From an uncultured Dehalococcoidia bacterium (GTDB taxonomy: Bacteria > Chloroflexota > Dehalococcoidia > Lucifugimonadales > UBA3495): a stretch of 64,000 nt of DNA. This document shows positions 1 to 64,000 of this stretch, piece by piece; positions within the stretch are counted from its first letter, which is position 1; each line of letters starts with the position of its first letter. The position numbers and the translations under genes were made by a program. The notes beneath the pieces are model-generated. The model was not told the DNA's origin. It was given only the letters and a program-made list of their open reading frames with translations, and made no database searches. The stretch covers positions 124,001-188,000 of the forward strand of contig CATOSP010000002.1 of assembly GCA_951812625.1 (NCBI GenBank), written 5' to 3'.

Positions 1-429
1 GGTATAACCAACGTCACTACCACCGCGGCGCAGGTGGCCGAGGTGATGGAGGGGGTCTGCCAGGACAAGAGCCACCTCGCCTTGGGGATGCTCCGCTCCC
101 TTGGCGTCCCCTGCCGGTACTTGAGCGGCTTGTTGACCGGACAGACCGGGGAGACCCATTCTTGGCTGGAATTTTTGCACCCCCTCCGGGGGTGGCTGGG
201 AGCCGACCCCACGCGCGGCGTCGTCTTGCCCCCGGCCCGTGACTACGTTAGGTTCGCCGTGGGGCGCGATTACACCGACGTCTCCCCGGTATCCGGCAGC
301 TTTCTCTCCAGGGGCGAGTCCGAAGATTGTGCCACAATTGCCTCGGTCCGCTTCTCCTCCGACCTGGAATTCGCATTGGAGGACGGGCTGGAGTTGCTGG
401 AGAACGCCTACGTGGTCAGGAACGCGTAA
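1..429 (+). CDS. Transglutaminase-like cysteine protease/peptidase, C-terminal part (5' end outside window)
   Basis: The reading frame is open from base 1, so the start lies upstream. The 142 visible residues carry the transglutaminase-core triad: Cys20 in GVCQDKSHL, His53 in THSW and Asp69 in ADPT, followed by the DYVRFAVGRDYTDVSPV block typical of the bacterial family (COG1305 type). These proteins are thought to cleave or remodel amide bonds, possibly in peptides or cell-surface polymers; the substrate is unknown. The next gene encodes an alpha-E domain protein, the usual partner in a circularly-permuted ATP-grasp / alpha-E / transglutaminase neighbourhood, which supports the call. Confidence 0.8.
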   Translation, partial: GITNVTTTAAQVAEVMEGVCQDKSHLALGMLRSLGVPCRYLSGLLTGQTGETHSWLEFLHPLRGWLGADPTRGVVLPPARDYVRFAVGRDYTDVSPVSGSFLSRGESEDCATIASVRFSSDLEFALEDGLELLENAYVVRNA

Positions 430-447
430 CCACGACCCTGGCCGATG

Positions 448-476
448 ACTCTGCCGATAACTCTGCCGATAACTCT
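448..476. repeat. 12-bp tandem repeat between the first two genes
   Basis: The 12-mer actctgccgata occurs twice head to tail, followed by a partial third copy (actct) and preceded by a degenerate copy (tggccgatg). It lies in the 65-bp spacer between the transglutaminase gene and the alpha-E gene and contains no open frame of its own. Confidence 0.75.
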
Positions 477-494
477 ATGGAAGGAACGTGAAGG

Positions 495-1013
495 ATGGAC
501 CCGAGGACTATCGCGCTGGGCTCCGACCGGTGGCTGACCGATTCCCGTGTGTACAACTTGGTGTGGCTGGGGCGTTGGATAGAGCGCGCCCAGAACGTGG
601 CCCGTGTCCTGCTATGGGCGGTCCGCGAGCATTCCGACGGCGATGAGGGGGAGCAGAGGATGGAGGAGGTCTTGGGTCTCGCCACAGCGATCCGCGGTAT
701 GACCGTCGGTCCCGGCGCGTCCAACCTCACTGCCCTGCTCACGCTGGACACTGGCGCATCCCTGCGCGGATGCTTGGTGGCTGCTCGCTACAACGCCACC
801 CAGGTCGCGCCCGTCGAGGTGATCCAGACCATCGGCGCGGCACTGGAACCCTTGGACGGCGATCTGCCTACCTCGACTCAGGAAGTCGAGGCAATGGTTT
901 CAGGGATTATGGACACCCTGGACAGTCTCCACAGCACCATAGAAGATGCCTGGTTCCATTCTTCCGTGCTGTCGGAGGAGGAAGTCTACCGCCGTTTCGT
1001 CCAACAGCAGTAG
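495..1013 (+). CDS. Alpha-E domain-containing protein (DUF403 family)
   Basis: A 172-residue protein whose N-terminal part (residues 19-43) has the family signature VYNLVWLGRWIERAQNVARV, followed by helical sequence. Full-length alpha-E proteins are normally about 300 residues, so this one is short, though its start (ATG after AAGGA) and stop look genuine. Alpha-E proteins co-occur with ATP-grasp and transglutaminase proteins in a predicted peptide-synthesis/modification system; no reaction has been proven for this domain that I know of. The gene follows the transglutaminase gene by 65 bp on the same strand and is probably co-transcribed. Confidence 0.75.
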   Translation: MDPRTIALGSDRWLTDSRVYNLVWLGRWIERAQNVARVLLWAVREHSDGDEGEQRMEEVLGLATAIRGMTVGPGASNLTALLTLDTGASLRGCLVAARYNATQVAPVEVIQTIGAALEPLDGDLPTSTQEVEAMVSGIMDTLDSLHSTIEDAWFHSSVLSEEEVYRRFVQQQ

Positions 1014-1024
1014 CCTCCCAGTCT

Positions 1025-1059
1025 CCCCCCTTCGCAAAAGGGGGATTGAGGGGGATTTC
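1025..1059. repeat. Palindromic repeat, type 2 (copy 1), possible terminator
   Basis: CCCCCTT (1026-1032) pairs with AAGGGGG (1038-1044) around a short loop and is followed by ATTGAGGGGGATTTC. A closely related sequence lies in the opposite orientation at 61788-61815 (CAAAGGGG, TTGAGGGGG and TCTC shared on the minus strand). It sits 12 bp after the alpha-E stop and before the convergent ABM gene, so it may also terminate transcription from either side. Confidence 0.6.
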
Positions 1060-1081
1060 ACCGCTCCCTGGGCTTATCGGC

Positions 1082-1369
1082 TTACCCCGCTACTTCAAAC
1101 CGCTCCGATTCCGGCGGCTGCGACCAGAGTTCATCGGCCCCGGCCATGGCAATGGCCCGCTCCGGGCTGGCGCGCCATGCCTCGTAGATCTCGTTGCTGT
1201 CCCACGTCACCAGGGTGGTGATCTTCGTAGGCTCCGAGAGGGAATAGAGGGTCTCCCGCGCTCCGAACCCGGGGGCCTTGCTCTGTGCCAGACCGTTGCC
1301 GTCCAGCAGCTTCCTGGCCTCTTCGATCTTGTCAGCTTTTGCCCAGTGGTGGGTGAGCACTCCGATCAT
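1082..1369 (-). CDS. Antibiotic biosynthesis monooxygenase (ABM)-like small protein
   Basis: A 95-residue protein of the dimeric alpha/beta-barrel type. MIGVLTHHWAKADKIEEARKL at the start, a central strand TLYSLSEPTKITTLVTWDS, and the following helix EIYEAWRASPER resemble ABM-fold proteins, where a strand ending in W precedes the second helix. Members range from heme-degrading to small-molecule oxygenases and many have no known activity. The gene lies 75 bp downstream of nhaA on the same strand and may be read through from it. The fold call is moderate; a function cannot be given. Confidence 0.55.
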   Translation of the reverse strand: MIGVLTHHWAKADKIEEARKLLDGNGLAQSKAPGFGARETLYSLSEPTKITTLVTWDSNEIYEAWRASPERAIAMAGADELWSQPPESERFEVAG

Positions 1370-1444
1370 TACGCTCTCTCCACGTGTTCGTTTGGTCGTC
1401 TTATGGGTAGGTTATATTGGCTCAACCCGCTTTTCAACCTGAGG

Positions 1445-2704
1445 CTATTCTCCGGCTTCCCGGGCCCGTCCCGTGGACTCGCTCACGCCGTCCTTGACCT
1501 TCAGCACGGCCGCCACCCCCAGCGCCAGGAATGCGATCAGTCCGCTGAGGAGCGCCCCCATCTTGGCCGGTTCCTGGAACGGCGGTCCGGTAAACGCCTT
1601 GTCCGCCACGAACAATGCCACGGTGAGTCCCATCCCGGCTACCAACCCGACTACTACCAGGTGTCTTATGTTCATCCCATGGGGCAGCGGGAATCCCAGC
1701 CATGTCCCTGCGATGGAGAAAAAGGCTATCCCCACCGTCTTCCCCACGATCAGCGATGCCAGTACGATGAACGTGACGACGTTGATCGCCCCGAAGGTCA
1801 CTCCCGCATTGACGAAGGCGAAGAAGAACAGCCCGAAATCAACAAACGTCTTCAACTGGTGCTCAAACTGTTCTAGGGGACTGTGTGAGCGGGCTTGAAG
1901 TTGTTCCTCTGGAGTGGTTGGGCCTGTCCTTCCGTCCCTGGCCTCATCAACCGTGCTGGGCAGGAAGGGTACTATGGGCGCTAGGGCCAGGGCCGGTTCA
2001 ACGGCCGCCTTTAGCAGCCCTAGCCAGCTCATCACTCCGGCCACTGCGATGTAGGGTATCCATGACCGTACCTTCAGCCTCCTCATGCCCCATGCCACGC
2101 CCATGCCAGCCACTGTGAGCAGCAGCCACTCGGGTTTTACGGGGAGGTGAGGGTCCGGGTAGAAGATCGCAATGATCCCCAGCCCGATGCCGTCGTCCAC
2201 CACTGCCAGCAGCAGCAGGAAATTCACCGCCGGATGCCCTTGGCCGAAGGCCAGCCGCGCCACCAGCCAGGCCAGGGCAATGTCCGTCGCTGTGGGAATG
2301 CCCCACCCGTTGGCCACTGCGGGAAAGTCTTCCCCTCGACCGTAGAAGATGAAGGCCAACAGCAGGTAGACGCCGGCCGGTCCGAACACTCCCCCCAGGG
2401 TCCCCATCAAGGGGCTCACGGCCGTCCTGATTGGGTTCAGCGCGCCCCCGGGGAGCAGAGAGTCGGTAATCTCCTTGGCGGCAATGCCGAAGAAGAACAC
2501 CATGAAAACGCCGTTGACGAGGAAGTGGACTGTGAGCGGGTGCCCCAGGAAGGTGGTGTCCTCGCCCAGCACGTGGAAATCTACCAGCACGTGGTACAGG
2601 TGCTGGTCTATGTTCCCAAAGATGAGACCGGCGAAAACCCCGACTATTAGGGGCAGCGAGTATTCTTGGGTCAGCGAGAGTGCGCGCCGGGGAAGGTCCA
2701 CCAT
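1445..2704 (-). CDS. nhaA: Na+/H+ antiporter NhaA family
   Basis: An integral membrane protein of about 419 residues with roughly 11-12 hydrophobic segments. It carries the NhaA landmarks GIPTATDIALA (the conserved Asp in TATDIA) and AVVDDGIGLGIIAIFY (the paired Asp residues of the ion-binding site). It exchanges sodium for protons across the inner membrane for pH and salt homeostasis. A hydrophilic stretch near residues 250-280 makes it longer than the E. coli protein (388). The start is uncertain: TTG at 2719, ATG at 2704 or GTG at 2701; the last has the best spacing from AGGAG. Confidence 0.88.
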   Translation of the reverse strand: MVDLPRRALSLTQEYSLPLIVGVFAGLIFGNIDQHLYHVLVDFHVLGEDTTFLGHPLTVHFLVNGVFMVFFFGIAAKEITDSLLPGGALNPIRTAVSPLMGTLGGVFGPAGVYLLLAFIFYGRGEDFPAVANGWGIPTATDIALAWLVARLAFGQGHPAVNFLLLLAVVDDGIGLGIIAIFYPDPHLPVKPEWLLLTVAGMGVAWGMRRLKVRSWIPYIAVAGVMSWLGLLKAAVEPALALAPIVPFLPSTVDEARDGRTGPTTPEEQLQARSHSPLEQFEHQLKTFVDFGLFFFAFVNAGVTFGAINVVTFIVLASLIVGKTVGIAFFSIAGTWLGFPLPHGMNIRHLVVVGLVAGMGLTVALFVADKAFTGPPFQEPAKMGALLSGLIAFLALGVAAVLKVKDGVSESTGRAREAGE

Positions 2705-2719
2705 GTCTCCTGTTGTCAA

Positions 2720-3275
2720 TCGGTGCCGTGACCGTGCGAATGGCCAACGGTAAATTTCAGATTAGTCCCCGCCGGCTGCGAAGCTGTCGGCAAGACTTGA
2801 CCGCCTTTGATCTCTGGGAAATCCCAAAGCTCAATTGCGGCCCGGCAGAAATTATACACCCCCTTGAATATTGTTGCCCGGATGATTCGCTTGGCAACCG
2901 CGCGATTCCAGGGAATAAGAGTTTAGCGGTAGGCGGAGCGTGTCTGCCGCATCGCCGGGTGGTTGGCCCCACCGTCCGAGGAGGAACGCTGTCCCCTGAC
3001 AACTTCTCCTTGCCAATATGACAGAACATATGTACCATAATCTATGTCCGGCCGGTCAGGCCATGCAGGAGAGCACGCCGAATGAGGATAGCCACTGAGA
3101 CTCGAACCAGTCCTATGCCAAATAGACCGCCTGCACCCTTGCCCATACCCCGTCCAACGCGACGGAATTCGCAAAAGTGAGCGGAAATGAGCGGAAATGG
3201 AGGGGAAACTGAAATTTTTCCCCTCCAGTCCCTCCGCGCTCCGGGATTAAATCTCAAAGGAGCTGACACCGGAAA
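2720..3275. other. Divergent intergenic region between nhaA and the 3276 gene
   Basis: No credible gene is present in these 556 bp. A TATAAT hexamer read on the minus strand (2851-2856) could serve nhaA, although its -35 is poor. The right part holds copy A of the dispersed divergent-gap repeat. The left and middle parts show nothing else that I recognise. Confidence 0.6.
3163..3240 (+). repeat. Dispersed divergent-gap repeat, copy A
   Basis: The core 3163-3200 begins CGGAATTCGCAAAAG and continues as tandem 10-mers GAGCGGAAAT. The same core is found at 15038-15075 (plus), 22801-22835 and 41860-41893 (minus), with a decayed copy near 59085-59125. Here it ends in a GGGGAAA..TTTCCCC inverted repeat (around 3203-3223) just before the start region of the 3276 gene. 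Confidence 0.8.
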
Positions 3276-3668
3276 ATGAGAAGCGAAATCAGGTCCCTCC
3301 AGGCCCGCGTCCGCGCCCTCCAGCGCAAGTACGCACCCCAACTCGCCTTCATCAAGTTGCGCCAACTGGCCGAGGACTACACCCTCGAATGCGAGAAAGC
3401 CCGCGACGAGCACAAACCGCAGCCCGAGACCCACCGATTCATCAAAAAGATAGTCAAGGCCGGCTTCCGCCTCCGCACATTCATAGCCCTCCACAAATGC
3501 GTGGACCGGTTCCGGGACAAGGACGCCATCCCCGAGCCCAGGGACATCCTGCTTGCCCTACTTCCCTATGACTGGGAGCGGATCAACCGGCACATGCCCA
3601 GGAAGTCGGAGCTTGACCAGGATGTGGAAGAGCGTCCCTGGCGGGAATGGGCCACCGCCGAAGCTTAG
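3276..3668 (+). CDS. Hypothetical helical protein, 130 aa
   Basis: I do not recognise this family. The N-terminus is a basic amphipathic helix (RSEIRSLQARVRALQRKYAP), followed by further predicted helices with many Lys/Arg/Glu and Trp residues (WERINRHM, PWREWATAEA at the end). There is no signal peptide or membrane segment. AAAGGAG lies about 15 bp before the ATG. The gene starts immediately after copy A of the dispersed repeat, and its last 50 bp are duplicated about 333 bp downstream (3951-4002). The coiled, basic character would fit nucleic-acid binding, but this is only a guess. Confidence 0.6.
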   Translation: MRSEIRSLQARVRALQRKYAPQLAFIKLRQLAEDYTLECEKARDEHKPQPETHRFIKKIVKAGFRLRTFIALHKCVDRFRDKDAIPEPRDILLALLPYDWERINRHMPRKSELDQDVEERPWREWATAEA

Positions 3669-3669
3669 G
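3618..3669 (+). repeat. Gene-end duplication, first copy
   Basis: This 52-bp stretch, encoding DVEERPWREWATAEA and the stop codon of the 3276 gene, is repeated at 3951-4002 with about five mismatches (the second copy encodes ..RPWKEW..). The two copies bracket the 90-bp minisatellite. Confidence 0.85.
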
Positions 3670-3690
3670 TTCCGACCCCCGGCAGCAATG

Positions 3691-3950
3691 GGATGGGGAA
3701 GTAGGAGAGGGGAAGGGGGACCCCGGCAACCGGGCTGGGAACATGGGAAGTGGACCCGGTCCCTTGATAATCTAGCAACAGGATGGGGAAGTAGGAGAGG
3801 GGAAGGGGGACCCCGGCAACCGGGCTGGGAACATGGGAAGTGGACCCGGTCCCTTGATAATCTAGCAACAGGATGGGGAAGTAGGAGAGGGGAAGGGGGC
3901 CCCGGCAACCGGGCTGGGAACATGGGAAGTGGATCCTGGTCCCTTGATAA
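3691..3950 (+). repeat. 90-bp minisatellite, three units
   Basis: Units begin with GGATGGGGAAGTAGGAG at 3691, 3781 and 3871. Units 1 and 2 are identical over 90 bp. Unit 3 lacks one base in the GGGGGACCCC run and then diverges near its end (GGATCCTGG instead of GGACCCGG). Each unit contains the inverted repeats CCCGG-CAA-CCGGG and GGACC-C-GGTCC. The 90-bp period is a multiple of three, so long frames run through it on both strands; none looks like a real protein. There are no spacers, so it is not CRISPR. Confidence 0.9.
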
Positions 3951-4002
3951 CCAAGATGTTGAAGAGCGTCCCTGGAAGGAATGGGCCACCGCCGAAGCTT
4001 AG
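3951..4002 (+). repeat. Gene-end duplication, second copy
   Basis: This is the second copy of the 3' end of the 3276 gene, including its stop codon, placed directly after the third minisatellite unit. It shows that the array arose inside, or was captured by, a local duplication of the gene tail. Confidence 0.85.
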
Positions 4003-4010
4003 GGCTTCCC

Positions 4011-4039
4011 TTGACAATGGTATGCCCCTTTGCTACCAT
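4011..4039 (+). promoter_or_regulatory. Sigma-70 promoter for the thrC-NIL-moaD group
   Basis: A perfect -35 TTGACA (4011-4016) is separated by 17 bp from TACCAT (4034-4039). It is followed by a CCCCGG/CCGGGG hairpin at 4050-4069 in the leader and by the ribosome site AGGAGG at 4091-4096. Confidence 0.6.
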
Positions 4040-4107
4040 CCCGGTCAGTCCCCGGATTTGGTGCCGGGGTATTATGTTGCGTAACCGTTAAGGAGGTCCC
4101 GGCTCAG

Positions 4108-5397
4108 TTGTCTTTTATCAGTGGACTCAAGTGCCGGGAGTGCGGTAGGGAATTCCCTGCCGAACCCCTGAACGTCTGTGACTTCTGCTTCGGTCCGTTG
4201 GAAGTGGTGTACGACTACGCCACCATTTCCGAGGTCATCAGCCACGACCGCATCAGCAGCGGCCCACTCAGCATCTGGCGGTATCAGGACCTGCTCCCCG
4301 CCAGCGGTGAGGACCCCGTTGACATAATGGCCGGGTTCACACCATTGATGAAGGCCCGGAATCTGGGGAAACGTTTGGGCCTCAACAACCTCTACATCAA
4401 GAACGACAGCGTAAACCCGTCCTTCTCTTTCAAGGACAGGGTTGTCTCCGTCGCTTCCACAAAGGCCGTGGAGTTCGGTTTCGATACACTGGCCTGCGCC
4501 TCCACGGGCAATCTGGCCTGCAGCGTCGCCGCCCACTCGGCCCGTGCCGGAGTCCGCTCCTACGTCTTCATACCCTGGGACCTTGAGACCGGCAAGATAG
4601 TCGGTGCGGCGGTATATGGCCCTACCTTGGTATCGGTTGAGGGCACCTACGACGAGGTGAACCGCCTCTGTAGCGAGTTGGCCGACAACTACCCCTGGGC
4701 TTTCGTCAACATCAACATGCGTCCCTATTACGCCGAGGGTAGCAAGACTCTGGGCTATGAGGTCGCGGAACAGCTGGACTGGCGGCTCCCTGACCACGTG
4801 GTCATTCCCAGCGCATCCGGCGCAATGTTCACCAAGATATGGAAGGGCTTCAACGAACTGGCCTGCCTGGGCCTGCTCGACGGAGTGGAAGCCAGTTCCT
4901 TCGGCCCTGACCAGAACACCGTCCATCATCCCGCCGTCACCACGCGGATGCACATGGCTCAGGCCGAAGGCTGCTCGCCCATCGTCTCCGCTTGGGCCAA
5001 CGGCCAGGCCCACGTGCTGCCGGTGCGCCCGAACACCATCGCCAAGTCCCTGGCCATCGGGAACCCAGCCGACGGGATATACGCCATCCGCGTGTTGAAC
5101 GAGTCCGGCGGCACTGCCACCGCGGTCCCGGAACCGGAGGTCGTCGAGGGCATCAAGCTGCTGGCGGAGACCGAAGGGATCTTCACTGAGACCGCCGGGG
5201 GCGTCACGGTGTCGGCCCTGAAGTCCCTGGCCGAGAGCGGCGCAATCCAGCCTGATGAGTTGGCCGTGGTGTACATCACCGGCAACGGCTTGAAAACTCT
5301 GGAAGCGGTGGACAGCGTGGTTAATCCTTTGTCGATCAAGCCGACCATGAGGTCGTTTGAAGGCGCTCTGAATGAGCGCATCGGTGTTGGCGGGTGA
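4108..5397 (+). CDS. thrC: Threonine synthase-like PLP enzyme
   Basis: A fold-type II PLP enzyme of about 429 residues. An N-terminal zinc-ribbon-like part has CxxC..CxxC (CREC, CDFC), followed by the PLP lysine in NPSFSFKDR, the phosphate-side loop ASTGNLACS, and the C-terminal ITGNGLKTLE typical of threonine synthase. The standard reaction converts O-phosphohomoserine to threonine. The start is taken as TTG at 4108, 11 bp after AGGAGG and downstream of a good promoter; an upstream TTG at 4030 falls inside that promoter. An 11-bp tandem duplication (TTGGCGGGTGA, 5387-5408) contains the stop codon. The NIL and MoaD-like genes downstream raise the possibility that the nucleophile here is sulfide from a thiocarboxylate, giving homocysteine instead of threonine. 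Confidence 0.85.
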   Translation: MSFISGLKCRECGREFPAEPLNVCDFCFGPLEVVYDYATISEVISHDRISSGPLSIWRYQDLLPASGEDPVDIMAGFTPLMKARNLGKRLGLNNLYIKNDSVNPSFSFKDRVVSVASTKAVEFGFDTLACASTGNLACSVAAHSARAGVRSYVFIPWDLETGKIVGAAVYGPTLVSVEGTYDEVNRLCSELADNYPWAFVNINMRPYYAEGSKTLGYEVAEQLDWRLPDHVVIPSASGAMFTKIWKGFNELACLGLLDGVEASSFGPDQNTVHHPAVTTRMHMAQAEGCSPIVSAWANGQAHVLPVRPNTIAKSLAIGNPADGIYAIRVLNESGGTATAVPEPEVVEGIKLLAETEGIFTETAGGVTVSALKSLAESGAIQPDELAVVYITGNGLKTLEAVDSVVNPLSIKPTMRSFEGALNERIGVGG

Positions 5398-5478
5398 TTG
5401 GCGGGTGATTAATGTTGATAGCGGTCTGCCATACCGCCGTGCCGCCCGGAACAAGTGCTTAGGGGTCCGTCACTCGAT

Positions 5479-5721
5479 ATGTCGAAACAGCGCGTAAAGT
5501 TCACTTTCCTGGATGACCTGGTGAAGCAGCCGATTATCTACCGGCTGGGCCAGAGTTTCGACATAGTGACCAACATCCGCCGGGCCGACGTGCGCGAAGA
5601 CATGGGTTGGGTCGTCCTTGAATTGGACGGCGACGATGCGGACATCCAGCGCGGCCTCGACTGGGTCAGCGCCATCGGCGTCCGGATAGACCCGGTAAGC
5701 GGGGACGTGGTCGAGGGTTAG
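5479..5721 (+). CDS. NIL domain-containing protein
   Basis: A small protein of about 80 residues that is nearly all one NIL domain (ferredoxin-like beta-alpha-beta): KFTFLDDLVKQPIIYRLGQSFDIVTNIRRADV, then a strand GWVVLELDG and the ending RGLDWVSAIGVRIDPV. NIL domains occur at the C-terminus of MetN methionine transporters as amino-acid sensors and, fused to ferredoxins, in methanogen homocysteine synthesis. Here the domain stands alone between a PLP enzyme and a sulfur carrier. ATG at 5479 is preferred over GTG at 5455. Its role is inferred to be in sulfur amino-acid synthesis or its regulation. Confidence 0.8.
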   Translation: MSKQRVKFTFLDDLVKQPIIYRLGQSFDIVTNIRRADVREDMGWVVLELDGDDADIQRGLDWVSAIGVRIDPVSGDVVEG

Positions 5722-5788
5722 GCCCCGAACAATCAGAGGGGCCGTGCGGCCCTCGTCCGGTTACAGTGTGACAACGTTGCCCTTCACC

Positions 5789-5808
5789 GACATGCCGGTT
5801 GGCATGTC
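5789..5808. promoter_or_regulatory. Perfect hairpin upstream of the moaD-like gene
   Basis: GACATGCC-GGTT-GGCATGTC forms an 8-bp perfect stem with a tetraloop, 35 bp before the MoaD-like start. A weaker GC hairpin (GAGGGGCCG/CGGCCCTC) lies at 5737-5756 after the NIL gene. There is no T-run after either, so an mRNA-processing or regulatory role is as likely as termination. Confidence 0.5.
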
Positions 5809-5843
5809 CGCCTAGGATCCGTCCCTCGAAAGGAGTTTCCCAG

Positions 5844-6119
5844 ATGAGCGTTTTAGTCCGAATCCCCACTCCATTGCGCCGGATGACCAACGGGCTGGAC
5901 AAGGTGGAGATGGAGTCTTCCAACCTGAGCGAATTGGTGGAAAAGCTGGACACTGAGTATCCCGGCTTCAAGGAGCGGCTGGTCGACGAGAACGGCGAGT
6001 TGCGCTACTTCGTCAACGTCTACGTCAACGGCGAAGATGTCCGCTTTCTCAAGGGTCTTGAGACCTCCACCGATTCCGGCGACGAGGTCAGCATCGTTCC
6101 CGCGGTTGCCGGAGGCTAA
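5844..6119 (+). CDS. MoaD/ThiS-family sulfur carrier protein
   Basis: A ubiquitin-like sulfur carrier of 91 residues that starts with a beta strand (MSVLVRIPTPLRRMTNG), has the central helix NLSELVEKLDTEYPGFKERL and the strand LRYFVNVYVNGEDVRFL, and ends in VPAVAGG, the free Gly-Gly that is adenylated and thiocarboxylated in this family. It would carry activated sulfide to a partner enzyme; the PLP enzyme at 4108 is the obvious candidate, as CysO serves CysM in mycobacteria. The start has the ribosome site AAAGGAG. No adenylating enzyme (MoeB/ThiF type) is seen in this window. Confidence 0.85.
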   Translation: MSVLVRIPTPLRRMTNGLDKVEMESSNLSELVEKLDTEYPGFKERLVDENGELRYFVNVYVNGEDVRFLKGLETSTDSGDEVSIVPAVAGG

Positions 6120-6179
6120 CCTCCATAGCTATGGTGGTGTTCCCCGGCATCTCCGAAATAGCAAGCGGAAGGTGTCGCT

Positions 6180-6611
6180 ATGCCGGGCGTCATGGTCACG
6201 GTATCTTTCACTTGGAACCAAGAAGGGCAGGTAAGAATCGACCAAGACAGGAAATTGACTTTTCCCTGGCTGGGAAAAATACCGTCACTTTATCGTTTCG
6301 ACTTTACTGAGCCATCTGGGGAATCTCCCTGCACTTACATAGGTCAAACCGATAATCTCTATAGGCGTATGCAAACGTATCGGCATCCTGGCCCAACCCA
6401 ACGCACCAATCAGCGCATGAATGATACATTGCTAACCGTTCTTTCAAGTGGAAGTGAAGTCTCACTTTCCACGGTAGTCGGCTCAGTGAATATATGCTTG
6501 GGTGACAGTGGGCGTCCCGCCAATCTGCTCCTCAAGCATGAGAGAGTTCTGCTAGAGAACGCTGCAATCCATGATGCTCGAGAGCGTGGATACAAAATCT
6601 TGAACAAGTAA
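6180..6611 (+). CDS. GIY-YIG nuclease-like protein
   Basis: A 143-residue protein with a diverged GIY-YIG core: YRFDFTEPSGESPCTYIGQTDNL..RRMQTYRHPGPTQRTNQRMN. The second motif (TYIGQTDNLYRR) with the conserved Arg on the following helix is clear; the first strand (LYRFDF) replaces the usual GIY. The downstream helix LLLKHERVLLENAAI supplies a Glu that could be the metal ligand. Such small single-domain proteins are presumed DNA nucleases of unknown target. The gene is clearly richer in AT than the flanking genes, which suggests recent acquisition. ATG at 6192 is an alternative start. Confidence 0.65.
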   Translation: MPGVMVTVSFTWNQEGQVRIDQDRKLTFPWLGKIPSLYRFDFTEPSGESPCTYIGQTDNLYRRMQTYRHPGPTQRTNQRMNDTLLTVLSSGSEVSLSTVVGSVNICLGDSGRPANLLLKHERVLLENAAIHDARERGYKILNK

Positions 6612-6733
6612 GCACTTTGCCCCGGCTAGTATGTAAGAATTCACCGCCAACAGAAGCAACATTCAATAGATTGCCGAATAAGGCACCCTATCCCCACTAC
6701 CGACTCAGGTAGTATGAAGAGGAAAGTAATCCC

Positions 6734-7963
6734 CTAAATGCCTCTGGCCTTTAGCCACTGTTCCTTCTGCTGCTGGCGGGCCTTCTCGTCGGTGGGGCGG
6801 TAGGCGTTCCAGAAGTCCTGCCGGAACCGCTCGAACCTGTCCTCCAGAATTGCCTCTCGCATCTCCCCCATCAGGCGGAAGATAAAGCGTAGGTTGTGGA
6901 TGCTGGCCAGCCTGGGCCCAAGCATCTCCTTGGCCCGGAACAGGTGCCACAGGTAGCCCGCCGGGAACCGCTGGCAGGCATAGCAGTCGCAGCCCTCTTC
7001 CACCGGGCCGGGCTGATCGGCAAACCGCCGCTTGGTAATATCGACCCTTCCGGAGCGGGTGAACAGGGCCCCGTTGCGCGCCACCCGCGTCGGCAGGACG
7101 CAGTCGAACATGTCGACCCCTCTCGCCACCGACTCCACCAGGTCCTCCGGGGAGCCGACACCCATGAGGTAGCGGGGCTTGTTCGCTGGCAACTTGGCCG
7201 CAACCTGCTCGACGGTAGCGTACATCTGCTCCTTGTTCTCGCCAACCGCCAGCCCGCCGATAGCATACCCGTCAAACTCCAGTCCATCGAACTCCAGCCC
7301 GGTGATGTAGCCCGTTGACTCCTCCCGCAGGTCCGGGAACGTGCCGCCCTGAACGATGCCGAAAAGCGCCTGCTTCTCGTCCGCTCCCGACCTCCGGTGG
7401 GTCTGCAGGCACTGCTCGGCCCACCTGTGGGTCCGGTCCATGGCCCGGTGCACCTGCTCCCGCGTTTCCCCGTAGGCTATGCACTGGTCCAGGCACATGA
7501 TGATATCCGCTCCCAGGATGCGCTGGTTCTCCACCGCCATCTCCGGGGTCATCATGTGCTCGCTGCCGTCGATATGGGAGCGGAAGCGTATCCCTCTGTC
7601 GTCCACCTTCCGCAGCGCGCCCATGCTGAAGGCCTGGAACCCGCCGCTGTCGGTCAGTACCGGGCGTGGCCAGCCCATGAAACCGTGGAGGCCTCCGAAA
7701 CTGTCCACGGCGTCCACCCCGGGTCGCAGGTATAGATGGTAGGCATTGGACAGCACCATCTCCGCGCCCGCTGCCAGCACTTCCTCAGGGGTCAGACCCT
7801 TGACGCTGCCCTGGGTGGCCACTGCGGAGAAGACCGGCGTGTGCACCGTGCCGTGGGGAGTGACCATCTCCCCGGCCCGCGCCGTGGTGTCGGAATGCAG
7901 CAGCCGGAACGAGAAGGCGGCTGCGTCCGTTTTGTCCGCTCCTGGCGTGGTATCATCTACCAT
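6734..7963 (-). CDS. tgt: tRNA-guanine transglycosylase (queuine tRNA-ribosyltransferase)
   Basis: A 409-residue enzyme that exchanges guanine 34 of GUN-anticodon tRNAs for preQ1 on the way to queuosine. Seen are the catalytic Asp105 in TDSGGFQ, the substrate loop GGLAVGE, MGVGSPEDLVESVARGVDMFDCVLPTR with the second catalytic Asp, and the zinc site CDCYAC..H (E. coli pattern CxCxxC-H). It has an in-frame 15-bp duplication (7269-7298) giving LEFDGLEFDG immediately before the GGLAVGE loop; other family members have this segment once. The N-terminus has about 15 extra residues. No other queuosine genes lie nearby. Confidence 0.93.
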   Translation of the reverse strand: MVDDTTPGADKTDAAAFSFRLLHSDTTARAGEMVTPHGTVHTPVFSAVATQGSVKGLTPEEVLAAGAEMVLSNAYHLYLRPGVDAVDSFGGLHGFMGWPRPVLTDSGGFQAFSMGALRKVDDRGIRFRSHIDGSEHMMTPEMAVENQRILGADIIMCLDQCIAYGETREQVHRAMDRTHRWAEQCLQTHRRSGADEKQALFGIVQGGTFPDLREESTGYITGLEFDGLEFDGYAIGGLAVGENKEQMYATVEQVAAKLPANKPRYLMGVGSPEDLVESVARGVDMFDCVLPTRVARNGALFTRSGRVDITKRRFADQPGPVEEGCDCYACQRFPAGYLWHLFRAKEMLGPRLASIHNLRFIFRLMGEMREAILEDRFERFRQDFWNAYRPTDEKARQQQKEQWLKARGI

Positions 7964-8077
7964 CAGTAACTCATCCAGCCCCGGCCGGTCGGGCTCCGCG
8001 TATCATGGGTGGTTGTCCCTTGGATCGCCACCTATCCTATCGTGAGGCCGAAAGGGGCGCAACCAACGGGTGACCGC

Positions 8078-8281
8078 TTGTACGAATCGCTGTCCCAGTT
8101 TCTCCGCGCCTTCAGCGCCGGCTACCCTTTGCCCTGGGCCCTGCTGGTAATGGGTGTGGTGGCCTGTTCCAGCCTGGCCCTTTACCTCTTTTGGGAAGTT
8201 GTGCTGCGACTGCTGGCTTCAGCGTTCACATCGGGCAAGACTGACCCCGGCCTTGACCGGGGGAACGGGCGGGGAGACTAG
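8078..8281 (+). CDS. Small membrane protein preceding the TauE/SafE gene
   Basis: About 67 residues with one strong hydrophobic segment (LPWALLVMGVVACSSLALYLFWEVVLRLL) and a polar C-terminus. It ends 1 bp before the ATG of the TauE/SafE gene, so the two are translationally coupled. The start is uncertain (TTG 8078, GTG 8042 or GTG 8009). No family recognised; it may be a partner subunit of the exporter. Confidence 0.5.
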   Translation: MYESLSQFLRAFSAGYPLPWALLVMGVVACSSLALYLFWEVVLRLLASAFTSGKTDPGLDRGNGRGD

Positions 8282-8282
8282 A

Positions 8283-9380
8283 ATGCTCTTCCCAAACGCC
8301 GATGTCATGGTGCATCCGGGACTGCTGCTCCTCTTGGGACTCATCCTGGGCACGCTCAGCGGTTTCTTCGGAGTGGGCGGCGGCTTCCTGATTACCGGCG
8401 GGCTGTTGGTGTTCGGGGTGCCCCCGGTCTTCGCTGTAGGCACGGGTCTGACGCTGATAATGGGGTCGTCCATCATCAACACCCTGAAACACCGGCGTCT
8501 TGGCAACGTTGACTTCAGGCTGGGCGCCCTCATGGTGTCCGGCACGATACCGGGGATATTCCTGGCCGAGCGTCTCAACACCGCGCTGGAGGCTGCTGGA
8601 GTGGCTGGCCCGGTCATCCGCTACATGTACGTGCTGTTCTTGGCTGCCTTGGGGTTGTTCATCGTCTACGACTACCTGCGGGCTCGGGCGCGGCGTCGCC
8701 GTTCTTGGATACCCGAAGAGGACCTGAGCACTGCCCGGCTGACCGAGAAGGTCCGATCTCTCAGGATACCTCCACACCGCATAGGTATCCCTGGAGTTGG
8801 GTCAATCCCTACTTACGTATCGTTGCCCGTATCCGGCATCGACCGCATCTCTGCCTTTGTGCCCATCGGCATTGGGTTTGGTATCGGGTTCATCGCCGGG
8901 TTGCTTGGAGCCGGTGGCGGCTTCATCCTCATGCCGGTGCTGATCTACGTGCTGGGCATCCCGACCACGGTAGCTATCGGCACAGACCTTTTCCAGATAG
9001 TAATCACCGGCTCGGTGGGGACGTTCCTCTATTCCCTGTCCAATCACGTGGACCCGGTGATGGTGGTGATAATGCTGGTCTCGGCGTCGGCAGGAACCCA
9101 ACTGGGAGCGACTGCCACCAGGTTCGTGGAACCGGCCCGGATCCGCATTCTCTACGGCCTGACAGTCCTTAGCGGCAGCGTAGCCGTGGGACTCGAGCAG
9201 GTATCCAGCGCCACCGGCAACGAGTCCTTGTCCACGGCCGCTTCCATCACCCTGTTGGGAGTAGCGGGATTGATGGGCTTGGTAATCCTCGGCTTCCTGG
9301 TAGCCGCCAAGCTGGGACGAAAAGAAGAGACATCCGACACCCCGGCCACAACAGCCCAGGAACGTGCCGAAGGGGACTAG
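8283..9380 (+). CDS. TauE/SafE-family membrane exporter (COG0730)
   Basis: A 365-residue integral membrane protein with two repeated halves, each opening with the family glycine-rich motif: GTLSGFFGVGGGFLITGGLL near residue 22 and GFIAGLLGAGGGFILMPVLI near residue 205. Between the halves is a soluble linker (YLRARARRRRSWIPEEDLS..). Members export sulfite, sulfoacetate or related anions; the substrate here cannot be read. ATG 8283 directly follows the small membrane gene. Transcription probably ends at the hairpin 9398-9420. Confidence 0.88.
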   Translation: MLFPNADVMVHPGLLLLLGLILGTLSGFFGVGGGFLITGGLLVFGVPPVFAVGTGLTLIMGSSIINTLKHRRLGNVDFRLGALMVSGTIPGIFLAERLNTALEAAGVAGPVIRYMYVLFLAALGLFIVYDYLRARARRRRSWIPEEDLSTARLTEKVRSLRIPPHRIGIPGVGSIPTYVSLPVSGIDRISAFVPIGIGFGIGFIAGLLGAGGGFILMPVLIYVLGIPTTVAIGTDLFQIVITGSVGTFLYSLSNHVDPVMVVIMLVSASAGTQLGATATRFVEPARIRILYGLTVLSGSVAVGLEQVSSATGNESLSTAASITLLGVAGLMGLVILGFLVAAKLGRKEETSDTPATTAQERAEGD

Positions 9381-9397
9381 ACGATTATTGACCTCTG

Positions 9398-9420
9398 GAG
9401 AGCCAAGCGTCGTGGCTCTC
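9398..9420. terminator. Bidirectional hairpin between tauE and aroB
   Basis: GAGAGCCA (9398-9405) and TGGCTCTC (9413-9420) form a perfect 8-bp stem in the 42-bp gap between two convergent genes. There is no long T-run, so the strength is uncertain. Confidence 0.5.
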
Positions 9421-9422
9421 GC

Positions 9423-10523
9423 TCACTCCACCAGCTCCCGCACCGTCTTCTCCACCAGGTCCGTGGGCACGTCGCTACGCACCACCGCCTTGCCAACGTC
9501 TTCCAGCATGATCCAGCGGTTGGACCCGCTCTCGGTCTTCTTGTCCAGGGACATAGCCCTTAGCACATCCGATGCCATTACCCCGGCTGCGCGGGTGGGC
9601 AGGTTGAACCGCTCCAGTAACTGGTAGTGCCGGTCCACCAAGTCCTGCGGAATCATGCCCAACTCCTGGGCCATGTGGGCCACTCCAATCATGCCCACCG
9701 AGACACCCTCCCCGTGGAAGAAACGCCCGTACTCGGTGGAGGCTTCCAGGGCGTGGCCGATGGTGTGGCCGTAGTTCAGCAGGATGCGTATCCCAAGAGT
9801 CTCCCGCTCGTCCTGGCTGACAATCTCGGCCTTGATGGCCATGCTGCGGCGGATGACATCGGTGGAAATCTCCGGCTCTACGTCCATCAGGCTCTCGGCA
9901 TGTTCCTCGAAAACGTCGACTAGGTCCGGGTCCAGGATGAAACCGTGCTTGATGGCCTCGGCCCAACCCTCGGACAGCTCCCGTTTGCCCAGCGTAGACA
10001 GGGTCTGGACATCGGCGAACACCCCCCTGGGCTGGTAGAAGGCTCCCACAAGATTCTTGGCCTGGGGCAGGTTCACGGCGACCTTGCCGCCGATGGATGC
10101 GTCCACCATCGCTGCCATGCTGGTGGGCACCTGCACGAAGGGCATCCCTCGCAGGTAGGTGGCCGCCACGAATCCTGCCAGGTCTCCCACTACGCCACCA
10201 CCCACTGCAACGATGACATGACGCCGCTCCGCCCGACGCTCCACGAGCCAATCGTAGACAGCCTGGGCCGACTCAAAACTCTTGCTGGGTTCGCCTGCCG
10301 GGACGACGAAGCAATGGGCCGCGATGCCTGCCGACTGCAACGCCCGCTGCGCCGTGCGTCCGTAAGGGTTCATGACGTTGCTGTCGGTGATGATGTAGGC
10401 GGGACCATTAAGACCCAGGTCCGCAAACCTGTGGCCCAGGTCGTTCAAAACGCCCCATCCGGCCACAACGGGGTAGCTCCCCCCGGAATGTTGCACCACC
10501 GCGGCAAGGTCCTGGTCGGCCAT
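9423..10523 (-). CDS. aroB: 3-Dehydroquinate synthase
   Basis: A 366-residue NAD-dependent, metal-binding enzyme that cyclises DAHP to 3-dehydroquinate, the second step of the shikimate pathway. It shows GGGVVGDLAGFVAATYLRG (nucleotide site), the PTSMAAMVDASIGGKVAVN block, and metal ligands in EAIKHG, LNYGHTIGHALE and FFHGEGVSVGM. A strong ribosome site GGAGGAAG precedes the ATG. It is last in the minus-strand operon VOC - dehydrogenase - aroK - aroB, 15 bp after aroK. Confidence 0.95.
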   Translation of the reverse strand: MADQDLAAVVQHSGGSYPVVAGWGVLNDLGHRFADLGLNGPAYIITDSNVMNPYGRTAQRALQSAGIAAHCFVVPAGEPSKSFESAQAVYDWLVERRAERRHVIVAVGGGVVGDLAGFVAATYLRGMPFVQVPTSMAAMVDASIGGKVAVNLPQAKNLVGAFYQPRGVFADVQTLSTLGKRELSEGWAEAIKHGFILDPDLVDVFEEHAESLMDVEPEISTDVIRRSMAIKAEIVSQDERETLGIRILLNYGHTIGHALEASTEYGRFFHGEGVSVGMIGVAHMAQELGMIPQDLVDRHYQLLERFNLPTRAAGVMASDVLRAMSLDKKTESGSNRWIMLEDVGKAVVRSDVPTDLVEKTVRELVE

Positions 10524-10538
10524 GTTACTTCCTCCAAA

Positions 10539-11069
10539 TCAGGGACCGTTCCGGTGGCAGATGGCCAGTACTTCGAGGGCTACCTGCTCCGGGGTCAGGT
10601 CGTCGGTCTCTATTGTGTGGTGGGCTTGGGAATAGGCTTCGGCCCGCTGGGCCATCAGGGCTCGGATGCGTTCCAGTGGATCGCCGCCCGCCAGCAGAGG
10701 GCGCACCGGGGCACCTCCTCCCGTCTCTGAAATCACTCGTCCGTATACCGTTTCCGGGCGGGCGTCGAGACAGATCACCATGCCTCCACTGAGCATCCTG
10801 TCACGGTTATTCGGGTCGATGAACGCCCCACCGCCGCAGGCAATTATCTGCCCGTCGCCTGCACATAGGTCCCGGATGGTTTCCCGCTCCACTGCCCGGA
10901 AGGCCGCCTCACCCTCCTCCTCGAACACCCTGGCAATGGACTTCCCGGCCCGTGCCACTATCTCATCGTCGGAGTCCACCAGCGGCCAGCCGGTCAGCTT
11001 GGAAACTTCTCTGCCCACGTGGGTCTTGCCCGACGCCATGAATCCTACCAGGAAGATGTTGCGCGGCAT
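10539..11069 (-). CDS. aroK: Shikimate kinase
   Basis: A 176-residue P-loop kinase phosphorylating shikimate at the 3-hydroxyl. The Walker A is GFMASGKT (Ala for the more usual Gly), followed by DSDDEIVARAG (shikimate-binding Asp), the IACGGGAF loop, and the LID region RPLLAGGDPLERIRALMAQRAEAY. It starts 7 bp after the preceding dehydrogenase stop codon and has a weak ribosome site, so translation is probably coupled to that gene. Confidence 0.93.
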   Translation of the reverse strand: MPRNIFLVGFMASGKTHVGREVSKLTGWPLVDSDDEIVARAGKSIARVFEEEGEAAFRAVERETIRDLCAGDGQIIACGGGAFIDPNNRDRMLSGGMVICLDARPETVYGRVISETGGGAPVRPLLAGGDPLERIRALMAQRAEAYSQAHHTIETDDLTPEQVALEVLAICHRNGP

Positions 11070-11076
11070 GGCCAGG

Positions 11077-12078
11077 CTAATTCAGTTTGACCCTTGAGTG
11101 GGGCAGTACCGCCGGGTTGACCAGGAACTCGGGCATACGCCCCTGGAGCACGTCCGCCGTGGCTTTCGCCGTGCGCACCTCCAGTTCCAGCACCGACTGT
11201 CGAGAGAGAAAAGCGATATGGGGAGTGATTATCACGTTGTCCATGCCGAAAAGGGGATGGTCAGCAGGAGGCGCGGCCTCTTCCATCACGTCCAGCCCGG
11301 CCCCGGATATCTGTCCGTCGCGCAAAGCCTCCACCAGTGCTGGTTCGTCGATTATCGGGCCGCGGGCGCAGTTGATGATGAAGGCGGAGGGCTTCATCCG
11401 CTGGAACTCGTTAGCGCCAATCAGTCCCCGGGTCTCGTCATTCAATGGCGTGTGTATGGTCACGTAGTCCGACTCGGACAACAAGGTAGGTAGGTCAACC
11501 AAATTGACGCCGGCCCCAGCAGAATGCCTTTCGGCGATGTAGGGGTCATAGGCTAGTACTTCCAGACCAAAGGCTTGCGCTTTCCCGGCCACGGCGCGGC
11601 CTATGCGGCCCATGCCCACAACGCCCAGCTTGCAGCCCCGCAGCCGTATCAGGGGTACCGGGGATGTTACGCCCTCCCAGCGGCCCTGCTTGGCAACCCC
11701 GTCGTAGAACCCCACCTGGCGGTTCCAGGCCATCAGCAACGCCATGACGTGGTCAGAGACCTCGTCCACGCAGTAGTCAGGTACGTAGGTGACCGGAATG
11801 CCCAGGCTGGTCGCCGTGTCCACCGCGATGTTGTCCACCCCTACACCGTAACGGCTGACTACCTGGCACTTCTGCGCCGACCGGACCACACGCTCGGTCA
11901 CCTGAGCGAAGCAGGTCATAATGGCGTCGGCATCTTCGGCCAGTGATGTCAGGGTGTCCTCCGACGGGTCGGGAGCCTCGATGATCTCCGCGCCGATCTC
12001 GCCCAGGACTTCCCTTTCAGGAGCGGTGGAGGGCCAGACGAAGTCCGTTACCAGGACCCGGTATCTGGGCTCTTGCAT
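11077..12078 (-). CDS. D-isomer-specific 2-hydroxyacid dehydrogenase (phosphoglycerate dehydrogenase-like)
   Basis: A 333-residue member of the D-2-hydroxyacid dehydrogenase family, with the NAD loop LGVVGMGRIGRAVAGKAQAFG, the Arg of NCARGPIIDEPAL, the Glu of DVMEE and the His of ITPHIAF. The N-terminal part SRYGVGVDNIAVDTA is typical of SerA-type enzymes, but the ACT domain of full SerA is absent. It may oxidise 3-phosphoglycerate or another hydroxyacid. ATG at 12078 follows GAGGAAG; upstream sequence in the frame overlaps the VOC gene and is discarded. The position ahead of aroK is unusual for a serine gene. Confidence 0.85.
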   Translation of the reverse strand: MQEPRYRVLVTDFVWPSTAPEREVLGEIGAEIIEAPDPSEDTLTSLAEDADAIMTCFAQVTERVVRSAQKCQVVSRYGVGVDNIAVDTATSLGIPVTYVPDYCVDEVSDHVMALLMAWNRQVGFYDGVAKQGRWEGVTSPVPLIRLRGCKLGVVGMGRIGRAVAGKAQAFGLEVLAYDPYIAERHSAGAGVNLVDLPTLLSESDYVTIHTPLNDETRGLIGANEFQRMKPSAFIINCARGPIIDEPALVEALRDGQISGAGLDVMEEAAPPADHPLFGMDNVIITPHIAFLSRQSVLELEVRTAKATADVLQGRMPEFLVNPAVLPHSRVKLN

Positions 12079-12112
12079 GTGGTCGGCTTCCTCACTTCTG
12101 GGGGGGTGGTTC

Positions 12113-12517
12113 CTACGTGGTCGGGCGCGGCGGTGCCGGCGCATACCCGGAGGCGGTGCAAAACTCCACCCGGTTACCATCGGGGTCGTTGATGAACAGG
12201 AAGGCCTGACCATCGTAGCGGACGCCTTCCCGGTCGATCTCGTACCCGTTCTCCCGGAGTATCTGCTTGGTGCCTTCGAAGTCCTCCACCTCGAAGGCGT
12301 GGTGGATGTTCTCGGGCTTGGCTGGCGCATCTGGAGTCTCAATTAGATGGACCATGATCCCGCTTTCCAGTTGAAGCCAGGTGATGTTGGGGTTGTCCAC
12401 CTGCGATTCTATCTGCTTGATGCCAATCAGCTCGTTGTAGAACTCCATGGCCCGCGCCGTGTCCTTGACCATAGTGGTGACGTGGTTGATCCTCTCGGTC
12501 TTGATCTTTCCCGGCAT
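12113..12517 (-). CDS. VOC-family protein (glyoxalase/bleomycin resistance/dioxygenase fold)
   Basis: About 134 residues with two beta-alpha-beta-beta-beta modules. INHVTTMVKDTARAMEFYNELIG opens module 1 and ENIHHAFEVEDFEGTKQILRENGYEI opens module 2, with metal-ligand candidates His in NHV, Glu in HLIE, His in IHHAFEV and the C-terminal Glu in GNRVEF. The substrate is unknown. ATG 12517 is favoured by AAGGGG 7 bp upstream. It heads the aro operon, 34 bp before the dehydrogenase. Confidence 0.82.
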   Translation of the reverse strand: MPGKIKTERINHVTTMVKDTARAMEFYNELIGIKQIESQVDNPNITWLQLESGIMVHLIETPDAPAKPENIHHAFEVEDFEGTKQILRENGYEIDREGVRYDGQAFLFINDPDGNRVEFCTASGYAPAPPRPTT

Positions 12518-12719
12518 GGTTCGCACCCCTTGTCAGACGTCAGGTGGGTAGAGTTTTCAGGCCATTATGCCATAAATCTCGGTCGGCAGAGAGGCATTGG
12601 CAGCAGGAATGATTGTTAGGCGTGTTCTCCTCCAACAGGTGGGTCCGGGCAATCCTCCTTGATAATTCCGATCATAGATAATAGAAGTAAATAGTAGTAA
12701 GTAGAAGGAGGAAAATCAG

Positions 12720-13250
12720 ATGCGCTTTGTTCTCGGAGGGCTGGAACGTGAACTGGATTCCGATATGGTCTGGAAGGCCGCACAGCAACATGCGCCTGAC
12801 CCCATTGGCGGACTGCACAGGTACTATGTAGATATCGGTGGTCGCCGATATCCGGTAAAGCAATTGTTTAGTCTTGCTACAGGTATACAACGAAACGAAT
12901 TTATAACTAATGAAGCCGTCCGGCATTTGAAAAGACTTGGGTTCACGGTTGAAGAATCCCCTTGGCCGTCCGCTCCACCGGTGCATGTCCAAAGTCCGGA
13001 TTTTGCGGAGAGTCATCGCCAGCAGGAAACTGAGAATTCGGTAACTTTTGCGGTCTCCCTCGAACCTGACGAAGATGGGTTCATTGTAGCGAGCTGCCCT
13101 CAGTTGCCGGGGTACCACTCTCAGGGCCGGTCAAGGCCAGAGGCGGTGAGGAACATCGGGGAAGCCATCCGAGGCTACATCGCCAGCATGAAATCTCACG
13201 GGGAAGAGGTCCCAAGGGCCAACTGGGAACTGGTAAAGGTTAATGTCTAG
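12720..13250 (+). CDS. hicB: HicB-family antitoxin with an extra N-terminal head domain
   Basis: 176 residues. Residues about 108-176 form the HicB fold (VTFAVSLEPDEDGFIVASCPQLPGYHSQGRSRPEAVRNIGEAI). Residues 1-77 are a separate domain with the pattern YYVDIGGRRYPVKQLFSLATGI..EFITNEAVRHLKRLGFTV, which resembles the small head domain at the N-terminus of some McrA-like HNH nucleases and restriction-type proteins. HicB normally binds and neutralises HicA and represses its own promoter; here a DNA-binding helix-turn-helix tail is absent and the head domain may replace it. AGGAGG precedes the ATG. The stop overlaps the hicA start by 8 bp. The gene is AT-rich relative to its surroundings. Confidence 0.8.
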   Translation: MRFVLGGLERELDSDMVWKAAQQHAPDPIGGLHRYYVDIGGRRYPVKQLFSLATGIQRNEFITNEAVRHLKRLGFTVEESPWPSAPPVHVQSPDFAESHRQQETENSVTFAVSLEPDEDGFIVASCPQLPGYHSQGRSRPEAVRNIGEAIRGYIASMKSHGEEVPRANWELVKVNV

Positions 13251-13499
13251 TGGCCGCTTGCCGGTGATTTCGGGCACGCAGTTAGTTCGTGCGATGGAGA
13301 GAATCGGGTATCGACGGGACCACACCGAGGGAAGCCACATGATTTTGGTCCATACCAACAGACGGCGACTGTCGGTCCCCAACCAGCGGGAGCTTGGAAC
13401 GGGAGCTTGGAAGGGGAGCTTGGAAGGGGATTTCTACGCGCCCTAATCAGAGACGCCGGGCTAACCCGAGAGGAATTCCTACAACTTCTCAGCAGCTGA
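13243..13499 (+). pseudogene. hicA: hicA mRNA interferase toxin, frameshifted by a 13-bp tandem triplication
   Basis: The first 53 residues are a clear HicA (LPVISGTQLVRAMERIGYRR..EGSHMILVH with the catalytic GSH, then RRLSVPNQREL). At 13388-13426 the 13-mer gggagcttggaa(c/g) is present three times; the two extra copies add 26 bp and shift the frame, so the protein ends early at 13446 after 67 residues. Removing 26 bp restores an uninterrupted HicA of 76 residues ending at the TGA 13497-13499, with the normal C-terminus GRGFLRALIRDAGLTREEFLQLL. The toxin is therefore off in this sequence. One copy or four copies would keep the frame. Confidence 0.88.
13388..13426 (+). repeat. 13-bp tandem triplication inside hicA
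   Basis: Three head-to-tail copies: gggagcttggaac, gggagcttggaag, gggagcttggaag. The following GGG starts a partial fourth unit. See the hicA entry for the coding effect. Confidence 0.95.
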
Positions 13500-13528
13500 C
13501 TTTTCCGTGACTTGGCGCAACGAAGGCC

Positions 13529-14218
13529 CTACTTCACGCTTTCCACAATCGACTGGAACAGCAGGCTGCCATCCACGCTGCCCAGGATTTCCTCGCAGCA
13601 CCGCTCCGGGTGGGGCATCATCCCCAACACATTTCCTTGGGCGTTCACGATGCCGGCGATGTTGCGGGCCGCGCCGTTGGGGTTCGCTCTAGGCGTCACC
13701 TCGCCCGACGGCTCGCAGTAGCGGAACAGCACCAGGCCCTCGGACTCCAGATGGTCCAGGGTTGCTGCGTCGGCGTAATAGTTGCCCTCACCATGGGACA
13801 CTGGGACCTTCAGCACCTGCCCAGGCTCGCAGGCTAGCGTGAAGGGCGTGTCCACACGCTCGGTCCTAAGATTGGTCCATTGGCAGCGATACTCGAGGTG
13901 TTTGTTCCGGAGCAGAGCGCCGGGGAGAAGTCCCGACTCACAGAGAATCTGGAACCCGTTGCAGATGCCTATGACCAGGCCGCCGGAATCGGCAAAGTCC
14001 TTCACCGCGTCCATTATGGGGGAGAGTCCTGCCATTGCGCCGGGGCGTAGGTAATCACCGTAGGAGAAGCCGCCGGGCAGGACGATGCAATCGTAGCCCG
14101 AGAGGAGAGTCTCTTTGTGCCAGATGTACCCGGCTTCCTGGCCCAGCACCCCGTTTACCGCGTGATGACAATCGGTGTCACTCCAGGTACCGGGAAAAAC
14201 GACGATGCCGAACCTCAT
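13529..14218 (-). CDS. purQ: Phosphoribosylformylglycinamidine synthase, glutaminase subunit
   Basis: A 229-residue class I glutamine amidotransferase that delivers ammonia to PurL in purine synthesis. The catalytic Cys lies in GICNGFQIL, with His and Glu in MMPHPER. The N-terminus [19 protein letters not shown] and the [14 protein letters not shown] block are typical of PurQ. It is 24 bp downstream of yqeY on the same strand and probably shares its promoter. purS and purL are not in the window. Confidence 0.95.
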
Positions 14219-14242
14219 TGGAGACTGCCGCCGCTTGAGGAG

Positions 14243-14695
14243 TTAGCTGCCCGAATCCAGGATTTCCGTGACCATCGCGTTCACCATCCCGCCGTCGGCT
14301 TTGCCGCGCACCTGGGGCATAAGCCGTCCCATCACCCGGCCCTTGTCGCGCGGTGAGGTCGCGCCGGTCTCTGCAATGGCCTCCCGCACCATTTGGGCCA
14401 GCTCTTCCTGGCTCAACTGTGGGGGCAGGTACTCTTCCAGGATGGCCAGTTCCGCGCTTTCCTTGGCCACCAGATCGGTGCGGTTTCCCTGCTCGAACAT
14501 GCGGATGCTCTCGCGCCGGTCGTTGGCCTGCTTGGTGACGACCTGAATCATGGCCTCGTCGTCTAGGCTCGTGCCGCTGGTCTTCTCTGCCGCCTGCACC
14601 GCGCTCTTGAGAAAGCGCAGGGCTTCCAGCCGGACCCGCTCCCGGTCCCGCATCGCTTGGCGGATGTCCTCTTCAAGCTGTTCGCGCAATGCCAT
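14243..14695 (-). CDS. yqeY: GatB/YqeY domain-containing protein
   Basis: 150 residues, matching the full length of the YqeY family: an N-terminal helical part (LREQLEEDIRQAMRDRERVRLEALRFL) and the C-terminal tail-like domain (EEYLPPQLSQEELAQMVREAIAETGATSPRDKGRVMGRLMPQVRGKADGGMV cut here for description). The C-terminal part equals the tRNA-binding tail of GatB; free-standing YqeY is thought to act in tRNA-dependent amidation or tRNA binding. It is first in the yqeY-purQ unit, 79 bp below a strong promoter. Confidence 0.9.
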   Translation of the reverse strand: MALREQLEEDIRQAMRDRERVRLEALRFLKSAVQAAEKTSGTSLDDEAMIQVVTKQANDRRESIRMFEQGNRTDLVAKESAELAILEEYLPPQLSQEELAQMVREAIAETGATSPRDKGRVMGRLMPQVRGKADGGMVNAMVTEILDSGS

Positions 14696-14773
14696 CGGTA
14701 TAATTCCCGGCTTTCAACAGAGTCTGGATTCGCGGCGAAAGGAGGTGTACGAGAGCAGGTGGAAATCCACTGG

Positions 14774-14803
14774 ATTATATGGTTGACGACGGAACCTAGT
14801 CAA
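14774..14803 (-). promoter_or_regulatory. Strong sigma-70 promoter for yqeY-purQ
   Basis: On the minus strand -35 TTGACT (14798-14803), an 18-bp spacer, and a perfect -10 TATAAT (14774-14779). It lies at the edge of dispersed repeat copy B. Confidence 0.7.
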
Positions 14804-15277
14804 ACAAGCAGTGCTCCAGTGTTTGCCGGAAGTTGCGGTAGCGTTGCAATTCAGGTGCCCTCATCCTCGGTTCATGCCGGAGTTACGCCACTGACACTTG
14901 CCACTTGTATCTTTCCTGGAGTTGGGCAAACATTCAATTGAGGGTGTCCAGGTGCAGCCTGTCACCGGACTGGGAACGAAGTCCGACCTGCCGGTCGGGG
15001 ACCGTCCCGCATTCTTGCCCAGGGTCGGCCGATGCGCCGGAATTCGTAAAAGTGAGCGGAAATGAGCGGAAATGGGCGGAAATCAAAAATTTTTCCAGCC
15101 TGGTGGTCTCCAGGAGTAATGGTGGGGCGTGTAGGTTCAGGCTCACACCCTGAAATAGGCGAAAATGGCCGGAAATGGCGTAAAAAGTGAAATCTGCGCC
15201 GGAAGCCCGCCGGACCACCCGAAATGGAACGCCGCCTCAGCCGTCGCCTGCTTCTTTCCCTGCCCATCCCTTTTTGC
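14804..15277. other. Divergent intergenic region between yqeY and purA
   Basis: This is the non-coding space between the yqeY promoter and the purA promoter. It is mostly filled by dispersed repeat copy B and related CGGAAAT-rich sequence up to about 15200. No credible gene is seen. Confidence 0.6.
14890..15200. repeat. Dispersed divergent-gap repeat, copy B
   Basis: The minus-strand element GTGGCAAGTGTCAGT (14890-14904) matches the second motif of copies C-E. About 130 bp on, the first motif (15038-15075, plus strand) has CGGAATTCGTAAAAG followed by three 10-mers of GAGCGGAAAT type. Further (C/G)CGGAAATGG-like words follow to about 15200. Order and orientation are the mirror image of copy D, as expected for one composite element inserted either way round. 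Confidence 0.75.
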
Positions 15278-15283
15278 TATACT
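15275..15283 (+). promoter_or_regulatory. Extended -10 promoter for purA
   Basis: TG-C-TATACT (15275-15283) is an extended -10 element 60 bp before the purA start; no convincing -35 is present. The same arrangement is seen before rpsO (TGATATACT) and the HEAT-repeat gene (TGTTATACT). Confidence 0.5.
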
Positions 15284-15342
15284 GCCAACGGTTTTTGCCC
15301 GGTTGAAACGGGCGTGGATTTTGTTTCTCTGCGGGGTATGTC

Positions 15343-16632
15343 ATGCCGGCCTATGCGGTAATTGGAGGCCAATGGGGAGATGAAGGCAAGGGGAAAGTCA
15401 TTGACTACCTTGCAGGCAGTACCTCCGCCGTCGTCCGATTCGCCGGTGGGCCCAACGCCGGCCATACCGTTGTAAACGACAAGGGCAAGTTCCAGCTTCA
15501 CCTGGTGCCCTCGGGCCTGTTCTGGCCAGATGCCTGCGCCATCATAGGCAACGGGGTGGTCATCGACGCCGATGTGCTGCTGGGAGAGTTGACCGAACTT
15601 GACTCCCGGGGCATCGACACTAGCCGGTTCTACGTCAGCGAGCGGGCGCACCTGATCATGCCCTATCACATCCTCCTGGACCAACTGGAGGAGGAGGCCA
15701 AGGGTTCCGCAGCCATCGGCACCACTGGCAGGGGTGTCGGGCCAGCCTATACCGACAAGATCAGCCGCCTGGGAATCCGCGTCGGAGACCTGCTGGACCT
15801 GGAAGGAAGTTTGGCTTCCCGCCTGGAGCAAACCCTGGAGTTCAAGAACCAGATCATCACGAAGATTTACGGCAAAGAACCCTTGGAGTTCGATACCGTA
15901 TTCCAACTGTGTACCGACTGGGCCGAACAGTTGGCCCCATACGTCAGGCCCACGGAACAGATTGTCCAGGACATGCTGGACCAGGGCAAGAACATTCTGC
16001 TGGAGGGCGCCCAGGGCACTCTGCTGGACATCGACCATGGCTCCTACCCCTACGTCACATCCTCATCCCCCAGCATCGGCGGGGCCAGTACTGGCTTGGG
16101 ATTGAGTCCCCAGTCCATTACGGGTGTACTGGGAGTGTTCAAAGCGTACTCCACGAGGGTCGGCGGCGGTCCCATGCCCTCGGAGATGCACGGGCAGATG
16201 GCGGAGGATCTACGGGAGAAGGCCCAGGAGTTCGGTGTTACTACTGGACGGGCGCGAAGAGTGGGATGGTTTGATGCGGTGGCCGGGCGGTACAGTCGAG
16301 AGGTCAACGGTTTCACCGGCCTGGTACTGACCCGTCTGGACATACTCGATGGCTTTGAATCGGTCAAGGTATGCGTGGGCTACAAAGTCGACGGACATGC
16401 GCAGGACCGGTTCCCGTCCAACACCAACATCTTGGCCCAGTGTGAACCCGTATTCGAGGAATGGCCAGGCTGGGACGAACCGACGGCTAGTGCCACCAGT
16501 GCCAAGCAGTTACCCGCCAACGCCCTGGCCTACGTCAGGCGCATTGAGGAATTGGTTGGCTGCAAGGTTCAGATAATCTCCACCGGCCCCAGCCGCACCG
16601 AGACCATCCTGGTCGAGCCGGTCATTGTTTAG
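15343..16632 (+). CDS. purA: Adenylosuccinate synthetase
   Basis: A 429-residue GTP-dependent enzyme that joins IMP and aspartate, the first committed step to AMP. It has the P-loop GGQWGDEGKGKVIDYL with catalytic Asp, FAGGPNAGHTVV with catalytic His, the switch segment GTTGRGVGPAYTDKISR, EGAQGTLLDIDHGSYPYVTSS, and near the C-terminus the IMP/GTP-binding TTGRARRVGWFD and STGPSRTETI. Full length for the family. It is followed within 20 bp by the TrpF-like gene. Confidence 0.97.
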   Translation: MPAYAVIGGQWGDEGKGKVIDYLAGSTSAVVRFAGGPNAGHTVVNDKGKFQLHLVPSGLFWPDACAIIGNGVVIDADVLLGELTELDSRGIDTSRFYVSERAHLIMPYHILLDQLEEEAKGSAAIGTTGRGVGPAYTDKISRLGIRVGDLLDLEGSLASRLEQTLEFKNQIITKIYGKEPLEFDTVFQLCTDWAEQLAPYVRPTEQIVQDMLDQGKNILLEGAQGTLLDIDHGSYPYVTSSSPSIGGASTGLGLSPQSITGVLGVFKAYSTRVGGGPMPSEMHGQMAEDLREKAQEFGVTTGRARRVGWFDAVAGRYSREVNGFTGLVLTRLDILDGFESVKVCVGYKVDGHAQDRFPSNTNILAQCEPVFEEWPGWDEPTASATSAKQLPANALAYVRRIEELVGCKVQIISTGPSRTETILVEPVIV

Positions 16633-16652
16633 GGCATTGTAGCCCTGCGGCC

Positions 16653-17411
16653 ATGACGCCCTACATCGGTATCACCGGGTTCACCACCGCGGCAGAGGTG
16701 TCTGAGGTCGTCCAAAGCCTGCCGACTACCCCCGACCGGCTGTTGATGTGCGGTGTCCTGTTGAGCAATGCTCTCATGTCTGGATCGCCCAGCGACGCTC
16801 CCGGCCGCTGCCCACCACCGGATGCCATAACCGGTATCTTCTCCGATGACTCCCGCTGCCTCAACCTCGTACATTACCGCCCCCGGGCCGGGATAGACCT
16901 GGTGGAGGCGCTGGCCCGGGCAACCGCCATCGGTGGAGAAAACTGCCACGGGTTGCAGATAAACGCCACCAGGGGCGCTGCCTGGCCGGACCCTCAAGCC
17001 CTACGCGAGTACCGTGACCGCTGCCAGCCGAAACGTATTGTGCTGCAGGTCGGCGGCGAGGCGATGGAGTTGGCCGAGGGGAGTCCGGAGGAAATCGCCC
17101 GCCGCTGCGCGGCCTACGAGGGCATAATCACCGATGCGCTCATCGATGCATCCGAAGGCATGGGCGTTCCCATTGACGCCGCCCGCTCCGCCGCATACCT
17201 GTCCGCCGTGGCGGATGCGGCCCCGACGCTGAGACTGGTAGTCGCTGGCGGCCTCCATGCCGGAAACCTGGCTTCCTTGCTGTCGCCCCTCCTGCCCCGC
17301 TGGTCCCACGTAAGCATCGACGCCGAGGGCCGCCTGCGCGACGACCAAGACAACCTGTCCATCCCCGAGTGCAAGGCATACCTGGCAGCGGCGCTGGAGT
17401 TGCTCAACTAA
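16653..17411 (+). CDS. TIM-barrel protein resembling phosphoribosylanthranilate isomerase
   Basis: A 252-residue protein with a beta/alpha-barrel pattern. The C-terminal half shows ITDALIDASEGMGVPIDAARSA, then LRLVVAGGLHAGNLASLL and a final strand with VSIDAEGRLRD, matching the phosphate-binding end of TrpF (DALLIDxxxGxG, IAGGLxxxNV, xDVxSGVE). The N-terminal half is much less similar and the usual catalytic Cys of TrpF is not evident. It may act on another phosphosugar-type substrate. It begins 20 bp after purA with no trp genes nearby, so it should not be named trpF. Confidence 0.6.
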   Translation: MTPYIGITGFTTAAEVSEVVQSLPTTPDRLLMCGVLLSNALMSGSPSDAPGRCPPPDAITGIFSDDSRCLNLVHYRPRAGIDLVEALARATAIGGENCHGLQINATRGAAWPDPQALREYRDRCQPKRIVLQVGGEAMELAEGSPEEIARRCAAYEGIITDALIDASEGMGVPIDAARSAAYLSAVADAAPTLRLVVAGGLHAGNLASLLSPLLPRWSHVSIDAEGRLRDDQDNLSIPECKAYLAAALELLN

Positions 17412-17465
17412 TCCATAACCCAGTCATCACGGCATTTGCTACAGACTGTTGATGGAGGATGTTCC

Positions 17466-18152
17466 ATGTCAACATCTCTAGTTAAGCGTATCGTTTGCCT
17501 CGCTAACTCACGAAAACTGAGTGGGCGCTGTATCGCAGGCAAGGAGGTTCTACCGGACGGACGACTAGGCGGGTGGGTCCGCCCGGTAAGTGATAGGGAA
17601 AACGAAGAAGTGTCAGAATACGAACGGCAATACGAGGACGGCAGCGATCCGCGCGTTCTTGATGTTATTCATATGCCTCTCCTTAACCCTAAACCCAGGA
17701 ACTACCAGCGGGAAAATTGGTTGCTTGATCCGGAATGTTACTGGGAGAAAGCTGGCCAGATGAGACCGGATGAATTGGAACCGTTGGTCGATCAAGCGTC
17801 GCCGCTCTGGATTAACGACTATAGCAGCTACAATGGACTAAACGATAGGATACCTATCGAAATTGCTAGCTCTCTCAACCACTCATTGCGGCTGTTGAGA
17901 GTGAGCGCCCTAGAATTGGTTGTGGACCAACCCGGCATGAATTTTGGCAACTATCGTCGAAGTGTGCAGGGCCGATTCCAGCACTATGGAACGGATTACT
18001 GGCTTCGGATGACCGACCCCGTGTACGAGCGACAGTACCTGCAACTGGACAATGGTATCTACGCAATCGGTGGGTGCTTCCTCACTGTAAGCCTCGGCGA
18101 GCCATATCAAGGCCATAGCTATAAGTTAATTGCTGCAATCATCGGGCCTTGA
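17466..18152 (+). CDS. Dual OB-domain protein (DuOB-like)
   Basis: About 228 residues. The start KRIVCLANSRKLSGRCIAGKEV..GGWVRPVSDRE, the middle DVIHMPLLNPKPRNYQRENWLLD and the end GGCFLTVSLGEPYQGHSYKLIAAI are characteristic of proteins described as dual OB-fold domains that travel with DUF488. No enzymatic motif is apparent; an OB pair suggests binding of nucleic acid or a small ligand. ATG 17466 follows TGGAGG. It is the first of three co-directional genes with two DUF488 proteins and is lower in GC than purA upstream. Confidence 0.65.
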   Translation: MSTSLVKRIVCLANSRKLSGRCIAGKEVLPDGRLGGWVRPVSDRENEEVSEYERQYEDGSDPRVLDVIHMPLLNPKPRNYQRENWLLDPECYWEKAGQMRPDELEPLVDQASPLWINDYSSYNGLNDRIPIEIASSLNHSLRLLRVSALELVVDQPGMNFGNYRRSVQGRFQHYGTDYWLRMTDPVYERQYLQLDNGIYAIGGCFLTVSLGEPYQGHSYKLIAAIIGP

Positions 18153-18165
18153 TGGAGATGCTAGA

Positions 18166-18801
18166 GTGAGTGTAACGCAAAATCCCGTATTCACTGTCGG
18201 ACACTCCAACCATTCACCGGAGGGCTTCATCAAGTTGCTGCTGCGGCACCGTGTGGACGAAGTGGTGGATATCCGCTCGTCGCCATACAGTCGTCATATC
18301 CCACATTTCAATCGTGACGTTCTCGAAGAAGTTTTGGAACAGATAGGTATCTCATATGTGTTCCTTGGCGAAGAACTTGGCGGCAGGCCGCCAGACCACT
18401 CATGCTACGACGCAAATGGGCGAGTCCGTTATGATTTGTTGGCGGACACGGACCCGTTTGACGATGGCATAAGGCAGACAACGCGCCGGGCCGATGATTG
18501 CCGCCTCGCGCTTATGTGTACGGAGAAAGAACCGCTGGAGTGCCACCGCACGCTACTGGTCGCTAAGGTGCTTGTGGAGCGAGGGGTTGCCGTTGAACAT
18601 ATCCTGGCTAGTGGTCGTTTAGAAAGTCATGACGCTGTGATGGAACGGCTGATGGACATTTTCAAGTTGCCGCGCAATGGAGACATGTTCCGCTCACGGT
18701 CTGATGTTGTCGCCGAAGCCCTGGAACGTCAGTCCCAGAAAGTGGCTTATGTCGGGGGGGTGATGCCCGTCGGTGTGGATGATTGGGAGAATACGTTTTG
18801 A
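18166..18801 (+). CDS. DUF488 family protein, first copy
   Basis: About 211 residues. DUF488 hallmarks are FTVGHSN at the N-terminus, VVDIRSSPYSRHIPHFN, YVFLGEELGGRP, and the C-terminal ALMCTEKEPLECHRTLLVAK (the Cys-x-x-x-x-x-x-Cys-His-Arg type signature). GTG at 18166 with GGAG upstream is preferred. About 70 residues follow the core domain, which is longer than many family members. Biochemical function unknown; the Cys-His-Arg motif suggests a thiol-dependent or metal-dependent reaction. It overlaps the next gene by 4 bp (TTGA). Confidence 0.82.
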   Translation: MSVTQNPVFTVGHSNHSPEGFIKLLLRHRVDEVVDIRSSPYSRHIPHFNRDVLEEVLEQIGISYVFLGEELGGRPPDHSCYDANGRVRYDLLADTDPFDDGIRQTTRRADDCRLALMCTEKEPLECHRTLLVAKVLVERGVAVEHILASGRLESHDAVMERLMDIFKLPRNGDMFRSRSDVVAEALERQSQKVAYVGGVMPVGVDDWENTF

Positions 18802-19235
18802 GGGTTTACACCATTGGGTTCACGAAAAAGTCGGCGTCGGACTTTTTTGAGTTGCTGCGAGAGTCCGGCGCAAAGCGTCTGGTGGATGTCCGGCTCAGCA
18901 ACGTATCCCAATTGTCAGGTTTTGCTAAAAGAGACGATCTGGAGTATTTCCTGGAAAAAATCTGCCGGATGAAATACGTCCATCTACCGGAGTTGGCGCC
19001 CACCAGAGAGATGTTGGACGCTTACCGGAAATACCACCACGATTGGGAAACTTACGAGCGTCAGTTTCTCGCTCTGATGGACGAGCGGCGGATTGGCAAG
19101 AAGGGCATAAAGAGAGTGATTTCAAACGGATGTCTGTTGTGCAGCGAGGACAAGCCAGACCGATGCCATCGTAGGCTGGTGGCTGAATATTTGGATCGGC
19201 AGTGGGGCGATGTCGAAATCGTCCATCTGGGCTGA
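18798..19235 (+). CDS. DUF488 family protein, second copy
   Basis: About 145 residues, the compact form of the family: VYTIGFTKKSASDFFELLRESGAKRLVDVRL, SGFAKRDDLEYFLEKI, YVHLPELAPT, and GCLLCSEDKPDRCHRRLVAEYL at the C-terminus. TTG 18798 overlaps the stop of the first DUF488 gene. The two copies are only distantly similar, so they are anciently diverged partners, not a recent tandem duplication. The phosphotriesterase-family gene starts 14 bp downstream and may be transcribed with them. Confidence 0.82.
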   Translation: MRVYTIGFTKKSASDFFELLRESGAKRLVDVRLSNVSQLSGFAKRDDLEYFLEKICRMKYVHLPELAPTREMLDAYRKYHHDWETYERQFLALMDERRIGKKGIKRVISNGCLLCSEDKPDRCHRRLVAEYLDRQWGDVEIVHLG

Positions 19236-19249
19236 CAGGAGGGACCTAT

Positions 19250-20200
19250 ATGTCGCAGGTCAACACAGTGTTGGGGCCGGTGGATACCACCGAACTGGGG
19301 TTTACCCTCAGCCATGAGCACATAACCCTGGGGGCCGCTGGGGCTGCGGCCACCTACCCCGGTTTCCAGGACCGCCAGCATATTGCCGACTCCGCCACTG
19401 CGGCTCTTACCGAAGCTTACGAAGGCGGTGTGCGGACCATTATCGACGTCACTACCTTTGACCTGGGGCGGGACGTTTCGATGATGGTCGAGGTAAGCCA
19501 GCGCACCGGGGTCCACGTCATCCCCTGCACCGGGAACCACCTGGCCGTGCCGCGTATCTTCTGGGGAGCGCCGGTTGAACGGGTCGCCGAGCTTTTCATC
19601 AAGGAAATCGAGGAAGGGATTGAGGACTCCGAGGTCAAGGCCGGGATCATCAAGGTCGCCAGCGACCGGGGTGGCGTGACGCCCAACGAGGAGATTGTGC
19701 TCCGGGCCGCGGCACGGGCCTCCAACGCCACCGGAACGCGCATCAGCACCCATACTTGGTCCCCGGACCGGGTCGGGGACCAGCAGGTGCGCATTCTCAA
19801 GGAGGAGGGCGTTGACCTCAACCGGGTGTACGTGGGCCACAGCAACGACGATACTGATGTCGGCTATCTCACGGGATTGCTGGAGGAGGGGGTGTGGCTG
19901 GGCCTGGACCGCTATCCCGGCGGTAGGACTTCCGAAACCCCGACTTGGGATGTGCGTACTGCCGTTGTGAAGCAGTTGATCGACGCGGGCTGGGCGCACC
20001 GGCTGATGCTGTCCCATGACCATTCAACCCCGGCGGTGCAGCCTTCCGAGGAACTGCGCCGGGAGCGCGGCGAATTCAACCCCGACGGATACCTGTTCAT
20101 CACCCGGAACGTCCTGCCCCGGCTACTGGAGTTGGGAGCCACGGACGCCGATGTGCAGGCCATCATGGTTGACAACCCCCGCCGATTCTTCGAGGACTGA
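19250..20200 (+). CDS. Phosphotriesterase-family metal-dependent hydrolase
   Basis: A 316-residue amidohydrolase-superfamily enzyme of the PTE/PLL/PHP group. It has HxH in LSHEHIT, the bridging Lys in GIIKVAS, His in ISTHTW, His in VYVGHSND and the catalytic Asp in LSHDHS, that is, a complete binuclear metal site. Members hydrolyse lactones, organophosphates or related esters; the substrate cannot be inferred. A good ribosome site AGGAGGG precedes the ATG. Confidence 0.9.
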   Translation: MSQVNTVLGPVDTTELGFTLSHEHITLGAAGAAATYPGFQDRQHIADSATAALTEAYEGGVRTIIDVTTFDLGRDVSMMVEVSQRTGVHVIPCTGNHLAVPRIFWGAPVERVAELFIKEIEEGIEDSEVKAGIIKVASDRGGVTPNEEIVLRAAARASNATGTRISTHTWSPDRVGDQQVRILKEEGVDLNRVYVGHSNDDTDVGYLTGLLEEGVWLGLDRYPGGRTSETPTWDVRTAVVKQLIDAGWAHRLMLSHDHSTPAVQPSEELRRERGEFNPDGYLFITRNVLPRLLELGATDADVQAIMVDNPRRFFED

Positions 20201-20296
20201 ACCACCAGTCTCCCTGTTCAGGCGGCCCTGGCGTTGCTGGTGTTGCAATAAGAACATGACTACCGAACCGCGGCTGGACCTGTGATCGTTGGTGGC

Positions 20297-20770
20297 GCAC
20301 ATCATGGTGGAGCTTCAGGCCGCCCCCGAAGTCCAATGGGTGTTTGTGCGCGCCCTCCTCACTAATGAGTTCTTGGGTATGGCCGCCCCGGCGCCACATA
20401 AAAAGACATAAAAAGACATCGTGGAACTGAATGCGTACGTCGCGCATGTCAAAGGCAGTGATGCGGAGAGCCGCTTTTCCAGGCCGATAACCGGCGGCTC
20501 CCCCAGCCGCTGTAACTCAGGCACGGCAGGGCGATGCGTAGCCCCATACAGGAACCCCTGATGGAGTTCAGCGACCTTCTCGCAGATGCCCAGCATGACG
20601 GGACCGTCGGCGATGAGCAGTGCAACCGGGTTTTCTACACCGAATTCGTCATCCTCGCGCATGACCGAGGTAGCGGTGACATTGTCTGGGTTGTCGCCGA
20701 GGTGTCCTCCACGTTAAGGGAGAACGACATTACCCGCGCCGAAGCCGGTGGGCCAGGTACGTGGGGCCTG
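20297..20770 (+). pseudogene. Decayed gene, PD-(D/E)XK-like/DUF3782-type protein
   Basis: Pieces of one protein appear in shifting frames. From 20418 IVELNAYVAHVKGSDAESRF reads in one frame, then the frame is lost. From 20561 MEFSDLLADAQHDGTVGDEQ..VFYTEFVILAHDRGSGDIVWVVAEVSSTLRENDITRAEA reads in another. The second block matches the typical vvvEVS-t-dxxDvxRA ending of predicted PD-(D/E)XK-like proteins often annotated DUF3782. Start region, frame continuity and C-terminus are missing. A small direct repeat (AAAAAGACAT twice, 20399-20419) sits at its left part. The rest of the 590-bp gap between the two neighbouring genes shows nothing else. Confidence 0.45.
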
Positions 20771-20788
20771 GTACGAGTCGCATCTAGG

Positions 20789-21973
20789 TCAGTACGCCGC
20801 CCGAAGCACCTCCATTATCGGACCGGCGTCGGTGACGGTCTTGGGGTTGGTGCTCAGGCTGCGGTCGTGGAGCGTCGCCGTGGCGATGTACTCCAGGCCC
20901 TCTTCCGGAACGTCTGCCTCCCGCAGCGTCCGGGGCAGTCCAAGCTCCCGGCATAGAGAATCCACTGCATCTGCTGCCGCCAGCCCGGCATCCTCATCCG
21001 TCATGCTGCCGGTTGCCACTCCTATGGCTTCTGCGATCAGGCGTTGCCGGTCGGCGCAGGCGTCGAGGTTGTAGCGCATGGTGTGGGGCAGCAGGATGGC
21101 GTTCGCCTCGCCGTGGGGAACGCCGTACAGCCCTCCGACGTGGTGGCAGGTAGCCGTGTTCAGGCCCAGTCCCCCGAAAGAACCCAGGGACGCCATGGCA
21201 CAGGCGGTCTTGGTGTTCAACAGTGTGTCGATATCCCCGTTCCTGCAGCGAGGCAAGTTCTCGAACAATAGCCTGATGGCGTGAAGGGCCATCCCGTCGC
21301 CGATGGGGTTGTGTCCCGTAGAGTAGACCGTCTCGATGGCGATTCGCAGTTGGCCAATAGCCGTGGATACAAGGATGCGAAGCGGAGTTGTCGCCAATGC
21401 CTGACCATCAATGATCACTGTGCGGTGGGTGACCCCCTCGCCGGCGATTATCAGCTTGCGGCCCAACTTGTGGTCGGTGACGCCTCCCCCGCCGCGGCTG
21501 AACTCGGCGCACCCCATCGTGGTGGGCACGCTGAGTATGGGCACCTTGGGCGACGGCGTGGGCGGCACGGTTATACGGTCGGGAGGCTCGAAGATAATCT
21601 CGTAGTCGTGGATGTCTCCGCCTTCGGCCAGCAGGGTTGCCATAGCCTTGGTGGTATCGTGGGTGCTTCCTCCGCCAACGCTGATGAACACGTCTGGCTC
21701 GGCCTCCCTGGCCATCTCCACCCCGGCTTCCACAGCGTCCACCGGAGAGTGTGGCAGTACACCAGAATACGTGCCTACATAGCGATGCCCCAACGATTCC
21801 TGCACTCGGGGCACCACGTTGCACGCCTGCAGGATGGTCGGGCCGCAGGTGATCATCGCCCGGCTACAGCCCATGCCGTCCACCGTCCGGGGCAGTTCCT
21901 CGATTGCCGTCTCAGAGCAGATGATATCCTGGTGCAGCGGGTTGTAGCGGTAGCTCAGTAAGTTTTCTGCCAT
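20789..21973 (-). CDS. Iron-containing alcohol dehydrogenase family protein with altered metal site
   Basis: A 394-residue group III dehydrogenase. The NAD loop is ISVGGGSTHDTTKAMA, followed by VPTTMGCAEFSRGGGGVTD and TCHHVGGLYGVPHGEANAILLPH, which contains two His of the metal site. The usual upstream ligand pair Asp-x-x-x-His (as in DALTHAIE) is replaced by IGQLRIAIE, so two of four ligands appear lost. Maleylacetate reductases in this superfamily also work without the metal, so that is one possible activity. AAGGAGG precedes the ATG at 21973. Confidence 0.8.
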   Translation of the reverse strand: MAENLLSYRYNPLHQDIICSETAIEELPRTVDGMGCSRAMITCGPTILQACNVVPRVQESLGHRYVGTYSGVLPHSPVDAVEAGVEMAREAEPDVFISVGGGSTHDTTKAMATLLAEGGDIHDYEIIFEPPDRITVPPTPSPKVPILSVPTTMGCAEFSRGGGGVTDHKLGRKLIIAGEGVTHRTVIIDGQALATTPLRILVSTAIGQLRIAIETVYSTGHNPIGDGMALHAIRLLFENLPRCRNGDIDTLLNTKTACAMASLGSFGGLGLNTATCHHVGGLYGVPHGEANAILLPHTMRYNLDACADRQRLIAEAIGVATGSMTDEDAGLAAADAVDSLCRELGLPRTLREADVPEEGLEYIATATLHDRSLSTNPKTVTDAGPIMEVLRAAY

Positions 21974-22034
21974 TGTGACAACCTCCTTGGAAGTGTGCTC
22001 ATGCGACTGGCAAGCCCTGGGTTTGATGCAGTAT

Positions 22035-22613
22035 CTACGTCCGTCTCCTCCGGGCTGCTGCAATCGTTCCCGCCAACAGTCCCAATAGCGCCAAATCACC
22101 CGCGACATGTCCTCGCGCAGACCCAACGGCACATGTCCTGCCATTCGTTGCCTCGTACTCAGACTGCGGCGCGCCTGTACGTCCCTGGCCCAGTGCGGCC
22201 AGATCTTCCGCTGCGAGGGACAAGGACTTCGTACGGCTACACAGGTTTACGGTCTCGCCGTCGCGTGAGTACACGATGTACTCGTTTCCTTCCTTGAAGG
22301 TATAGCCGCAGCTTGCCCCTAACCGGGCCGTCTCCAGTGAGATTGTCTCATGCGCCGGTCCCTTCCACACTGTATCGACCTCGAACTTCACAGTTGTCGG
22401 GTCAGTAGAGGAGGTAAAGAAGGTTATTCCCAATGGAGGTTCGTATTCTTTTACCGAAACGGTCTTACCGGTGAAGACCAGGGCGGCCCGGTCCAACTCC
22501 TGAAGGGGTGAGCCGGGTTCTATGCAGCTGCACGCGGAAACTTGCCCCGTGTCCATCACGAACCAGACCAGACATACTACGGCCACCGCCAGCGCGATCC
22601 TGAGCCACATCAT
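22035..22613 (-). CDS. Secreted NTR/TIMP-like cysteine-rich protein with C-terminal anchor
   Basis: 192 residues. An N-terminal signal segment (IALAVAVVCLVWFVMDTGQVSA) is followed by CSC, the TIMP/netrin-type start, then ALVFTGKTVSVKEY, VKFEVDTVWKGPAHETISLET, a second Cys in GASCGYTFKEGNEYIVY and NLCSRTKSL before an ..DLAALGQG segment. This is the common bacterial NTR-like pattern. The C-terminus (GDLALLGLLAGTIAAARRRRT) looks like a transmembrane stretch plus basic tail, i.e. a cell-surface anchor. Likely extracellular binding or inhibitory role; the target is unknown. Confidence 0.72.
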   Translation of the reverse strand: MMWLRIALAVAVVCLVWFVMDTGQVSACSCIEPGSPLQELDRAALVFTGKTVSVKEYEPPLGITFFTSSTDPTTVKFEVDTVWKGPAHETISLETARLGASCGYTFKEGNEYIVYSRDGETVNLCSRTKSLSLAAEDLAALGQGRTGAPQSEYEATNGRTCAVGSARGHVAGDLALLGLLAGTIAAARRRRT

Positions 22614-22633
22614 GGCGCCGTCTCCATGCCGGG

Positions 22634-22663
22634 ATTATAGGGAGAAGGACGGCCGTATGACAG
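22634..22663 (-). promoter_or_regulatory. Promoter for the NTR-like gene
   Basis: On the minus strand CTGTCA (22658-22663), an 18-bp spacer and a perfect TATAAT (22634-22639), which places the transcript start about 14 bp before the ATG. Confidence 0.6.
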
Positions 22664-23284
22664 TCCACCATCGTGTAGCCCTTGGGGAGCGACCGCGGGA
22701 CTGAGTGACCGGAGTTCGTTCGCTTTGGGTGTTATATCTTCCAATGCTCAGTCCTGAGGACTGGGGAACTGGGCCGCAGAAAATTTCAAAATCCCTCTCA
22801 ATTCCGCTCATTTCCGCTCACTTTTGCGAATTCCGGCACATCGACCAGGGTGACGACGGTCTGTATGTGGGTCCCGGTCAGAACGGTAGTCGGAGACTGA
22901 TTTCGCTTTTGGCTCTCCTAACGGTTGCTCCCGGAGAACGATGGGCTGGCGGCGATATTTTCAATTTCCCTTCCATTTCCCGCCAGCCCTGCTCTAGGCC
23001 GGGCGCAAGCTTTCACCCGTTGCCGCCCTGTTGGACGGGGTGGCGTTGGTTCCGGACGGGTGATTGACGCAAGGCATCCCCGGACCTCGGTGGCAGGTTG
23101 GATTCCGGTCATGTCGGTAGGCGAATACCGACTGGTACGAGATATGATAGGAGAGTTCATCCGGAGCTGAAAAGTGGCAAGTGTCAGAAACATGGGATCT
23201 GGTGACAAGTGTGGGGATGAAATCCACTCCCGACGGAACCGGGACAGGCCCCAAATTGCAATGCCGCGCGCGCAAGCCAAGGCC
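22664..23284. other. Divergent intergenic region before tRNA-Trp
   Basis: About 620 bp without a credible gene between the NTR-like gene promoter and the tRNA-Trp promoter. Most of it is dispersed repeat copy C. Confidence 0.6.
22770..23200. repeat. Dispersed divergent-gap repeat, copy C
   Basis: Motif 1 lies on the minus strand at 22801-22835 (CCGCTCATTTCCGCTCAC, then TTTTGCGAATTCCG). A middle block at 23073-23110 (GGCATCCCCG.., GGCAGGTTGGAT) is shared with copy D at 41943-41980. Motif 2 is on the plus strand at 23144-23188 (ATGATAGG at the start, GGCAAGTGTCAG at the end), with the same 45-bp length as in copies D and E. Confidence 0.75.
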
Positions 23285-23313
23285 TTTTCAAACCATGCAC
23301 CTTGGTCTAAAAT
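23285..23313 (+). promoter_or_regulatory. Promoter for tRNA-Trp
   Basis: TTTTCA (23285-23290), a 17-bp spacer and TAAAAT (23308-23313), about 50 bp before the tRNA. Confidence 0.5.
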
Positions 23314-23363
23314 GACCGGGTAAGGACTGTGAGCTATGTCTGGTTCGCAGCCCGACCCAGCGC

Positions 23364-23438
23364 AGGAGCGTAGCTCAGTCTGGCCAGAGCGCTGGTCTCC
23401 AAAACCAGTGGTCGCGGGTTCGAATCCTGCCGCTCCTG
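23364..23438 (+). tRNA. tRNA-Trp (anticodon CCA)
   Basis: The acceptor stem AGGAGCG pairs with CGCTCCT; the D-arm is GCTC..GAGC; the anticodon stem CTGGT/ACCAG carries loop CTCCAAA with anticodon CCA; the T-arm is GCGGG-TTCGAAT-CCTGC. Discriminator G is followed by an encoded CCA (23439-23441). Confidence 0.95.
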
Positions 23439-23592
23439 CCAAATCCTCTGGAACCTGCCCCTCAGAGTGGGGGAAGTCCTTGACCCCTCAATGCACGTGG
23501 GCTACCACCAGTCCATTCGGTTCTGCATCCCCCGCGGTTCGTGTTCCAGTTCCCCATGCCCAATCCCTAACCATCCGTGAAGGAGGATAACC

Positions 23593-24318
23593 ATGCCAGG
23601 AATCGGCACTCTCAAGCAGCGCATCAAAGCGGGCGAGACCGTCATCGGCGTCTCCGTGCCCCTGGACTCGACCCGCTCACAATTGGAGGAGATCCTGAGC
23701 AAGGACACCTATGACTTTCTTACCGTCGACAGCCAGCACAGCCCCTACAATGAGGAGAAGCTGGCAGCCCTGTGCATCACGGCGGAAGACTTGGAGATGC
23801 CGGTCCAGTTTCGCATCAAGAACACTCGTCACGCCTACCTGATCGGAAATATCCTGGACCTGGGGCCAGCAGCCATCGAGGTACCGCTAGTGGAGGACGA
23901 GACAATCGTCGATGAGGCGATTGAAGCCTTCTACTACCCGCAACAGGGCAAGCGCAGTTGGGGCGGCGCAGCGCGGCATGGCGTCCGGGGCCGGGACGAC
24001 AGGCTGGAGTACGCTGAGTGGTGGAACAACAACGGGGTGCTGTGTTTGCAAATGGAGACCGTGACCGGCGTCATCAACGCCCGAAAGCTGGCCAAGTCTG
24101 GGGTGGACTGCCTGACCTGGGGGCCCGCCGATCTCAGCTTCGACCTGGAGGCCCACCCGGATTTTCCTTACCGCACCACCGACGACTGTGTCCGCCACGT
24201 GCTGAAGCAACTGGAGGGGACTGACGTGAGAATCAGCTTCCGCAACGGCGGGCCCGAGCAGCGGGACCACTACCGGGAGATGGGCGTGACCGTGTTCATG
24301 GAGCGGCCCATCACCTAG
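23593..24318 (+). CDS. HpcH/HpaI aldolase/citrate lyase-family protein
   Basis: 241 residues, a class II pyruvate-type aldolase barrel. It shows YDFLTVDSQHSPYNEEKL (corresponding to the usual DxEHGP), VQFRIKN, the helix before LQMETVTGVINARKLAKSGVDCLTWGPADLSFDL (metal-binding Glu and Asp) and a short C-terminal strand. The typical GAxGIxxP segment is here GPAAIEVPLVED. Members cleave or form C-C bonds with pyruvate or glyoxylate; the substrate is not evident. AAGGAGG lies 6 bp before the ATG. It ends at a strong convergent hairpin. Confidence 0.82.
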   Translation: MPGIGTLKQRIKAGETVIGVSVPLDSTRSQLEEILSKDTYDFLTVDSQHSPYNEEKLAALCITAEDLEMPVQFRIKNTRHAYLIGNILDLGPAAIEVPLVEDETIVDEAIEAFYYPQQGKRSWGGAARHGVRGRDDRLEYAEWWNNNGVLCLQMETVTGVINARKLAKSGVDCLTWGPADLSFDLEAHPDFPYRTTDDCVRHVLKQLEGTDVRISFRNGGPEQRDHYREMGVTVFMERPIT

Positions 24319-24387
24319 AGGGGAGCATCAGCCGTGTCAGGGCTAAGACACGCCTTCCTGCTGCAACGCAACCCGGGCAGGGTACCA

Positions 24388-24421
24388 GACATGGACGGGG
24401 ATATAGCCCTCCGTCCATGTC
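24388..24421. terminator. Strong hairpin between convergent genes
   Basis: GACATGGACGG (24388-24398) and CCGTCCATGTC (24411-24421) form a perfect 11-bp stem, extendable by further G-C pairs, in the gap between the aldolase gene and the convergent 79-aa gene. Confidence 0.65.
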
Positions 24422-24431
24422 ACGTCCCCAG

Positions 24432-24671
24432 TCAGGCGAGCCGCTCGATTTCCCGCCTGTAAACTTCCGAGTTGACCAGGCGTTCCAGCGCGTCGATCTC
24501 TTCCAGGCAGTCTTCAAAAGACGACGAAGTGCCGAGGAATGACGCGATAGTCTCGCCCACAATGAAAACGCTGTACACCTGGTCCTTGTAATAGACCTCC
24601 ACCCGTATGTCATCCAGGTCCCGCAAATAGACCGGTGTACCCACTCGAAGGTCCAGCCCTGTTCCCACCAT
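24432..24671 (-). CDS. Hypothetical protein, 79 aa
   Basis: An acidic small protein (MVGTGLDLRVGTPVYLRDLDDIRVEVYY..) with predicted beta strands at the N-terminus and a helix at the C-terminus (DCLEEIDALERLVNSEVYRREIERL). No signal peptide or membrane segment. GGGAGGGG just before the ATG supports it as a real gene. Family not recognised. Confidence 0.55.
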   Translation of the reverse strand: MVGTGLDLRVGTPVYLRDLDDIRVEVYYKDQVYSVFIVGETIASFLGTSSSFEDCLEEIDALERLVNSEVYRREIERLA

Positions 24672-25042
24672 GTTCCCCTCCCATCTTGCCGGATCTGTCC
24701 AGGATTTTGCCCCGGACCTGGGTTGCCCGTATCTACTCTAGCAACAGCTTCGCGCTTTGTAATCTGGCAAATGTCAGTAAAAATCTTCCTCGCCCCGCCC
24801 GCTCCACTGCTCAACCCACCCGGATGTCCCGGTCGGTGTGATTTACATAACATATGCACGATTCGCCAGCACAACCAGACTCATCATAAATGGTGGTGGA
24901 TGGGCTCTCACAGAAGAATGGGTACTATTGCCCAGAAACCGGCAGCAACGTACCCATCACGTGGAAGGTAGTCAGGCCATGCTGATGAGATTCACGTGAG
25001 GGGGGGCACGGGAGCGAGGTCGAGGCGAGCAGGCGCTAGGCC
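24672..25042. other. Intergenic region with no recognised feature
   Basis: 371 bp between two minus-strand genes. I see no convincing gene, terminator or member of the dispersed repeat here. The sequence becomes AT-richer near 24840-24900. Confidence 0.5.
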
Positions 25043-26029
25043 CTACCCGTGCAACTCAATGACGTCCTCGTCGGCGAGGATATAATCTCGCCCCACACGC
25101 TGGCCTCCGAACTTGCCCGATCCCCAGAGGAGAGCGTACTTGAAGCGACGCAGCCAGTCCTTATGCACCAGAACAGCGGCGTCCTCCACAATGCTTCCGG
25201 TGGCCAAAACCAGCGGGTCCTTCCGGTCCGGTTCCGAGCCGCGCGCCTTGAGGTATACCCGGACCCGACCCAAGGCCTCGAAGACCGCCTTGGCCAGATC
25301 ATCCAGACCGGTCTCCAAGTCTGCCGAGACCAACACCACAGGGAACCGGGCGCCGTAAAGCTCTTGTAGAAGCTCGAAAGCCACGTCCGCGTCTGGTGTG
25401 TCGGCCTTGGCCCCGATGATGAGCGCCGGCTTCTGCACCAGCGGGTCCTCCGGGTCCGCCGCTTCTCCCCTGCCCAGCAGCCGGAAGCTGTAGCGGTCAA
25501 GCTCCGAAAATACCTCGTCAGCCTCGGTCAGCGGGTCCCCGGAGAGGTCCAGTACTATCAAGAGCAGGTCGGTGTTGCGCAGCAGGCTGAATAGCTGGCC
25601 CTGAATATCGCTATCGCTGATGGCTGGTGTGTCCACCAGTTGAATCTTGATGTTCTCGTAGCGCAGCATCCCGGGGAGTGGAATGCGCGTGGTGTAGGGG
25701 TAGGCTGCCACCTTTGCGCCCGCGCCAGTCAGTGTTGCCAGAATCTGCGACTTCCCGGAGTTGGGCATCCCTATCAAGGATGCCTGGCCCGCCCCCTCCT
25801 TCCGTACCACGAAGGGCTGGTGCTGGCCCGCCCCTCGTTTGGGGTTTTCCAGTTCCTCCATCCCCTTGGCGACCTTGGCTCGCAGGTCGGCCCGGAGGTG
25901 GTCTGTGCCCTTGTGCTTGGGGGTGGCGGCCAGCATCTGCTGTAGCGCGGCCACTTTCTCAGCCGTTCCCCTGGCGGCGCGGTACTTCTGCTCGGCGATG
26001 TAGTACTGGGGAGGCAGGTTGGCAGGCAT
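25043..26029 (-). CDS. DRG/Obg-type GTPase with TGS domain
   Basis: A 328-residue GTPase. The helical N-terminus PPQYYIAEQKYRAARGTAEKVAALQQMLAATPKHKGT is typical of the DRG-like bacterial/archaeal group, followed by G1 GMPNSGKS, G3 DTPA (Ala instead of the usual Gly), and G4 IGAKAD in place of NKxD, then a C-terminal TGS domain (RVRVYLKARG..VLATGSIVEDAAVLVHKDWLRRFKYALLWG). The family is linked to ribosome or tRNA function. The DTPA and AKAD changes are deviations from the canonical motifs but match this subfamily as I remember it. The ATG is at 26029, with a good promoter upstream. Confidence 0.85.
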   Translation of the reverse strand: MPANLPPQYYIAEQKYRAARGTAEKVAALQQMLAATPKHKGTDHLRADLRAKVAKGMEELENPKRGAGQHQPFVVRKEGAGQASLIGMPNSGKSQILATLTGAGAKVAAYPYTTRIPLPGMLRYENIKIQLVDTPAISDSDIQGQLFSLLRNTDLLLIVLDLSGDPLTEADEVFSELDRYSFRLLGRGEAADPEDPLVQKPALIIGAKADTPDADVAFELLQELYGARFPVVLVSADLETGLDDLAKAVFEALGRVRVYLKARGSEPDRKDPLVLATGSIVEDAAVLVHKDWLRRFKYALLWGSGKFGGQRVGRDYILADEDVIELHG

Positions 26030-26097
26030 CCTATCCTCTCCTGGTCCGAAAGGGACAATAGGGACAATCCTGATGGGATCCTGGGGGGACAATTTGG

Positions 26098-26126
26098 AAT
26101 ATAGCAACCGTCGGAATTGGAGTCAA
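26098..26126 (-). promoter_or_regulatory. Promoter for the DRG-type GTPase gene
   Basis: On the minus strand TTGACT (26121-26126), a 17-bp spacer and TATATT (26098-26103), giving a leader of about 62 nt. Confidence 0.7.
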
Positions 26127-26141
26127 ACGCGGCGGGTTGCG

Positions 26142-26170
26142 TGGACAACCCACCGCCTAAGCGATAGACT
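26142..26170 (+). promoter_or_regulatory. Promoter for the TM2-domain gene
   Basis: TGGACA (26142-26147), a 17-bp spacer and TAGACT (26165-26170), about 40 bp before the ATG. It is back to back with the GTPase promoter. Confidence 0.55.
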
Positions 26171-26210
26171 ACCCGCCACCAGTGCGGCACCTGTATGTGG
26201 GAGGCGAGCT

Positions 26211-26672
26211 ATGAAGGGGTTATTGTTGCACTATTCCGCGGATACTAGATCAGGAATCATTGCCGGGGATGATGGTCAGCGATACTCTTTCCGAGAATCC
26301 GATTGGAATGACTCACGCGGCCCTGAGAATGGACTGCGTGTTGATTTCGAGGCCGTCTCTGACACTGCTACTGCAATTTATGTAGACCCATCTAGCTTGG
26401 CAAGCACCCCAGGCAGCGGCTATCAGGGAGTCCCAAGGCGGAAGAGCAAAGTGGCTGCCGGGCTGTTAGCTTTATTTCTAGGTGGCTTCGGAATCCATAA
26501 GTTTTATCTGGGTTACATCGGTGCGGGGTTTATACACATAATTCTTACGTTTATCATCATTGGAATACCAGTGAACTGGGTGATTACCATCATAGAAGCC
26601 ATCATTTATTTCACTAAATCTGATGAAGATTTCTACCAAACTCACGAAGTTGGTAGGCGAAATTTCTTCTGA
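26211..26672 (+). CDS. TM2 domain protein with N-terminal cold-shock-like domain
   Basis: 153 residues. Residues 1-60 (GLLLHYSADTRSGIIAGDDGQRYSFRESDW..GLRVDFEAVSDTATAIYVD) look like a small OB/cold-shock-type domain. Residues about 76-140 are a TM2 domain: KSKVAAGLLALFLGGFGIHKFYLGYIGAGFIHII with the DRF-like turn replaced by GIHKFYLG, then a second membrane helix. The combination is common in bacteria; function unknown. The gene is markedly AT-rich compared with both neighbours. Confidence 0.8.
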   Translation: MKGLLLHYSADTRSGIIAGDDGQRYSFRESDWNDSRGPENGLRVDFEAVSDTATAIYVDPSSLASTPGSGYQGVPRRKSKVAAGLLALFLGGFGIHKFYLGYIGAGFIHIILTFIIIGIPVNWVITIIEAIIYFTKSDEDFYQTHEVGRRNFF

Positions 26673-26918
26673 GGCCGGGTGGCCCAAAATGGCTCACTTT
26701 GGCTCAAAAATAGAAAAATCCAGCCTCAGAGTCCACGGAAGTGGGACACACCCATCCGCCGAGGGACGGATCGTATCCGCCGCTTCCCGGCGGCCTTCCC
26801 CTTAGTGACCCCGAATACGTCGCCTGGAACTTGCCTGTGCAGCACGCGTATACAACCCCTTGCCCCGGCAATGGCCAGCCTGATTAAATGGGGACCACCA
26901 GCACAGGAGGTGATGATC

Positions 26919-27971
26919 GTGCCTGTATTCGACGCCGATTATCTGCACAGGGTTGCCTACCATATCTACCGGGCCAAGGGCGTGTCCCAAGAGGAGGCGG
27001 AAATCGTCGCTACCCACCAGGTGAAGGCCAACCTGGTCGGCCACGACTCCCACGGCGTCATCCACATCATCGACTATACCGGACGTATCGACCGGGGCCA
27101 CATCGTCCCTGGCGCGCCCTTCGAGGTGGTCAGTGAGACCCCCGCCACCGCCGTCATCAACGGCAACTGGGGCTTTGGCTTCGTCGTCACCGAGCGGGCC
27201 ATGCGTATGGCCATCGAGAAGGCCAGGGTCAACGGAGTTGCCGCCATCACCGTCCATTACCAGAGCCACATCGGACGGCTGGGCGACTACCCGACGATGG
27301 CGGCCAACGAAGGCATGATCGGCATGATTACCGCCGACTCCGGCGCAGGACCCAAGTCGGTGGCCCCATTCGGCGGCAGGGCGCGGCGCCTGGGGACCAA
27401 CCCCATCTGCATGGGAGTTCCCAGTGACCTGGAGGGAACAGTATTGCTCGACATGGCCAGCAGCGCCGTGGCTGCGGGCAAGATCGGTCTAGCCAGGAAC
27501 CGTGGTGAGCAAGTCCCGCCCGGATGGCTCATCGACAAGGACGGTAACCCCACCACCGACCCCGACGACTACCGCGAGGGCGGAGCGATCCTCCCAGTGG
27601 GTGCAGACCAGGGCCATAAGGGCTACGGCCTCTCCTTCATGGTCGAGACCCTTTCCGCCCTGCTTACCGGTCTGGGCTTCGGCATCGACCCCCAGGCCCG
27701 CCACAACGACGGCGTCTTCATCGCTGTCTTCAACGTAGAGCACTTCCGCCCCCTCGATGTCTTCAAGCAGGAGGTCAAGGAGTTCGCCGAGTTTATCAAG
27801 ACCTCGCCCCCAGCCGCTGGTTTCACCGAGGTCCTCTATCCCGGAGAGCCGGAGTTCCGCACCGAGCAGGCCCGCCGCCGCGACGGCATCTTTGTAGAGG
27901 ACGCCACATGGGAGGAGATCACCGGCCTGATGAAGGAACTGGGGGTAGGAGAGGCCGTAGGCCAGCCATAG
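26919..27971 (+). CDS. Malate/L-lactate/ureidoglycolate dehydrogenase family (LDH2/MDH2 type) oxidoreductase
   Basis: About 350 residues of the NAD(P)-dependent LDH2/MDH2 family, which is unrelated to classical malate dehydrogenase. Seen are HDSHGVIHI (catalytic His), GFVVTERAMRMAIEKAR, YQSHIGRLGDYPTMAA, GTNPICMGVPS (NAD site) and GADQGHKGYGLSFMVETLSALLTG. These enzymes oxidise 2-hydroxyacids such as malate, sulfolactate or ureidoglycolate; the true substrate is open. GTG 26919, 8 bp after AGGAGG, is preferred over ATG 26913. Confidence 0.87.
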   Translation: MPVFDADYLHRVAYHIYRAKGVSQEEAEIVATHQVKANLVGHDSHGVIHIIDYTGRIDRGHIVPGAPFEVVSETPATAVINGNWGFGFVVTERAMRMAIEKARVNGVAAITVHYQSHIGRLGDYPTMAANEGMIGMITADSGAGPKSVAPFGGRARRLGTNPICMGVPSDLEGTVLLDMASSAVAAGKIGLARNRGEQVPPGWLIDKDGNPTTDPDDYREGGAILPVGADQGHKGYGLSFMVETLSALLTGLGFGIDPQARHNDGVFIAVFNVEHFRPLDVFKQEVKEFAEFIKTSPPAAGFTEVLYPGEPEFRTEQARRRDGIFVEDATWEEITGLMKELGVGEAVGQP

Positions 27972-27993
27972 CAACGAGTGTGACGCGCCCGAA

Positions 27994-28023
27994 TTGCCGC
28001 CGTCTCCGTGGCTGTGATATACT
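27994..28023 (+). promoter_or_regulatory. Promoter for rpsO-pnp
   Basis: TTGCCG (27994-27999), an 18-bp spacer and the extended -10 TG-A-TATACT (28015-28023), about 40 bp before the rpsO start. Confidence 0.65.
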
Positions 28024-28061
28024 CGCCAGGAACGAGAAGGAAGAAGGAATATAGACTCAGG

Positions 28062-28328
28062 ATGCTAGACGCGGATACACGGGCGCAGATCTCTCAGGAA
28101 TACCGCCTCCACCCCAACGACACCGGCTCCACAGAGCTACAGGTCGCCATCCTCACGGAACGCATCAAACAGTTGACGGCCCACCTGCGCGTCCACAAGA
28201 AAGACGTTGCCTGTCGCCGGGGGCTTGTAACCATGGTGTCCAAGAGGCGCAGGCTCCTGAATTACCTCACCAATGAAGACGTAGGTCGATACCAGTCGCT
28301 GATAACCCGCTTGGGGTTACGGCGATAA
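28062..28328 (+). CDS. rpsO: 30S ribosomal protein S15
   Basis: 88 residues, the normal S15 length, starting [35 protein letters not shown] and ending in the [20 protein letters not shown] helix. S15 binds 16S rRNA helices 20-22 in platform assembly. A longer frame from 28008 starts inside the promoter and is rejected. The hairpin after the gene and pnp downstream reproduce the widespread rpsO-pnp arrangement, in which the spacer hairpin is an mRNA-processing or termination site. Confidence 0.95.
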
Positions 28329-28345
28329 CCTTCTCAAGGCCTTTA

Positions 28346-28372
28346 CAGCACCCTGCAACAGGGTGCTGTTTC
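28346..28372 (+). terminator. rpsO-pnp intergenic hairpin
   Basis: CAGCACCCTG (28346-28355) and CAGGGTGCTG (28359-28368) form a perfect 10-bp stem with a CAA loop, followed by TTTCAT. It may be an intrinsic terminator of modest strength or an RNase processing site between rpsO and pnp. Confidence 0.75.
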
Positions 28373-28420
28373 ATGTCTAGCAATTCCCCCTGAGTGAAGC
28401 GAGGTAGCTTAACTTTCATC

Positions 28421-30709
28421 ATGCCCAAAGTAGTCGAACGCGCCGTCGGGCGCGAAGAGTTGATCATCGAGACCGGCAAGCTGGCTGGTCAGGCCCACGG
28501 TGCCGTAACCGTACGCTACGGCGAGACCATCATACTTGCCACTGCGGTCATATCCGAGAAGCCAAGGTCTGCGGATATGGATTTCCTGCCGCTTACGGTG
28601 GACTATGAAGAGCGGCTTTACTCCGCCGGGAAGATTCCCGGCAGCTTCTTCCGCCGGGAGGGCCGCCCCGGTCAGGAGGCGATCCTAACCGCACGGCTGG
28701 TGGACCGGTCCATCCGCCCCCTGTTCCCCAAGGGCCTCCACAACGACGTCCAGATGACCATCACCACCCTCTCTGCGGACGGTGAGAATCCTCCCGAAAT
28801 CCCGGCGATGGTGGGAGCGTCCGCAGCGCTGAACCTCTCCCAGATTCCCTTTGCTGGCCCCATCGGAGCCACCCGCATCGCCTACAAGAATGGGGAGTAC
28901 GTAGTCAATCCTACCTACTTCGAGATGGAAGACTCCCAGCTCAGCATGGTGGTCTCCAGCACCGCCGACGCCATCCTCATGGTAGAGGCTGGGTCTGAGG
29001 AGGTCTCCGAGGAGGTAATCCTGGAGGGCATCAGGCTGGCCCACCAGGCGAACCTGGAAGTCATCGGCCTTATCAATGAACTGTCTGAAGGTCTGACCAA
29101 ACCCAAGGTCGAAGTGCCCTACGACGAAGCGGAAGCGAAGGATGTGGATTCCCGGGTCAAGGCCATCCTTAACGGCCGTTTGACTGAACTGTTGGAAGAG
29201 AACCCGGAAAAGATGGAAATGGAAGAGAGGGAAAACCGGCTCTCCGACGAGGTCGCCGAGCAGCTTGCCGAAGACTTCTCTCCCGGAAAGATAGCCGAGG
29301 GATTCAAGAGCGCCCTGCGGGAGGCGGTCCGGGGCCGCATCCTGGACCGGGGCATCCGCCCCGACGGGCGCGTCCCGACGGAAATCCGTCCCATCTCCTG
29401 CGACGTGGGGCTTTTGCCCCGGGTCCACGGATCTGGCCTGTTCACCCGGGGCCACACCCAGGTGCTGTCCGTCGTCACCCTGGCCTCAATGGCCATGAAG
29501 CAGACGCTGGACACGGTCGGCCCGCTGGACACCAAGCGGTTCATGCACCACTACAACTTCCCGTCCTTCTCCACCGGCGAGGCCCGGCGAGTGGGCTCTC
29601 CCGGACGCCGCGAAATCGGCCACGGCGCGTTGGCCGAGCGCGCCGTCCTGGCGGCACTCCCCCCCGAGGATGAGTTTCCCTACGCCATCCGGGTGGTATC
29701 AGAGGTCCTAAGCTCCAACGGCAGCACGTCTATGGGAAGTGTCTGCGGCGCCACCCTGGCCCTGATGGACGCCGGAGTGCCCATCAAGAAGCCGGTGGCC
29801 GGTATTGCTATGGGCCTGGTAACCGACGATGACGGCCGGTTCGCCATCCTCAGCGATATCCAGGGCGTGGAGGATTTCCTGGGGGACATGGACTTCAAGG
29901 TCGCTGGCACCGCCGACGGCGTGAACGCCCTCCAGATGGACATCAAGCTGACGGGCCTGAACGAAGAGATACTGGCCCAGGCACTGGAGCAGGCCCGCGT
30001 TGGTCGCCTGCACATCCTGGACAAGATGAACGAGGCCATCTCCAGCCCCCGCAGCGAGATGAGCGCCTACGCCCCCAAGATGGTCCGCTTGCAAATACCG
30101 GTGGAGAAGATCGGTACGCTGATCGGGCCGGGAGGCCGTGTAATCCGCGGCATATCTGAGGAGACCGGTACATCCATTGACGTGCAGGACGACGGCGCGG
30201 TCACCATAGGTGGCTCGGATGCCCGGATGCTGGAGATAGCACGGTCCAAGGTGGACAGCCTGACCCGAGAGCTCACGGTGGGGGACATCTTCACCGGCAA
30301 AGTCACGCGGCAGACCAACTTCGGGGTCTTCGTGGAACTTCTGCCGGGCCGGGAGGGTCTGGTGCGCAACGGAGACCTGGGGGAACTGGAGTCGGACGTG
30401 GAAATGGGCCAGGAAATCACCGTCATGATCTCCGAGATAGACGCCCAGGGACGGCTGAACCTCTCCCGCCGCGCCCTCTTTGGGGACAACGGAGGCCCCG
30501 CACCTGCACCCGCCCAGCGCTCCGGCGGCAACAACTTTGACCGGGGACGCCGGCCTGGAGGATTCAACGGCGGACGCGGCGGCCAAGGAGACCGAGGGCG
30601 CCGTCCCGGAGGCCCCGGCGGACAGCGTGGCGGCCCCAGGCCCGGTGGTCCCAGCGGTCCCGACCGTCGTTTCCTCGGCGGTGGCGGTGGTCCAAGACCC
30701 GCACGGTAG
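28421..30709 (+). CDS. pnp: Polyribonucleotide nucleotidyltransferase
   Basis: A 762-residue phosphorolytic 3'-5' exoribonuclease of the RNA degradosome type: two RNase PH domains (first with DFLPLTVDYEERLYSAGKIPGSFFRREGRP; second with RGHTQVLSVVTL and GEARRVGSPGRREIGHGALAERA), a KH domain (GTLIGPGGRVIRGISEETG) and an S1 domain (GDIFTGKVTRQTNFGVFVEL). The S1 domain is followed by about 70 residues rich in Arg and Gly (RGRRPGG-type repeats), longer than in E. coli, which probably add RNA binding. ATG 28421 is preferred to the upstream GTG. It ends at a strong terminator. Confidence 0.97.
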   Translation: MPKVVERAVGREELIIETGKLAGQAHGAVTVRYGETIILATAVISEKPRSADMDFLPLTVDYEERLYSAGKIPGSFFRREGRPGQEAILTARLVDRSIRPLFPKGLHNDVQMTITTLSADGENPPEIPAMVGASAALNLSQIPFAGPIGATRIAYKNGEYVVNPTYFEMEDSQLSMVVSSTADAILMVEAGSEEVSEEVILEGIRLAHQANLEVIGLINELSEGLTKPKVEVPYDEAEAKDVDSRVKAILNGRLTELLEENPEKMEMEERENRLSDEVAEQLAEDFSPGKIAEGFKSALREAVRGRILDRGIRPDGRVPTEIRPISCDVGLLPRVHGSGLFTRGHTQVLSVVTLASMAMKQTLDTVGPLDTKRFMHHYNFPSFSTGEARRVGSPGRREIGHGALAERAVLAALPPEDEFPYAIRVVSEVLSSNGSTSMGSVCGATLALMDAGVPIKKPVAGIAMGLVTDDDGRFAILSDIQGVEDFLGDMDFKVAGTADGVNALQMDIKLTGLNEEILAQALEQARVGRLHILDKMNEAISSPRSEMSAYAPKMVRLQIPVEKIGTLIGPGGRVIRGISEETGTSIDVQDDGAVTIGGSDARMLEIARSKVDSLTRELTVGDIFTGKVTRQTNFGVFVELLPGREGLVRNGDLGELESDVEMGQEITVMISEIDAQGRLNLSRRALFGDNGGPAPAPAQRSGGNNFDRGRRPGGFNGGRGGQGDRGRRPGGPGGQRGGPRPGGPSGPDRRFLGGGGGPRPAR

Positions 30710-30733
30710 ACTTTGTCCAAGTACTGGTGATGA

Positions 30734-30773
30734 GCGCCGGGTGCAGTATACTTTGCACCCGGCGCTTACTTTA
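30734..30773 (+). terminator. Intrinsic terminator after pnp
   Basis: GCGCCGGGTGC (30734-30744) pairs perfectly over 11 bp with GCACCCGGCGC (30755-30765), followed by TTACTTTAT. Confidence 0.85.
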
Positions 30774-30928
30774 TCAGACAATTGCGCAGGACTTTTGGGA
30801 CCGCTGGCGGGTTCCTATTCTTTGCTGTGAACTGTTCCCTCCAACTTCCCCGCCTGTCTAATCCATGCTAATATCCCTGCTGATATCCTATGTACTCACG
30901 CCCGACGCGGCACCGTAAGGGGGTAGAC

Positions 30929-31717
30929 ATGGCGTCCATTCGAGTGGTTGTCAACGGCGCTACCGGCAAAATGGGTACGGAAACCGTCGCCGCCGTCAAC
31001 CAGGACGATGACATGGAACTGTTGGGCGCGGTCTGTCACCGGGAGCGGGGCCCTAGGCTGGCCGTTGCCGGTGGCGGCCAGGTCCCACTTTCAACGGACC
31101 TTGCGGCCATGCTGCGCGATACTCAGCCCGACGTGCTGGTGGACTTCACCAACGCCACGGTCTGCATGGAAGCCGCCATGCAGGGAGCGGCCGTATCGAC
31201 CAACCTGGTGCTGGGTGCAAGCGGCCTCACCGACGATAACCTGCAACAACTGGACGCAGTGGCCCACGACAAGAACATCGGCATCGTGGTAGCCCCTAAT
31301 TTCGCCCTCGGTGCGGTGGTGCTGAAGAAACTGGCCGAGGAAGCCGCAGCCTACTTCGACTACGTGGACATCATAGAAGCCCATCACGAGGCCAAGATAG
31401 ACGCGCCGTCGGGTTTCGCCGTTGCCCTGGCCCGGAGCCTGGGAGACCGGAAGAAGTTCACCCGGAACCAGACTGAGCGGGAGAACCTGCCCGGCTCCCG
31501 GGGCGCTGAGCACAACGGGGTTACCGTCCACAGCCTTCGGATGCCGGGGCGCAGCGCGCACCACGAGGTCATCTTCGGCGCGTTGGGTCAGACCGTATCG
31601 TTGAGGCACGATACCCTCGGGCGCGACTGCTACATGCCCGGCGTCCTGCGCTGCATCCGCGAGGTTGTGAACCGTCCGGGTCTTGTGGTAGGCTTGGAAA
31701 ACGTCCTTGGCCTGTAA
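30929..31717 (+). CDS. dapB: 4-Hydroxy-tetrahydrodipicolinate reductase
   Basis: 262 residues. The NAD(P) loop is VNGATGKMG, with the active-site block EAHHEAKIDAPSGFAVALA (catalytic His and Lys). The C-terminus GQTVSLRHDTLGRDCYMPGVL is typical of the family. It reduces the DapA product in lysine/diaminopimelate synthesis. GGGGG lies 8 bp before the ATG. It is the first gene of the dapB - asd - aldehyde dehydrogenase - dapA series. Confidence 0.95.
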   Translation: MASIRVVVNGATGKMGTETVAAVNQDDDMELLGAVCHRERGPRLAVAGGGQVPLSTDLAAMLRDTQPDVLVDFTNATVCMEAAMQGAAVSTNLVLGASGLTDDNLQQLDAVAHDKNIGIVVAPNFALGAVVLKKLAEEAAAYFDYVDIIEAHHEAKIDAPSGFAVALARSLGDRKKFTRNQTERENLPGSRGAEHNGVTVHSLRMPGRSAHHEVIFGALGQTVSLRHDTLGRDCYMPGVLRCIREVVNRPGLVVGLENVLGL

Positions 31718-31754
31718 TCAGGCCAAATTTGCCTTTGTGTACTGAGAGGAATCC

Positions 31755-32819
31755 GTGCAAGACCTGACCTTGGGCGTTGTGGGCGCCACCGGAGCCGTGG
31801 GAACAGAGTTCCTGAAAATCGTAGGATCCCGCTACGACCGGTTGCCCAAACTCAAGGCGCTGGCTTCCAGCCGCTCGGCAGGCCGTAAGCTCAAGGTCGG
31901 CGGCCAGGAATTGGTGGTCGAGGAGACCACGGAAGATTCCTTTTGGGACCTCGACATCGCCTTCATATCCGTCAGCACGGACATGAGCCGCAAGTTCGCC
32001 CCAATGGCCGTGGCTGCCGGGGCGGTGGTCATCGACGATAGCTCCGCCTTCCGCATGAACGAGGACGTTCCGCTTGTGGTGCCGGAGGTCAACGGCGCAG
32101 ACGTGGAGGATCACCGGGGCATCATATCCATTCCCAACTGCTCCACCACGCCCATTGTGATGGTGTGCCATCCCCTCCAACAGGTCAATCCTGTGATGCG
32201 CATCGTCGCCGACACCTACCAGTCGGTTTCCGGCGCGGGCGGCGCGGCGATGGACGAACTAAGACAGCAGACCGGCCATCTTCTCGACGGGCAGTACGAT
32301 GTGCAGGCCGAGGCGTTGGACCACCAGATAGGCTTCAACGTAATCCCGCGCATCGACCGGTTTCTGGACACCGGATACACCAACGAAGAGCAAAAGATGG
32401 TCCAAGAGTCGCGCAAGATCATGCATCTCCCCGACCTGCGCGTATCCGCTACCTGCGTCCGGGTGCCGGTGCTAGTATCCCACAGCGCGGCAGTCCACAT
32501 CGAACTGGAAGAGCCGATGTCCCCGGAGGAGGCGCGGGAGATTCTCAGCGCAGCCCCCGGCGTCACCGTGCTGGATGACCCGGAGCGTGGCGTTTACCCG
32601 ATGCCTTGGGACGTAGCCGGGACCGACGACGTTTTCGTAGGTCGCATCCGGCGCGACCTTTCCCACCCCAACGGGTTGGTGATGTGGGTAGTGTCCGACA
32701 ACCTGCGTAAAGGCGCCGCTCTCAACTCCATACAAATAGCTGAAGAGTTGGTAGCCCGCGAGTGTCTCAGGCCGCGGCCCGTTTCGGGAAGTCCCCGGGG
32801 CGTGGCAACCGGTCCTTAG
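31755..32819 (+). CDS. asd: Aspartate-semialdehyde dehydrogenase
   Basis: 354 residues. The NADP loop is VVGATGAVGTEFL, catalytic Cys is in SIPNCSTTPIV, and the catalytic His is in the GRIRRDLSHPNGLVMWVVSDNLRKGAALN block. It makes aspartate semialdehyde, the branch point to lysine, threonine and methionine, and so feeds both dapA here and the threonine synthase-like enzyme at 4108. The start is GTG 31755 after GAGAGGAA. Confidence 0.95.
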   Translation: MQDLTLGVVGATGAVGTEFLKIVGSRYDRLPKLKALASSRSAGRKLKVGGQELVVEETTEDSFWDLDIAFISVSTDMSRKFAPMAVAAGAVVIDDSSAFRMNEDVPLVVPEVNGADVEDHRGIISIPNCSTTPIVMVCHPLQQVNPVMRIVADTYQSVSGAGGAAMDELRQQTGHLLDGQYDVQAEALDHQIGFNVIPRIDRFLDTGYTNEEQKMVQESRKIMHLPDLRVSATCVRVPVLVSHSAAVHIELEEPMSPEEAREILSAAPGVTVLDDPERGVYPMPWDVAGTDDVFVGRIRRDLSHPNGLVMWVVSDNLRKGAALNSIQIAEELVARECLRPRPVSGSPRGVATGP

Positions 32820-32859
32820 TCAACCCGGCGGCCCCGTCGGGAAGAAAGGTTGGCCAGCA

Positions 32860-34380
32860 ATGTCCTCAACCGGCGCATCGTTGCAGTTGCCTCTCTCGAG
32901 CCCCTTGATTATCAAAGGGGAGGAGGGAGATGCTACCGGAGGATTTGTTTTCGAGCGGGAGAACCCGGCCAATACCAGGCAAGTGGCTACTGCCGCAGCT
33001 GAGGGAAGCCTGGAGGACGTGCGAGCCGCCATCGATGCGGCGAGAGAAGCCTTCGACTCGAACACGGAAAATTGGGTCTACAACTACAAGCTGCGAGAAC
33101 AGGTGCTCTTCCGCACCGCCCAGTTGATGCGGGAGAACGCCGACCGGTTGGCAAAAGTGGTGAGCTTGGAAGTGGGTATGCCCATGCGTCAGGCAGTGCC
33201 CCATGTGGCCGCCGCCGCCGACATCTTCGACTTCTACGCCGGGCTGGCGGGGAAGATTTACGGCGAGACCTTCACCCTACCCACCGGGTCGATGATCAAC
33301 CTGGTCAAGGAACCCATCGGTGTGGTTGGGCTGATCACTCCATGGAATTTCCCGTTGACCCAGACAGCCCGAAAGGTGGCCCCGGCTTTGGCTGCAGGCT
33401 GCACCCTGGTAGTGAAACCAGCCAGCTACACCCCTGCGGCTTCCTACGAGCTTATCAAGCTGATGCATCAGACGTCCATGCCCGCTGGCGTGGTCAACCT
33501 GGTGTCCGGGCCGGGAAGGTTGATAGGCGCGGAGATGGTGACCAGCACCAAGATAGACAAGATTTCCTTCACCGGGGAGACGGGCACGGGCAAAGACATC
33601 GCGGCCCGAGCTGCCCACGACGTGAAGCGTGTGAGCCTGGAGTTGGGAGGCAAGGCGCCCTACGTGGTGTTCGACGACGCGGATATCGACGCGGCGTCCC
33701 GCGCCGCCATCTTCGGGATGTTCAGGAATGCCGGCCAGGCCTGCGGTGCGACCACCCGCTTGATAGTGCAGGAGGGTATCCATGACGCCTTCCTCTCCAG
33801 CGTCGTTGAGTTGACCAGGGGAATTGAGGTCGGGGACCCGTCCCTCCAGTCGACAGACATGGGGCCGCTGATTTCCAGTTCCCAGGAGCGGGTTGTCCAG
33901 GAATACGTTGACTTCGGGATGGACGCCTTCAAGCTGGTTACAGGCGGCAATAAGCTGCACGGAGAGGGGTTCGATAACGGCTATTACTTCGAGCCAACCA
34001 TCTTCGATGAGGTGGATAATTCCTCACGGCTGAGCCAGGAAGAGATTTTTGGCCCTGTGGTGGCTGTGACCACGTTCAAGGACGAGGAAGAGGCGATACA
34101 CCTGGCCAATGATGTTGACTTCGGCCTGGTGGCTGGCGTTTGGAGCGCGGACTATCCCCGGGCCATGCGCGTCGCCCGCCGAATACGGGCTGGGACGATC
34201 TGGATCTGGGACAACTACGCCCAGCCGGTGGAAGGCATCTGGGGCGGATACAAGCAGAGCGGCATAGGCAGAGAGTTGGGCTACTATGGTCTGGAGGACT
34301 TCCTGGAAGTCAAGCAGATATTCACGGATGGCACCGGTCTGACTATGAAACCTCCTTACGCCCAGGTAATCAAACAGTAG
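32860..34380 (+). CDS. Aldehyde dehydrogenase family protein
   Basis: 506 residues with all core motifs: PWNFPLTQTARKVAPALAAG, the NAD fold with SFTGETGTGK, general base Glu in LELGGKAP, nucleophile Cys in NAGQACGATTR and the final SGIGRELGYYGLEDFLEVKQ. Near the N-terminus (residues 12-22, SSPLIIKGEEG) the DNA contains a palindromic repeat (32901-32920), so the first 30 residues seem partly repeat-derived. It lies between asd and dapA; the substrate is unknown and a role in the lysine route is not implied. Confidence 0.9.
   Translation: MSSTGASLQLPLSSPLIIKGEEGDATGGFVFERENPANTRQVATAAAEGSLEDVRAAIDAAREAFDSNTENWVYNYKLREQVLFRTAQLMRENADRLAKVVSLEVGMPMRQAVPHVAAAADIFDFYAGLAGKIYGETFTLPTGSMINLVKEPIGVVGLITPWNFPLTQTARKVAPALAAGCTLVVKPASYTPAASYELIKLMHQTSMPAGVVNLVSGPGRLIGAEMVTSTKIDKISFTGETGTGKDIAARAAHDVKRVSLELGGKAPYVVFDDADIDAASRAAIFGMFRNAGQACGATTRLIVQEGIHDAFLSSVVELTRGIEVGDPSLQSTDMGPLISSSQERVVQEYVDFGMDAFKLVTGGNKLHGEGFDNGYYFEPTIFDEVDNSSRLSQEEIFGPVVAVTTFKDEEEAIHLANDVDFGLVAGVWSADYPRAMRVARRIRAGTIWIWDNYAQPVEGIWGGYKQSGIGRELGYYGLEDFLEVKQIFTDGTGLTMKPPYAQVIKQ
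32901..32920. repeat. Palindromic repeat type 2 (related form) inside the aldehyde dehydrogenase gene
   Basis: CCCCTTGATTATCAAAGGGG is a near-perfect inverted repeat in the coding region, read in frame as PLIIKG. It resembles the intergenic palindromes at 1025 and 61788 in its CCCCTT..AAGGGG arms. Confidence 0.6.
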
Positions 34381-34455
34381 GAACAATATTAGGAGGCGGA
34401 TCCCTCACGGAGTTGGAAGGCCGGCAGGGACCCGTCCCTCGAGAGGAGGCCCAAC

Positions 34456-35352
34456 ATGGTGGAGATTGGCAGACTCATAACGGCGATGGTCACCCCATTC
34501 GACGAGCAGGGGCAAGTGGACTACAAACAGGCCAAGAGCCTCGCCAAGGCGCTCGTTGCCTCCGGGAGCGACGGCGTCATCGTGTCGGGTACGACGGGCG
34601 AGTCTCCGACCCTGACCACCGATGAGAAGCTGCGCCTGTACGGCGAGATCAAGGACGCTCTGGGTGAAAGCGCGGCGGTGATTGCCGGCACCGGCAACTA
34701 CAGCACCAGCGAGAGCATCGAGTTGAGTATGGAAGCCCAGAAGCAGGGCGTTGATGGCTTACTTCTCGTGGTGCCCTACTACAACAAGCCTCCGCAGGAA
34801 GGACTGTACCAGCATTTCAAGGCCATAGCAGCCCACGTGGACCTGCCCTGCATGGTCTACAACGTCACCAGCCGTACCAGCCTGAACATGTCCGACGCCA
34901 CCACAATCCGCCTCAGCCACATCGACAACATCATCGGCGTGAAGGAAGCGGGCAGCGACATGGACCAGGTGACCCGGATCATTGACGGGGCGAAGCCTGG
35001 ATTCAAGGTCTGGAGCGGCAACGACAACGAGACCTTCTACATCATGGCTACCGGCGGCTACGGCGTGGTTTCGGTCGCCTCGCACTTGGTAGGAAGCCAG
35101 ATAAAGCAGATGATGGGTCTGCTCCTCGAGGGTGACGTGGAAGGCGCGGCGGCCGAGCACCGCCGGCTCCATGCCCTGTTCAAGGTGCTGTTCATCGTGT
35201 CCAACCCCATCCCGGTAAAGTACTCGCTAAACCAGGTCGGGTTCAACGTGGGCGAGCCTAGGTTGCCCCTGATTCCCCCGGATGATGCCTCCGCAGCGCA
35301 GATCAGGGATGTTCTTGGCAACTACGAGATCGACCTTCCCTTACCGGCCTAG
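34456..35352 (+). CDS. dapA: 4-Hydroxy-tetrahydrodipicolinate synthase
   Basis: 298 residues, a Schiff-base class I aldolase barrel. GTTGESPTL, the YYNKPPQEGL Tyr motif, VYNVTSRT and the catalytic Lys in IIGVKEAGSD are all present. It condenses pyruvate and aspartate semialdehyde in lysine/DAP synthesis. The 75-bp leader has an AGGGAC/GTCCCT hairpin next to GAGAGGAGG, so the ribosome site could be partly masked. It ends at a terminator. Confidence 0.93.
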   Translation: MVEIGRLITAMVTPFDEQGQVDYKQAKSLAKALVASGSDGVIVSGTTGESPTLTTDEKLRLYGEIKDALGESAAVIAGTGNYSTSESIELSMEAQKQGVDGLLLVVPYYNKPPQEGLYQHFKAIAAHVDLPCMVYNVTSRTSLNMSDATTIRLSHIDNIIGVKEAGSDMDQVTRIIDGAKPGFKVWSGNDNETFYIMATGGYGVVSVASHLVGSQIKQMMGLLLEGDVEGAAAEHRRLHALFKVLFIVSNPIPVKYSLNQVGFNVGEPRLPLIPPDDASAAQIRDVLGNYEIDLPLPA

Positions 35353-35384
35353 CTCCGTATACCAGGCCCAGACAGTCTACTCGG

Positions 35385-35424
35385 CCAGCCCCTCGGCTAC
35401 GGGGGGCTGGTGTTTGCTTGTTTG
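35385..35424 (+). terminator. Intrinsic terminator after dapA
   Basis: CCAGCCCC (35385-35392) pairs with GGGGCTGG (35403-35410), followed by TGTTTGCTTGTTT. Confidence 0.75.
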
Positions 35425-35458
35425 GGGCACATTCCAAATCTACGCTCGGGAGTGCAAG

Positions 35459-35980
35459 ATGCCAGTCCTGCAAGATTTCATCCGCCGGTCCTTCGAGACT
35501 CACTGGGAATGGATGGAGCGGTACGTGGACGGCCTGACCCAGGCTGAGGTCGAGTACCGGCCCAATGACCAGTGCCACTCCATTGGATTTATCCTGTGGC
35601 ACTACGGTAGGGCGCTGGACATGTGGGTCCAGACCCTTGCCAAGCGGGAACCCCAACTATACGAGACGGGCTGGGCCGAACGCCTTGGATTCGCGTCGGA
35701 GCCGATGAACGTGGGGTTCGGCTATACCCTGGAAGACCTGGCGAGCTGGGCTTGCCCGGACAAGGACCTGCTCCTGGAATATGCCAACGCCGCCCGTGGA
35801 AACCTGCTGGAGTTCCTGTCCCGGCACGATGATGCCTCCCTAGCCGAGACGACGATGACCAACCGCCGCGGCGAAGCTATGGCTGTTGGCGACATGTTCC
35901 GTATGCTGATCTGGGAGGTCAACCAGCATGGCGGACAGGCAGGCTACCTTCGCGGGATGCAGCGCGGGCTGAACCAGTAG
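35459..35980 (+). CDS. DinB-family protein (four-helix bundle)
   Basis: 173 residues. The DinB/DUF664 pattern of His ligands is visible in CHSIGFILWHYGRALDMW and in the C-terminal LIWEVNQHGGQAGYLRGM, with a long helical middle. DinB proteins bind a metal and include thiol-dependent transferases. Start ATG 35459; frames upstream overlap dapA and are discarded. It is separated from dapA by a terminator. Confidence 0.78.
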   Translation: MPVLQDFIRRSFETHWEWMERYVDGLTQAEVEYRPNDQCHSIGFILWHYGRALDMWVQTLAKREPQLYETGWAERLGFASEPMNVGFGYTLEDLASWACPDKDLLLEYANAARGNLLEFLSRHDDASLAETTMTNRRGEAMAVGDMFRMLIWEVNQHGGQAGYLRGMQRGLNQ

Positions 35981-36011
35981 AAAGTTGTTTCATCCTCCAT
36001 CCGGGCTTTTG

Positions 36012-36023
36012 CGCGCTAGCGCG
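36012..36023. repeat. Short perfect palindrome between convergent genes
   Basis: CGCGCTAGCGCG is a 12-bp perfect palindrome in the 71-bp gap between the DinB gene and the convergent MFS gene. A T-run precedes it on the plus strand, and with no loop it cannot form an ordinary terminator; a protein-binding site is possible. Confidence 0.5.
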
Positions 36024-36051
36024 TGAATGCACTCCCATTGCACCAGCGGAG

Positions 36052-37329
36052 TTACGAGGTACTTGCCACAGCCGAAGGCGTCATGGCCAGTCCCCTTCCC
36101 GCGGATCTCACCAGGCCGAACCATATAGTTACCAGCAGGCATATCGCTGCGGCGATGGTTATCGACAATGGCCAGCCAACCCAACCTGCGGCTGCGGCCA
36201 GTGGGAGCGCGCCCAGATAGTGGAACCCGGGGGTGAAATGGAGCACGCCCATCACCCGCCCACGCACCTCCGCGGGTGATGCCAGTTGCAGGATAGTTGT
36301 GGACAGAGGCCACACCGTCCCCAAGCTCAGCATTCCCACCACCAGAAACAGGGCCCATGACCCCCAGAACCAGGTCGTCCATGCGAATATGGTCAGTATT
36401 ATGCAGAACAGCCCCAGACATCCCAGCAGCCACCGGTACAGCCAGGCGCGATTCATGAAAGTGAGGGAGAGGTTTCCGATCAGGGATCCGATACCCGATG
36501 CCAGTAGCAACAGTCCGGCCTCGTAAGCACCGCTGTCCAGTTGGTCCCTGGCGAAGGCCGGTATGACCTGCAGGTGGGACATGCCGAACCCGCCGAAGGA
36601 ACAGGCCAGCACGATCACAGTCAGCAGCACCGGTGCGTCTCGTATATGTATAAACCCGTCCAGGAAATTCCTGAGAAACGGAACCTGGTTTCTCTGCTGG
36701 GGTCGGGATGTAGTCCTGAGGCGGGTGACGCACACGACGCTAATTACGAAGAAGGATGCGTTCATAAACAGGGCCGCACTGATGCTCAGTCCATCGATAA
36801 CAGCCCCTACCAACGGCGGTCCGGCGATCCTGCCCATGTGCACTGCGGCGTTGAAGTGGGCCACCGCGTCCAGTAGCGTCCCTTCCCCCACCAGGTCCGA
36901 GAGCATTGCCACCCGCGCCGGTTGGTTCAGCGCCTGCAACACCCCCAGCACAGCCCCGGTCAGGTAGATGTGCCAGACTTCGACAACGCCAGTTGCGGTA
37001 AGTGTGGCAAGGGCAGCAATGAGCGCTCCCACCAACGCCTGAATGATAATCAGCAGCCGCTTCCGGTCTATCCGGTCGGCGATGACGCCACCCACGGGTA
37101 GCAAGCCGACGTTGGGAACGCCGTAGAAAAAGAGGACGAGTCCAAGCTGGGTCTTGGAACCAGTGACCTCCAGCACCAGCCAGCCCAAGACCAGGAACTG
37201 CATTCCCTGGGAGATTGACTGAACGGCCGACCCTGTCCAGTACCAGCGAAAGTTGGCTGATCGCCATGGCTCCAGCATCCGCCGCGCGTAAGATGCGGTG
37301 GCCTGCCCGCCGGAGTCCGATTCTACCAA
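36052..37329 (-). CDS. Major facilitator superfamily transporter
   Basis: 425 residues with about 12 hydrophobic segments. Membership of the EntS/MFS_3-like drug or siderophore exporter group is suggested by FRWYWTGSAVQSISQGMQFLVLGWLVLEVTG, the loop-2 motif GGVIADRIDRKRLL and LGVLQALNQPARVAMLSDLVG. It exports an unknown compound. The substrate cannot be read. Confidence 0.87.
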   Translation of the reverse strand: MVESDSGGQATASYARRMLEPWRSANFRWYWTGSAVQSISQGMQFLVLGWLVLEVTGSKTQLGLVLFFYGVPNVGLLPVGGVIADRIDRKRLLIIIQALVGALIAALATLTATGVVEVWHIYLTGAVLGVLQALNQPARVAMLSDLVGEGTLLDAVAHFNAAVHMGRIAGPPLVGAVIDGLSISAALFMNASFFVISVVCVTRLRTTSRPQQRNQVPFLRNFLDGFIHIRDAPVLLTVIVLACSFGGFGMSHLQVIPAFARDQLDSGAYEAGLLLLASGIGSLIGNLSLTFMNRAWLYRWLLGCLGLFCIILTIFAWTTWFWGSWALFLVVGMLSLGTVWPLSTTILQLASPAEVRGRVMGVLHFTPGFHYLGALPLAAAAGWVGWPLSITIAAAICLLVTIWFGLVRSAGRGLAMTPSAVASTS

Positions 37330-37418
37330 ATCGGGGTACCTATGATTCTCTCTCCCCGTCTTGGCTCACCTAGGCGTTGGACTCGGAACATCCCACATCA
37401 GTCCGTTGATTTCTGTAA

Positions 37419-38141
37419 CTATTCAAGGTTGAAGACTTCCCGGAGGTCGCGGATGCGAACGTACCCGTCTCCTTTTGTGGACGGGGTCCCGCACCCCTCC
37501 CTATCCAGCCAGACAGCCCGCATTCCGACCCCTATTGCGCCGTTTACGTCGTTCTCGAAAGAGTCCCCGATGTAGATACATTCCGCAGTCCCGCATCCCA
37601 TGCGTTCTGCGGCGGCCTGGAATATCTCCGTTCCAGGTTTGGCGTGCCCCAACTCTCCTGAAATGAGCGTGTGCGCAAAGAATTGGGCGAGGTCCAGGGT
37701 CTGTAGTTTGCACTTCTGCTGTGCCGCATCGCCATTGGTTATGACGCCCATGCGGAAACCACGGCCACCCAAGACTGCCAGAACGCCTCGCACATCTGGT
37801 AACTGGGTCCAGTTGGCCTCGTATGCTGCCAAGTAATCGGAGAAGATTCGGTCCGCTCCTTCATGGCTGACGGGATGCAGCGCTACATCGCTGATGTGCC
37901 GCCGTCCTTGCTCCTTGAAGCTGATGTTCCCGCGAAGGAACTGTGCCATGTGCGTTTCGGATGCGGTTTCCCATTCTTTAGCAAAGGCTTCGAGGGTCGA
38001 TGCCCGGAGGATTGAACAATGCTTCTCATAAAAGACTTGGGCCGCACGTTTCTCGGACAGCACATGGTCAAGGAGGGTGCCGTCCAGATCGAAGAAGACC
38101 GCCTTTACTGACAGGCCGGAGCTGTTTGAGTCTGATGCCAT
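37419..38141 (-). CDS. HAD-family hydrolase (YjjG/phosphoglycolate phosphatase-like)
   Basis: 240 residues with the four HAD motifs: I AVFFDLDGTLLDH, II GVITNGDAAQQ, III Lys in GHAKPGTEIF and IV YIGDSFENDVNGA. A helical cap (residues about 28-110) marks subfamily I. Likely phosphatase for a nucleotide or sugar phosphate. It is immediately upstream-proximal to the CYTH gene on the same strand. Confidence 0.88.
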   Translation of the reverse strand: MASDSNSSGLSVKAVFFDLDGTLLDHVLSEKRAAQVFYEKHCSILRASTLEAFAKEWETASETHMAQFLRGNISFKEQGRRHISDVALHPVSHEGADRIFSDYLAAYEANWTQLPDVRGVLAVLGGRGFRMGVITNGDAAQQKCKLQTLDLAQFFAHTLISGELGHAKPGTEIFQAAAERMGCGTAECIYIGDSFENDVNGAIGVGMRAVWLDREGCGTPSTKGDGYVRIRDLREVFNLE

Positions 38142-38172
38142 TCCAGTGATGTCCTACGAGACAGGTTGTAGG

Positions 38173-38700
38173 CTAACCAGGCTTGGCAACCAGGTCTTCG
38201 TTGGACCCTTCGATATGCTTGCCCAGGTGTGAGTCGAACCGCTGCCGGTACTCCCGCAACTGAGCGTCGATGTCCTGGCCTTCCCGTTCCTGGACTTCCA
38301 CCTCGAAGACTTGGCCCACACCCTCGACGGAGTCCAGGTTGAAGATGGTGTTGTCCTTCCGCCAAAGCTCCCGCTGTTTACGGACTATGACCTTGATTCC
38401 CAGTGCAGCATCCAGTAATTCTTTGATCTGTCCTTCCCCTACGTCCCATACCTGGAACCGGCTGGTCCTGCCCTCGCTTTCCTGCCTATCGTAGTAGTAG
38501 ATGACGTGCGTCCCTGTGCCCTCGACCCGCAGCTTCAGCCGCCGGATCCGGGCGTCTTCGCTGGAGTCGGGGAGGCGGTAGAAGTAGTCGACTTGTTCCT
38601 TGACCTCTACAAACTCCGCCCCAAGGTCTCTGAGAGTCTGGCGTGCCGGAGCGAAGTCAGGGCAAAAGGCCTTAAGCTCGCGGTTCAGACGCATTTCCAT
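38173..38700 (-). CDS. CYTH-domain protein (class IV adenylate cyclase/ThTPase-like)
   Basis: About 175 residues. The N-terminal ELK AFCPDF segment is a variant of the ExExK signature, followed by acidic/basic strands RIRRLKLRVEGTGTHVIYYYDRQ, IVRKQRELWRKDNTIFNLDSVEGVGQVFEVEVQ, which line the tunnel that binds triphosphates in CYTH enzymes. It could make cAMP or hydrolyse an inorganic or thiamine triphosphate. The start is uncertain (ATG 38739, 38700 or 38694). Confidence 0.75.
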   Translation of the reverse strand: MEMRLNRELKAFCPDFAPARQTLRDLGAEFVEVKEQVDYFYRLPDSSEDARIRRLKLRVEGTGTHVIYYYDRQESEGRTSRFQVWDVGEGQIKELLDAALGIKVIVRKQRELWRKDNTIFNLDSVEGVGQVFEVEVQEREGQDIDAQLREYRQRFDSHLGKHIEGSNEDLVAKPG

Positions 38701-38871
38701 ATCTGAGTAATCTGTGCAGGACTCTGTACAACAACCCAACCGCGTTTAGCTGCTTTGAGGGGAGTTGTGTATGGCAAGTCAATTCAATGGGCACACACAC
38801 GCTTGGGTAGAAGCGTGAGGGTGACTAGAGCGGGGTCGTTAGAGACGGTTCGGGACTGGAGAATATGATGG

Positions 38872-38944
38872 TACCCCTGGAGGGACTCGAACCCCCGACG
38901 CGCGACTTAGGACGCCGCCGCTCTATCCTCTGAGCTACAGGGGC
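38872..38944 (-). tRNA. tRNA-Arg (anticodon CCT)
   Basis: On the minus strand, acceptor GCCCCTG/CAGGGGT, D-arm GCTC..GAGC, anticodon stem GCGGC/GTCGC with loop GTCCTAA (anticodon CCT), T-arm GGGGG-TTCGAGT-CCCTC. Discriminator A is followed by an encoded CCA (38869-38871). Confidence 0.95.
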
Positions 38945-38952
38945 TGGGTTGG

Positions 38953-39025
38953 TGGAGATAGGGGGGCTCGAACCCCCAACCTCGGCATTGCGAACGCCGC
39001 GCTCTCCCAGTTGAGCTATATCCCC
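38953..39025 (-). tRNA. tRNA-Ala (anticodon CGC)
   Basis: On the minus strand, acceptor GGGGATA/TATCTCC, D-arm GCTC..GAGC, anticodon stem CGGCG/TGCCG with loop TTCGCAA (anticodon CGC), T-arm GGGGG-TTCGAGC-CCCCC. Discriminator A and encoded CCA follow. It lies 8 bp upstream of tRNA-Arg and is co-transcribed. Confidence 0.95.
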
Positions 39026-39071
39026 GGCTTCAGGCTTTGCGGTCCGGTTGCTCCCGTCAGCCTTGTGTTAA

Positions 39072-39101
39072 ATCGTAAGGGGAGTCTCTCTCTGATGTCA
39101 A
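39072..39101 (-). promoter_or_regulatory. Promoter for tRNA-Ala/tRNA-Arg
   Basis: On the minus strand, a perfect TTGACA (39096-39101), an 18-bp spacer and TACGAT (39072-39077), about 40 bp before tRNA-Ala. Confidence 0.65.
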
Positions 39102-39112
39102 GTCACGGACGG

Positions 39113-39823
39113 CTACGTGAACGCCAGCCTGCGCTCGTTCATGCTCACGTAGCGGTCCACGCTTCCCAGGACCACGTGATCCAGGAGCCGTATGTCCAGC
39201 ATATCGCCGCAGGCTATCAGGTCTTTGGTGATGGATACGTCCTGGGGGCTGGGCGTCGGGTCGCCAGAGGGATGGTTATGCACCACGATGATCGACGGCG
39301 CGTTTTCTCGTATGGCGGGGCGGAATACCTCGGCGGGCCGCACGACCGAACTGTTGACGTTGCCCACGTAGACCTCCGGGACGCTCAGAACCTCGTTCCG
39401 GGTGTTGAGCAGCAGGACGCGCAGGTGTTCCTGGTCGAGGGTGGCCATTTCCGCAATCAGGAGGTTGGTCACATCCTGTGGCGAGGAAATGACCGGCCGC
39501 TCCGTGGGGGACAGGGAGACCGAGCGTCGTCCCAATTCCAGGGCGGCCAGAAGTTGGCAGGCCTTGGCCTCGCTCAACCCACGCTCCCGGCAAAGCTCGG
39601 CATAGCTGGCCCTTGCTAGCCCGGAGAGGCCGTCGAAGCAGGTGAGAATCCGGGACGCCTGGGCGAGGACGTTTTCTCCCTGCATCCCCGTGCGCAGCAA
39701 GATGGCGATAAGCTCGGTGTTGCTCAGGGTCCTGGGGCCGAACTCCTTGAGCCGCTCCCGTGGCCGTTCCCCAGTGGGCATTTCGTGGATGGTGGGCTGG
39801 TACGCTGTGGTGGTTGTTGACAA
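39113..39823 (-). CDS. radC: RadC family JAB-domain protein
   Basis: 236 residues, the normal RadC length. An N-terminal helix-hairpin-helix region (RPRERLKEFGPRTLSNTELIAILLRTG) is followed by the JAB/MPN core with the metal motif HNHPSGDPTPSPQD and an upstream Glu (VPEVYVG). Despite its name the protein is not firmly established in recombination repair; it may be a metal-dependent hydrolase acting at DNA. Confidence 0.93.
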   Translation of the reverse strand: MSTTTTAYQPTIHEMPTGERPRERLKEFGPRTLSNTELIAILLRTGMQGENVLAQASRILTCFDGLSGLARASYAELCRERGLSEAKACQLLAALELGRRSVSLSPTERPVISSPQDVTNLLIAEMATLDQEHLRVLLLNTRNEVLSVPEVYVGNVNSSVVRPAEVFRPAIRENAPSIIVVHNHPSGDPTPSPQDVSITKDLIACGDMLDIRLLDHVVLGSVDRYVSMNERRLAFT

Positions 39824-39915
39824 AAAGATCGTCCCCTGAGTGAGTTCTGTGCAGGGACAGTTTCACCCGGCAGGGACGGCACTTTCAAGGGGCAAGTGTC
39901 ATAGCTACGGGGCCA

Positions 39916-41562
39916 TCACCACTGGAACTTGGAGTATTCTCCCTCCTCCTTGGTGATGAACTCCAGCAGGACGGTCTGGCCGTTGCGGTTGACCTCAAGA
40001 CCTCGACGGATGGCCGGAACGATCTCCTGGGGGTCGGTGATTTTCTCGCTGTACGCGCCCAGGGCCTGGGCGACTTCGGCGAACTGCCCGGTCACGCCCT
40101 TGATGTTGTACTGCTGGACCGACACCGGCCACCGGCTGTCGTCGTAGATGGCCATCGTGGAGTTGTTCAGCACGACGGTTATTATGGGGAGGTTGGCCCG
40201 GACAGCGGTCTCGATGTCCATGCCCACCGACCCGAACGCGAAGTCGCCCATGATGTTGATCACCTGCTTCTCGGGAGCGGCCATCTTCGCACCCATCGCC
40301 AGCCCAAGGCTGTACCCTAGCTGGGTGGACTTGCCCCAACCGATGAAGGAACGGGGAGCGCGGGCTTCCCAGAAGGGCACCGTGTACTCCCGGGCGCTGC
40401 CTGATTCATGTGTGACTATCACGTTGTCCAGGTCCACGGTGTGCATCAGATCCCAGACGACTCGGTAGGGATTGATGGGGACTTCGCTGGAAGTCAGCTT
40501 GGGCATCCACCGGTCCAGCCATCTCTGCTTGATGGAGGCGATTTCGTCGTGCAGGGACTGATTACGGGGTCGACCATCGGAGCCGGTCTGCCGCTTCAAT
40601 TCTTCCAGCAGTTGTCCCAGGACCAGCCTGGAGTCGCCGACAAGCGGGTACTGGCACTTGTAGTCCTTGTTGATGTCGGTGTCGTCGTTGGTGGAATGAA
40701 TCACAGTTTTGCCCGGTGGTACGGGGACGCCGAAGTTGGTCTTGCTGAAACTGCAACCGATGCCGAAGACCGTGTCGGCCCTGGTCAGGTAGTGGTGGAC
40801 TCCCTCGGGGATGCTGGATGCGCCGGTGCCCAGCGAAAGAGGGTGATGCTCCGGGAAACCGCTCTTTCCCGCCATGGTCGTTATCACCGGGGCTTGCAGG
40901 AACTCGGCCACCTGGAGCAACTCGTCCGTTGCCTCGGCGTAAAGGACGCCCTGCCCGGCATGGATGATGGGCCTGTCTGCGGCCAGCAGGGCCCGGGCTG
41001 CACGGCTTATGGCGTCGGGGTCGGCTGCCGTACGGACGATGGGCGGAATTTCGTAATCGAAGTCCACTTCGTCCAGTTCCTCGGCCCCGACATCCTGGGG
41101 TATCTCCAGCAGCACGGGGCCAGGGCGTCCGCTGCGCAGCTTGGTGAAGGCGCGCCGCATCACCTCGGTAACTTTGCTGGCCGCCGGTATCTGGGCCGAC
41201 CACTTGGTGATGGACTCGTAGCTGCGGGACGGGCTGAAGGTGGGCGGCACACCCAGGCGGTCACGGGACGCAGCGGCGGGCAGTAGCAGGATGGGCACCG
41301 AGTCGGCGTATGCCTGGGCCACACCGCCGAAGGCATTCTCGGCCCCTGGTCCCGACTGCATCAGGAAGATTCCCAGCCGCTTCCCGTTGTGGATACGGGA
41401 GAAACCGTCGGCCATGTGGACGCCGGTGCATTCCTGCCGGAAGACGATTGGTCGGATACCCGCTATGGCGGCGGGTTCGATGAGCGGGTTGGAGGGGATG
41501 CAGGCGAGGAAGTCTACGCCCTCCATCTTCAGCACGTTGGCTATAGCGGTAACACCGTTCAT
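39916..41562 (-). CDS. Thiamine pyrophosphate-dependent enzyme (acetolactate synthase-like large subunit)
   Basis: 548 residues with three-domain TPP architecture: Pyr domain with the catalytic Glu in RQECTGVHMADGFSR and GIFLMQSGPGAENAFGG, central domain, and PP domain with the metal/TPP motif GDFAFGSVGMDIETAVRANLPIITVVLNN. The family includes acetolactate synthase, sulfopyruvate and oxalyl-CoA decarboxylase-like enzymes. The lack of a regulatory subunit or ilvC nearby argues against a main role in branched-chain synthesis. Confidence 0.88.
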   Translation of the reverse strand: MNGVTAIANVLKMEGVDFLACIPSNPLIEPAAIAGIRPIVFRQECTGVHMADGFSRIHNGKRLGIFLMQSGPGAENAFGGVAQAYADSVPILLLPAAASRDRLGVPPTFSPSRSYESITKWSAQIPAASKVTEVMRRAFTKLRSGRPGPVLLEIPQDVGAEELDEVDFDYEIPPIVRTAADPDAISRAARALLAADRPIIHAGQGVLYAEATDELLQVAEFLQAPVITTMAGKSGFPEHHPLSLGTGASSIPEGVHHYLTRADTVFGIGCSFSKTNFGVPVPPGKTVIHSTNDDTDINKDYKCQYPLVGDSRLVLGQLLEELKRQTGSDGRPRNQSLHDEIASIKQRWLDRWMPKLTSSEVPINPYRVVWDLMHTVDLDNVIVTHESGSAREYTVPFWEARAPRSFIGWGKSTQLGYSLGLAMGAKMAAPEKQVINIMGDFAFGSVGMDIETAVRANLPIITVVLNNSTMAIYDDSRWPVSVQQYNIKGVTGQFAEVAQALGAYSEKITDPQEIVPAIRRGLEVNRNGQTVLLEFITKEEGEYSKFQW

Positions 41563-41676
41563 GTCTCTCTCCTGAATACCGGGTTAATATTCATTCGGGT
41601 CAGGTCGGTCGGGCTGGACCGGTAGCTGTCGGCCACAGTCCCGGCGCACACTCAAACACGCTTCAAGTACGAGGGC

Positions 41677-41706
41677 AGTTTAGGTTGGCCTGATACGGTG
41701 TGTCAA
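41677..41706 (-). promoter_or_regulatory. Promoter for the TPP enzyme gene
   Basis: On the minus strand, a perfect TTGACA (41701-41706), an 18-bp spacer and TAAACT (41677-41682). The leader would be about 110 nt. Confidence 0.6.
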
Positions 41707-42501
41707 ACCTCGAAACTGGGGAGCAGTGTTCCGTTCTATGTGGTATGGCCGATGCTCGGGACGGCGGCGGGGAAAATGCCATTTTCCCGGACATTTGCGG
41801 GCATTTTCGGCCATTGCTGAGTGGGGCCGGAGGCGGAGAAACTTTCAATTTCCTCTCAAAACCGCTCATTTCCGCTCACTTTTACGAATTCCGTCGCATT
41901 GGCTGGACTGGGGTGACGGTGCGGGACGGTCCATTTAGCATGGGCATCCCCGAGCCCTAGCGGCAGGTTGGATCCTGGTCCCGGTCACAGCGGCGGTGCG
42001 AGTCGGACCGGTACAACATATGATAGGGAAGTGCAACTGAAGTTGGAAAGGGGCAAGTGTCAGTGGCATGAGGGGTGCGAGATGGGGGTCTTGAGGTGAA
42101 TGGACGGGACCTGCGGGACTTTCCTGAACGAGAGATTCGTGGGATACCATCAACATGGTCGAGGGCAAGTTTCCGCGGGCGCCGATGAATTCGACCACCC
42201 ACCATCCCGGAAAGTTACCATCAGATATGGCCGATGGCCCATCCTGCAAAGGAAGTTGTATACTTAGGTTCGCCACATAACATAACCTCCCATTTCATGG
42301 ATTGTTTTACCAATCCGAATGTCGCCTCATCACGTAGCAGTGTCGGGCCATATACCACATGATGCCAATCCCCTTCGGCCCAGACTTGATCTCCATAACG
42401 AGACCCATTCAGCCTCCTACTGACTTCTGCACAGCCATGAGTAGCGGATGTAATGGCAACGGGGTGCACATATCAATAGAGTTCGAACTGGCCTAACAGG
42501 A
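41707..42501. other. Divergent intergenic region before the surface-protein gene
   Basis: About 800 bp. The left half is dispersed repeat copy D. The right half (42165-42501) is AT-richer; a minus-strand open frame of 82 codons (42221-42469) has no recognisable family or ribosome site and is not annotated. Confidence 0.55.
41766..42075. repeat. Dispersed divergent-gap repeat, copy D
   Basis: It begins with CCGGACATTTGCGGGCATTTTCGG, cut here to its idea: CGGACATTT-type words (41790-41815) shared with copy E. Motif 1 is on the minus strand at 41860-41893, the middle block at 41943-41980 is shared with copy C, and motif 2 is on the plus strand at 42020-42064. Motif 2 is 39/45 identical to that of copy E by my hand count. 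Confidence 0.8.
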
Positions 42502-44106
42502 ATGGTAAGAGGATCTTCCGCATTCCTGGTGGCCGTAGCAGCCGCGACACTACCAACGTCGATTCGCCGGTACGTTTGGGCGGGACCCGTATTGGCCGTC
42601 ATCGCGTCTGTGATGGTCGTACTGGCGATTCCGTCGGACAGCAGCGCGTCTGTGATCAACGATGGAAGTGGACCATCTGACGATAGAGGCGGAGTCGGGC
42701 CCAATCCCCAAGACGACTCCTTGCCGATAGTATCAATGTCCGTACCAACATCGACGGTACAGGAAAGGTCAAGTTTTCGGGTCACTGTGAGCATCTCTCC
42801 ACCTCTCCCTGACGATGCTACCGAAGCTGAGAAAATCGTTGGTGGAGTAATATTTCACGACTCCGCAGTGGGGAACAATGAATGGTACGCCTTCACATTT
42901 CGAGCGGGGCAGGAAACCCGGAGCATCGGCTATTCCGTGTGTGACCAAGGAGAATTCACTAGTGGTCGAACTATCCGCGTTGGAGTCAACCCTGTCTTTG
43001 ATAGTTACCGGGTGGGTTCATCGCCACAGACAATTTCCGTAGTGGAAGCAACCGGGCTCGACGAGGGGCAGGCTTGTGACCCCAATGAGGAGGCGCCACC
43101 GCCACCCGACCCGACGGATGAGCCACCCCCGCCACCGCCACCGCCACCACCACCCCCGCCGCCTCCGCCTCCGCCACCGCCTCCGCCACCACCCCCGCCG
43201 CCGGAACCCACGGAGGAGCCGCCGCCGCCACCGCCGGAGGAGCCGCCACCACCACCGCCGCCACCTCCTCCTCCCCCGCCGGAGGAGCCGCCACCACCGC
43301 CACCTCCGCCGCCACCTCCTCCTCCCCCGGAGCCGGAGCCTGTGCCTGTTCCAACACCGGAGGAAGATGACGACGACGATGATGATGACGATGATGATGA
43401 CAATCCAACGAACGTGAACAACGAAGCGGTTGTCAATCCGACAACCGAGCCGACTCTCCCGCCTACAGCGGACCCAACGGTCGCGCCGACCGTCGCGCCG
43501 ACTAGCGTGCCGGTCACGTTGGAACCTACACAGGTGGCGACGATGGAGTCCGCTGCGACGCAGAAGGATGGATCTACGGCTGAATCAAAAGAAGAATCGG
43601 ATGACCCTGAACCCACGGCGACGCCCACGCCGACGCCTACTCCCGTACCGACAGCGACTCCCGTTCCCGAGCCGCCAGCTACCGCGACGCCCACGCCCAC
43701 GCCTGTCCCGACGGCCACGGCTACTCCCACGCCAACGCCGGTTCCCACTCCCACGCCCTGGCGTTCTGCTATCGTTACAGTTCAGCCCGTTCCGACGGCA
43801 ACACCTGTGCCGACCGCCACTCCGACGCCAACGCCGGTCCCCACGGCGACTGCGACTCCCACGTCAACACCGGAACCCTTACCCGTGCCGACTCCAACAC
43901 CACCGGAGGACACAACACAAGGGGAGTTGCAACAGCTGGAACGGCCATCCATTCCGGTGATTGGGAGCGCGCTGCCGAGAATTCAGTCTGCGCTGACCGG
44001 CATTGTGTCCACACCACGCCAGAGAATGACGCTGATAATAATACTGGTGGCTGTCAGCGTGGCCGCACTGATTGCCTTCCTGTACCTGGTGTTCAGGAGG
44101 CGGTAG
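42502..44106 (+). CDS. Surface-anchored protein with poly-Pro, poly-Asp and Thr-Pro stalk
   Basis: 534 residues. A membrane-targeting segment at about 24-43 (YVWAGPVLAVIASVMVVLAI) is followed by a small globular domain, residues about 70-185 (PIVSMSVPTSTVQERSSFRVTVSI.., beta-rich, Calx-beta-like). Then come long proline runs broken by Glu-Glu or EPTEE (about 195-285), a run of 12 Asp, Pro-Thr-Ala repeats (TPTPTPVPTATP) and a C-terminal membrane helix MTLIIILVAVSVAALIAFLYLVF with basic end. This looks like an extracellular domain on a long rigid wall-spanning stalk. Proline runs of this length require EF-P for translation. Its 3' end overlaps the convergent histidine kinase gene by 14 bp. Confidence 0.78.
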   Translation: MVRGSSAFLVAVAAATLPTSIRRYVWAGPVLAVIASVMVVLAIPSDSSASVINDGSGPSDDRGGVGPNPQDDSLPIVSMSVPTSTVQERSSFRVTVSISPPLPDDATEAEKIVGGVIFHDSAVGNNEWYAFTFRAGQETRSIGYSVCDQGEFTSGRTIRVGVNPVFDSYRVGSSPQTISVVEATGLDEGQACDPNEEAPPPPDPTDEPPPPPPPPPPPPPPPPPPPPPPPPPPPEPTEEPPPPPPEEPPPPPPPPPPPPPEEPPPPPPPPPPPPPPEPEPVPVPTPEEDDDDDDDDDDDDNPTNVNNEAVVNPTTEPTLPPTADPTVAPTVAPTSVPVTLEPTQVATMESAATQKDGSTAESKEESDDPEPTATPTPTPTPVPTATPVPEPPATATPTPTPVPTATATPTPTPVPTPTPWRSAIVTVQPVPTATPVPTATPTPTPVPTATATPTSTPEPLPVPTPTPPEDTTQGELQQLERPSIPVIGSALPRIQSALTGIVSTPRQRMTLIIILVAVSVAALIAFLYLVFRRR

Positions 44107-45994
44107 GGAGTGCGCTTACTTCTGTGAGGTCTGGGTCGGGCGCTGATGTTGACACGGTCATGGTGAAGGTTGCGTGTTCACCCACGGCGGTATCCACGGT
44201 CAGGTCGCCGCCGTGACGCCTGGCCACGTCGGCGGCAATGGTGAGGCCTAGTCCGGCTCCAAGGGCTCCGTCACGGGTGGAGAAGAACGGGTTGAATATA
44301 TGGCCGACAACGTCATCAGGTATGCCGGGGCCGTTATCCTTGATGACAACATTTACGACGTCGCCGCTCCGGCGGGTGGACACGAGCAAGGAAGGCTCAT
44401 AATCGTCCCCCAACCCCTCATGCCTAGTCCGCATGGCGTAACAGGCGTTGGACACAAGGTTCAGGATGGCCTCTCCGAAGTCCCTGTCTACCAGGGGTAC
44501 GGATTCCACTGACTCGTCGAAATCGAATGTTGGCTGTAGAGCGAAGTCCTGCCACTCGGCAGTAAAGGTGTCGCACCCAGTCTGAACGGCCTGACGCAGG
44601 AATTGGTTCAGGTCGGTCATTACCGGGTCCCCTCCCACGTCTCCGAAACTGCGCATCCTCTCCACGATTGCCAGGGCCCGCCCCCCGTTGGAGCATACCC
44701 GGGCCAGATTGTCCGTGAGGTCCTGGGTAATTTCATCCAACAGGGCCGTGTCATCATCGGCCAATTTGTCCCGGTATCCCGCCAACATCTCAGACAGTTC
44801 GTTGTAGAGGTCCAAAGAACCCTCGGAGAAGTTCATGACGAAGTTCAGCGGGTTGCTGATTTCGTGGGCCACACCGGAGACCAGTTCGCCCAGTGCAGCC
44901 AGCTTCTCCTGAGCCACCAGTCTGGCCTGCATTCTCTGGAGTTCCTCGTTGGCTACCCGCAAGTCTTCGTAGAGTTTCTCAACCAGATTCAGGCGTTGCA
45001 CTTCGAGGGCCTGTTGCCGGAAAACCTCCAGTGCATCGGCCAACTCCCCAATCTCGTCCTGCCCAACTTCCGGCACCGGCGTTTGAAGGTCTCCGTCTGC
45101 CATGTGGCGCATCCTCGATGAGAGCCGGGAGAGCCGTCTTACCATCCCGTTCCCTACCCATAGCCACGCTGCCGCCGTAGCAGCTACGACGCTTATGACG
45201 CAGATGGCTGTAAGAAGAATCCGGCCTCGGTCGAAGCTGTGAACGGCCAGGTCCAATACTCCAGTTGAGTGTCCCTGCGCCCGCAGCAGCAGGTCAGATA
45301 CGGCGGCGTTGATGGGCGGGGCGAGTCCATCCAGCTTGGCTGCCAATGCCCCGGCGTTGGACTCCAGAGCGAGTTGCTGCCCCCGGACGTCGAAAACCCC
45401 GCCTTCCCTGCCCATCGCGCCTATCTCGGGGTCGATACCTTGCTCGTACAGCGAGGCGAACTGCTGCCAGCGACGGTCCAGGGTTGCTTCATCCGGTGAT
45501 GCCAATGCTTGCCCCAATAACGCAAGAGCGGCGGCCGAATCGAGGTCAGTGGGGGACATTGCATTCAATCTGCCCTGAAGATCCGAGGCCGATGAGTTCG
45601 CTTGGTCCGATGCTTCCTGGTTCACGATCTGATTGTCAATCACCGTGGCTATTTCGAATGCATGGGTATTGACCCGTTCCGCATCGGCGGACAAAGCTTC
45701 GGTTAGGCTGACGGCAGATAGAGATTTCTCCAGACGGTCAAGAGAGGCGGAAACATCACTGGCAGACGGTTGTCCTATACCCAGAGATAGAAGCCGTTCG
45801 GCCTCCCGTGAAGTGGCCCACGCTGCTTCCAGTCCGGGCACGGACTCTGACCTGACCCGGTCGGACAGGTCGCCGCTTCGCTCAAAATAATAGACTCCGA
45901 CAGCGCTGGACACCAGGGTAAGGAACACAGCGAAACCGAGGGCAAGGTATAGTTTGGTGCCAATGCGATTCCACCTATCAATCAGAAACCCCAT
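44093..45994 (-). CDS. Sensor histidine kinase with periplasmic domain and HAMP
   Basis: About 633 residues. TM1 (YLALGFAVFLTLVSSAVGVYYF), a helical extracellular sensor of about 215 residues, TM2 (ILLTAICVISVVAATAAAWLWV), HAMP (MVRRLSRLSSRMRHMADGDLQTPV), a coiled coil, then the phosphoacceptor His377 in GVAHEISNPLNF. The ATPase domain has NLVSNACYAM (N box), DNGPGIP (G1) and GAGLGLTI (G2). No response regulator is adjacent, so it is an orphan. AAGGAG lies 11 bp before ATG 45994. Confidence 0.92.
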   Translation of the reverse strand: MGFLIDRWNRIGTKLYLALGFAVFLTLVSSAVGVYYFERSGDLSDRVRSESVPGLEAAWATSREAERLLSLGIGQPSASDVSASLDRLEKSLSAVSLTEALSADAERVNTHAFEIATVIDNQIVNQEASDQANSSASDLQGRLNAMSPTDLDSAAALALLGQALASPDEATLDRRWQQFASLYEQGIDPEIGAMGREGGVFDVRGQQLALESNAGALAAKLDGLAPPINAAVSDLLLRAQGHSTGVLDLAVHSFDRGRILLTAICVISVVAATAAAWLWVGNGMVRRLSRLSSRMRHMADGDLQTPVPEVGQDEIGELADALEVFRQQALEVQRLNLVEKLYEDLRVANEELQRMQARLVAQEKLAALGELVSGVAHEISNPLNFVMNFSEGSLDLYNELSEMLAGYRDKLADDDTALLDEITQDLTDNLARVCSNGGRALAIVERMRSFGDVGGDPVMTDLNQFLRQAVQTGCDTFTAEWQDFALQPTFDFDESVESVPLVDRDFGEAILNLVSNACYAMRTRHEGLGDDYEPSLLVSTRRSGDVVNVVIKDNGPGIPDDVVGHIFNPFFSTRDGALGAGLGLTIAADVARRHGGDLTVDTAVGEHATFTMTVSTSAPDPDLTEVSALPTAS

Positions 45995-46023
45995 ACCGCA
46001 CACAACTCCTTAATCGCAGCAAC

Positions 46024-46485
46024 TCAGCGTTGAGGTTGGGAACTTTCGCTGCCGCCCCAAGCGATGACACGCTCAACGGTGATTTTGATTACCGGGTTTT
46101 CGTCGATGTCCATATCCCGGTATTGGGGGTACTTTGCGCGCAGGACCAGGATGGCTGCGGACCGTTCTTCACCTTCCAGCAGAAGTTCTGCCCGGCCAGA
46201 GATCATGACGTACCAGAGACGGGACCAGTCCTCTTCGTAGTGGTCCGCAACCAGCGTGGCCTGTGGATTGGACAGGATGTTTCTGACCCTGCGCAGGCGG
46301 GTAAGACCTGTACGTTTCGGCTTCTGGTCAAGGACGGAATAGATGTGGTCTCCATCAACCGCGAAGCAGACAGGTATTACGTGAGGTACGCCCGACTCGT
46401 CAGCCGTGGCGAGATGGCCCACCCGGGCTTCGCTGAGGTGGTGAGAATGTAAGGTTCTGGACTGTTCCGGTGGTAGACCGGTCAA
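46024..46485 (-). CDS. PPOX-class F420-dependent protein (Rv1155-like, TIGR03668 type)
   Basis: 153 residues, a flavin-binding split-barrel. RVGHLATADESGVPHVIPVCFAVDGDHIYSVLDQKPKRT and the later NPQATLVADHYEEDWSRLWYVMISGRAELL are the clear signatures of this subfamily. Members bind coenzyme F420 or FMN and are reductases or cofactor-binding proteins of unsettled physiology. Presence of this family fits Chloroflexota or Actinobacteria. It sits directly upstream of the histidine kinase gene (30 bp). Confidence 0.85.
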   Translation of the reverse strand: MTGLPPEQSRTLHSHHLSEARVGHLATADESGVPHVIPVCFAVDGDHIYSVLDQKPKRTGLTRLRRVRNILSNPQATLVADHYEEDWSRLWYVMISGRAELLLEGEERSAAILVLRAKYPQYRDMDIDENPVIKITVERVIAWGGSESSQPQR

Positions 46486-46524
46486 GGCACACCTGGTGGT
46501 GGGGCAGCTACAGGTGAGCAGATT

Positions 46525-47448
46525 TCAGACCCCGGAGGCAAAACCCAGAGGGTCCTCCATAAACTCGATGTTCTCTAGTTCCATCTTGGCGGCGTCTTCT
46601 AGGCTTGCGTCCCCATCCCGGATGCAGTTGATCAACACCTTCTTGGCCAAGTCTCCGCCGATCTTGCCCAAGGCGTTGATCCCGGCCAACTGCACCTGGT
46701 AGTCGTCATCCTCCAATAATGGGATCAGATGCGGGACTGCATCCTCCTCGGCCAACTCTCCGCAAGCGTGAGCTGATTCGTAGCGGATGGAAGGTTCCGG
46801 GCTGTCCAACTCCTGTATCAGCAGTGGGAGCCAGTCGGGTTCTCCAGTCCTTCCCATAGCGAAAATTGAGCTGGACTTCAGTTCCAGGTCGTCGCTCTCG
46901 AAAGCTTCGGACACCAGTGACCTGATCTCGCTGGTGTTAATGGGGGCCACTGCTTCCAAGCTACGCCGACGCACTTCCAAGGGCTGATCCAGGTCTTGCA
47001 GAACTGCCATAAGGCTATTGTGCAGTGTGTTCACGTCTCGGGCCAGCAGTTTGCCCTCCTGTGCCAGGACTGCGAACTTCCCCAGGGCGACAGCCGCTGC
47101 GGCGCGCACTCCAGGGCTCCGGTCAGAATGCAGAACCTGATCCAGGCTGGGAATTACGGAGCGGTCTTCATTCTCCCAAAGGCCCTCGATGGCCTTTTCC
47201 AGAACGAATTCGTCCTTATCCCTGAGGCACATCTTGAATACGGCGGAGAAGTCGAGTTCCGCGTTCTCTTCCGCCGCCTCGACCATAGCCGTGATGATAT
47301 TTCTTTGCCGGTCTTCCTCCATCCCAAACCATACGCGGGCGAACTCGCCTAATTCGGATGGGGAGAGATCGGACATCTCGGCGAATTCAGCTACCGGGAT
47401 CGCGGCTGTCTCGTCGTTGAGGGTTTCAAGAAACAAGTCTGATGGCAT
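46525..47448 (-). CDS. HEAT-repeat protein
   Basis: About 307 residues of consecutive two-helix repeats, for example SLDQVLHSDRSPGVRAAAAVALGKFA, LVSEAFESDDLELKSSSIFAMGRTG, LIQELDSPEPSIRYESAHACGELA and LIPLLEDDDYQVQLAGINALGKIG. Such proteins are scaffolds for protein-protein contact; PBS lyase-like repeats are a subset. Start ATG 47448 is placed with an extended -10 (TGTTATACT, 47525-47533 on the minus strand) upstream; a longer frame from 47571 is rejected. Confidence 0.82.
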   Translation of the reverse strand: MPSDLFLETLNDETAAIPVAEFAEMSDLSPSELGEFARVWFGMEEDRQRNIITAMVEAAEENAELDFSAVFKMCLRDKDEFVLEKAIEGLWENEDRSVIPSLDQVLHSDRSPGVRAAAAVALGKFAVLAQEGKLLARDVNTLHNSLMAVLQDLDQPLEVRRRSLEAVAPINTSEIRSLVSEAFESDDLELKSSSIFAMGRTGEPDWLPLLIQELDSPEPSIRYESAHACGELAEEDAVPHLIPLLEDDDYQVQLAGINALGKIGGDLAKKVLINCIRDGDASLEDAAKMELENIEFMEDPLGFASGV

Positions 47449-47711
47449 ACCAGGTCTTACCTGTGCGAGGACTCCATAATCTGTGTGCCAAACGCTATGC
47501 ACATGCCGTTCTGACCAGGACTTCAGTATAACATTAGGGACCGTGACAACTGTGGGAGCGGGCCCGCCCATCGTGTCTGGCTTGGGATTCTTCCGCCGTC
47601 ATCCCCTGATCTCTGGTTGTCATTACACTTTGACCTTGGTCCAAGCGAACCAACTTGGCAATGTCTGTGCCTACCATTCTGCCGAATGAGTCTACTGTAG
47701 CGCAGACGACG

Positions 47712-49271
47712 CTATTGCTTCAACCGGTGAATTGCGTCCGGTATCTGCTCCACCAGGTCTGACGCGAGACTCCCAGCATTTCCCAGCGCTCTCGTGACCG
47801 TGTTTCCTGCCAAGCCGTGCAAGAACACGCCGCAGCACGCAGCGTCGGTTGTGTCCAGTCCCTGCGCCAACAGGCCGGTGATGATCCCGCTCAGAACATC
47901 GCCGGTGCCGGCGGAGGCCATCCCCGAGTTGGCGAATGGGGCTACCCGGACCAGTCCTCCGGGGTCAGCGATTGCCGTATGCGCACCCTTCAAGACCACC
48001 GTTGCGTTCCAACGGTTAGACCACTCGCGGGCAATCCCTACCCTGTCCCGTTGCACCTCGGCGGTGGACATGCCGGTCAGGGTTGCCATCTCTCCGGGGT
48101 GCGGGGTCAGAACCGCGGGACTGTGCAACTTGCTCCACCAACTATCTATTCCGGAGAGGCTATTGAGGCCGTCGGCGTCTATTACGACGGGCACAGGAAG
48201 GGGCGGGTCTCCCAGGACCAGTCCCTCCAGCAGGCTTTCCGTGCCGGGTGACCATCCAAGGCCACAGCCAACGAGAAGCGCGCTGTACCGGCCCAGGTTG
48301 GGCCTCAGCAAGCGGGCGGCTTCGGCATGAATCATTCCCATGCCGTCTTCCGGCACAGGGAGGTGTATAACCTCTGTGAGCTTGCCTGCGGCTATAGGGT
48401 AAATATTTCGGGCCGATGCCAGTGTGGTCAACCCCGCTCCCGTCCGCACAGACGCCTGCGACGCCAGGAATGCCGCTCCCACGTAGTTGCGGGAACCGGC
48501 GACCACCAGCGCATGGCCAAAGGTCCCTTTGTGAGAGTTGGCGGGCCGTTGCGGCAACCCTTCCTGCACCGATCCAGGAGTCAGGAGTTCCAGGGAGATG
48601 TCCCTTTCCTCCGGCAGTCCAGAAGGCAGACCGATGTCGGCTACCTCCAGCCTTCCCACCCTTTCCGCGCCGGGGAAGGTGAGCAGGCCAACTTTTGGGC
48701 GTCCCAGGGCGACGGTGACGTGCACCCTCGGACAGGCAGGGTCCACCTCTCCGGTGTCGCAATTCAGGCCGGTGGGCAGGTCCATTGCAATAATAGAGGG
48801 CCGGCGGGAATCCTGGGCTGTGTTGTTCACACGGTCAATTACGTCGCCCACGACGCCAGCCAAGGGACGGGAACGGCCCGTACCAAGTATTGCGTCTACC
48901 ACCAGGTCGGACCGGGCCATGAGCCTGTCCAGAGTGGTCAAGTTGGAGTCGTCGTTGGCGTCGGCAACGGTCAACCCGTAGTTTAATGCGAGCTCCATCT
49001 TCGGGTCGGGGGTGGGACGCCCCCTGACCACATATGCGGCTACCGCGGCTCCCCAGCGGGCCAGGTGCCGCCCGGTAACGAGACCGTCTGCGCCGTTGTT
49101 CCCCGGCCCTACGAGGACCAGGACGCGCTTCCCGGCCGCACCGCCCATCAGGTCGCGGGACACTTCTGCCACGGCCAGGCCGGCGTTCTCCATCAGGGTA
49201 TCGGTGCTGACCCCGTGACGCTCCGCTGACTGCTCCAGCGCAGTCATTTCGGCGGCGGTGACGATCTTCAT
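47712..49271 (-). CDS. nnr: Bifunctional NAD(P)HX epimerase/dehydratase
   Basis: 519 residues fusing the YjeF N-terminal epimerase (GPGNNGADGLVTGRHLARWG, DAILGTG, MDLPTGLNCDTG) to the C-terminal ADP/ATP-dependent dehydratase (GRPKVGLLTFPGAERVG linker, NSHKGTFGHALVVAGS, TPHPGEMATLTG and NSGMASAGTGDVLSGIITGLLAQG). It repairs hydrated NADH and NADPH. It lies 4 bp downstream of acpS, the widespread acpS-nnr pairing. Confidence 0.95.
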   Translation of the reverse strand: MKIVTAAEMTALEQSAERHGVSTDTLMENAGLAVAEVSRDLMGGAAGKRVLVLVGPGNNGADGLVTGRHLARWGAAVAAYVVRGRPTPDPKMELALNYGLTVADANDDSNLTTLDRLMARSDLVVDAILGTGRSRPLAGVVGDVIDRVNNTAQDSRRPSIIAMDLPTGLNCDTGEVDPACPRVHVTVALGRPKVGLLTFPGAERVGRLEVADIGLPSGLPEERDISLELLTPGSVQEGLPQRPANSHKGTFGHALVVAGSRNYVGAAFLASQASVRTGAGLTTLASARNIYPIAAGKLTEVIHLPVPEDGMGMIHAEAARLLRPNLGRYSALLVGCGLGWSPGTESLLEGLVLGDPPLPVPVVIDADGLNSLSGIDSWWSKLHSPAVLTPHPGEMATLTGMSTAEVQRDRVGIAREWSNRWNATVVLKGAHTAIADPGGLVRVAPFANSGMASAGTGDVLSGIITGLLAQGLDTTDAACCGVFLHGLAGNTVTRALGNAGSLASDLVEQIPDAIHRLKQ

Positions 49272-49275
49272 TCTT

Positions 49276-49668
49276 TCAGAGTCCGGCTAGGCCTTCCTGC
49301 TGTACGACCACGAAGGCAACAGCGTATTCCCTGGAGTGGGTCAGGCTGACCGAGATCTCCCTGACGTGCAACCGCTCGGCACGGAGCCTGGCACGGCCGT
49401 GCAGTTCAATGCTAGGCGCCCCACTGGGAGCGCGCACCACCTCGATATCCTTCCAGCCAACGCCACGGACACCGGTGCCCAGGGACTTCATGGTCGCTTC
49501 CTTGGCGGCGAAGCGGGCGGCCAGGTTGGGCGCACGACCCCGGCAGTATGTAATCTCTCCAGGTGTGTAGATTCGGTCCAGGAACCGTTGGCCGTATAGT
49601 TCCACCATGCGGTGGATGCGGGGGATTTCGATGATGTCAACGCCGGTAGAGAGATGCAACCTACGCAT
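49276..49668 (-). CDS. acpS: Holo-[acyl-carrier-protein] synthase
   Basis: 130 residues with both signature motifs, TGVDIIEIPRI (metal Asp) and RFAAKEATMKSLGTGVRGVGWKDIEV (metal Glu), and a typical C-terminus HSREYAVAFVVVQ. It transfers 4'-phosphopantetheine from CoA to ACP. Middle gene of the metF - acpS - nnr unit. Confidence 0.93.
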   Translation of the reverse strand: MRRLHLSTGVDIIEIPRIHRMVELYGQRFLDRIYTPGEITYCRGRAPNLAARFAAKEATMKSLGTGVRGVGWKDIEVVRAPSGAPSIELHGRARLRAERLHVREISVSLTHSREYAVAFVVVQQEGLAGL

Positions 49669-49720
49669 GGGGCATCACTTCCGGTGCGGGGCTGACCGGC
49701 TGACAACCTTCGGCAAGCGG

Positions 49721-50602
49721 CTATTCAGGCCCGGCGTGGCCCGGCAGCCCCAGGTTATTGAGAATCCGGGACACCGAGTAGCTTCGGTTGAGCACGTAGA
49801 AGTGGATTCCCGGCACGCCGCTTGCCCAAAGCTCCTCCACCTGCCGGGTGGCGTACTCCACACCCAGGTCCCGGACGGCGCGGTCATCGTCGGCGTACCG
49901 GTCTAGCTGCTCGTCCAACGCGTGAGGAATCCTTGCGCCGCAAAGTGAGGTGAATCTTCGAATCTGTGCCGCATTCAGTATGGGCAACACGCCGGGGACA
50001 ACGGGCACATCGATACCTGCCTTCTCCGCCCGGCGGGTGAAATCGAAGAAGTCCTCGTTGTCATAGAAAAGCTGGGTGATGAGAAATTCTGCGCCCTTCT
50101 CAACCTTCAACCTGGCGTATTCCAGGTCAGTGTCCAAGGACTTGGACTCAACATGGCCCTCCGGGTAACAGGCGGCGGCGATGCCAAAATCGAAGTTCCC
50201 ACGGATGTGTTCGATCAATTCCGAGGCGTGGCTGAACCCGTTTTCCGCCGGGACAAACTCGGTGTCCCCTTGGGGCGGGTCGCCGCGCAGGGCGATGACG
50301 TTCTCAATTCCGGCCTCGTCCAGACGTTCCAGCACCTGGTGAATCTCTTCCTTTGCCTGGCCGACGCAGGTCAGGTGGGCCATAACCTCCAGGTCATTCT
50401 GGTCCTTGATTTCGGTGGTTATCTGCTCGGTAAATGCCCTGGTCGAGCCGCCGGCCCCGTAGGTCACGGAGACAAAATCCGGGCTGTAGGGCTTGAGGCG
50501 TTCCACGGCGCGGATGACCGCCGGGATGCCGTCCTCGGTCCTGGGCGGGAAGAACTCGCAAGAAATGGTCCTCGTGTCGTCAAGTATTTCCTTGATTCGC
50601 AA
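49721..50602 (-). CDS. metF: 5,10-Methylenetetrahydrofolate reductase
   Basis: 293 residues, an FAD-containing TIM barrel. SCEFFPPRTEDG, FVSVTYGAGGS and ALRGDPPQGD are the family signatures, followed by ITQLFYDNEDFFDF and PVVPGVLPILN. It makes methyl-THF for methionine synthesis. TTG 50602, 8 bp after GAGG, fits the family start (RIKEIL). The roughly 140-nt leader contains a terminator-like hairpin. Confidence 0.93.
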   Translation of the reverse strand: MRIKEILDDTRTISCEFFPPRTEDGIPAVIRAVERLKPYSPDFVSVTYGAGGSTRAFTEQITTEIKDQNDLEVMAHLTCVGQAKEEIHQVLERLDEAGIENVIALRGDPPQGDTEFVPAENGFSHASELIEHIRGNFDFGIAAACYPEGHVESKSLDTDLEYARLKVEKGAEFLITQLFYDNEDFFDFTRRAEKAGIDVPVVPGVLPILNAAQIRRFTSLCGARIPHALDEQLDRYADDDRAVRDLGVEYATRQVEELWASGVPGIHFYVLNRSYSVSRILNNLGLPGHAGPE

Positions 50603-50704
50603 AATGTGAGCCTCAATTTGGGGTTGGGATAGAAACGGGGACTGAGGACATCGCCCATCACTGGGAGCTGGCCGGTATTGACCGTAGAGGATCCGGCACT
50701 CAGT

Positions 50705-50740
50705 CCAAAAAAGGAAACGGCGTGGATGCCGCCACACCGT
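50705..50740 (-). terminator. Terminator hairpin before metF
   Basis: On the minus strand ACGGTGTGG (50732-50740) pairs with CCACGCCGT (50717-50725) around CGGCAT, then TTTCC and six Ts (50707-50712). It is either the end of the enoyl-CoA hydratase transcript or an attenuator in the metF leader; it lies between the only good promoter (50751-50779) and metF. Confidence 0.7.
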
Positions 50741-50750
50741 CCCTGGCACA

Positions 50751-50779
50751 ATCATATCATCGAGGGAAAATCATGTCGA
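50751..50779 (-). promoter_or_regulatory. Promoter for metF-acpS-nnr
   Basis: On the minus strand TCGACA (50774-50779), a 17-bp spacer and TATGAT (50751-50756). Confidence 0.55.
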
Positions 50780-50793
50780 ATTGAGGCACGCTG

Positions 50794-51600
50794 TCAGAAC
50801 TTCGGTTGCCGTTTCTCCCGGAACGCCTGGATGCCTTCCTTTGGGTGACCGGAGGACGAAACGTACTGTACGAAGGCGAAGGTCTCAAGGGCCACTCCGT
50901 CCCTTAACGGCAGGTTATGCCCACGGCGCGCTGTGGACTTGATCCACCCCAACCCCGGACGGCTCTTGGCCCTCAGCGTTGACAGCAACGCCTCCAGTTC
51001 TGCGTCCAGGTCGTCTTCCTCTACGGCACGTAGCACCAAGCCGCAGTCTGCCGCCTCCTTGCCGGAAAGCCACTTCCCGGTAGTCAGCAGCTCCATAGCC
51101 AGTTGCATCCCGACCCGCTGCGGTAACCTCTGGGTCGAACCGCCGCCGGGCATGAGGCCGAAATTGGTGTGCTGGTCCCCGAGCCGAGCGTCCGAGGACG
51201 CCAGCGCCATGTCGCAGGCCATCATCAGTTCCAGTCCACCGGCCAGGGCAAAACCATGCACCACCGCAATGACGGGTATAGGCAGTTCCTCAAGTCTGAA
51301 AAGGCAGTCGTTTAGCCGGGTCAGGTATTGGTGCAGTTCTCCCGGGTCCTGGAAGGCAGTCTCGAAGTACACCAGGTCGGCACCGGCACAGAAGGCCCGT
51401 CCCTCGCCCCTGATTACCAGGGCCTTCATGTCCTCGTCCGCCTCCACCACGGCCACGGCATCGGCCAAATCCGCCAGCAGACCGGGACTTATGGCATTCA
51501 GGGCGGACGGGCGATTCAACCGGATGGTTGCCACCGAGTTTTCTCTATCCAGTTTCAGGTTGGTATACTCCACTTGCCCCTCCGAGACGTTCAATTTCAC
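50794..51600 (-). CDS. Enoyl-CoA hydratase/isomerase family protein
   Basis: 268 residues of the crotonase fold. The oxyanion segments are RGEGRAFCAGADL and VHGFALAGGLELMMACD, followed by ARLGDQHTNFGLMPGGGSTQRLPQRVG. The catalytic Glu of hydratases at the start of the second segment's downstream helix (..FGLxPGxG) is replaced: the line reads TNFGLMPG instead of PExxLGxxPG, so it may not be a simple hydratase. CoA substrate unknown. Confidence 0.87.
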   Translation of the reverse strand: MKLNVSEGQVEYTNLKLDRENSVATIRLNRPSALNAISPGLLADLADAVAVVEADEDMKALVIRGEGRAFCAGADLVYFETAFQDPGELHQYLTRLNDCLFRLEELPIPVIAVVHGFALAGGLELMMACDMALASSDARLGDQHTNFGLMPGGGSTQRLPQRVGMQLAMELLTTGKWLSGKEAADCGLVLRAVEEDDLDAELEALLSTLRAKSRPGLGWIKSTARRGHNLPLRDGVALETFAFVQYVSSSGHPKEGIQAFREKRQPKF

Positions 51601-51655
51601 TGCTCCAAAATATACCAGACCTTCCTACACAGCAACGGACTGGCGGAGAGACGGC

Positions 51656-51922
51656 ATGGCCCTCATCAGGTTGAGAGTGCATCCTCGAAGCGCGGCAGAC
51701 CGGGTTGTGGGATTCCGGGAAGGCGTGCTCCACCTACGGGTAACCGCACCTCCAGTGGATGGCAAGGCTAACCGCTCTGCAGTGTCACTCCTGGCCGACG
51801 CCCTGGGGATACCACGGAGCCGGGTGCGTATCGTTCGTGGCCACTCATCACGGGACAAGGCCGCTGAGGTTGAGTCCCTGACCCTCGAAGAAGTGCGACA
51901 ACGCCTGCCGCCCGGGGGTTGA
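51656..51922 (+). CDS. DUF167/YggU family protein
   Basis: 88 residues, the whole of the small YggU fold: IRLRVHPRSAADRVVGFREGVLHLRVTAPPVDGKANRSAVSLLADALGIPRSRVRIVRGHSSRDKAAEV. The family is conserved but has no known reaction. GGAGAGA precedes the ATG. It is divergent from the enoyl-CoA hydratase gene by 55 bp. Confidence 0.88.
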   Translation: MALIRLRVHPRSAADRVVGFREGVLHLRVTAPPVDGKANRSAVSLLADALGIPRSRVRIVRGHSSRDKAAEVESLTLEEVRQRLPPGG

Positions 51923-52050
51923 CCGAGTTCGGTCTCCGGGTTGGCTGGGAAGTTGCAGCGTGGGTATAATGGGCGCGTCGGCCAGGACCGCTCCAGGTCC
52001 GGCGGCAACCGGGTAAACCAGATACCACCGCCCATGCCGGAGGAGAGAGC

Positions 52051-52542
52051 TTGGAGTACTTGAACTTTAGCTGGATTCTGGAAGGCTCTCTGGCGGCCTC
52101 CAGGGGTCCGACCAACCGCCGGGACCTGATCTACCTGAAGATGCGTGACATCGCCTCGGTGATACGCATGGAGGAGCAGACCATGTCCGCTGAGGCCCTG
52201 GAGATGCGCGATCTTTACGAGCCGGTGCCGGACTTCACCGCGCCAACGCTAGAACAGATCGAGCGCATGGTCCTTTGGATAGAACAGGAGATAGAGACAT
52301 GGGAGCGGCCCGTCGTGGTCACGTGCCAGGCTGGTTTGGGGCGTACGGGCACCGTGCTGGCCTGCTACTTCGTGTACTGCGGGTACACGCCCGAGGCGGC
52401 GATAAACCTGATCCGCACCCTGCGGCCCGGTTCTATCCAGACCCCCGACCAGGAAGATGCCGTCACCCGGTTCTCCGAGCTTCTGAAGTCCCGCGAGCGG
52501 GAGCGGCGGCGCAGGGCCATCGAAGCCCTGGACAATATCTAG
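52051..52542 (+). CDS. Dual-specificity protein phosphatase-like protein
   Basis: 163 residues with the cysteine-phosphatase loop VTCQAGLGRTGTVLACYFV (C-x5-R-T/S) and a general-acid Asp candidate in VPDFTAP about 35 residues earlier. The C-terminus is rich in Arg (SRERERRRRAIEAL). It resembles the archaeal and bacterial DSP group acting on phosphoproteins or small phosphates. TTG 52051 after GGAGGAGAG. Confidence 0.85.
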   Translation: MEYLNFSWILEGSLAASRGPTNRRDLIYLKMRDIASVIRMEEQTMSAEALEMRDLYEPVPDFTAPTLEQIERMVLWIEQEIETWERPVVVTCQAGLGRTGTVLACYFVYCGYTPEAAINLIRTLRPGSIQTPDQEDAVTRFSELLKSRERERRRRAIEALDNI

Positions 52543-52648
52543 CCACCGCCTGGAAACCGGGACTGGATTCCGTTGGAGGACTGGAGCAACAGGTTGAGTC
52601 CTGCATCACCCCCAGTTTTGCCCAGACTCTGAGCGAAGGAGCACCCGA

Positions 52649-53137
52649 GTGTCCCAGCTCCCCATCCCATTGAAGATACCGCAAGCCATCCTGGAGGAGG
52701 TCTATCGGGAGGCCCGGCGCGCCTTTCCTGCCGAGTGCTGTGGCTGGCTCTCGGGCCCCAGGGACGGGTCTGGAGTCGTCGCCGTGCGCAGTTGCGAAAA
52801 CGCCCAGGCATCCGGGACTCACCCCACTGTCGCTGAGCGCACCGCCGAGACGGCCTACGTGCTTACTGGCAGCGACTTGCTGGAGTTGAACAACAGCCTG
52901 GAGACCGAAACTCCGGCGAGGATCATCTATCACTCCCATCCCAACGGCGGGGCCTATCTTTCCGCGACGGACCGGGACGTGGCCACCAGCCCCTGGGGAG
53001 ACGGCCCGGCTTACCCCGTCCAGCAACTTGTGGTTGGAATCGACGCAGACCGGGTGGTCGCCGCTGTTTTGTTTGATTGGTCCGATGAGGAAAGCGATTT
53101 CGTGGAGATAGCTCGGTTCGAAGGAGCCGACATCTGA
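52649..53137 (+). CDS. JAMM/MPN+ metallopeptidase (M67 family)
   Basis: 162 residues. Catalytic Glu in FPAECCGWL and the full zinc motif H-S-H-x7-S-x2-D (HSHPNGGAYLSATD). Small bacterial JAMM proteins such as Mec cleave peptides or amino acids from the C-terminus of ubiquitin-like sulfur carriers. A MoaD/ThiS-type carrier is encoded at 5844, so it is a plausible client, though not adjacent. GTG start 52649. Confidence 0.87.
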   Translation: MSQLPIPLKIPQAILEEVYREARRAFPAECCGWLSGPRDGSGVVAVRSCENAQASGTHPTVAERTAETAYVLTGSDLLELNNSLETETPARIIYHSHPNGGAYLSATDRDVATSPWGDGPAYPVQQLVVGIDADRVVAAVLFDWSDEESDFVEIARFEGADI

Positions 53138-53166
53138 CACGAGGCTTCCTGCCACCTGGCAGCCCA

Positions 53167-55458
53167 TTGCGTTCGCTCTATATTGCACCTCTGGTCCTGA
53201 TTGTGGTCGCCGCATCCGTGGCGACTGCCTGCGACCTGGAGCTACCGGGCACACCGGCCCAAGGCCGTTCCCCTGCCACGACATCCGATCCACCTGTACC
53301 TGTTCCCTCCGAGACTGCCACTCAGATCGCGGCTCCAACCATGCCCGCACCGACTGCCACTGGAGTGTCACCGATTGCTGCTGACCCCTCCCATTCTCCC
53401 ACCAGCACACCTGGCCCGGAATGGCCCAATCCCCATCCCGGACACACCGACTGGGTTCGAGAAAGGCTGGAGGCGGTCATAGGGCTTTACGACCTGACTG
53501 CTGAGGGAGCGGCCCTGCTGCGCAGTTTGGACCTGCGGCAGATGCGCGGTGAGCCGGGATTCTTCGGCAGTTATGGATTCCACGGCTGGGCGGGGGTTGG
53601 AGAAGCTAAGCCAATCCCGGTAATTCACGAGCTTTCCCACTCCTACTGGGGCGGGTTTCCCGTAGAAGGACGTCCAGACCTCAGTTGGGAATGGCCTACG
53701 GATGGCGGTCATCCCCAGGCCCTGGAGCAATACCACGCTGACGTCTTGGTGTTCATGTCCCAGCCCCCCGACAGCTTCGAACCGTTGCGGCAACGTCTCC
53801 GCAACTTGCCCGGACTCAGCTCCGAGAACCTGGAACCGCTCCTGCACAATCTGGAAGCCGATATGGTGTACAACACCGGGGGAAACCTGTCCCTGGTGCC
53901 GCCGGTCCTGCGCAAGTATTGGAGCCGGGCATTGAAGTACGGGGAGTTCGACTCCTGGTACGATGCTGCGGGGTGGTTCTTGTCATTGTCCCCGGAAGAC
54001 CGCGGGGTTATCGGCCAGTACCTGGGGTTCGAGCATCTGGACCTGCGTGACTACGATCTGGCCATATCTGCCGCACCTTCCCGGCTGTCCAATAGAAGGA
54101 GCAGTATCCTGACAGGAGAGGAGAAGCAGCGGCTTTATGACCTGGCTGACCAGTTCGACCTGCTCATCGGAGACCCGCACCGGGATGAGAACTTCACCTT
54201 CTGGCGCAGCTACCTTCGGGACAAGGTGCGGCTGCACAGGAAGCATCCAGGCTATCTGGCGTCTCTTGATCTGCCCAGGTCCGGGCAACTGGCGGAGGCG
54301 CTGGACATTGCCACGGGGCTAGATTCCTTGCCTGCCGAGGACCGCGCCGAGGCCCTACGCCGACACATCGCCGCCAGTCCGTTTCTAGTAAATCTCCTCC
54401 CTGCCTTTGACGACCGGACGCTGTTGGACCTGTTCTCAAGTGACCCGGACCTTCCAGGGGGTACGACCCTCCGGGCTACGGCCAGCTTCGTGGAGCGGCT
54501 GCAACGGTTTGAGGGGGTGGTCAACCGCATCCTGGCCGATGGGAGGGAGTCACCAAGCCAAGGCGCAATCGAGATGGGTGGGTTCCTCGAAGACATTGGC
54601 TACGGCCCGAAGGAAGACGTGAGGCTGTTTCTTGACCTGATGCTTGGGAGTGACCGGGAGACAACCAACCTGGTCGTCGCGGAATTGGACAAGACAGGTT
54701 TCCGAAGGCTGATGGAGGTTGCCCCGGCCCAGGTCCGTTTCATCCTGTGGCCGGAGCAACTGCTCGCCAAACTGGACATCACCAGCGGTGCAACTTTCGA
54801 AACTCTTGCCGAGGGGACTGGGATTCTTCTGGAGGAGACTTCGGGGAACTTCATCATCGACGAGCCGTTCCTTCATGCCATGTACGCCGTGATTGCTGCC
54901 CGCTCTGAAAGTTCGCCGCGTGACATGGCCCGCGTGCTGGAATCCGGCCGGTTCCCCCTGCATGGCTTCATCAGGCAGCAGCCGCGAGCTGCGGTGAACA
55001 TCCTCGGAGGTGACATCGAAACTGCACTGGACATCATCCGTAATGGCGACCTGGTAGTATCTCCTCCGGCCAGGAACCTACACCAACTGGTACATGCCGG
55101 GCCGGAGTTGGCCGCAACCCTGCTGACGGCCCTGGACCAACGCGGCGAGTACGAACTGGTACGTGCATCCTTGGGATACATTGCCTATGACCACCAACGC
55201 GCCGATGTAGCCCCGGGGCTGGGGATTTCCCTGGAAGACGATGCCAGGTTCCTGCATGGGCTGATGACTGAGAACGGCGATGGCTGGCTCTCAGACCGGG
55301 TAGGACAAGCCGTCGACTACTACACCAGCCCTGAGTCCGGCCCACCGGCAGACTTCGTGCCACAGTTCCAAGCCACACTGTTGGCAGCGGTTGATCACCT
55401 CACGGATGAGTCGGACAGGGAAAAGTTGCGGCGAATCGCTCAGCACGTGGTCCGTTAG
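53167..55458 (+). CDS. Large lipoprotein with HExxH metallopeptidase-like motif
   Basis: 763 residues. Lipobox SVATAC with Cys22, then a Pro/Thr/Ser-rich linker (residues 27-92). Next is a domain with VIHELSHSYWGG (His154-Glu155-His158), a zincin-type HExxH, followed by ALEQYHADVLVFM, which could supply a third ligand. The rest is helical and repeat-like (LRRLMEV, FLDLMLGSD..). No family recognised. It is exported and anchored to the membrane, and would be a peptidase if the motif is used. It lies 29 bp after the JAMM gene and may be co-transcribed. Confidence 0.7.
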   Translation: MRSLYIAPLVLIVVAASVATACDLELPGTPAQGRSPATTSDPPVPVPSETATQIAAPTMPAPTATGVSPIAADPSHSPTSTPGPEWPNPHPGHTDWVRERLEAVIGLYDLTAEGAALLRSLDLRQMRGEPGFFGSYGFHGWAGVGEAKPIPVIHELSHSYWGGFPVEGRPDLSWEWPTDGGHPQALEQYHADVLVFMSQPPDSFEPLRQRLRNLPGLSSENLEPLLHNLEADMVYNTGGNLSLVPPVLRKYWSRALKYGEFDSWYDAAGWFLSLSPEDRGVIGQYLGFEHLDLRDYDLAISAAPSRLSNRRSSILTGEEKQRLYDLADQFDLLIGDPHRDENFTFWRSYLRDKVRLHRKHPGYLASLDLPRSGQLAEALDIATGLDSLPAEDRAEALRRHIAASPFLVNLLPAFDDRTLLDLFSSDPDLPGGTTLRATASFVERLQRFEGVVNRILADGRESPSQGAIEMGGFLEDIGYGPKEDVRLFLDLMLGSDRETTNLVVAELDKTGFRRLMEVAPAQVRFILWPEQLLAKLDITSGATFETLAEGTGILLEETSGNFIIDEPFLHAMYAVIAARSESSPRDMARVLESGRFPLHGFIRQQPRAAVNILGGDIETALDIIRNGDLVVSPPARNLHQLVHAGPELAATLLTALDQRGEYELVRASLGYIAYDHQRADVAPGLGISLEDDARFLHGLMTENGDGWLSDRVGQAVDYYTSPESGPPADFVPQFQATLLAAVDHLTDESDREKLRRIAQHVVR

Positions 55459-55495
55459 GCTTCTCAAGATTCCGCACCGGCGTGCGTCTCCGGAG

Positions 55496-56506
55496 CTAAC
55501 GGGTGTTCAGATAGGAGTCGAGTTGGGCCAGTAATTCGGCGCGGCGGGTATCGTCAAGAAATGCGGCGTTGAAGGAATTGCGGGCTATAGAGGCCAGGGT
55601 GGCGTCGTCAATGCCCAGGCGGTCCTGCATCGACTGGTAGTTTTCGTTGATGTATCCCCCGAAGAAGGCGGGGTCGTCCGAGTTGAGGGTTACCGTCAAC
55701 CCGGCATCCAGCATATCCCGTAGTGGGTGCTGTTCCAGCGTGTCCACGACCCGTAGCTTGTGGTTGGACAGGGGGCAGACCGTAAACGGAATGGCTCGCC
55801 CGGCAAGTTCGGAGGTGAGGGAAGGATCGTCAAGCACACGGCAGCCGTGGTCGATGCGCTGCACCCGGAGGATGTCCACGGCTTCCCGGACATACTCAGC
55901 CGGTCCCTCCTCGCCAGCGTGAGCTACTGCGGCGAACCCGGCGTCCCGGGCTTGAGCGAAGACCCGGGTGAACTTCCCCGGCGGGTTGCCCGTCTCGCTG
56001 GAGTCCAGTCCGACGGCGTATATTGACTCGCGGAAGGGCATGGCCTGTTCCAGTGTGGCCATCGCGTCATCCTCCTCCAAGTGGCGGAGGAAGCACATGA
56101 TCAGCCGGGATGTGATGCCGTGCCGTTCCCGTCCGTAGTCCAGGCCTGCCCGGATGCCGTTGCAGACGGTGGCGAAGTCCATGCCGCGGGAGGTGTGGGC
56201 CTGGGGGTCGAAGAAAATCTCGGCATGGCGAACGGTCTGAGCAGCAACCCGGTCCAGGTATGCGCAGGTCAGGTCGCAGAAATCATCCTGGGTAATCAGG
56301 ACGGACATGCACTGGTAGTAGATGCTCAGGAACTCGTCCAGGTTGGAGAAATTGTAGGCCGCCTTCGCCTCATCCGCCGACGCGAAGGGCAGCGGGACGT
56401 TGTTCCGGCGGGCGATGCGGAGCATCAACTCCGGCTCGAAAGTCCCCTCGATGTGCAGGTGCAACTCGGCCTTGGGCAGATGCTCAATGAACGGAGAGAC
56501 TGTCAT
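55496..56506 (-). CDS. Adenosine/adenine deaminase family protein
   Basis: 336 residues. Metal and catalytic residues: HLHIEG (HxH), His-Glu in VAHAGEEGP, His in RIDHGCR and Asp-Asp in LNSDDPAFFGG. The N-terminus PKAELHLHIEGTFEPELMLRIARRN is closer to the adenine deaminase branch than to classical adenosine deaminase. It removes the 6-amino group in purine salvage. ATG 56506; last gene after leuB and the exchanger. Confidence 0.88.
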   Translation of the reverse strand: MTVSPFIEHLPKAELHLHIEGTFEPELMLRIARRNNVPLPFASADEAKAAYNFSNLDEFLSIYYQCMSVLITQDDFCDLTCAYLDRVAAQTVRHAEIFFDPQAHTSRGMDFATVCNGIRAGLDYGRERHGITSRLIMCFLRHLEEDDAMATLEQAMPFRESIYAVGLDSSETGNPPGKFTRVFAQARDAGFAAVAHAGEEGPAEYVREAVDILRVQRIDHGCRVLDDPSLTSELAGRAIPFTVCPLSNHKLRVVDTLEQHPLRDMLDAGLTVTLNSDDPAFFGGYINENYQSMQDRLGIDDATLASIARNSFNAAFLDDTRRAELLAQLDSYLNTR

Positions 56507-56579
56507 CGTCCACACCCTTGCGCCGGTAGGCTCAACCAGTGTCCGGCCGCCTATGAAGGCTGATACTACCGGACAACGC

Positions 56580-57623
56580 CTACCCTGCCGTTCCCAGCCG
56601 GATAACGGCCACTGCCCCGGCAATGTAGCCCAACGCCATCAATACCATCACGGCGCGGGCTGTCAGGCTCCCGATGCGGTCGCGGAACAGGATCAGCGCC
56701 ATCCCTGCCAGCATAAGTACTATGGCCACTCCTCCGGATATGAAGTGGACCGGCTCCGCCCGGTTTACCAGGATAGCTACCGTGTCCACGATCCCGCCGT
56801 CCAGTTGGCCGCCCCGGTAGAACAGGTCGGCATAGAACAGGATGGTGACGTTGAAAGCGCAACTGCCGTACAGCCCGGCCACCCCCAAGTCTATAGCGCC
56901 GAGCCGGGCAGCGGCCACTGTGGCCGAGGCTTCGGGCATGGTGGTGACCAGCGACACCAGCAGAATCCCCAGGGTGCCCGAGGAGATGCCGGTTATTCCC
57001 GCGATGGAATCGGTGCTCCAGCCCAGGAAGTAGCCTGAAACAATCACCCCTGCCGACACCAGGGAGAACATCACCCATGCCTTGCCCAGGCCCATGCCGG
57101 GGTCTTCCTCTTCGCCGGCGTCACCTGCGGGCCGGGTCTTGTAGACTATCCACATTCCGACCAGGAACACGCCCAGCAGTATGATCGAGGCGACCCCGAC
57201 CTTGAACACGGCCAGATCCCACCTGATTGCGCCGAAAACTAGCACCAGCGCGGTTAGTCCCGCCGCCGTGGCTATCAGGTATCCCTGGGCCGGGGTGACC
57301 CTCTCCAGGAACAGTTTGCCCCCGAAGACGAGCGCCACCATCGCCAGGGTGAACATGTTCAGCATGTTGGCCCCGACCACGTTGCCAACGGCAATCCCAG
57401 GGTTGGGTGGGTCGATGAGCCGGACCACGGTGATGTTGGTAGCCAGTTCCGGCAGCGAAGTTGCCAGCGCGATCAGGATGCTGCCCACGAACAAGCGGCC
57501 CCAGCCCGTCAAGGTGGCGAGGGCGTCTCCGTAGACCGCCAGCTTGATGCCGAAGAATATGACCGCGGCGGCGCTTGCAAGGAAAATCAGGAGGGCGATG
57601 GGGAGGCTGTGGATTTCCGGCAT
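56580..57623 (-). CDS. Sodium/calcium exchanger family membrane protein (CaCA)
   Basis: 347 residues with about 10 helices and the two alpha-repeats: GSILIALATSLPELATNITVVRLIDPPNPGIAVGNVVGANMLN near residue 48 and GILLVSLVTTMPEASATVAAARLGAIDLGVAGLYGSCAFN near residue 225. It exchanges calcium or another cation for sodium or protons. It begins 26 bp after leuB. Confidence 0.9.
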   Translation of the reverse strand: MPEIHSLPIALLIFLASAAAVIFFGIKLAVYGDALATLTGWGRLFVGSILIALATSLPELATNITVVRLIDPPNPGIAVGNVVGANMLNMFTLAMVALVFGGKLFLERVTPAQGYLIATAAGLTALVLVFGAIRWDLAVFKVGVASIILLGVFLVGMWIVYKTRPAGDAGEEEDPGMGLGKAWVMFSLVSAGVIVSGYFLGWSTDSIAGITGISSGTLGILLVSLVTTMPEASATVAAARLGAIDLGVAGLYGSCAFNVTILFYADLFYRGGQLDGGIVDTVAILVNRAEPVHFISGGVAIVLMLAGMALILFRDRIGSLTARAVMVLMALGYIAGAVAVIRLGTAG

Positions 57624-57649
57624 AAACGGTTGACAGCGTGGGCCGCCTG

Positions 57650-58750
57650 CTACGCCCCCTGCTCTAGGACTGCCACGATGCGATCCCCCATTTCCGCCGT
57701 GCTTACCTCGCGTGCGCCGGAGGAGGCGATGTCGCGGGTGCGGTATCCTTCGGTCACCACCTGGTCCACTGCCGCTTCGATGCTTGCGGCTTCCTCGGTC
57801 AGGCCCAGGGAGTAGCGCAGCATCAGGGCCGCGCTGAGGATGGAGCCGATGGGGTTGGCGATGCCCTGTCCCGCGATGTCGGGCGCGGTGCCGTGGATCG
57901 GCTCATAGAAGCCCAGCGTCCGCCGTCCTTCCAGGGGTACCCCTGCGAGGCTGGCCGAAGGCAGAAGGCCCATCGACGCGGCCAGAACCGAGGCCTCATC
58001 GGTCAGTATGTCGCCAAATGTGTTCTCGGACACGATGACGTCGAAGCTGGCCGGACGCTGGATTAACTGCATGGCGCAGGCGTCCACCAGAACATGTTCC
58101 ATCTGTACGTTGGGGTACTCCGGAGCGAGGCGAGTTGCTACCTGCCGCCACAACCGCGACGATTCCAGGACGTTGGCTTTGTCCACCGACGCCAGCTTGC
58201 CTCGCCTCCCCTGGGCAAGCTCGAAACCTACCCGGAGGATGCGTTCGATCTCGGACTCGGTGTACCTCAGGGTGTCCACGGCGGTCCAGCCTTGGGGCGT
58301 CTCGTGGCGCTCCTTGGGCTGGGCATAGTAGAGACCGCCGGTCAGTTCCCGCACTACCACCATGTCCACGCCGTCAATCACGTCGGGCTTGAGCACGTTG
58401 GAGTCGGCCAGGAGCGCATATACCTTGACCGGGCGGATGTTGGCGAATACTCCCAGGACGGCCCTCAGTTGCAGCAGTCCGTCCTCCGGACGCATGGAGG
58501 CAGTGGGATCGTCCCACTTTGGACCGCCAACGGCCCCGAAAAGGACAGAGTCGCTGCCAGAAGCCAGATCCCGCACCGAGGGGAGCAGAGGCGTCCCGTT
58601 CCGGTCGATGGAGATGCCGCCGACGTCCCCGTACTCCAGCCGGAATGTGTGCCCGAATACCCGGCCGGCCGCCTGTAGCACCCGCACGCTCTGGGTGGTT
58701 ACCTCCGGCCCGATGCCGTCCCCGCCAAGGACGGCAATATCAAACTCCAC
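57650..58750 (-). CDS. leuB: 3-Isopropylmalate dehydrogenase
   Basis: 366 residues. Motifs: GGDGIGPEVT, FGAVGGPKWDD, RPVKVYALL, VRELTGGLYYAQPKERH, DKANVLESSRLWRQV, DACAMQLIQRP and SENTFGDILTDEASVLAASMGLLPSASL, then EPIHGTAPDIAGQGIANPIGSILS. It oxidises 3-isopropylmalate in leucine synthesis. GTG 58750 follows AAGGAGG. No other leu genes are in the window. Confidence 0.94.
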   Translation of the reverse strand: MEFDIAVLGGDGIGPEVTTQSVRVLQAAGRVFGHTFRLEYGDVGGISIDRNGTPLLPSVRDLASGSDSVLFGAVGGPKWDDPTASMRPEDGLLQLRAVLGVFANIRPVKVYALLADSNVLKPDVIDGVDMVVVRELTGGLYYAQPKERHETPQGWTAVDTLRYTESEIERILRVGFELAQGRRGKLASVDKANVLESSRLWRQVATRLAPEYPNVQMEHVLVDACAMQLIQRPASFDVIVSENTFGDILTDEASVLAASMGLLPSASLAGVPLEGRRTLGFYEPIHGTAPDIAGQGIANPIGSILSAALMLRYSLGLTEEAASIEAAVDQVVTEGYRTRDIASSGAREVSTAEMGDRIVAVLEQGA

Positions 58751-58877
58751 TGGAAGCCTCCTTGAGTTCATCGGGAGACGGATCCCAAACGAGCGAACCG
58801 ACCCCACACCGGGGATGGAGTGACGTTCCCAGTACTCACACAAACGGGCCGGACATCCGACCCCTCAATTCGGCCCC

Positions 58878-58906
58878 AGTATACAAGCAAACAAAACCCC
58901 TATCAA
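58878..58906 (-). promoter_or_regulatory. Strong promoter for leuB operon
   Basis: On the minus strand TTGATA (58901-58906), a 17-bp spacer and TATACT (58878-58883), giving a leader of about 120 nt. I see no T-box or leader-peptide signature in it. Confidence 0.7.
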
Positions 58907-59448
58907 ACGGAATGGCTACGGGACGCAAGCCCTTGGAAAAATCCTTTACCCCGGACAATCGCGGACATTTCCGGACACTCTTGCTCACTACCGAGCGGGG
59001 CCGGAGAGGTTTTTGTTATCGCGGACATTTGAGGACATTCCCGGTCACCGTGCTGAGTTTGGGTCGGAACAATTCTTGTCTTCCCCCTCAATTCCGTTCA
59101 TTGTCAGCCATTTCGTTCCATTGGCGAGGATAAGGTCCTGGTGAGGGCCGCGGCGGGCCAACGGGTGGAGGACATAACCTGTTACAAGACATGATAGGGA
59201 AGCGCAACCAGGGTTGGAAAGAGGCAAGTGTCAGTAATTGGGCACCAGCAAGCGACCCAGGGATGGAACACTCCCGTCCGAGTAGAGGACAGGTCCTAGG
59301 TCGCAACGCTGACAAGGTTTGGCCGAGTGCTTTATGCGTGTTTCGCCAGGGAGTATCATGGGATACACGGTAGCGACCGATTGGTGAGAGTGCTCGCTGC
59401 CGCAGAAGTGGACCAAAGCCAATCCTCAACTGGAGTATCGTAGACCAC
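58907..59448. other. Divergent intergenic region before the membrane-protein gene
   Basis: About 540 bp with no credible gene, largely made of dispersed repeat copy E. Confidence 0.55.
58930..59235. repeat. Dispersed divergent-gap repeat, copy E
   Basis: CGGACATTTCCGGACA-type words at 58960-59045 match copy D. A decayed motif 1 (TCAATTCCGTTCATTGTCAG..) lies near 59085-59125. Motif 2 at 59191-59235 begins ATGATAGGGAAG and ends GGCAAGTGTCAGT. Confidence 0.7.
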
Positions 59449-60201
59449 ATGCAGAACATGGCCGACTCTATTCCCCCGGCAAGCGACGCATCTGGTGCGA
59501 CGCAGGCCGCTGGGGCTCGTATGACAGCCCTGCTGTTCCTGGTAGTTGTAGCCGCTACTGCGGTTTCGGTCGTCACCCGGCTGACGGTTGACCCGGACCA
59601 GCCGACCTTGCTGGAGTCCATGAACGCCATTGCCGAGGGCCGCGCGTTGTACTACACCGCGGCGGTGGCACGGATTGTAGCGGGCCTGGCGTTCATGGTT
59701 GGTGGATGGTGTTTGTTCAGATCCTGGAACGTGACGGCGAACCGCAACGCCCAACTGGTGCTGGTCCTGTTCGGGGCGTCGGGTATTGCCACGGCCCTGT
59801 CCGGCGTGTCGTCCGCAGCACTGGCAAGCCTTGCTCCCGTAGTAGCTGCGTCGGCAGGCGCGGGTGCGGTTCCCGCGTCGGTCGAGACTGTCGACTATCT
59901 GCTTCCCGCGCCGGTGGTGGCCTTCGACTATCTCCGCTGGGTCGCAGGCAAGGCCGGTTACGCCCTGGCTGGCCTGGCTCTGATCAGCGTTGGGTGGCGT
60001 CAAGCAACTTCGTTTGGAATCCACCGAAGCATCGCCCCCGTGTCAATTGTTATTGGCGTAGCGATGCTGTTCATCTGGATTGACGCGGCGACTGTCATGC
60101 ACCGCATCAGCGGCCCAGCCTTCCTCGTGTGGCTGATAGTGATGGCGACCTTGTTCCTGGCCAATCGTACCCCGACCGTCGCTACATCCCTGAATACCTG
60201 A
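59449..60201 (+). CDS. Membrane protein, 250 aa (DUF4386-like?)
   Basis: About six hydrophobic segments (TALLFLVVVAATAVSVV, YTAAVARIVAGLAFMVGGWCLF, AQLVLVLFGASGIATAL, YALAGLALISVGW, IAPVSIVIGVAMLFIWI, GPAFLVWLIVMATLFL). The arrangement resembles small DUF4386-type membrane proteins but I cannot confirm this. No charged catalytic motif. Confidence 0.65.
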   Translation: MQNMADSIPPASDASGATQAAGARMTALLFLVVVAATAVSVVTRLTVDPDQPTLLESMNAIAEGRALYYTAAVARIVAGLAFMVGGWCLFRSWNVTANRNAQLVLVLFGASGIATALSGVSSAALASLAPVVAASAGAGAVPASVETVDYLLPAPVVAFDYLRWVAGKAGYALAGLALISVGWRQATSFGIHRSIAPVSIVIGVAMLFIWIDAATVMHRISGPAFLVWLIVMATLFLANRTPTVATSLNT

Positions 60202-60258
60202 GAAAGTCCAATAAGTGAGGACTGAGCGCGGAGGTATCCACCCCCCAGCTTGCTCTCC

Positions 60259-60288
60259 TTGCCAATGGCGAGGCTGCTGGTCTATTAT
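60259..60288 (+). promoter_or_regulatory. Promoter for glcD
   Basis: TTGCCA (60259-60264), an 18-bp spacer and TATTAT (60283-60288). It supports the TTG start at 60337 over the upstream ATG at 60250. Confidence 0.6.
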
Positions 60289-60336
60289 CATGCCAAGTTC
60301 CTGTCTTACTTCAGGCGGGCTTGGGAGTGGTGCTTC

Positions 60337-61785
60337 TTGGTTTCATCTCTGGCTCCGGGCGCGGCGGCGCGTTTCCTGGACGAACTGAAAGCCATCGTCG
60401 GGGAGGAGTATGTTTACTACCACCCCGAGGACCTGCTGGTCTACGAGTACGACGGCTCCATCGACCGTGGGCTGCCGGGGGCAGTTGTATTGCCCATCTC
60501 CACAGATGAAGTAAGACGCGTTATGGCCCTGTGCTACCGGGAAGGAGTGCCTGTGGTGGGACGGGGTTCCGGGACAGGTTTGAGCGGTGGGGCTATTGCC
60601 CCGCCGGGGGGCGTCCAGATTTCCTTCAGTCGAATGGACCGCATCCTTGAGGTGGACACGGAGAACCGCACCGCCACCGTGGAGCCGGGCGTAATCAACC
60701 TGGACCTGGACAACCACGTCCACAAGTTCGGGTACCGCTACGCTCCGGACCCGTCCAGCCAGAAGGCTTGCAGTTTGGGAGGCAACATCGCCGAAAACTC
60801 CGGCGGCCCCCACTGCCTGGCCTATGGCTGCACTACAAACCATGTCCTGGGAATGGAGGTAGTGCTGGAGGACGGCTCGGTGGTCAACCTGGGCGGTACG
60901 GCCCGTGAGACCCCCGGCTATGACCTGCGGGGCGTCTTCACCGGCTCCGAGGGGACTTTCGGTATAGCCACTTGCATAACCGTCCGGCTGCTGCCCCTGC
61001 CGGAAGCGGTCAAGACCTTCATGGGCGTTTTCCCCGACGTGGACTCAGCCTGTACTGCCGTATCCGCGGTCATCGGCCACGGAATCGTCCCCGCGGCCCT
61101 GGAGATGATTGACGCCCTGAGCATCCGGGCCGTCCAGAATGTCATGGACCTGGGCTACCCCGAGGATGCCGGAGCGGTGCTGCTCATCGAGCTTGAGGGG
61201 TTGCAGGAAGAGGTTGAAGAAATCGGTATTGAGGTCGAGGCTGCCCTCTGGGAGTCCGGCCCGACCTTAGTGCGCACTGCCGAGGAAGCCTCCGACCGGG
61301 AGCGGCTGTGGGCCGGACGCAAGGGCGCGCTGGGGGCGCTGGGTAGCCTGGCTCCCAACTATTACCTGGTGGACGGTGTAGCTCCCAGAACCAAGCTGAC
61401 CGAGGTGTTGCGGGAGGTTGCGGCCATCAGCGAACGTTATAGTATTCCCATTGCCAACGTGTTCCACGCCGGGGACGGCAACCTTCACCCCTGCCTGCTC
61501 TTCGACGAGCGGCAGCCGGGCGCGCTGGAGACCATCATCGAGGCGGGGGCAGAGGTCATGAAGGTGTGCATCGACGCAGGCGGCGCGCTGACCGGGGAGC
61601 ACGGGGTCGGCCTGGAGAAGAAGGAGCTTATGCCCCTGGTCTACACAGACGAGGACATGGACGCCATGCGCCGCGTCCGGGACTCCTTTGCCCCTCACAA
61701 CCGGCTCAACCCCGGCAAGATATTCCCCGACGGCACGCACTACCACCCGCCGGCGCGACGCCCGGAACCGGGGCTTTCCATCTAA
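60337..61785 (+). CDS. glcD: FAD-linked oxidase, glycolate oxidase subunit GlcD-like
   Basis: About 482 residues. FAD-binding type 4 domain: VVGRGSGTGLSGGAI, TVEPGVINLDLD, SLGGNIAENSGGPHCLAYG and GTFGIATCITVRLLP. C-terminal cap: NVFHAGDGNLHPCLLFD with metal-binding His residues, GGALTGEHGVGLEKK and NPGKIFP. It oxidises glycolate or D-lactate-type hydroxyacids. GGGAGTGG precedes TTG 60337. Its usual partner glcE appears 1.8 kb downstream, after two unrelated genes. Confidence 0.9.
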   Translation: MVSSLAPGAAARFLDELKAIVGEEYVYYHPEDLLVYEYDGSIDRGLPGAVVLPISTDEVRRVMALCYREGVPVVGRGSGTGLSGGAIAPPGGVQISFSRMDRILEVDTENRTATVEPGVINLDLDNHVHKFGYRYAPDPSSQKACSLGGNIAENSGGPHCLAYGCTTNHVLGMEVVLEDGSVVNLGGTARETPGYDLRGVFTGSEGTFGIATCITVRLLPLPEAVKTFMGVFPDVDSACTAVSAVIGHGIVPAALEMIDALSIRAVQNVMDLGYPEDAGAVLLIELEGLQEEVEEIGIEVEAALWESGPTLVRTAEEASDRERLWAGRKGALGALGSLAPNYYLVDGVAPRTKLTEVLREVAAISERYSIPIANVFHAGDGNLHPCLLFDERQPGALETIIEAGAEVMKVCIDAGGALTGEHGVGLEKKELMPLVYTDEDMDAMRRVRDSFAPHNRLNPGKIFPDGTHYHPPARRPEPGLSI

Positions 61786-61787
61786 GA

Positions 61788-61827
61788 GACCCCCCTCAAC
61801 CCCTTTGCCAAGGAGTTTTGGAAAGGG
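61788..61827. repeat. Palindromic repeat type 2 (copy 2), possible terminator of glcD
   Basis: CCCTTTGCCAA (61801-61811) and TTGGAAAGGG (61818-61827) form an 11-bp stem with one bulge. On the minus strand the sequence reads CAAAGGGG-TTGAGGGGG..TCTC like the copy at 1025-1059. Confidence 0.6.
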
Positions 61828-61832
61828 CCGCG

Positions 61833-62669
61833 ATGAATACTGTTGAATCTTTGCGTAAAGACGTTCAATTGATATTGGATGCGAACCGGGCCTACATTGA
61901 AAAAACTAGTAAACTGCCTTGGCAACCTTCTGATGATTTTCTGCCACTTCTACTAAGAACTATACTCCGTAGGCAGTTTGATTCTCTAGAAGTGATTCTG
62001 TATTTGGTCAATGAGGGTAGGGGATATGCGGCAGGCCCGATGTTGCGACCATCTTGTGAGGAGTTGATCTGGACCAAATACTTGCTTTCTATGGCTTACC
62101 CGATTGTTGAGAGGCTTATTCGCTGTATGGCAGGGCGTGAGGCACATGAGAGACTGAGTGCACAGTTCAAAGCGGCAGCTCCAGACGGGATTGAAAATCT
62201 CGGACTCACTCCATACCTCGACCGCAGTAGATGTCAACGGAGCATCAACAACAAAGAAATTCGTGATATTGGAACATCGTTGAAATGGCCAGACAATACA
62301 ATAAGAGACGCTGGACTGCCTTCGGTAGCGTGGATTGCTGAGGAAGTGGGCGAGCAGCAGACGTATTATTTGATATATGCTGCAACTTCACGGTTCGTAC
62401 ATTTCAGCCCAGGCGAATTATTGAGGAGGGCATGGTATGGAAACGGGTCTGCGTCCATTAGCTCTATGACTTTTGAACCATACTGGAGCCGTTTTTGTCT
62501 TTATTGGGGATTGCGCCTGTTTTCAGAAACAGTTGTACTCATTTACGGCCATCCCACTATGCCAGACGATTCTTTAATAGATTATCCAACGATCATCGCA
62601 GCGGCCAAGCGCATCGGGGAAATGGGAATTCCTCCTGTCATAACCGCAGAAGAACTAGAGACGCCCTGA
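61833..62669 (+). CDS. DUF5677-like helical protein
   Basis: 278 residues, mostly helical, with the pattern DFLPLLLRTILRRQFDSLEVILYLVNEG..AAGPMLRPSCEELIWTKYLL, and later YYLIYAATSRFVHFSPGELLRR. This resembles DUF5677-type proteins found in defence and mobile contexts. No catalytic motif is evident. It is AT-rich and lies between glcD and glpQ, so it is probably an insertion. Confidence 0.6.
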   Translation: MNTVESLRKDVQLILDANRAYIEKTSKLPWQPSDDFLPLLLRTILRRQFDSLEVILYLVNEGRGYAAGPMLRPSCEELIWTKYLLSMAYPIVERLIRCMAGREAHERLSAQFKAAAPDGIENLGLTPYLDRSRCQRSINNKEIRDIGTSLKWPDNTIRDAGLPSVAWIAEEVGEQQTYYLIYAATSRFVHFSPGELLRRAWYGNGSASISSMTFEPYWSRFCLYWGLRLFSETVVLIYGHPTMPDDSLIDYPTIIAAAKRIGEMGIPPVITAEELETP

Positions 62670-62853
62670 CCGAGTACAGAGCGATGTGGCACAGTAAGGC
62701 TGGTGAAGACCAGCCCCGGACAAGACCGAGATTCAATGAGCCAGTAGATCTTGTTCTGGGTATCCTCAAGGTAGTGACCGGCAGCACGTGTGTCAGCAAC
62801 CTGAGGATATCATTGTCTACTGGCCGACAACCACTGGTCCCCGGAGAGGGGAT

Positions 62854-63579
62854 ATGATTGGTCGAGAATTCATGAACATCGCCCACCGGGGCGCGTCAGC
62901 CTATGCCCCGGAGAACACCTTTGCCGCCTTCGACAAGGCCCTGGCCCTCGGGGCAAGCCACGTAGAGTTTGACCTGCACTTCTCCAGCGACCGCCACGTG
63001 GTCATCATCCACGACGAGACCCTTGAGCGCACCACCAACGGCACGGGGGCTGTGGCGGACACTACCTTGGCAGAATTGCAATCTCTGGACGCAGGGTCAT
63101 GGTTCTCCCCCGAGTTCGCCGGAGAGAGGGTCCCGACCTTCGGCGCGATGTTGGAGCGTTACAAAGGCCGATTCCACTTCCACGTCGAGATCAAGTCCGA
63201 TGCTCCCGGCCTGTCCCAGCGTGCCGCCGACTTGGTGCGCGGCTACGGGGTTGGGGATAGCGCTACCATCACATCATTCAACCTGTCCAGCCTTGAAGAG
63301 GTGACTGCCTACGCCCCGGAACTTCCCGCGGGCTTCCTGTCTGTGGACATTACGGATTGGACGGTGGAACAAGCGCAGCATCTGGGGTTGAAGCTCCTTT
63401 GCCCGCATTCCATGTCGCTGACACCGGAACTGGTGGACCGTCTGCACAGCAGTGGATTCGAGGTCCGGGCCTGGGGGGCTTCTGACGAGACGCTGATGCG
63501 CCGCGCCGTTGATGCCGGGGTCGACGGTCTGACTGTCAACTTCCCCGACATACTAGCCGAGTACCTGGCTTCCCGATGA
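62854..63579 (+). CDS. glpQ: Glycerophosphodiester phosphodiesterase
   Basis: 241 residues, a GDPD TIM barrel. NIAHRGASAYAPENTFAAF has the catalytic His, EFDLHFSSDRHVVIIHDETLERTTNGTG has the metal Glu/Asp and the second catalytic His, and the HFHVEIKSDAPG block has the metal Glu. It hydrolyses glycerophosphodiesters to glycerol-3-phosphate and an alcohol. No signal peptide, so cytoplasmic. GGAGAGGGG precedes ATG 62854. Confidence 0.9.
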   Translation: MIGREFMNIAHRGASAYAPENTFAAFDKALALGASHVEFDLHFSSDRHVVIIHDETLERTTNGTGAVADTTLAELQSLDAGSWFSPEFAGERVPTFGAMLERYKGRFHFHVEIKSDAPGLSQRAADLVRGYGVGDSATITSFNLSSLEEVTAYAPELPAGFLSVDITDWTVEQAQHLGLKLLCPHSMSLTPELVDRLHSSGFEVRAWGASDETLMRRAVDAGVDGLTVNFPDILAEYLASR

Positions 63580-64000
63580 GCCGGTTGGGTCTCTCCCCTC
63601 CCGCGACCCTGGCTAGGAGCCTGGGCAGCGACGGTGTCGTTCCCGAAGAGCGTCTGGGAAATTTCTCCATTGACGGGGTGGTCCCGCGTCTGGCGTTCTG
63701 TCCCACATATCGGCATGAGATTGTCGAGACAGTAGGCTGGGCTGCGGCAGAAGGACTGGCGGTCGTTCCCAGGGGTGGCGGGACTCAGATGGAGCTGGGC
63801 AACGTGCCCGCCCGTTACGATGTGGCGCTTGACCTGTCCCGCTTCAACGGGGTTTTGGACTATCAACCCGCCGACCTGACGGCTACGGTGGAGGCCGGGA
63901 TCACCCTGCACGAACTGCAACGGCACCTGGCGTCCGGCGGCAAAACCCTGCCCTTGGAGGCGCCCCTGTCCAGCAATGCGACCATCGGCGGCATCCTGTC
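63576..64000 (+). CDS. glcE: FAD-binding oxidoreductase, GlcE-like (3' end outside window)
   Basis: The first 141 residues of an FAD-binding type 4 protein: AFCPTYRHEIVETVGWAAAEGLAVVPRGGGTQMELGN, then DLSRFNGVLDYQPADLTATVEAGITLHELQRHLASGGKTLPLEAPLSSNATIGGIL. The ATG overlaps the glpQ stop codon (ATGA). By its short spacer before the FAD loop it fits GlcE better than GlcD. It is presumably the partner subunit of the GlcD-like protein. Confidence 0.82.
   Translation, partial: MSRLGLSPPATLARSLGSDGVVPEERLGNFSIDGVVPRLAFCPTYRHEIVETVGWAAAEGLAVVPRGGGTQMELGNVPARYDVALDLSRFNGVLDYQPADLTATVEAGITLHELQRHLASGGKTLPLEAPLSSNATIGGIL

Follow-up and report, generated by a model that had tools for sequence, protein, structure and literature searches.

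How three small genes of obscure biochemistry come to stand together at positions 17466-19235 of the DNA of an uncultured Dehalococcoidia bacterium, and what they do there, is the question raised by this locus. The 64,000-nucleotide stretch that was analysed is referred to throughout as the window. Within it, a gene for a protein with a dual OB fold (DuOB) is followed by genes for two diverged DUF488 proteins, an arrangement that could serve defence against foreign DNA, the repair of the host's own DNA, signalling, or simply its own maintenance. These explanations make different demands on the structure of the genes, their distribution among genomes and the company that they keep, and each is weighed below where the evidence that bears on it is presented.

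Structure of the gene trio

The preliminary description reported three co-directional, overlapping, lower-GC genes, and most of this is borne out by the open reading frames, the Shine-Dalgarno sequences and the Pfam domains. Gene A (17466-18152, forward strand) begins with ATG, is preceded by the Shine-Dalgarno sequence GGAGG at 17454-17458, and encodes the DuOB protein, of 228 amino acids. Gene B (18166-18801, forward strand), which encodes a DUF488 protein of 211 amino acids and constitutes an exchangeable third component, begins with GTG and is preceded by GGAG at 18154-18157. Gene C (18798-19235, forward strand), the most conserved component, encodes a DUF488/DUF488-N3a protein of 145 amino acids, begins with TTG, and has GGGAG at 18785-18789 on the same strand. 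The overlap exists between B and C, where the stop of one and the start of the other share the 4 nt at 18798-18801, but not between A and B, which lie 13 nt apart when the start that has a Shine-Dalgarno sequence and is in line with homologues is used. A complex of the three products is plausible. The GC content of the trio is 52.6%, against 60.5% for the window, and 0.16% of sampled 1770-bp windows are equally low.

The genes occupy a slot whose borders are clear and lie outside the module. On the left is a TIM-barrel-like gene of unknown function that has no Pfam match (16653-17411, forward strand), and on the right is a gene of the phosphotriesterase family (19250-20200, forward strand; PF02126, 2e-68).

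Family membership and catalogue status

The assignment of one dual OB-fold and two DUF488 proteins stands, since the Pfam matches lie above the curated cut-offs. Protein A matches DuOB (PF22557) over profile positions 1-210 of 210, with an E-value of 8.7e-69 and 232.2 bits (cut-off 27). Protein B matches DUF488 (PF04343) with an E-value of 3.6e-19 and 70 bits (cut-off 22.2), and C matches the same family with 1.3e-24 and 87.6 bits; C also matches DUF488-N3a (PF22751; 4.9e-11, 43.4 bits, cut-off 27), for which the Pfam scan of B gave no match at E <= 0.1. An NCBIfam scan of A, B and C gave nothing at E <= 0.1. Comparison of profile with profile shows that B and C are related to each other (probability 98%).

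In PADLOC-DB, A matches PDC-M45A (1.6e-92), B matches PDC-M45B (4.5e-76) and C matches PDC-M45C (9.3e-72). All three models of the system are thus matched, and the trio has therefore already been catalogued as the candidate phage-defence module PDC-M45, where PDC stands for phage-defence candidate. The earlier domain assignments and the low GC content fit, as does the resemblance to accessory nucleic-acid or defence modules that had been proposed for the cassette. A literature search by the name PDC-M45 found no paper and no demonstrated activity for the candidate, and a search on DUF488 found, judging by titles, no paper on its function and no described activity. Burroughs and Aravind reportedly grouped DUF488, DUF4326 and RapZ-C in a rhodanese-phosphatase superfamily in 2023, and the abstract is said to propose a possible role for DUF488 in the processing of DNA ends within conflict systems. 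A passage of PMC12704722 describes an archaeal DUF488-HTH fusion, of the ParB-CTPase fold, which binds CTP.

Conserved motifs and predicted folds

The Cys-His-Arg motifs remarked on earlier take the form C-x-E-x2-P-x2-C-H-R, which is present in 44 of the 44 aligned B proteins and in 47 of the 48 aligned C proteins. The residues concerned are C118-x-E120, P123 and C126-H-R in B, and C115-x-E117, P120 and C123-H124-R125 in C. In the structural model of C (pLDDT 91.4), these residues and the conserved D30 and R32 are placed around strand-helix junctions, with the loop from C115 to R125 running between the strand 111-115 and the helix 124-136. The model of DuOB (pLDDT 92.7) appears to consist of two OB-like barrels which together span its whole length.

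The closest structures to the model of C include the CbiL methylase (Z 7.7, rmsd 3.5, 118 residues aligned), an archaeal phosphatase of the protein-tyrosine-phosphatase (PTP) fold (Z 6.9, rmsd 3.4, 110 aligned), diphthine synthase (Z 6.8, rmsd 3.2, 105 aligned) and PRL1 (Z 6.5, rmsd 3.0, 100 aligned), so that the PTP-fold matches are tied with tetrapyrrole methylases and all of them have Z < 8. The best matches of DuOB are DNA-binding proteins with tandem OB folds, namely LEF-3 (Z 6.2, rmsd 7.1, 159 aligned), RPA70 (Z 5.1, rmsd 4.6, 168 aligned) and the HIN domain of IFI16 (Z 4.8, rmsd 4.9, 153 aligned). DuOB thus models like an RPA-type tandem-OB fold, and C has PTP-fold phosphatases among its best matches; with every Z below 8, this evidence from folds is suggestive only. 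RapZ-C does not appear among the 50 structural matches listed for C, an absence which excludes nothing.

Sequence searches against solved structures produced no credible hit, whether with A, B and C individually or with the B and C profiles; matches to FokI, a hydroxylase and LacI were rejected as being at chance level. With Foldseek, neither C nor DuOB had a match in the PDB at E <= 0.001. Among viral models, C has three matches at E <= 0.001, the best of which is protein 174 of Pseudomonas phage PhiPA3; phages therefore carry similar folds.

Distribution and horizontal exchange

The genome from which the window comes has one DuOB gene and three DUF488 matches, two of which lie within the trio. 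Among 59 relatives, counting this genome itself, DuOB occurs in 13, of which 9 are full-length and close, 3 are distant and 1 is a fragment of 21 residues that falls below the cut-off; strong matches to C (E <= 1e-50) occur in 12 of the 59. Across the phylum, DuOB is matched in 45 of 400 genomes, in 42 of them above the cut-off. DUF488 itself is widespread, being matched in 6 of 14 control genomes, including that of E. coli.

Across phyla, 89 loci in named genomes were confirmed, and the best 80 of these, several of which end at contig edges, come from Chloroflexota, Proteobacteria, Latescibacterota, Acidobacteriota, Nitrospira, Spirochaetes, Planctomycetes, Actinobacteria and others. If a gene for an mSLOG-DUF4326 protein is denoted by S, the content of these best 80 loci is A+B+C in 64, A+B in 5, A only in 5, A+C+S in 5 and A+C in 1; the gene order of the window recurs among them. 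On viral contigs, 73 relatives of C were found, and 135 plasmid records hold a relative of C. The distribution of DuOB is thus patchy and is spread over many phyla, plasmids and viral contigs, and the module is horizontally exchanged. In some loci of Chloroflexota (L075, 9258-11524; L078, 10001-12145; L018; L021), a tandem pair of DuOB genes stands ahead of the DUF488 genes.

The genomic slot in the sister genus

A module that is exchanged between lineages can nevertheless appear to be fixed in place. A homologue of the TIM-barrel-like gene upstream of the trio is present in 13 of the 50 family genomes, counting the genome studied here, and all 13 places were examined. Genes A, B and C follow it in 9 of the 13; the exceptions are the genomes G464 (B and C), G457 (a fragment of A, and C), G028 (C only) and G025, which has none of the three in the slot and carries its trio elsewhere. 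Within the stretch that was read, 9 of the 13 slots are followed by the phosphotriesterase gene; in the remainder, the contig stops short or no such gene was found in that stretch. Both in the window and in the sister genus, the genes that flank the trio are of metabolic type.

The copy of C in G464 is 98% identical to the copy at the other locus of G025 and 82% identical to that of the window, but only 58-64% identical to the copies that occupy the same slot in its own genus. The phosphotriesterase of G464, by contrast, shares 90-93% identity with those of the genus. The stability of position thus masks allele replacement and loss, as is typical of accessory modules that are exchanged. The preliminary description had set against a defence role the case of a trio conserved vertically in all relatives, beside housekeeping genes and with no link to defence; what is found is DuOB in 13 of 59 relatives, with swapped alleles.

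The partial losses in the sister genus also lend some weight to the suggestion that the trio is a selfish maintenance module of the toxin-antitoxin kind, as does a weakly HigB-like gene in the slot of G028, which falls below the Pfam cut-off. Such a module is very improbable, because C persists alone with no evident antitoxin, the active-site motifs are kept, and the full trio is retained in most of the slots. In relatives (L151, 7054-7808; L152, 2102-2877; L156, 5510-6380), a weakly HigB-like open reading frame and a small one downstream of it lie between the TIM-barrel-like gene and the remnants of DUF488 genes; the pair of L151 was scanned. The designation of a toxin-antitoxin pair in the slot was rejected, the HigB match in one relative reaching 20.3 bits against a cut-off of 27.

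Exchange of the third component

The composition of the module varies in a regular way. On the 36 viral contigs which have a nearly full-length C (L165-L200), the content is A+B+C in 8, A+C+S in 20, A+C in 2 (both close to a contig end), C+S in 3 and B+C in 3, counts which are not independent, many of the entries being near relatives. B and S occur together in none of these 36 viral loci and in none of the best 80 of the 89 genome loci. The order A-C-S is also found on three small plasmids (L129-L131) of Acinetobacter, Citrobacter and Klebsiella. In L106, S matches mSLOG with 2.5e-34 and DUF4326 with 1.3e-19. C looks like the constant enzyme of the system, and B or S like an exchangeable third part.

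The preliminary description spoke of unknown biochemistry, which is partly right, but predictions at the level of the family exist, reportedly for DUF488 and also for DUF4326. In the latter case, passages of PMC9503650 and PMC7824862 predict that the domain acts on ADP-ribose products or couples NAD signalling to DNA modification. These predictions and the interchangeability of B with the mSLOG-DUF4326 protein favour an explanation in which the trio is a nucleotide-signal module: mSLOG-DUF4326 or DUF488-B would make or remove a signal of the phosphate or ADP-ribose type, DuOB would sense foreign nucleic acid, and C would be the effector or the off-switch. This explanation is nonetheless improbable, given that the A-B-C form of the window contains no SLOG domain, nucleotide cyclase or second-messenger effector and that the homology between the DUF4326 and DUF488 profiles is weak (for C, probability 18.9 and E 0.0012 over only 19 columns; for B, probability 1.4).

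Neighbouring genes and the defence context

If the module acts against foreign DNA, then its relatives might be expected to lie near other defence genes, as a survey proposed in the preliminary description was meant to reveal. In 22 of the best 80 of the 89 loci, a gene with Schlafen/AlbA_2 and HATPase_c_4 domains lies on the same strand within 2.5 kb upstream, as a rule directly upstream of the trio; scans of the genes in L101, L064 and L109 showed these domains, as did 13 of the 115 neighbouring proteins sampled. Four of the same 80 loci (L098, L103, L111, L121) have DuOB fused behind a RecQ helicase, as in the gene at 7781-10675 of L103, where scanning identified DEAD, RQC and HRDC domains ahead of a C-terminal DuOB. 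One or two DUF488 genes come next after each of these fusion genes.

An HmaB-type methylase gene stands ahead of A in L050 and L067, where C is followed by a gene encoding some 1,120 amino acids, which is HmaC in L050; the methylase was identified with its model in L068, and in L050 and L067 by similarity. Genes resembling type III methyltransferases precede A in L088 and L109. Among annotated plasmids, one from Agrobacterium has CBASS genes and an integrase close to the trio, one from Allochromatium has it among cas1, csx16, csm6 and cmr genes (type III-B CRISPR), and one from Rhodovastum has it among mostly hypothetical genes and one that is SNF2-related. Other direct neighbours include SufBD-like, TraB-like and TPP-enzyme genes, and many near neighbours are metabolic. 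In L108, a gene for a DUF5131 protein (7898-9886), whose N terminus matches PDC-M30B/M41B and is followed by PDC-M30A/M41A in PADLOC, immediately precedes a DuOB-DUF488 set that is damaged.

For a quantitative contrast, 115 near and 119 far proteins, drawn at random from the 193 and 207 that passed filters for length and stops (288 and 327 before the filters), were compared with PADLOC. They match 61 and 26 families respectively at E <= 1e-15, figures in which one protein may match many families, 25 families are listed and the proteins themselves cannot be counted; by named system, the near and far lists are about equally broad. The contrast in defence genes between near and far is modest and is not taken here as strong evidence.

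Within the window, a PADLOC scan of 48 proteins (with A but leaving out B and C) found at 1e-15 only A and one CARF5--CARF_ADA protein, and hence no other defence system beside the trio. The CARF5--CARF_ADA match (6e-33) may be an ordinary protein resembling adenosine deaminase. The gene at 12720-13247 on the forward strand encodes a C-terminal HicB-like antitoxin domain (28 bits, cut-off 27) preceded by about 100 residues with no Pfam match, and no partner toxin was identified. The outcome of the survey is mixed: CBASS, type III-B CRISPR, Hma and viral contigs speak for an association with defence, but the contrast between near and far is modest and the window adds nothing beyond the single CARF_ADA match.

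Solitary DUF488-C genes in formaldehyde islands

Relatives of C that are 53-63% identical to it occur alone in plasmid formaldehyde-resistance islands, mostly beside uvrA and uvrB (for example at 9001-9432 in each of L132, L133, L134 and L135). Genes for the detoxification or sensing of formaldehyde lie near the solitary gene in 7 of the 7 plasmid places that were opened, and uvrA and/or uvrB in 6 of them, in a sample that includes two pairs of near copies (L134 with L249, L132 with L248) and a decayed member, L247; the seventh place, in Shinella, has a recombination gene annotated as RarA-like. At the DNA level, the solitary form of Enterobacterales is present in 85 records, and at least 80% of the 9-kb island is likewise contained in 85, so these are mostly one island counted repeatedly. 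The motif is kept in the four intact and distinct solitary proteins. In a tree of 77 rows, the four solitary rows are nested among the C rows of trios (96/83). Descent of the solitary genes from those of trios is not concluded from this, since a 43-row tree which keeps all the trio C proteins together is not rejected (p-AU 0.669) and has the higher likelihood. A literature search found no paper that joins formaldehyde, uvrA and DUF3422, and none on the topic for frmR with uvrA.

This setting fits repair rather than defence, and it raises the possibility that the trio is itself primarily concerned with the repair of DNA damage such as adducts, crosslinks and blocked ends, and not with phages. 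DuOB would then coat single-stranded DNA, while the DUF488 proteins, by themselves or together with UvrAB or RecQ, would clean up aldehyde adducts or ends that are damaged. The solitary genes, the RecQ-DuOB fusions, the housekeeping neighbours and the positional stability in the sister genus all argue for this reading. It is rather unlikely all the same, because the distribution is patchy and crosses phyla, alleles are swapped, defence genes are linked in several loci, and no formaldehyde gene was noted beside the trio of the window.

A bolder proposal would accommodate both settings: DUF488-C might be an enzyme of new chemistry for DNA adducts or ends, which acts with DuOB and a partner against phages and, in the formaldehyde islands, alone with UvrAB. 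This is somewhat unlikely, but if it were true, then a single enzyme family would join antiviral defence to the repair of aldehyde damage, and such a link would explain the function of the candidate system PDC-M45. Of the leads that emerge, the solitary genes close to UvrAB are the most useful.

A proposed model for the action of the trio

The explanation put forward here, at a confidence which comes near to an even chance while falling a little short of it, is that the trio is a compact mobile module for conflict over DNA, in which DuOB binds single-stranded DNA or ends and the DUF488 enzymes process the ends or adducts of invading DNA. DuOB, with its RPA-like tandem OB folds, would bind phage DNA, whether invading or replicating, where it is single-stranded or has exposed ends, and would bring in the DUF488 enzymes. 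The Cys...Cys-His-Arg loop of these enzymes, placed at a strand-helix junction, may resemble the active-site loop of rhodaneses and tyrosine phosphatases. B, C or both would then process a DNA end or adduct, for instance through the transfer of a phosphate or some other small group, and so put the foreign DNA beyond replication or repair. C would be the constant catalytic part, and B, whether DUF488 or mSLOG-DUF4326, an exchangeable partner whose part may be to sense a nucleotide signal or to process it.

What the analysis shows is the gene content of the module, its motifs and conservation, the swapping of partners, the spread between lineages and the predicted folds, whereas the binding of single-stranded DNA, the formation of a complex, the chemistry and the anti-phage effect are inferred. 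Weighing against the defence reading are the fold matches with Z < 8, the weak relation of DUF488 to DUF4326, the modest defence contrast, the metabolic neighbours and the lack of another defence system in the window. The exchange of B for mSLOG-DUF4326, the fusions with RecQ and the solitary C genes near uvrA and uvrB suggest that the substrate is a DNA end or adduct, a hint which offers simple assays.

Comparison with known systems

The closest known system is PDC-M45 itself. The trio of the window matches all three of its models with adjacent, co-directional genes (a 13-nt gap and a 4-nt overlap), and no feature was found that separates it from the PADLOC candidate. At the level of the protein family, B and C share the match to DUF488, and C alone adds DUF488-N3a.

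The likeness of DuOB to RPA70, LEF-3 and the HIN-200 proteins lies in the two OB-like barrels of the model (Z 4.8-6.2, with 153-168 residues aligned), but DuOB has no sequence match to them. The signature of the active-site loop in the rhodanese/protein-tyrosine-phosphatase superfamily is C-x5-R. The model of C resembles this superfamily in having a Cys-loop-Arg at a strand-helix junction and in its PTP-fold matches (Z 6.9 and 6.5); it differs in that its loop is longer than C-x5-R and adds Cys-His, and Z remains below 8. The A-C-S variant, finally, has A and C genes that are adjacent and homologous to those of the window, but in it mSLOG-DUF4326, usually located after C, replaces the DUF488-B that in the window lies between A and C.
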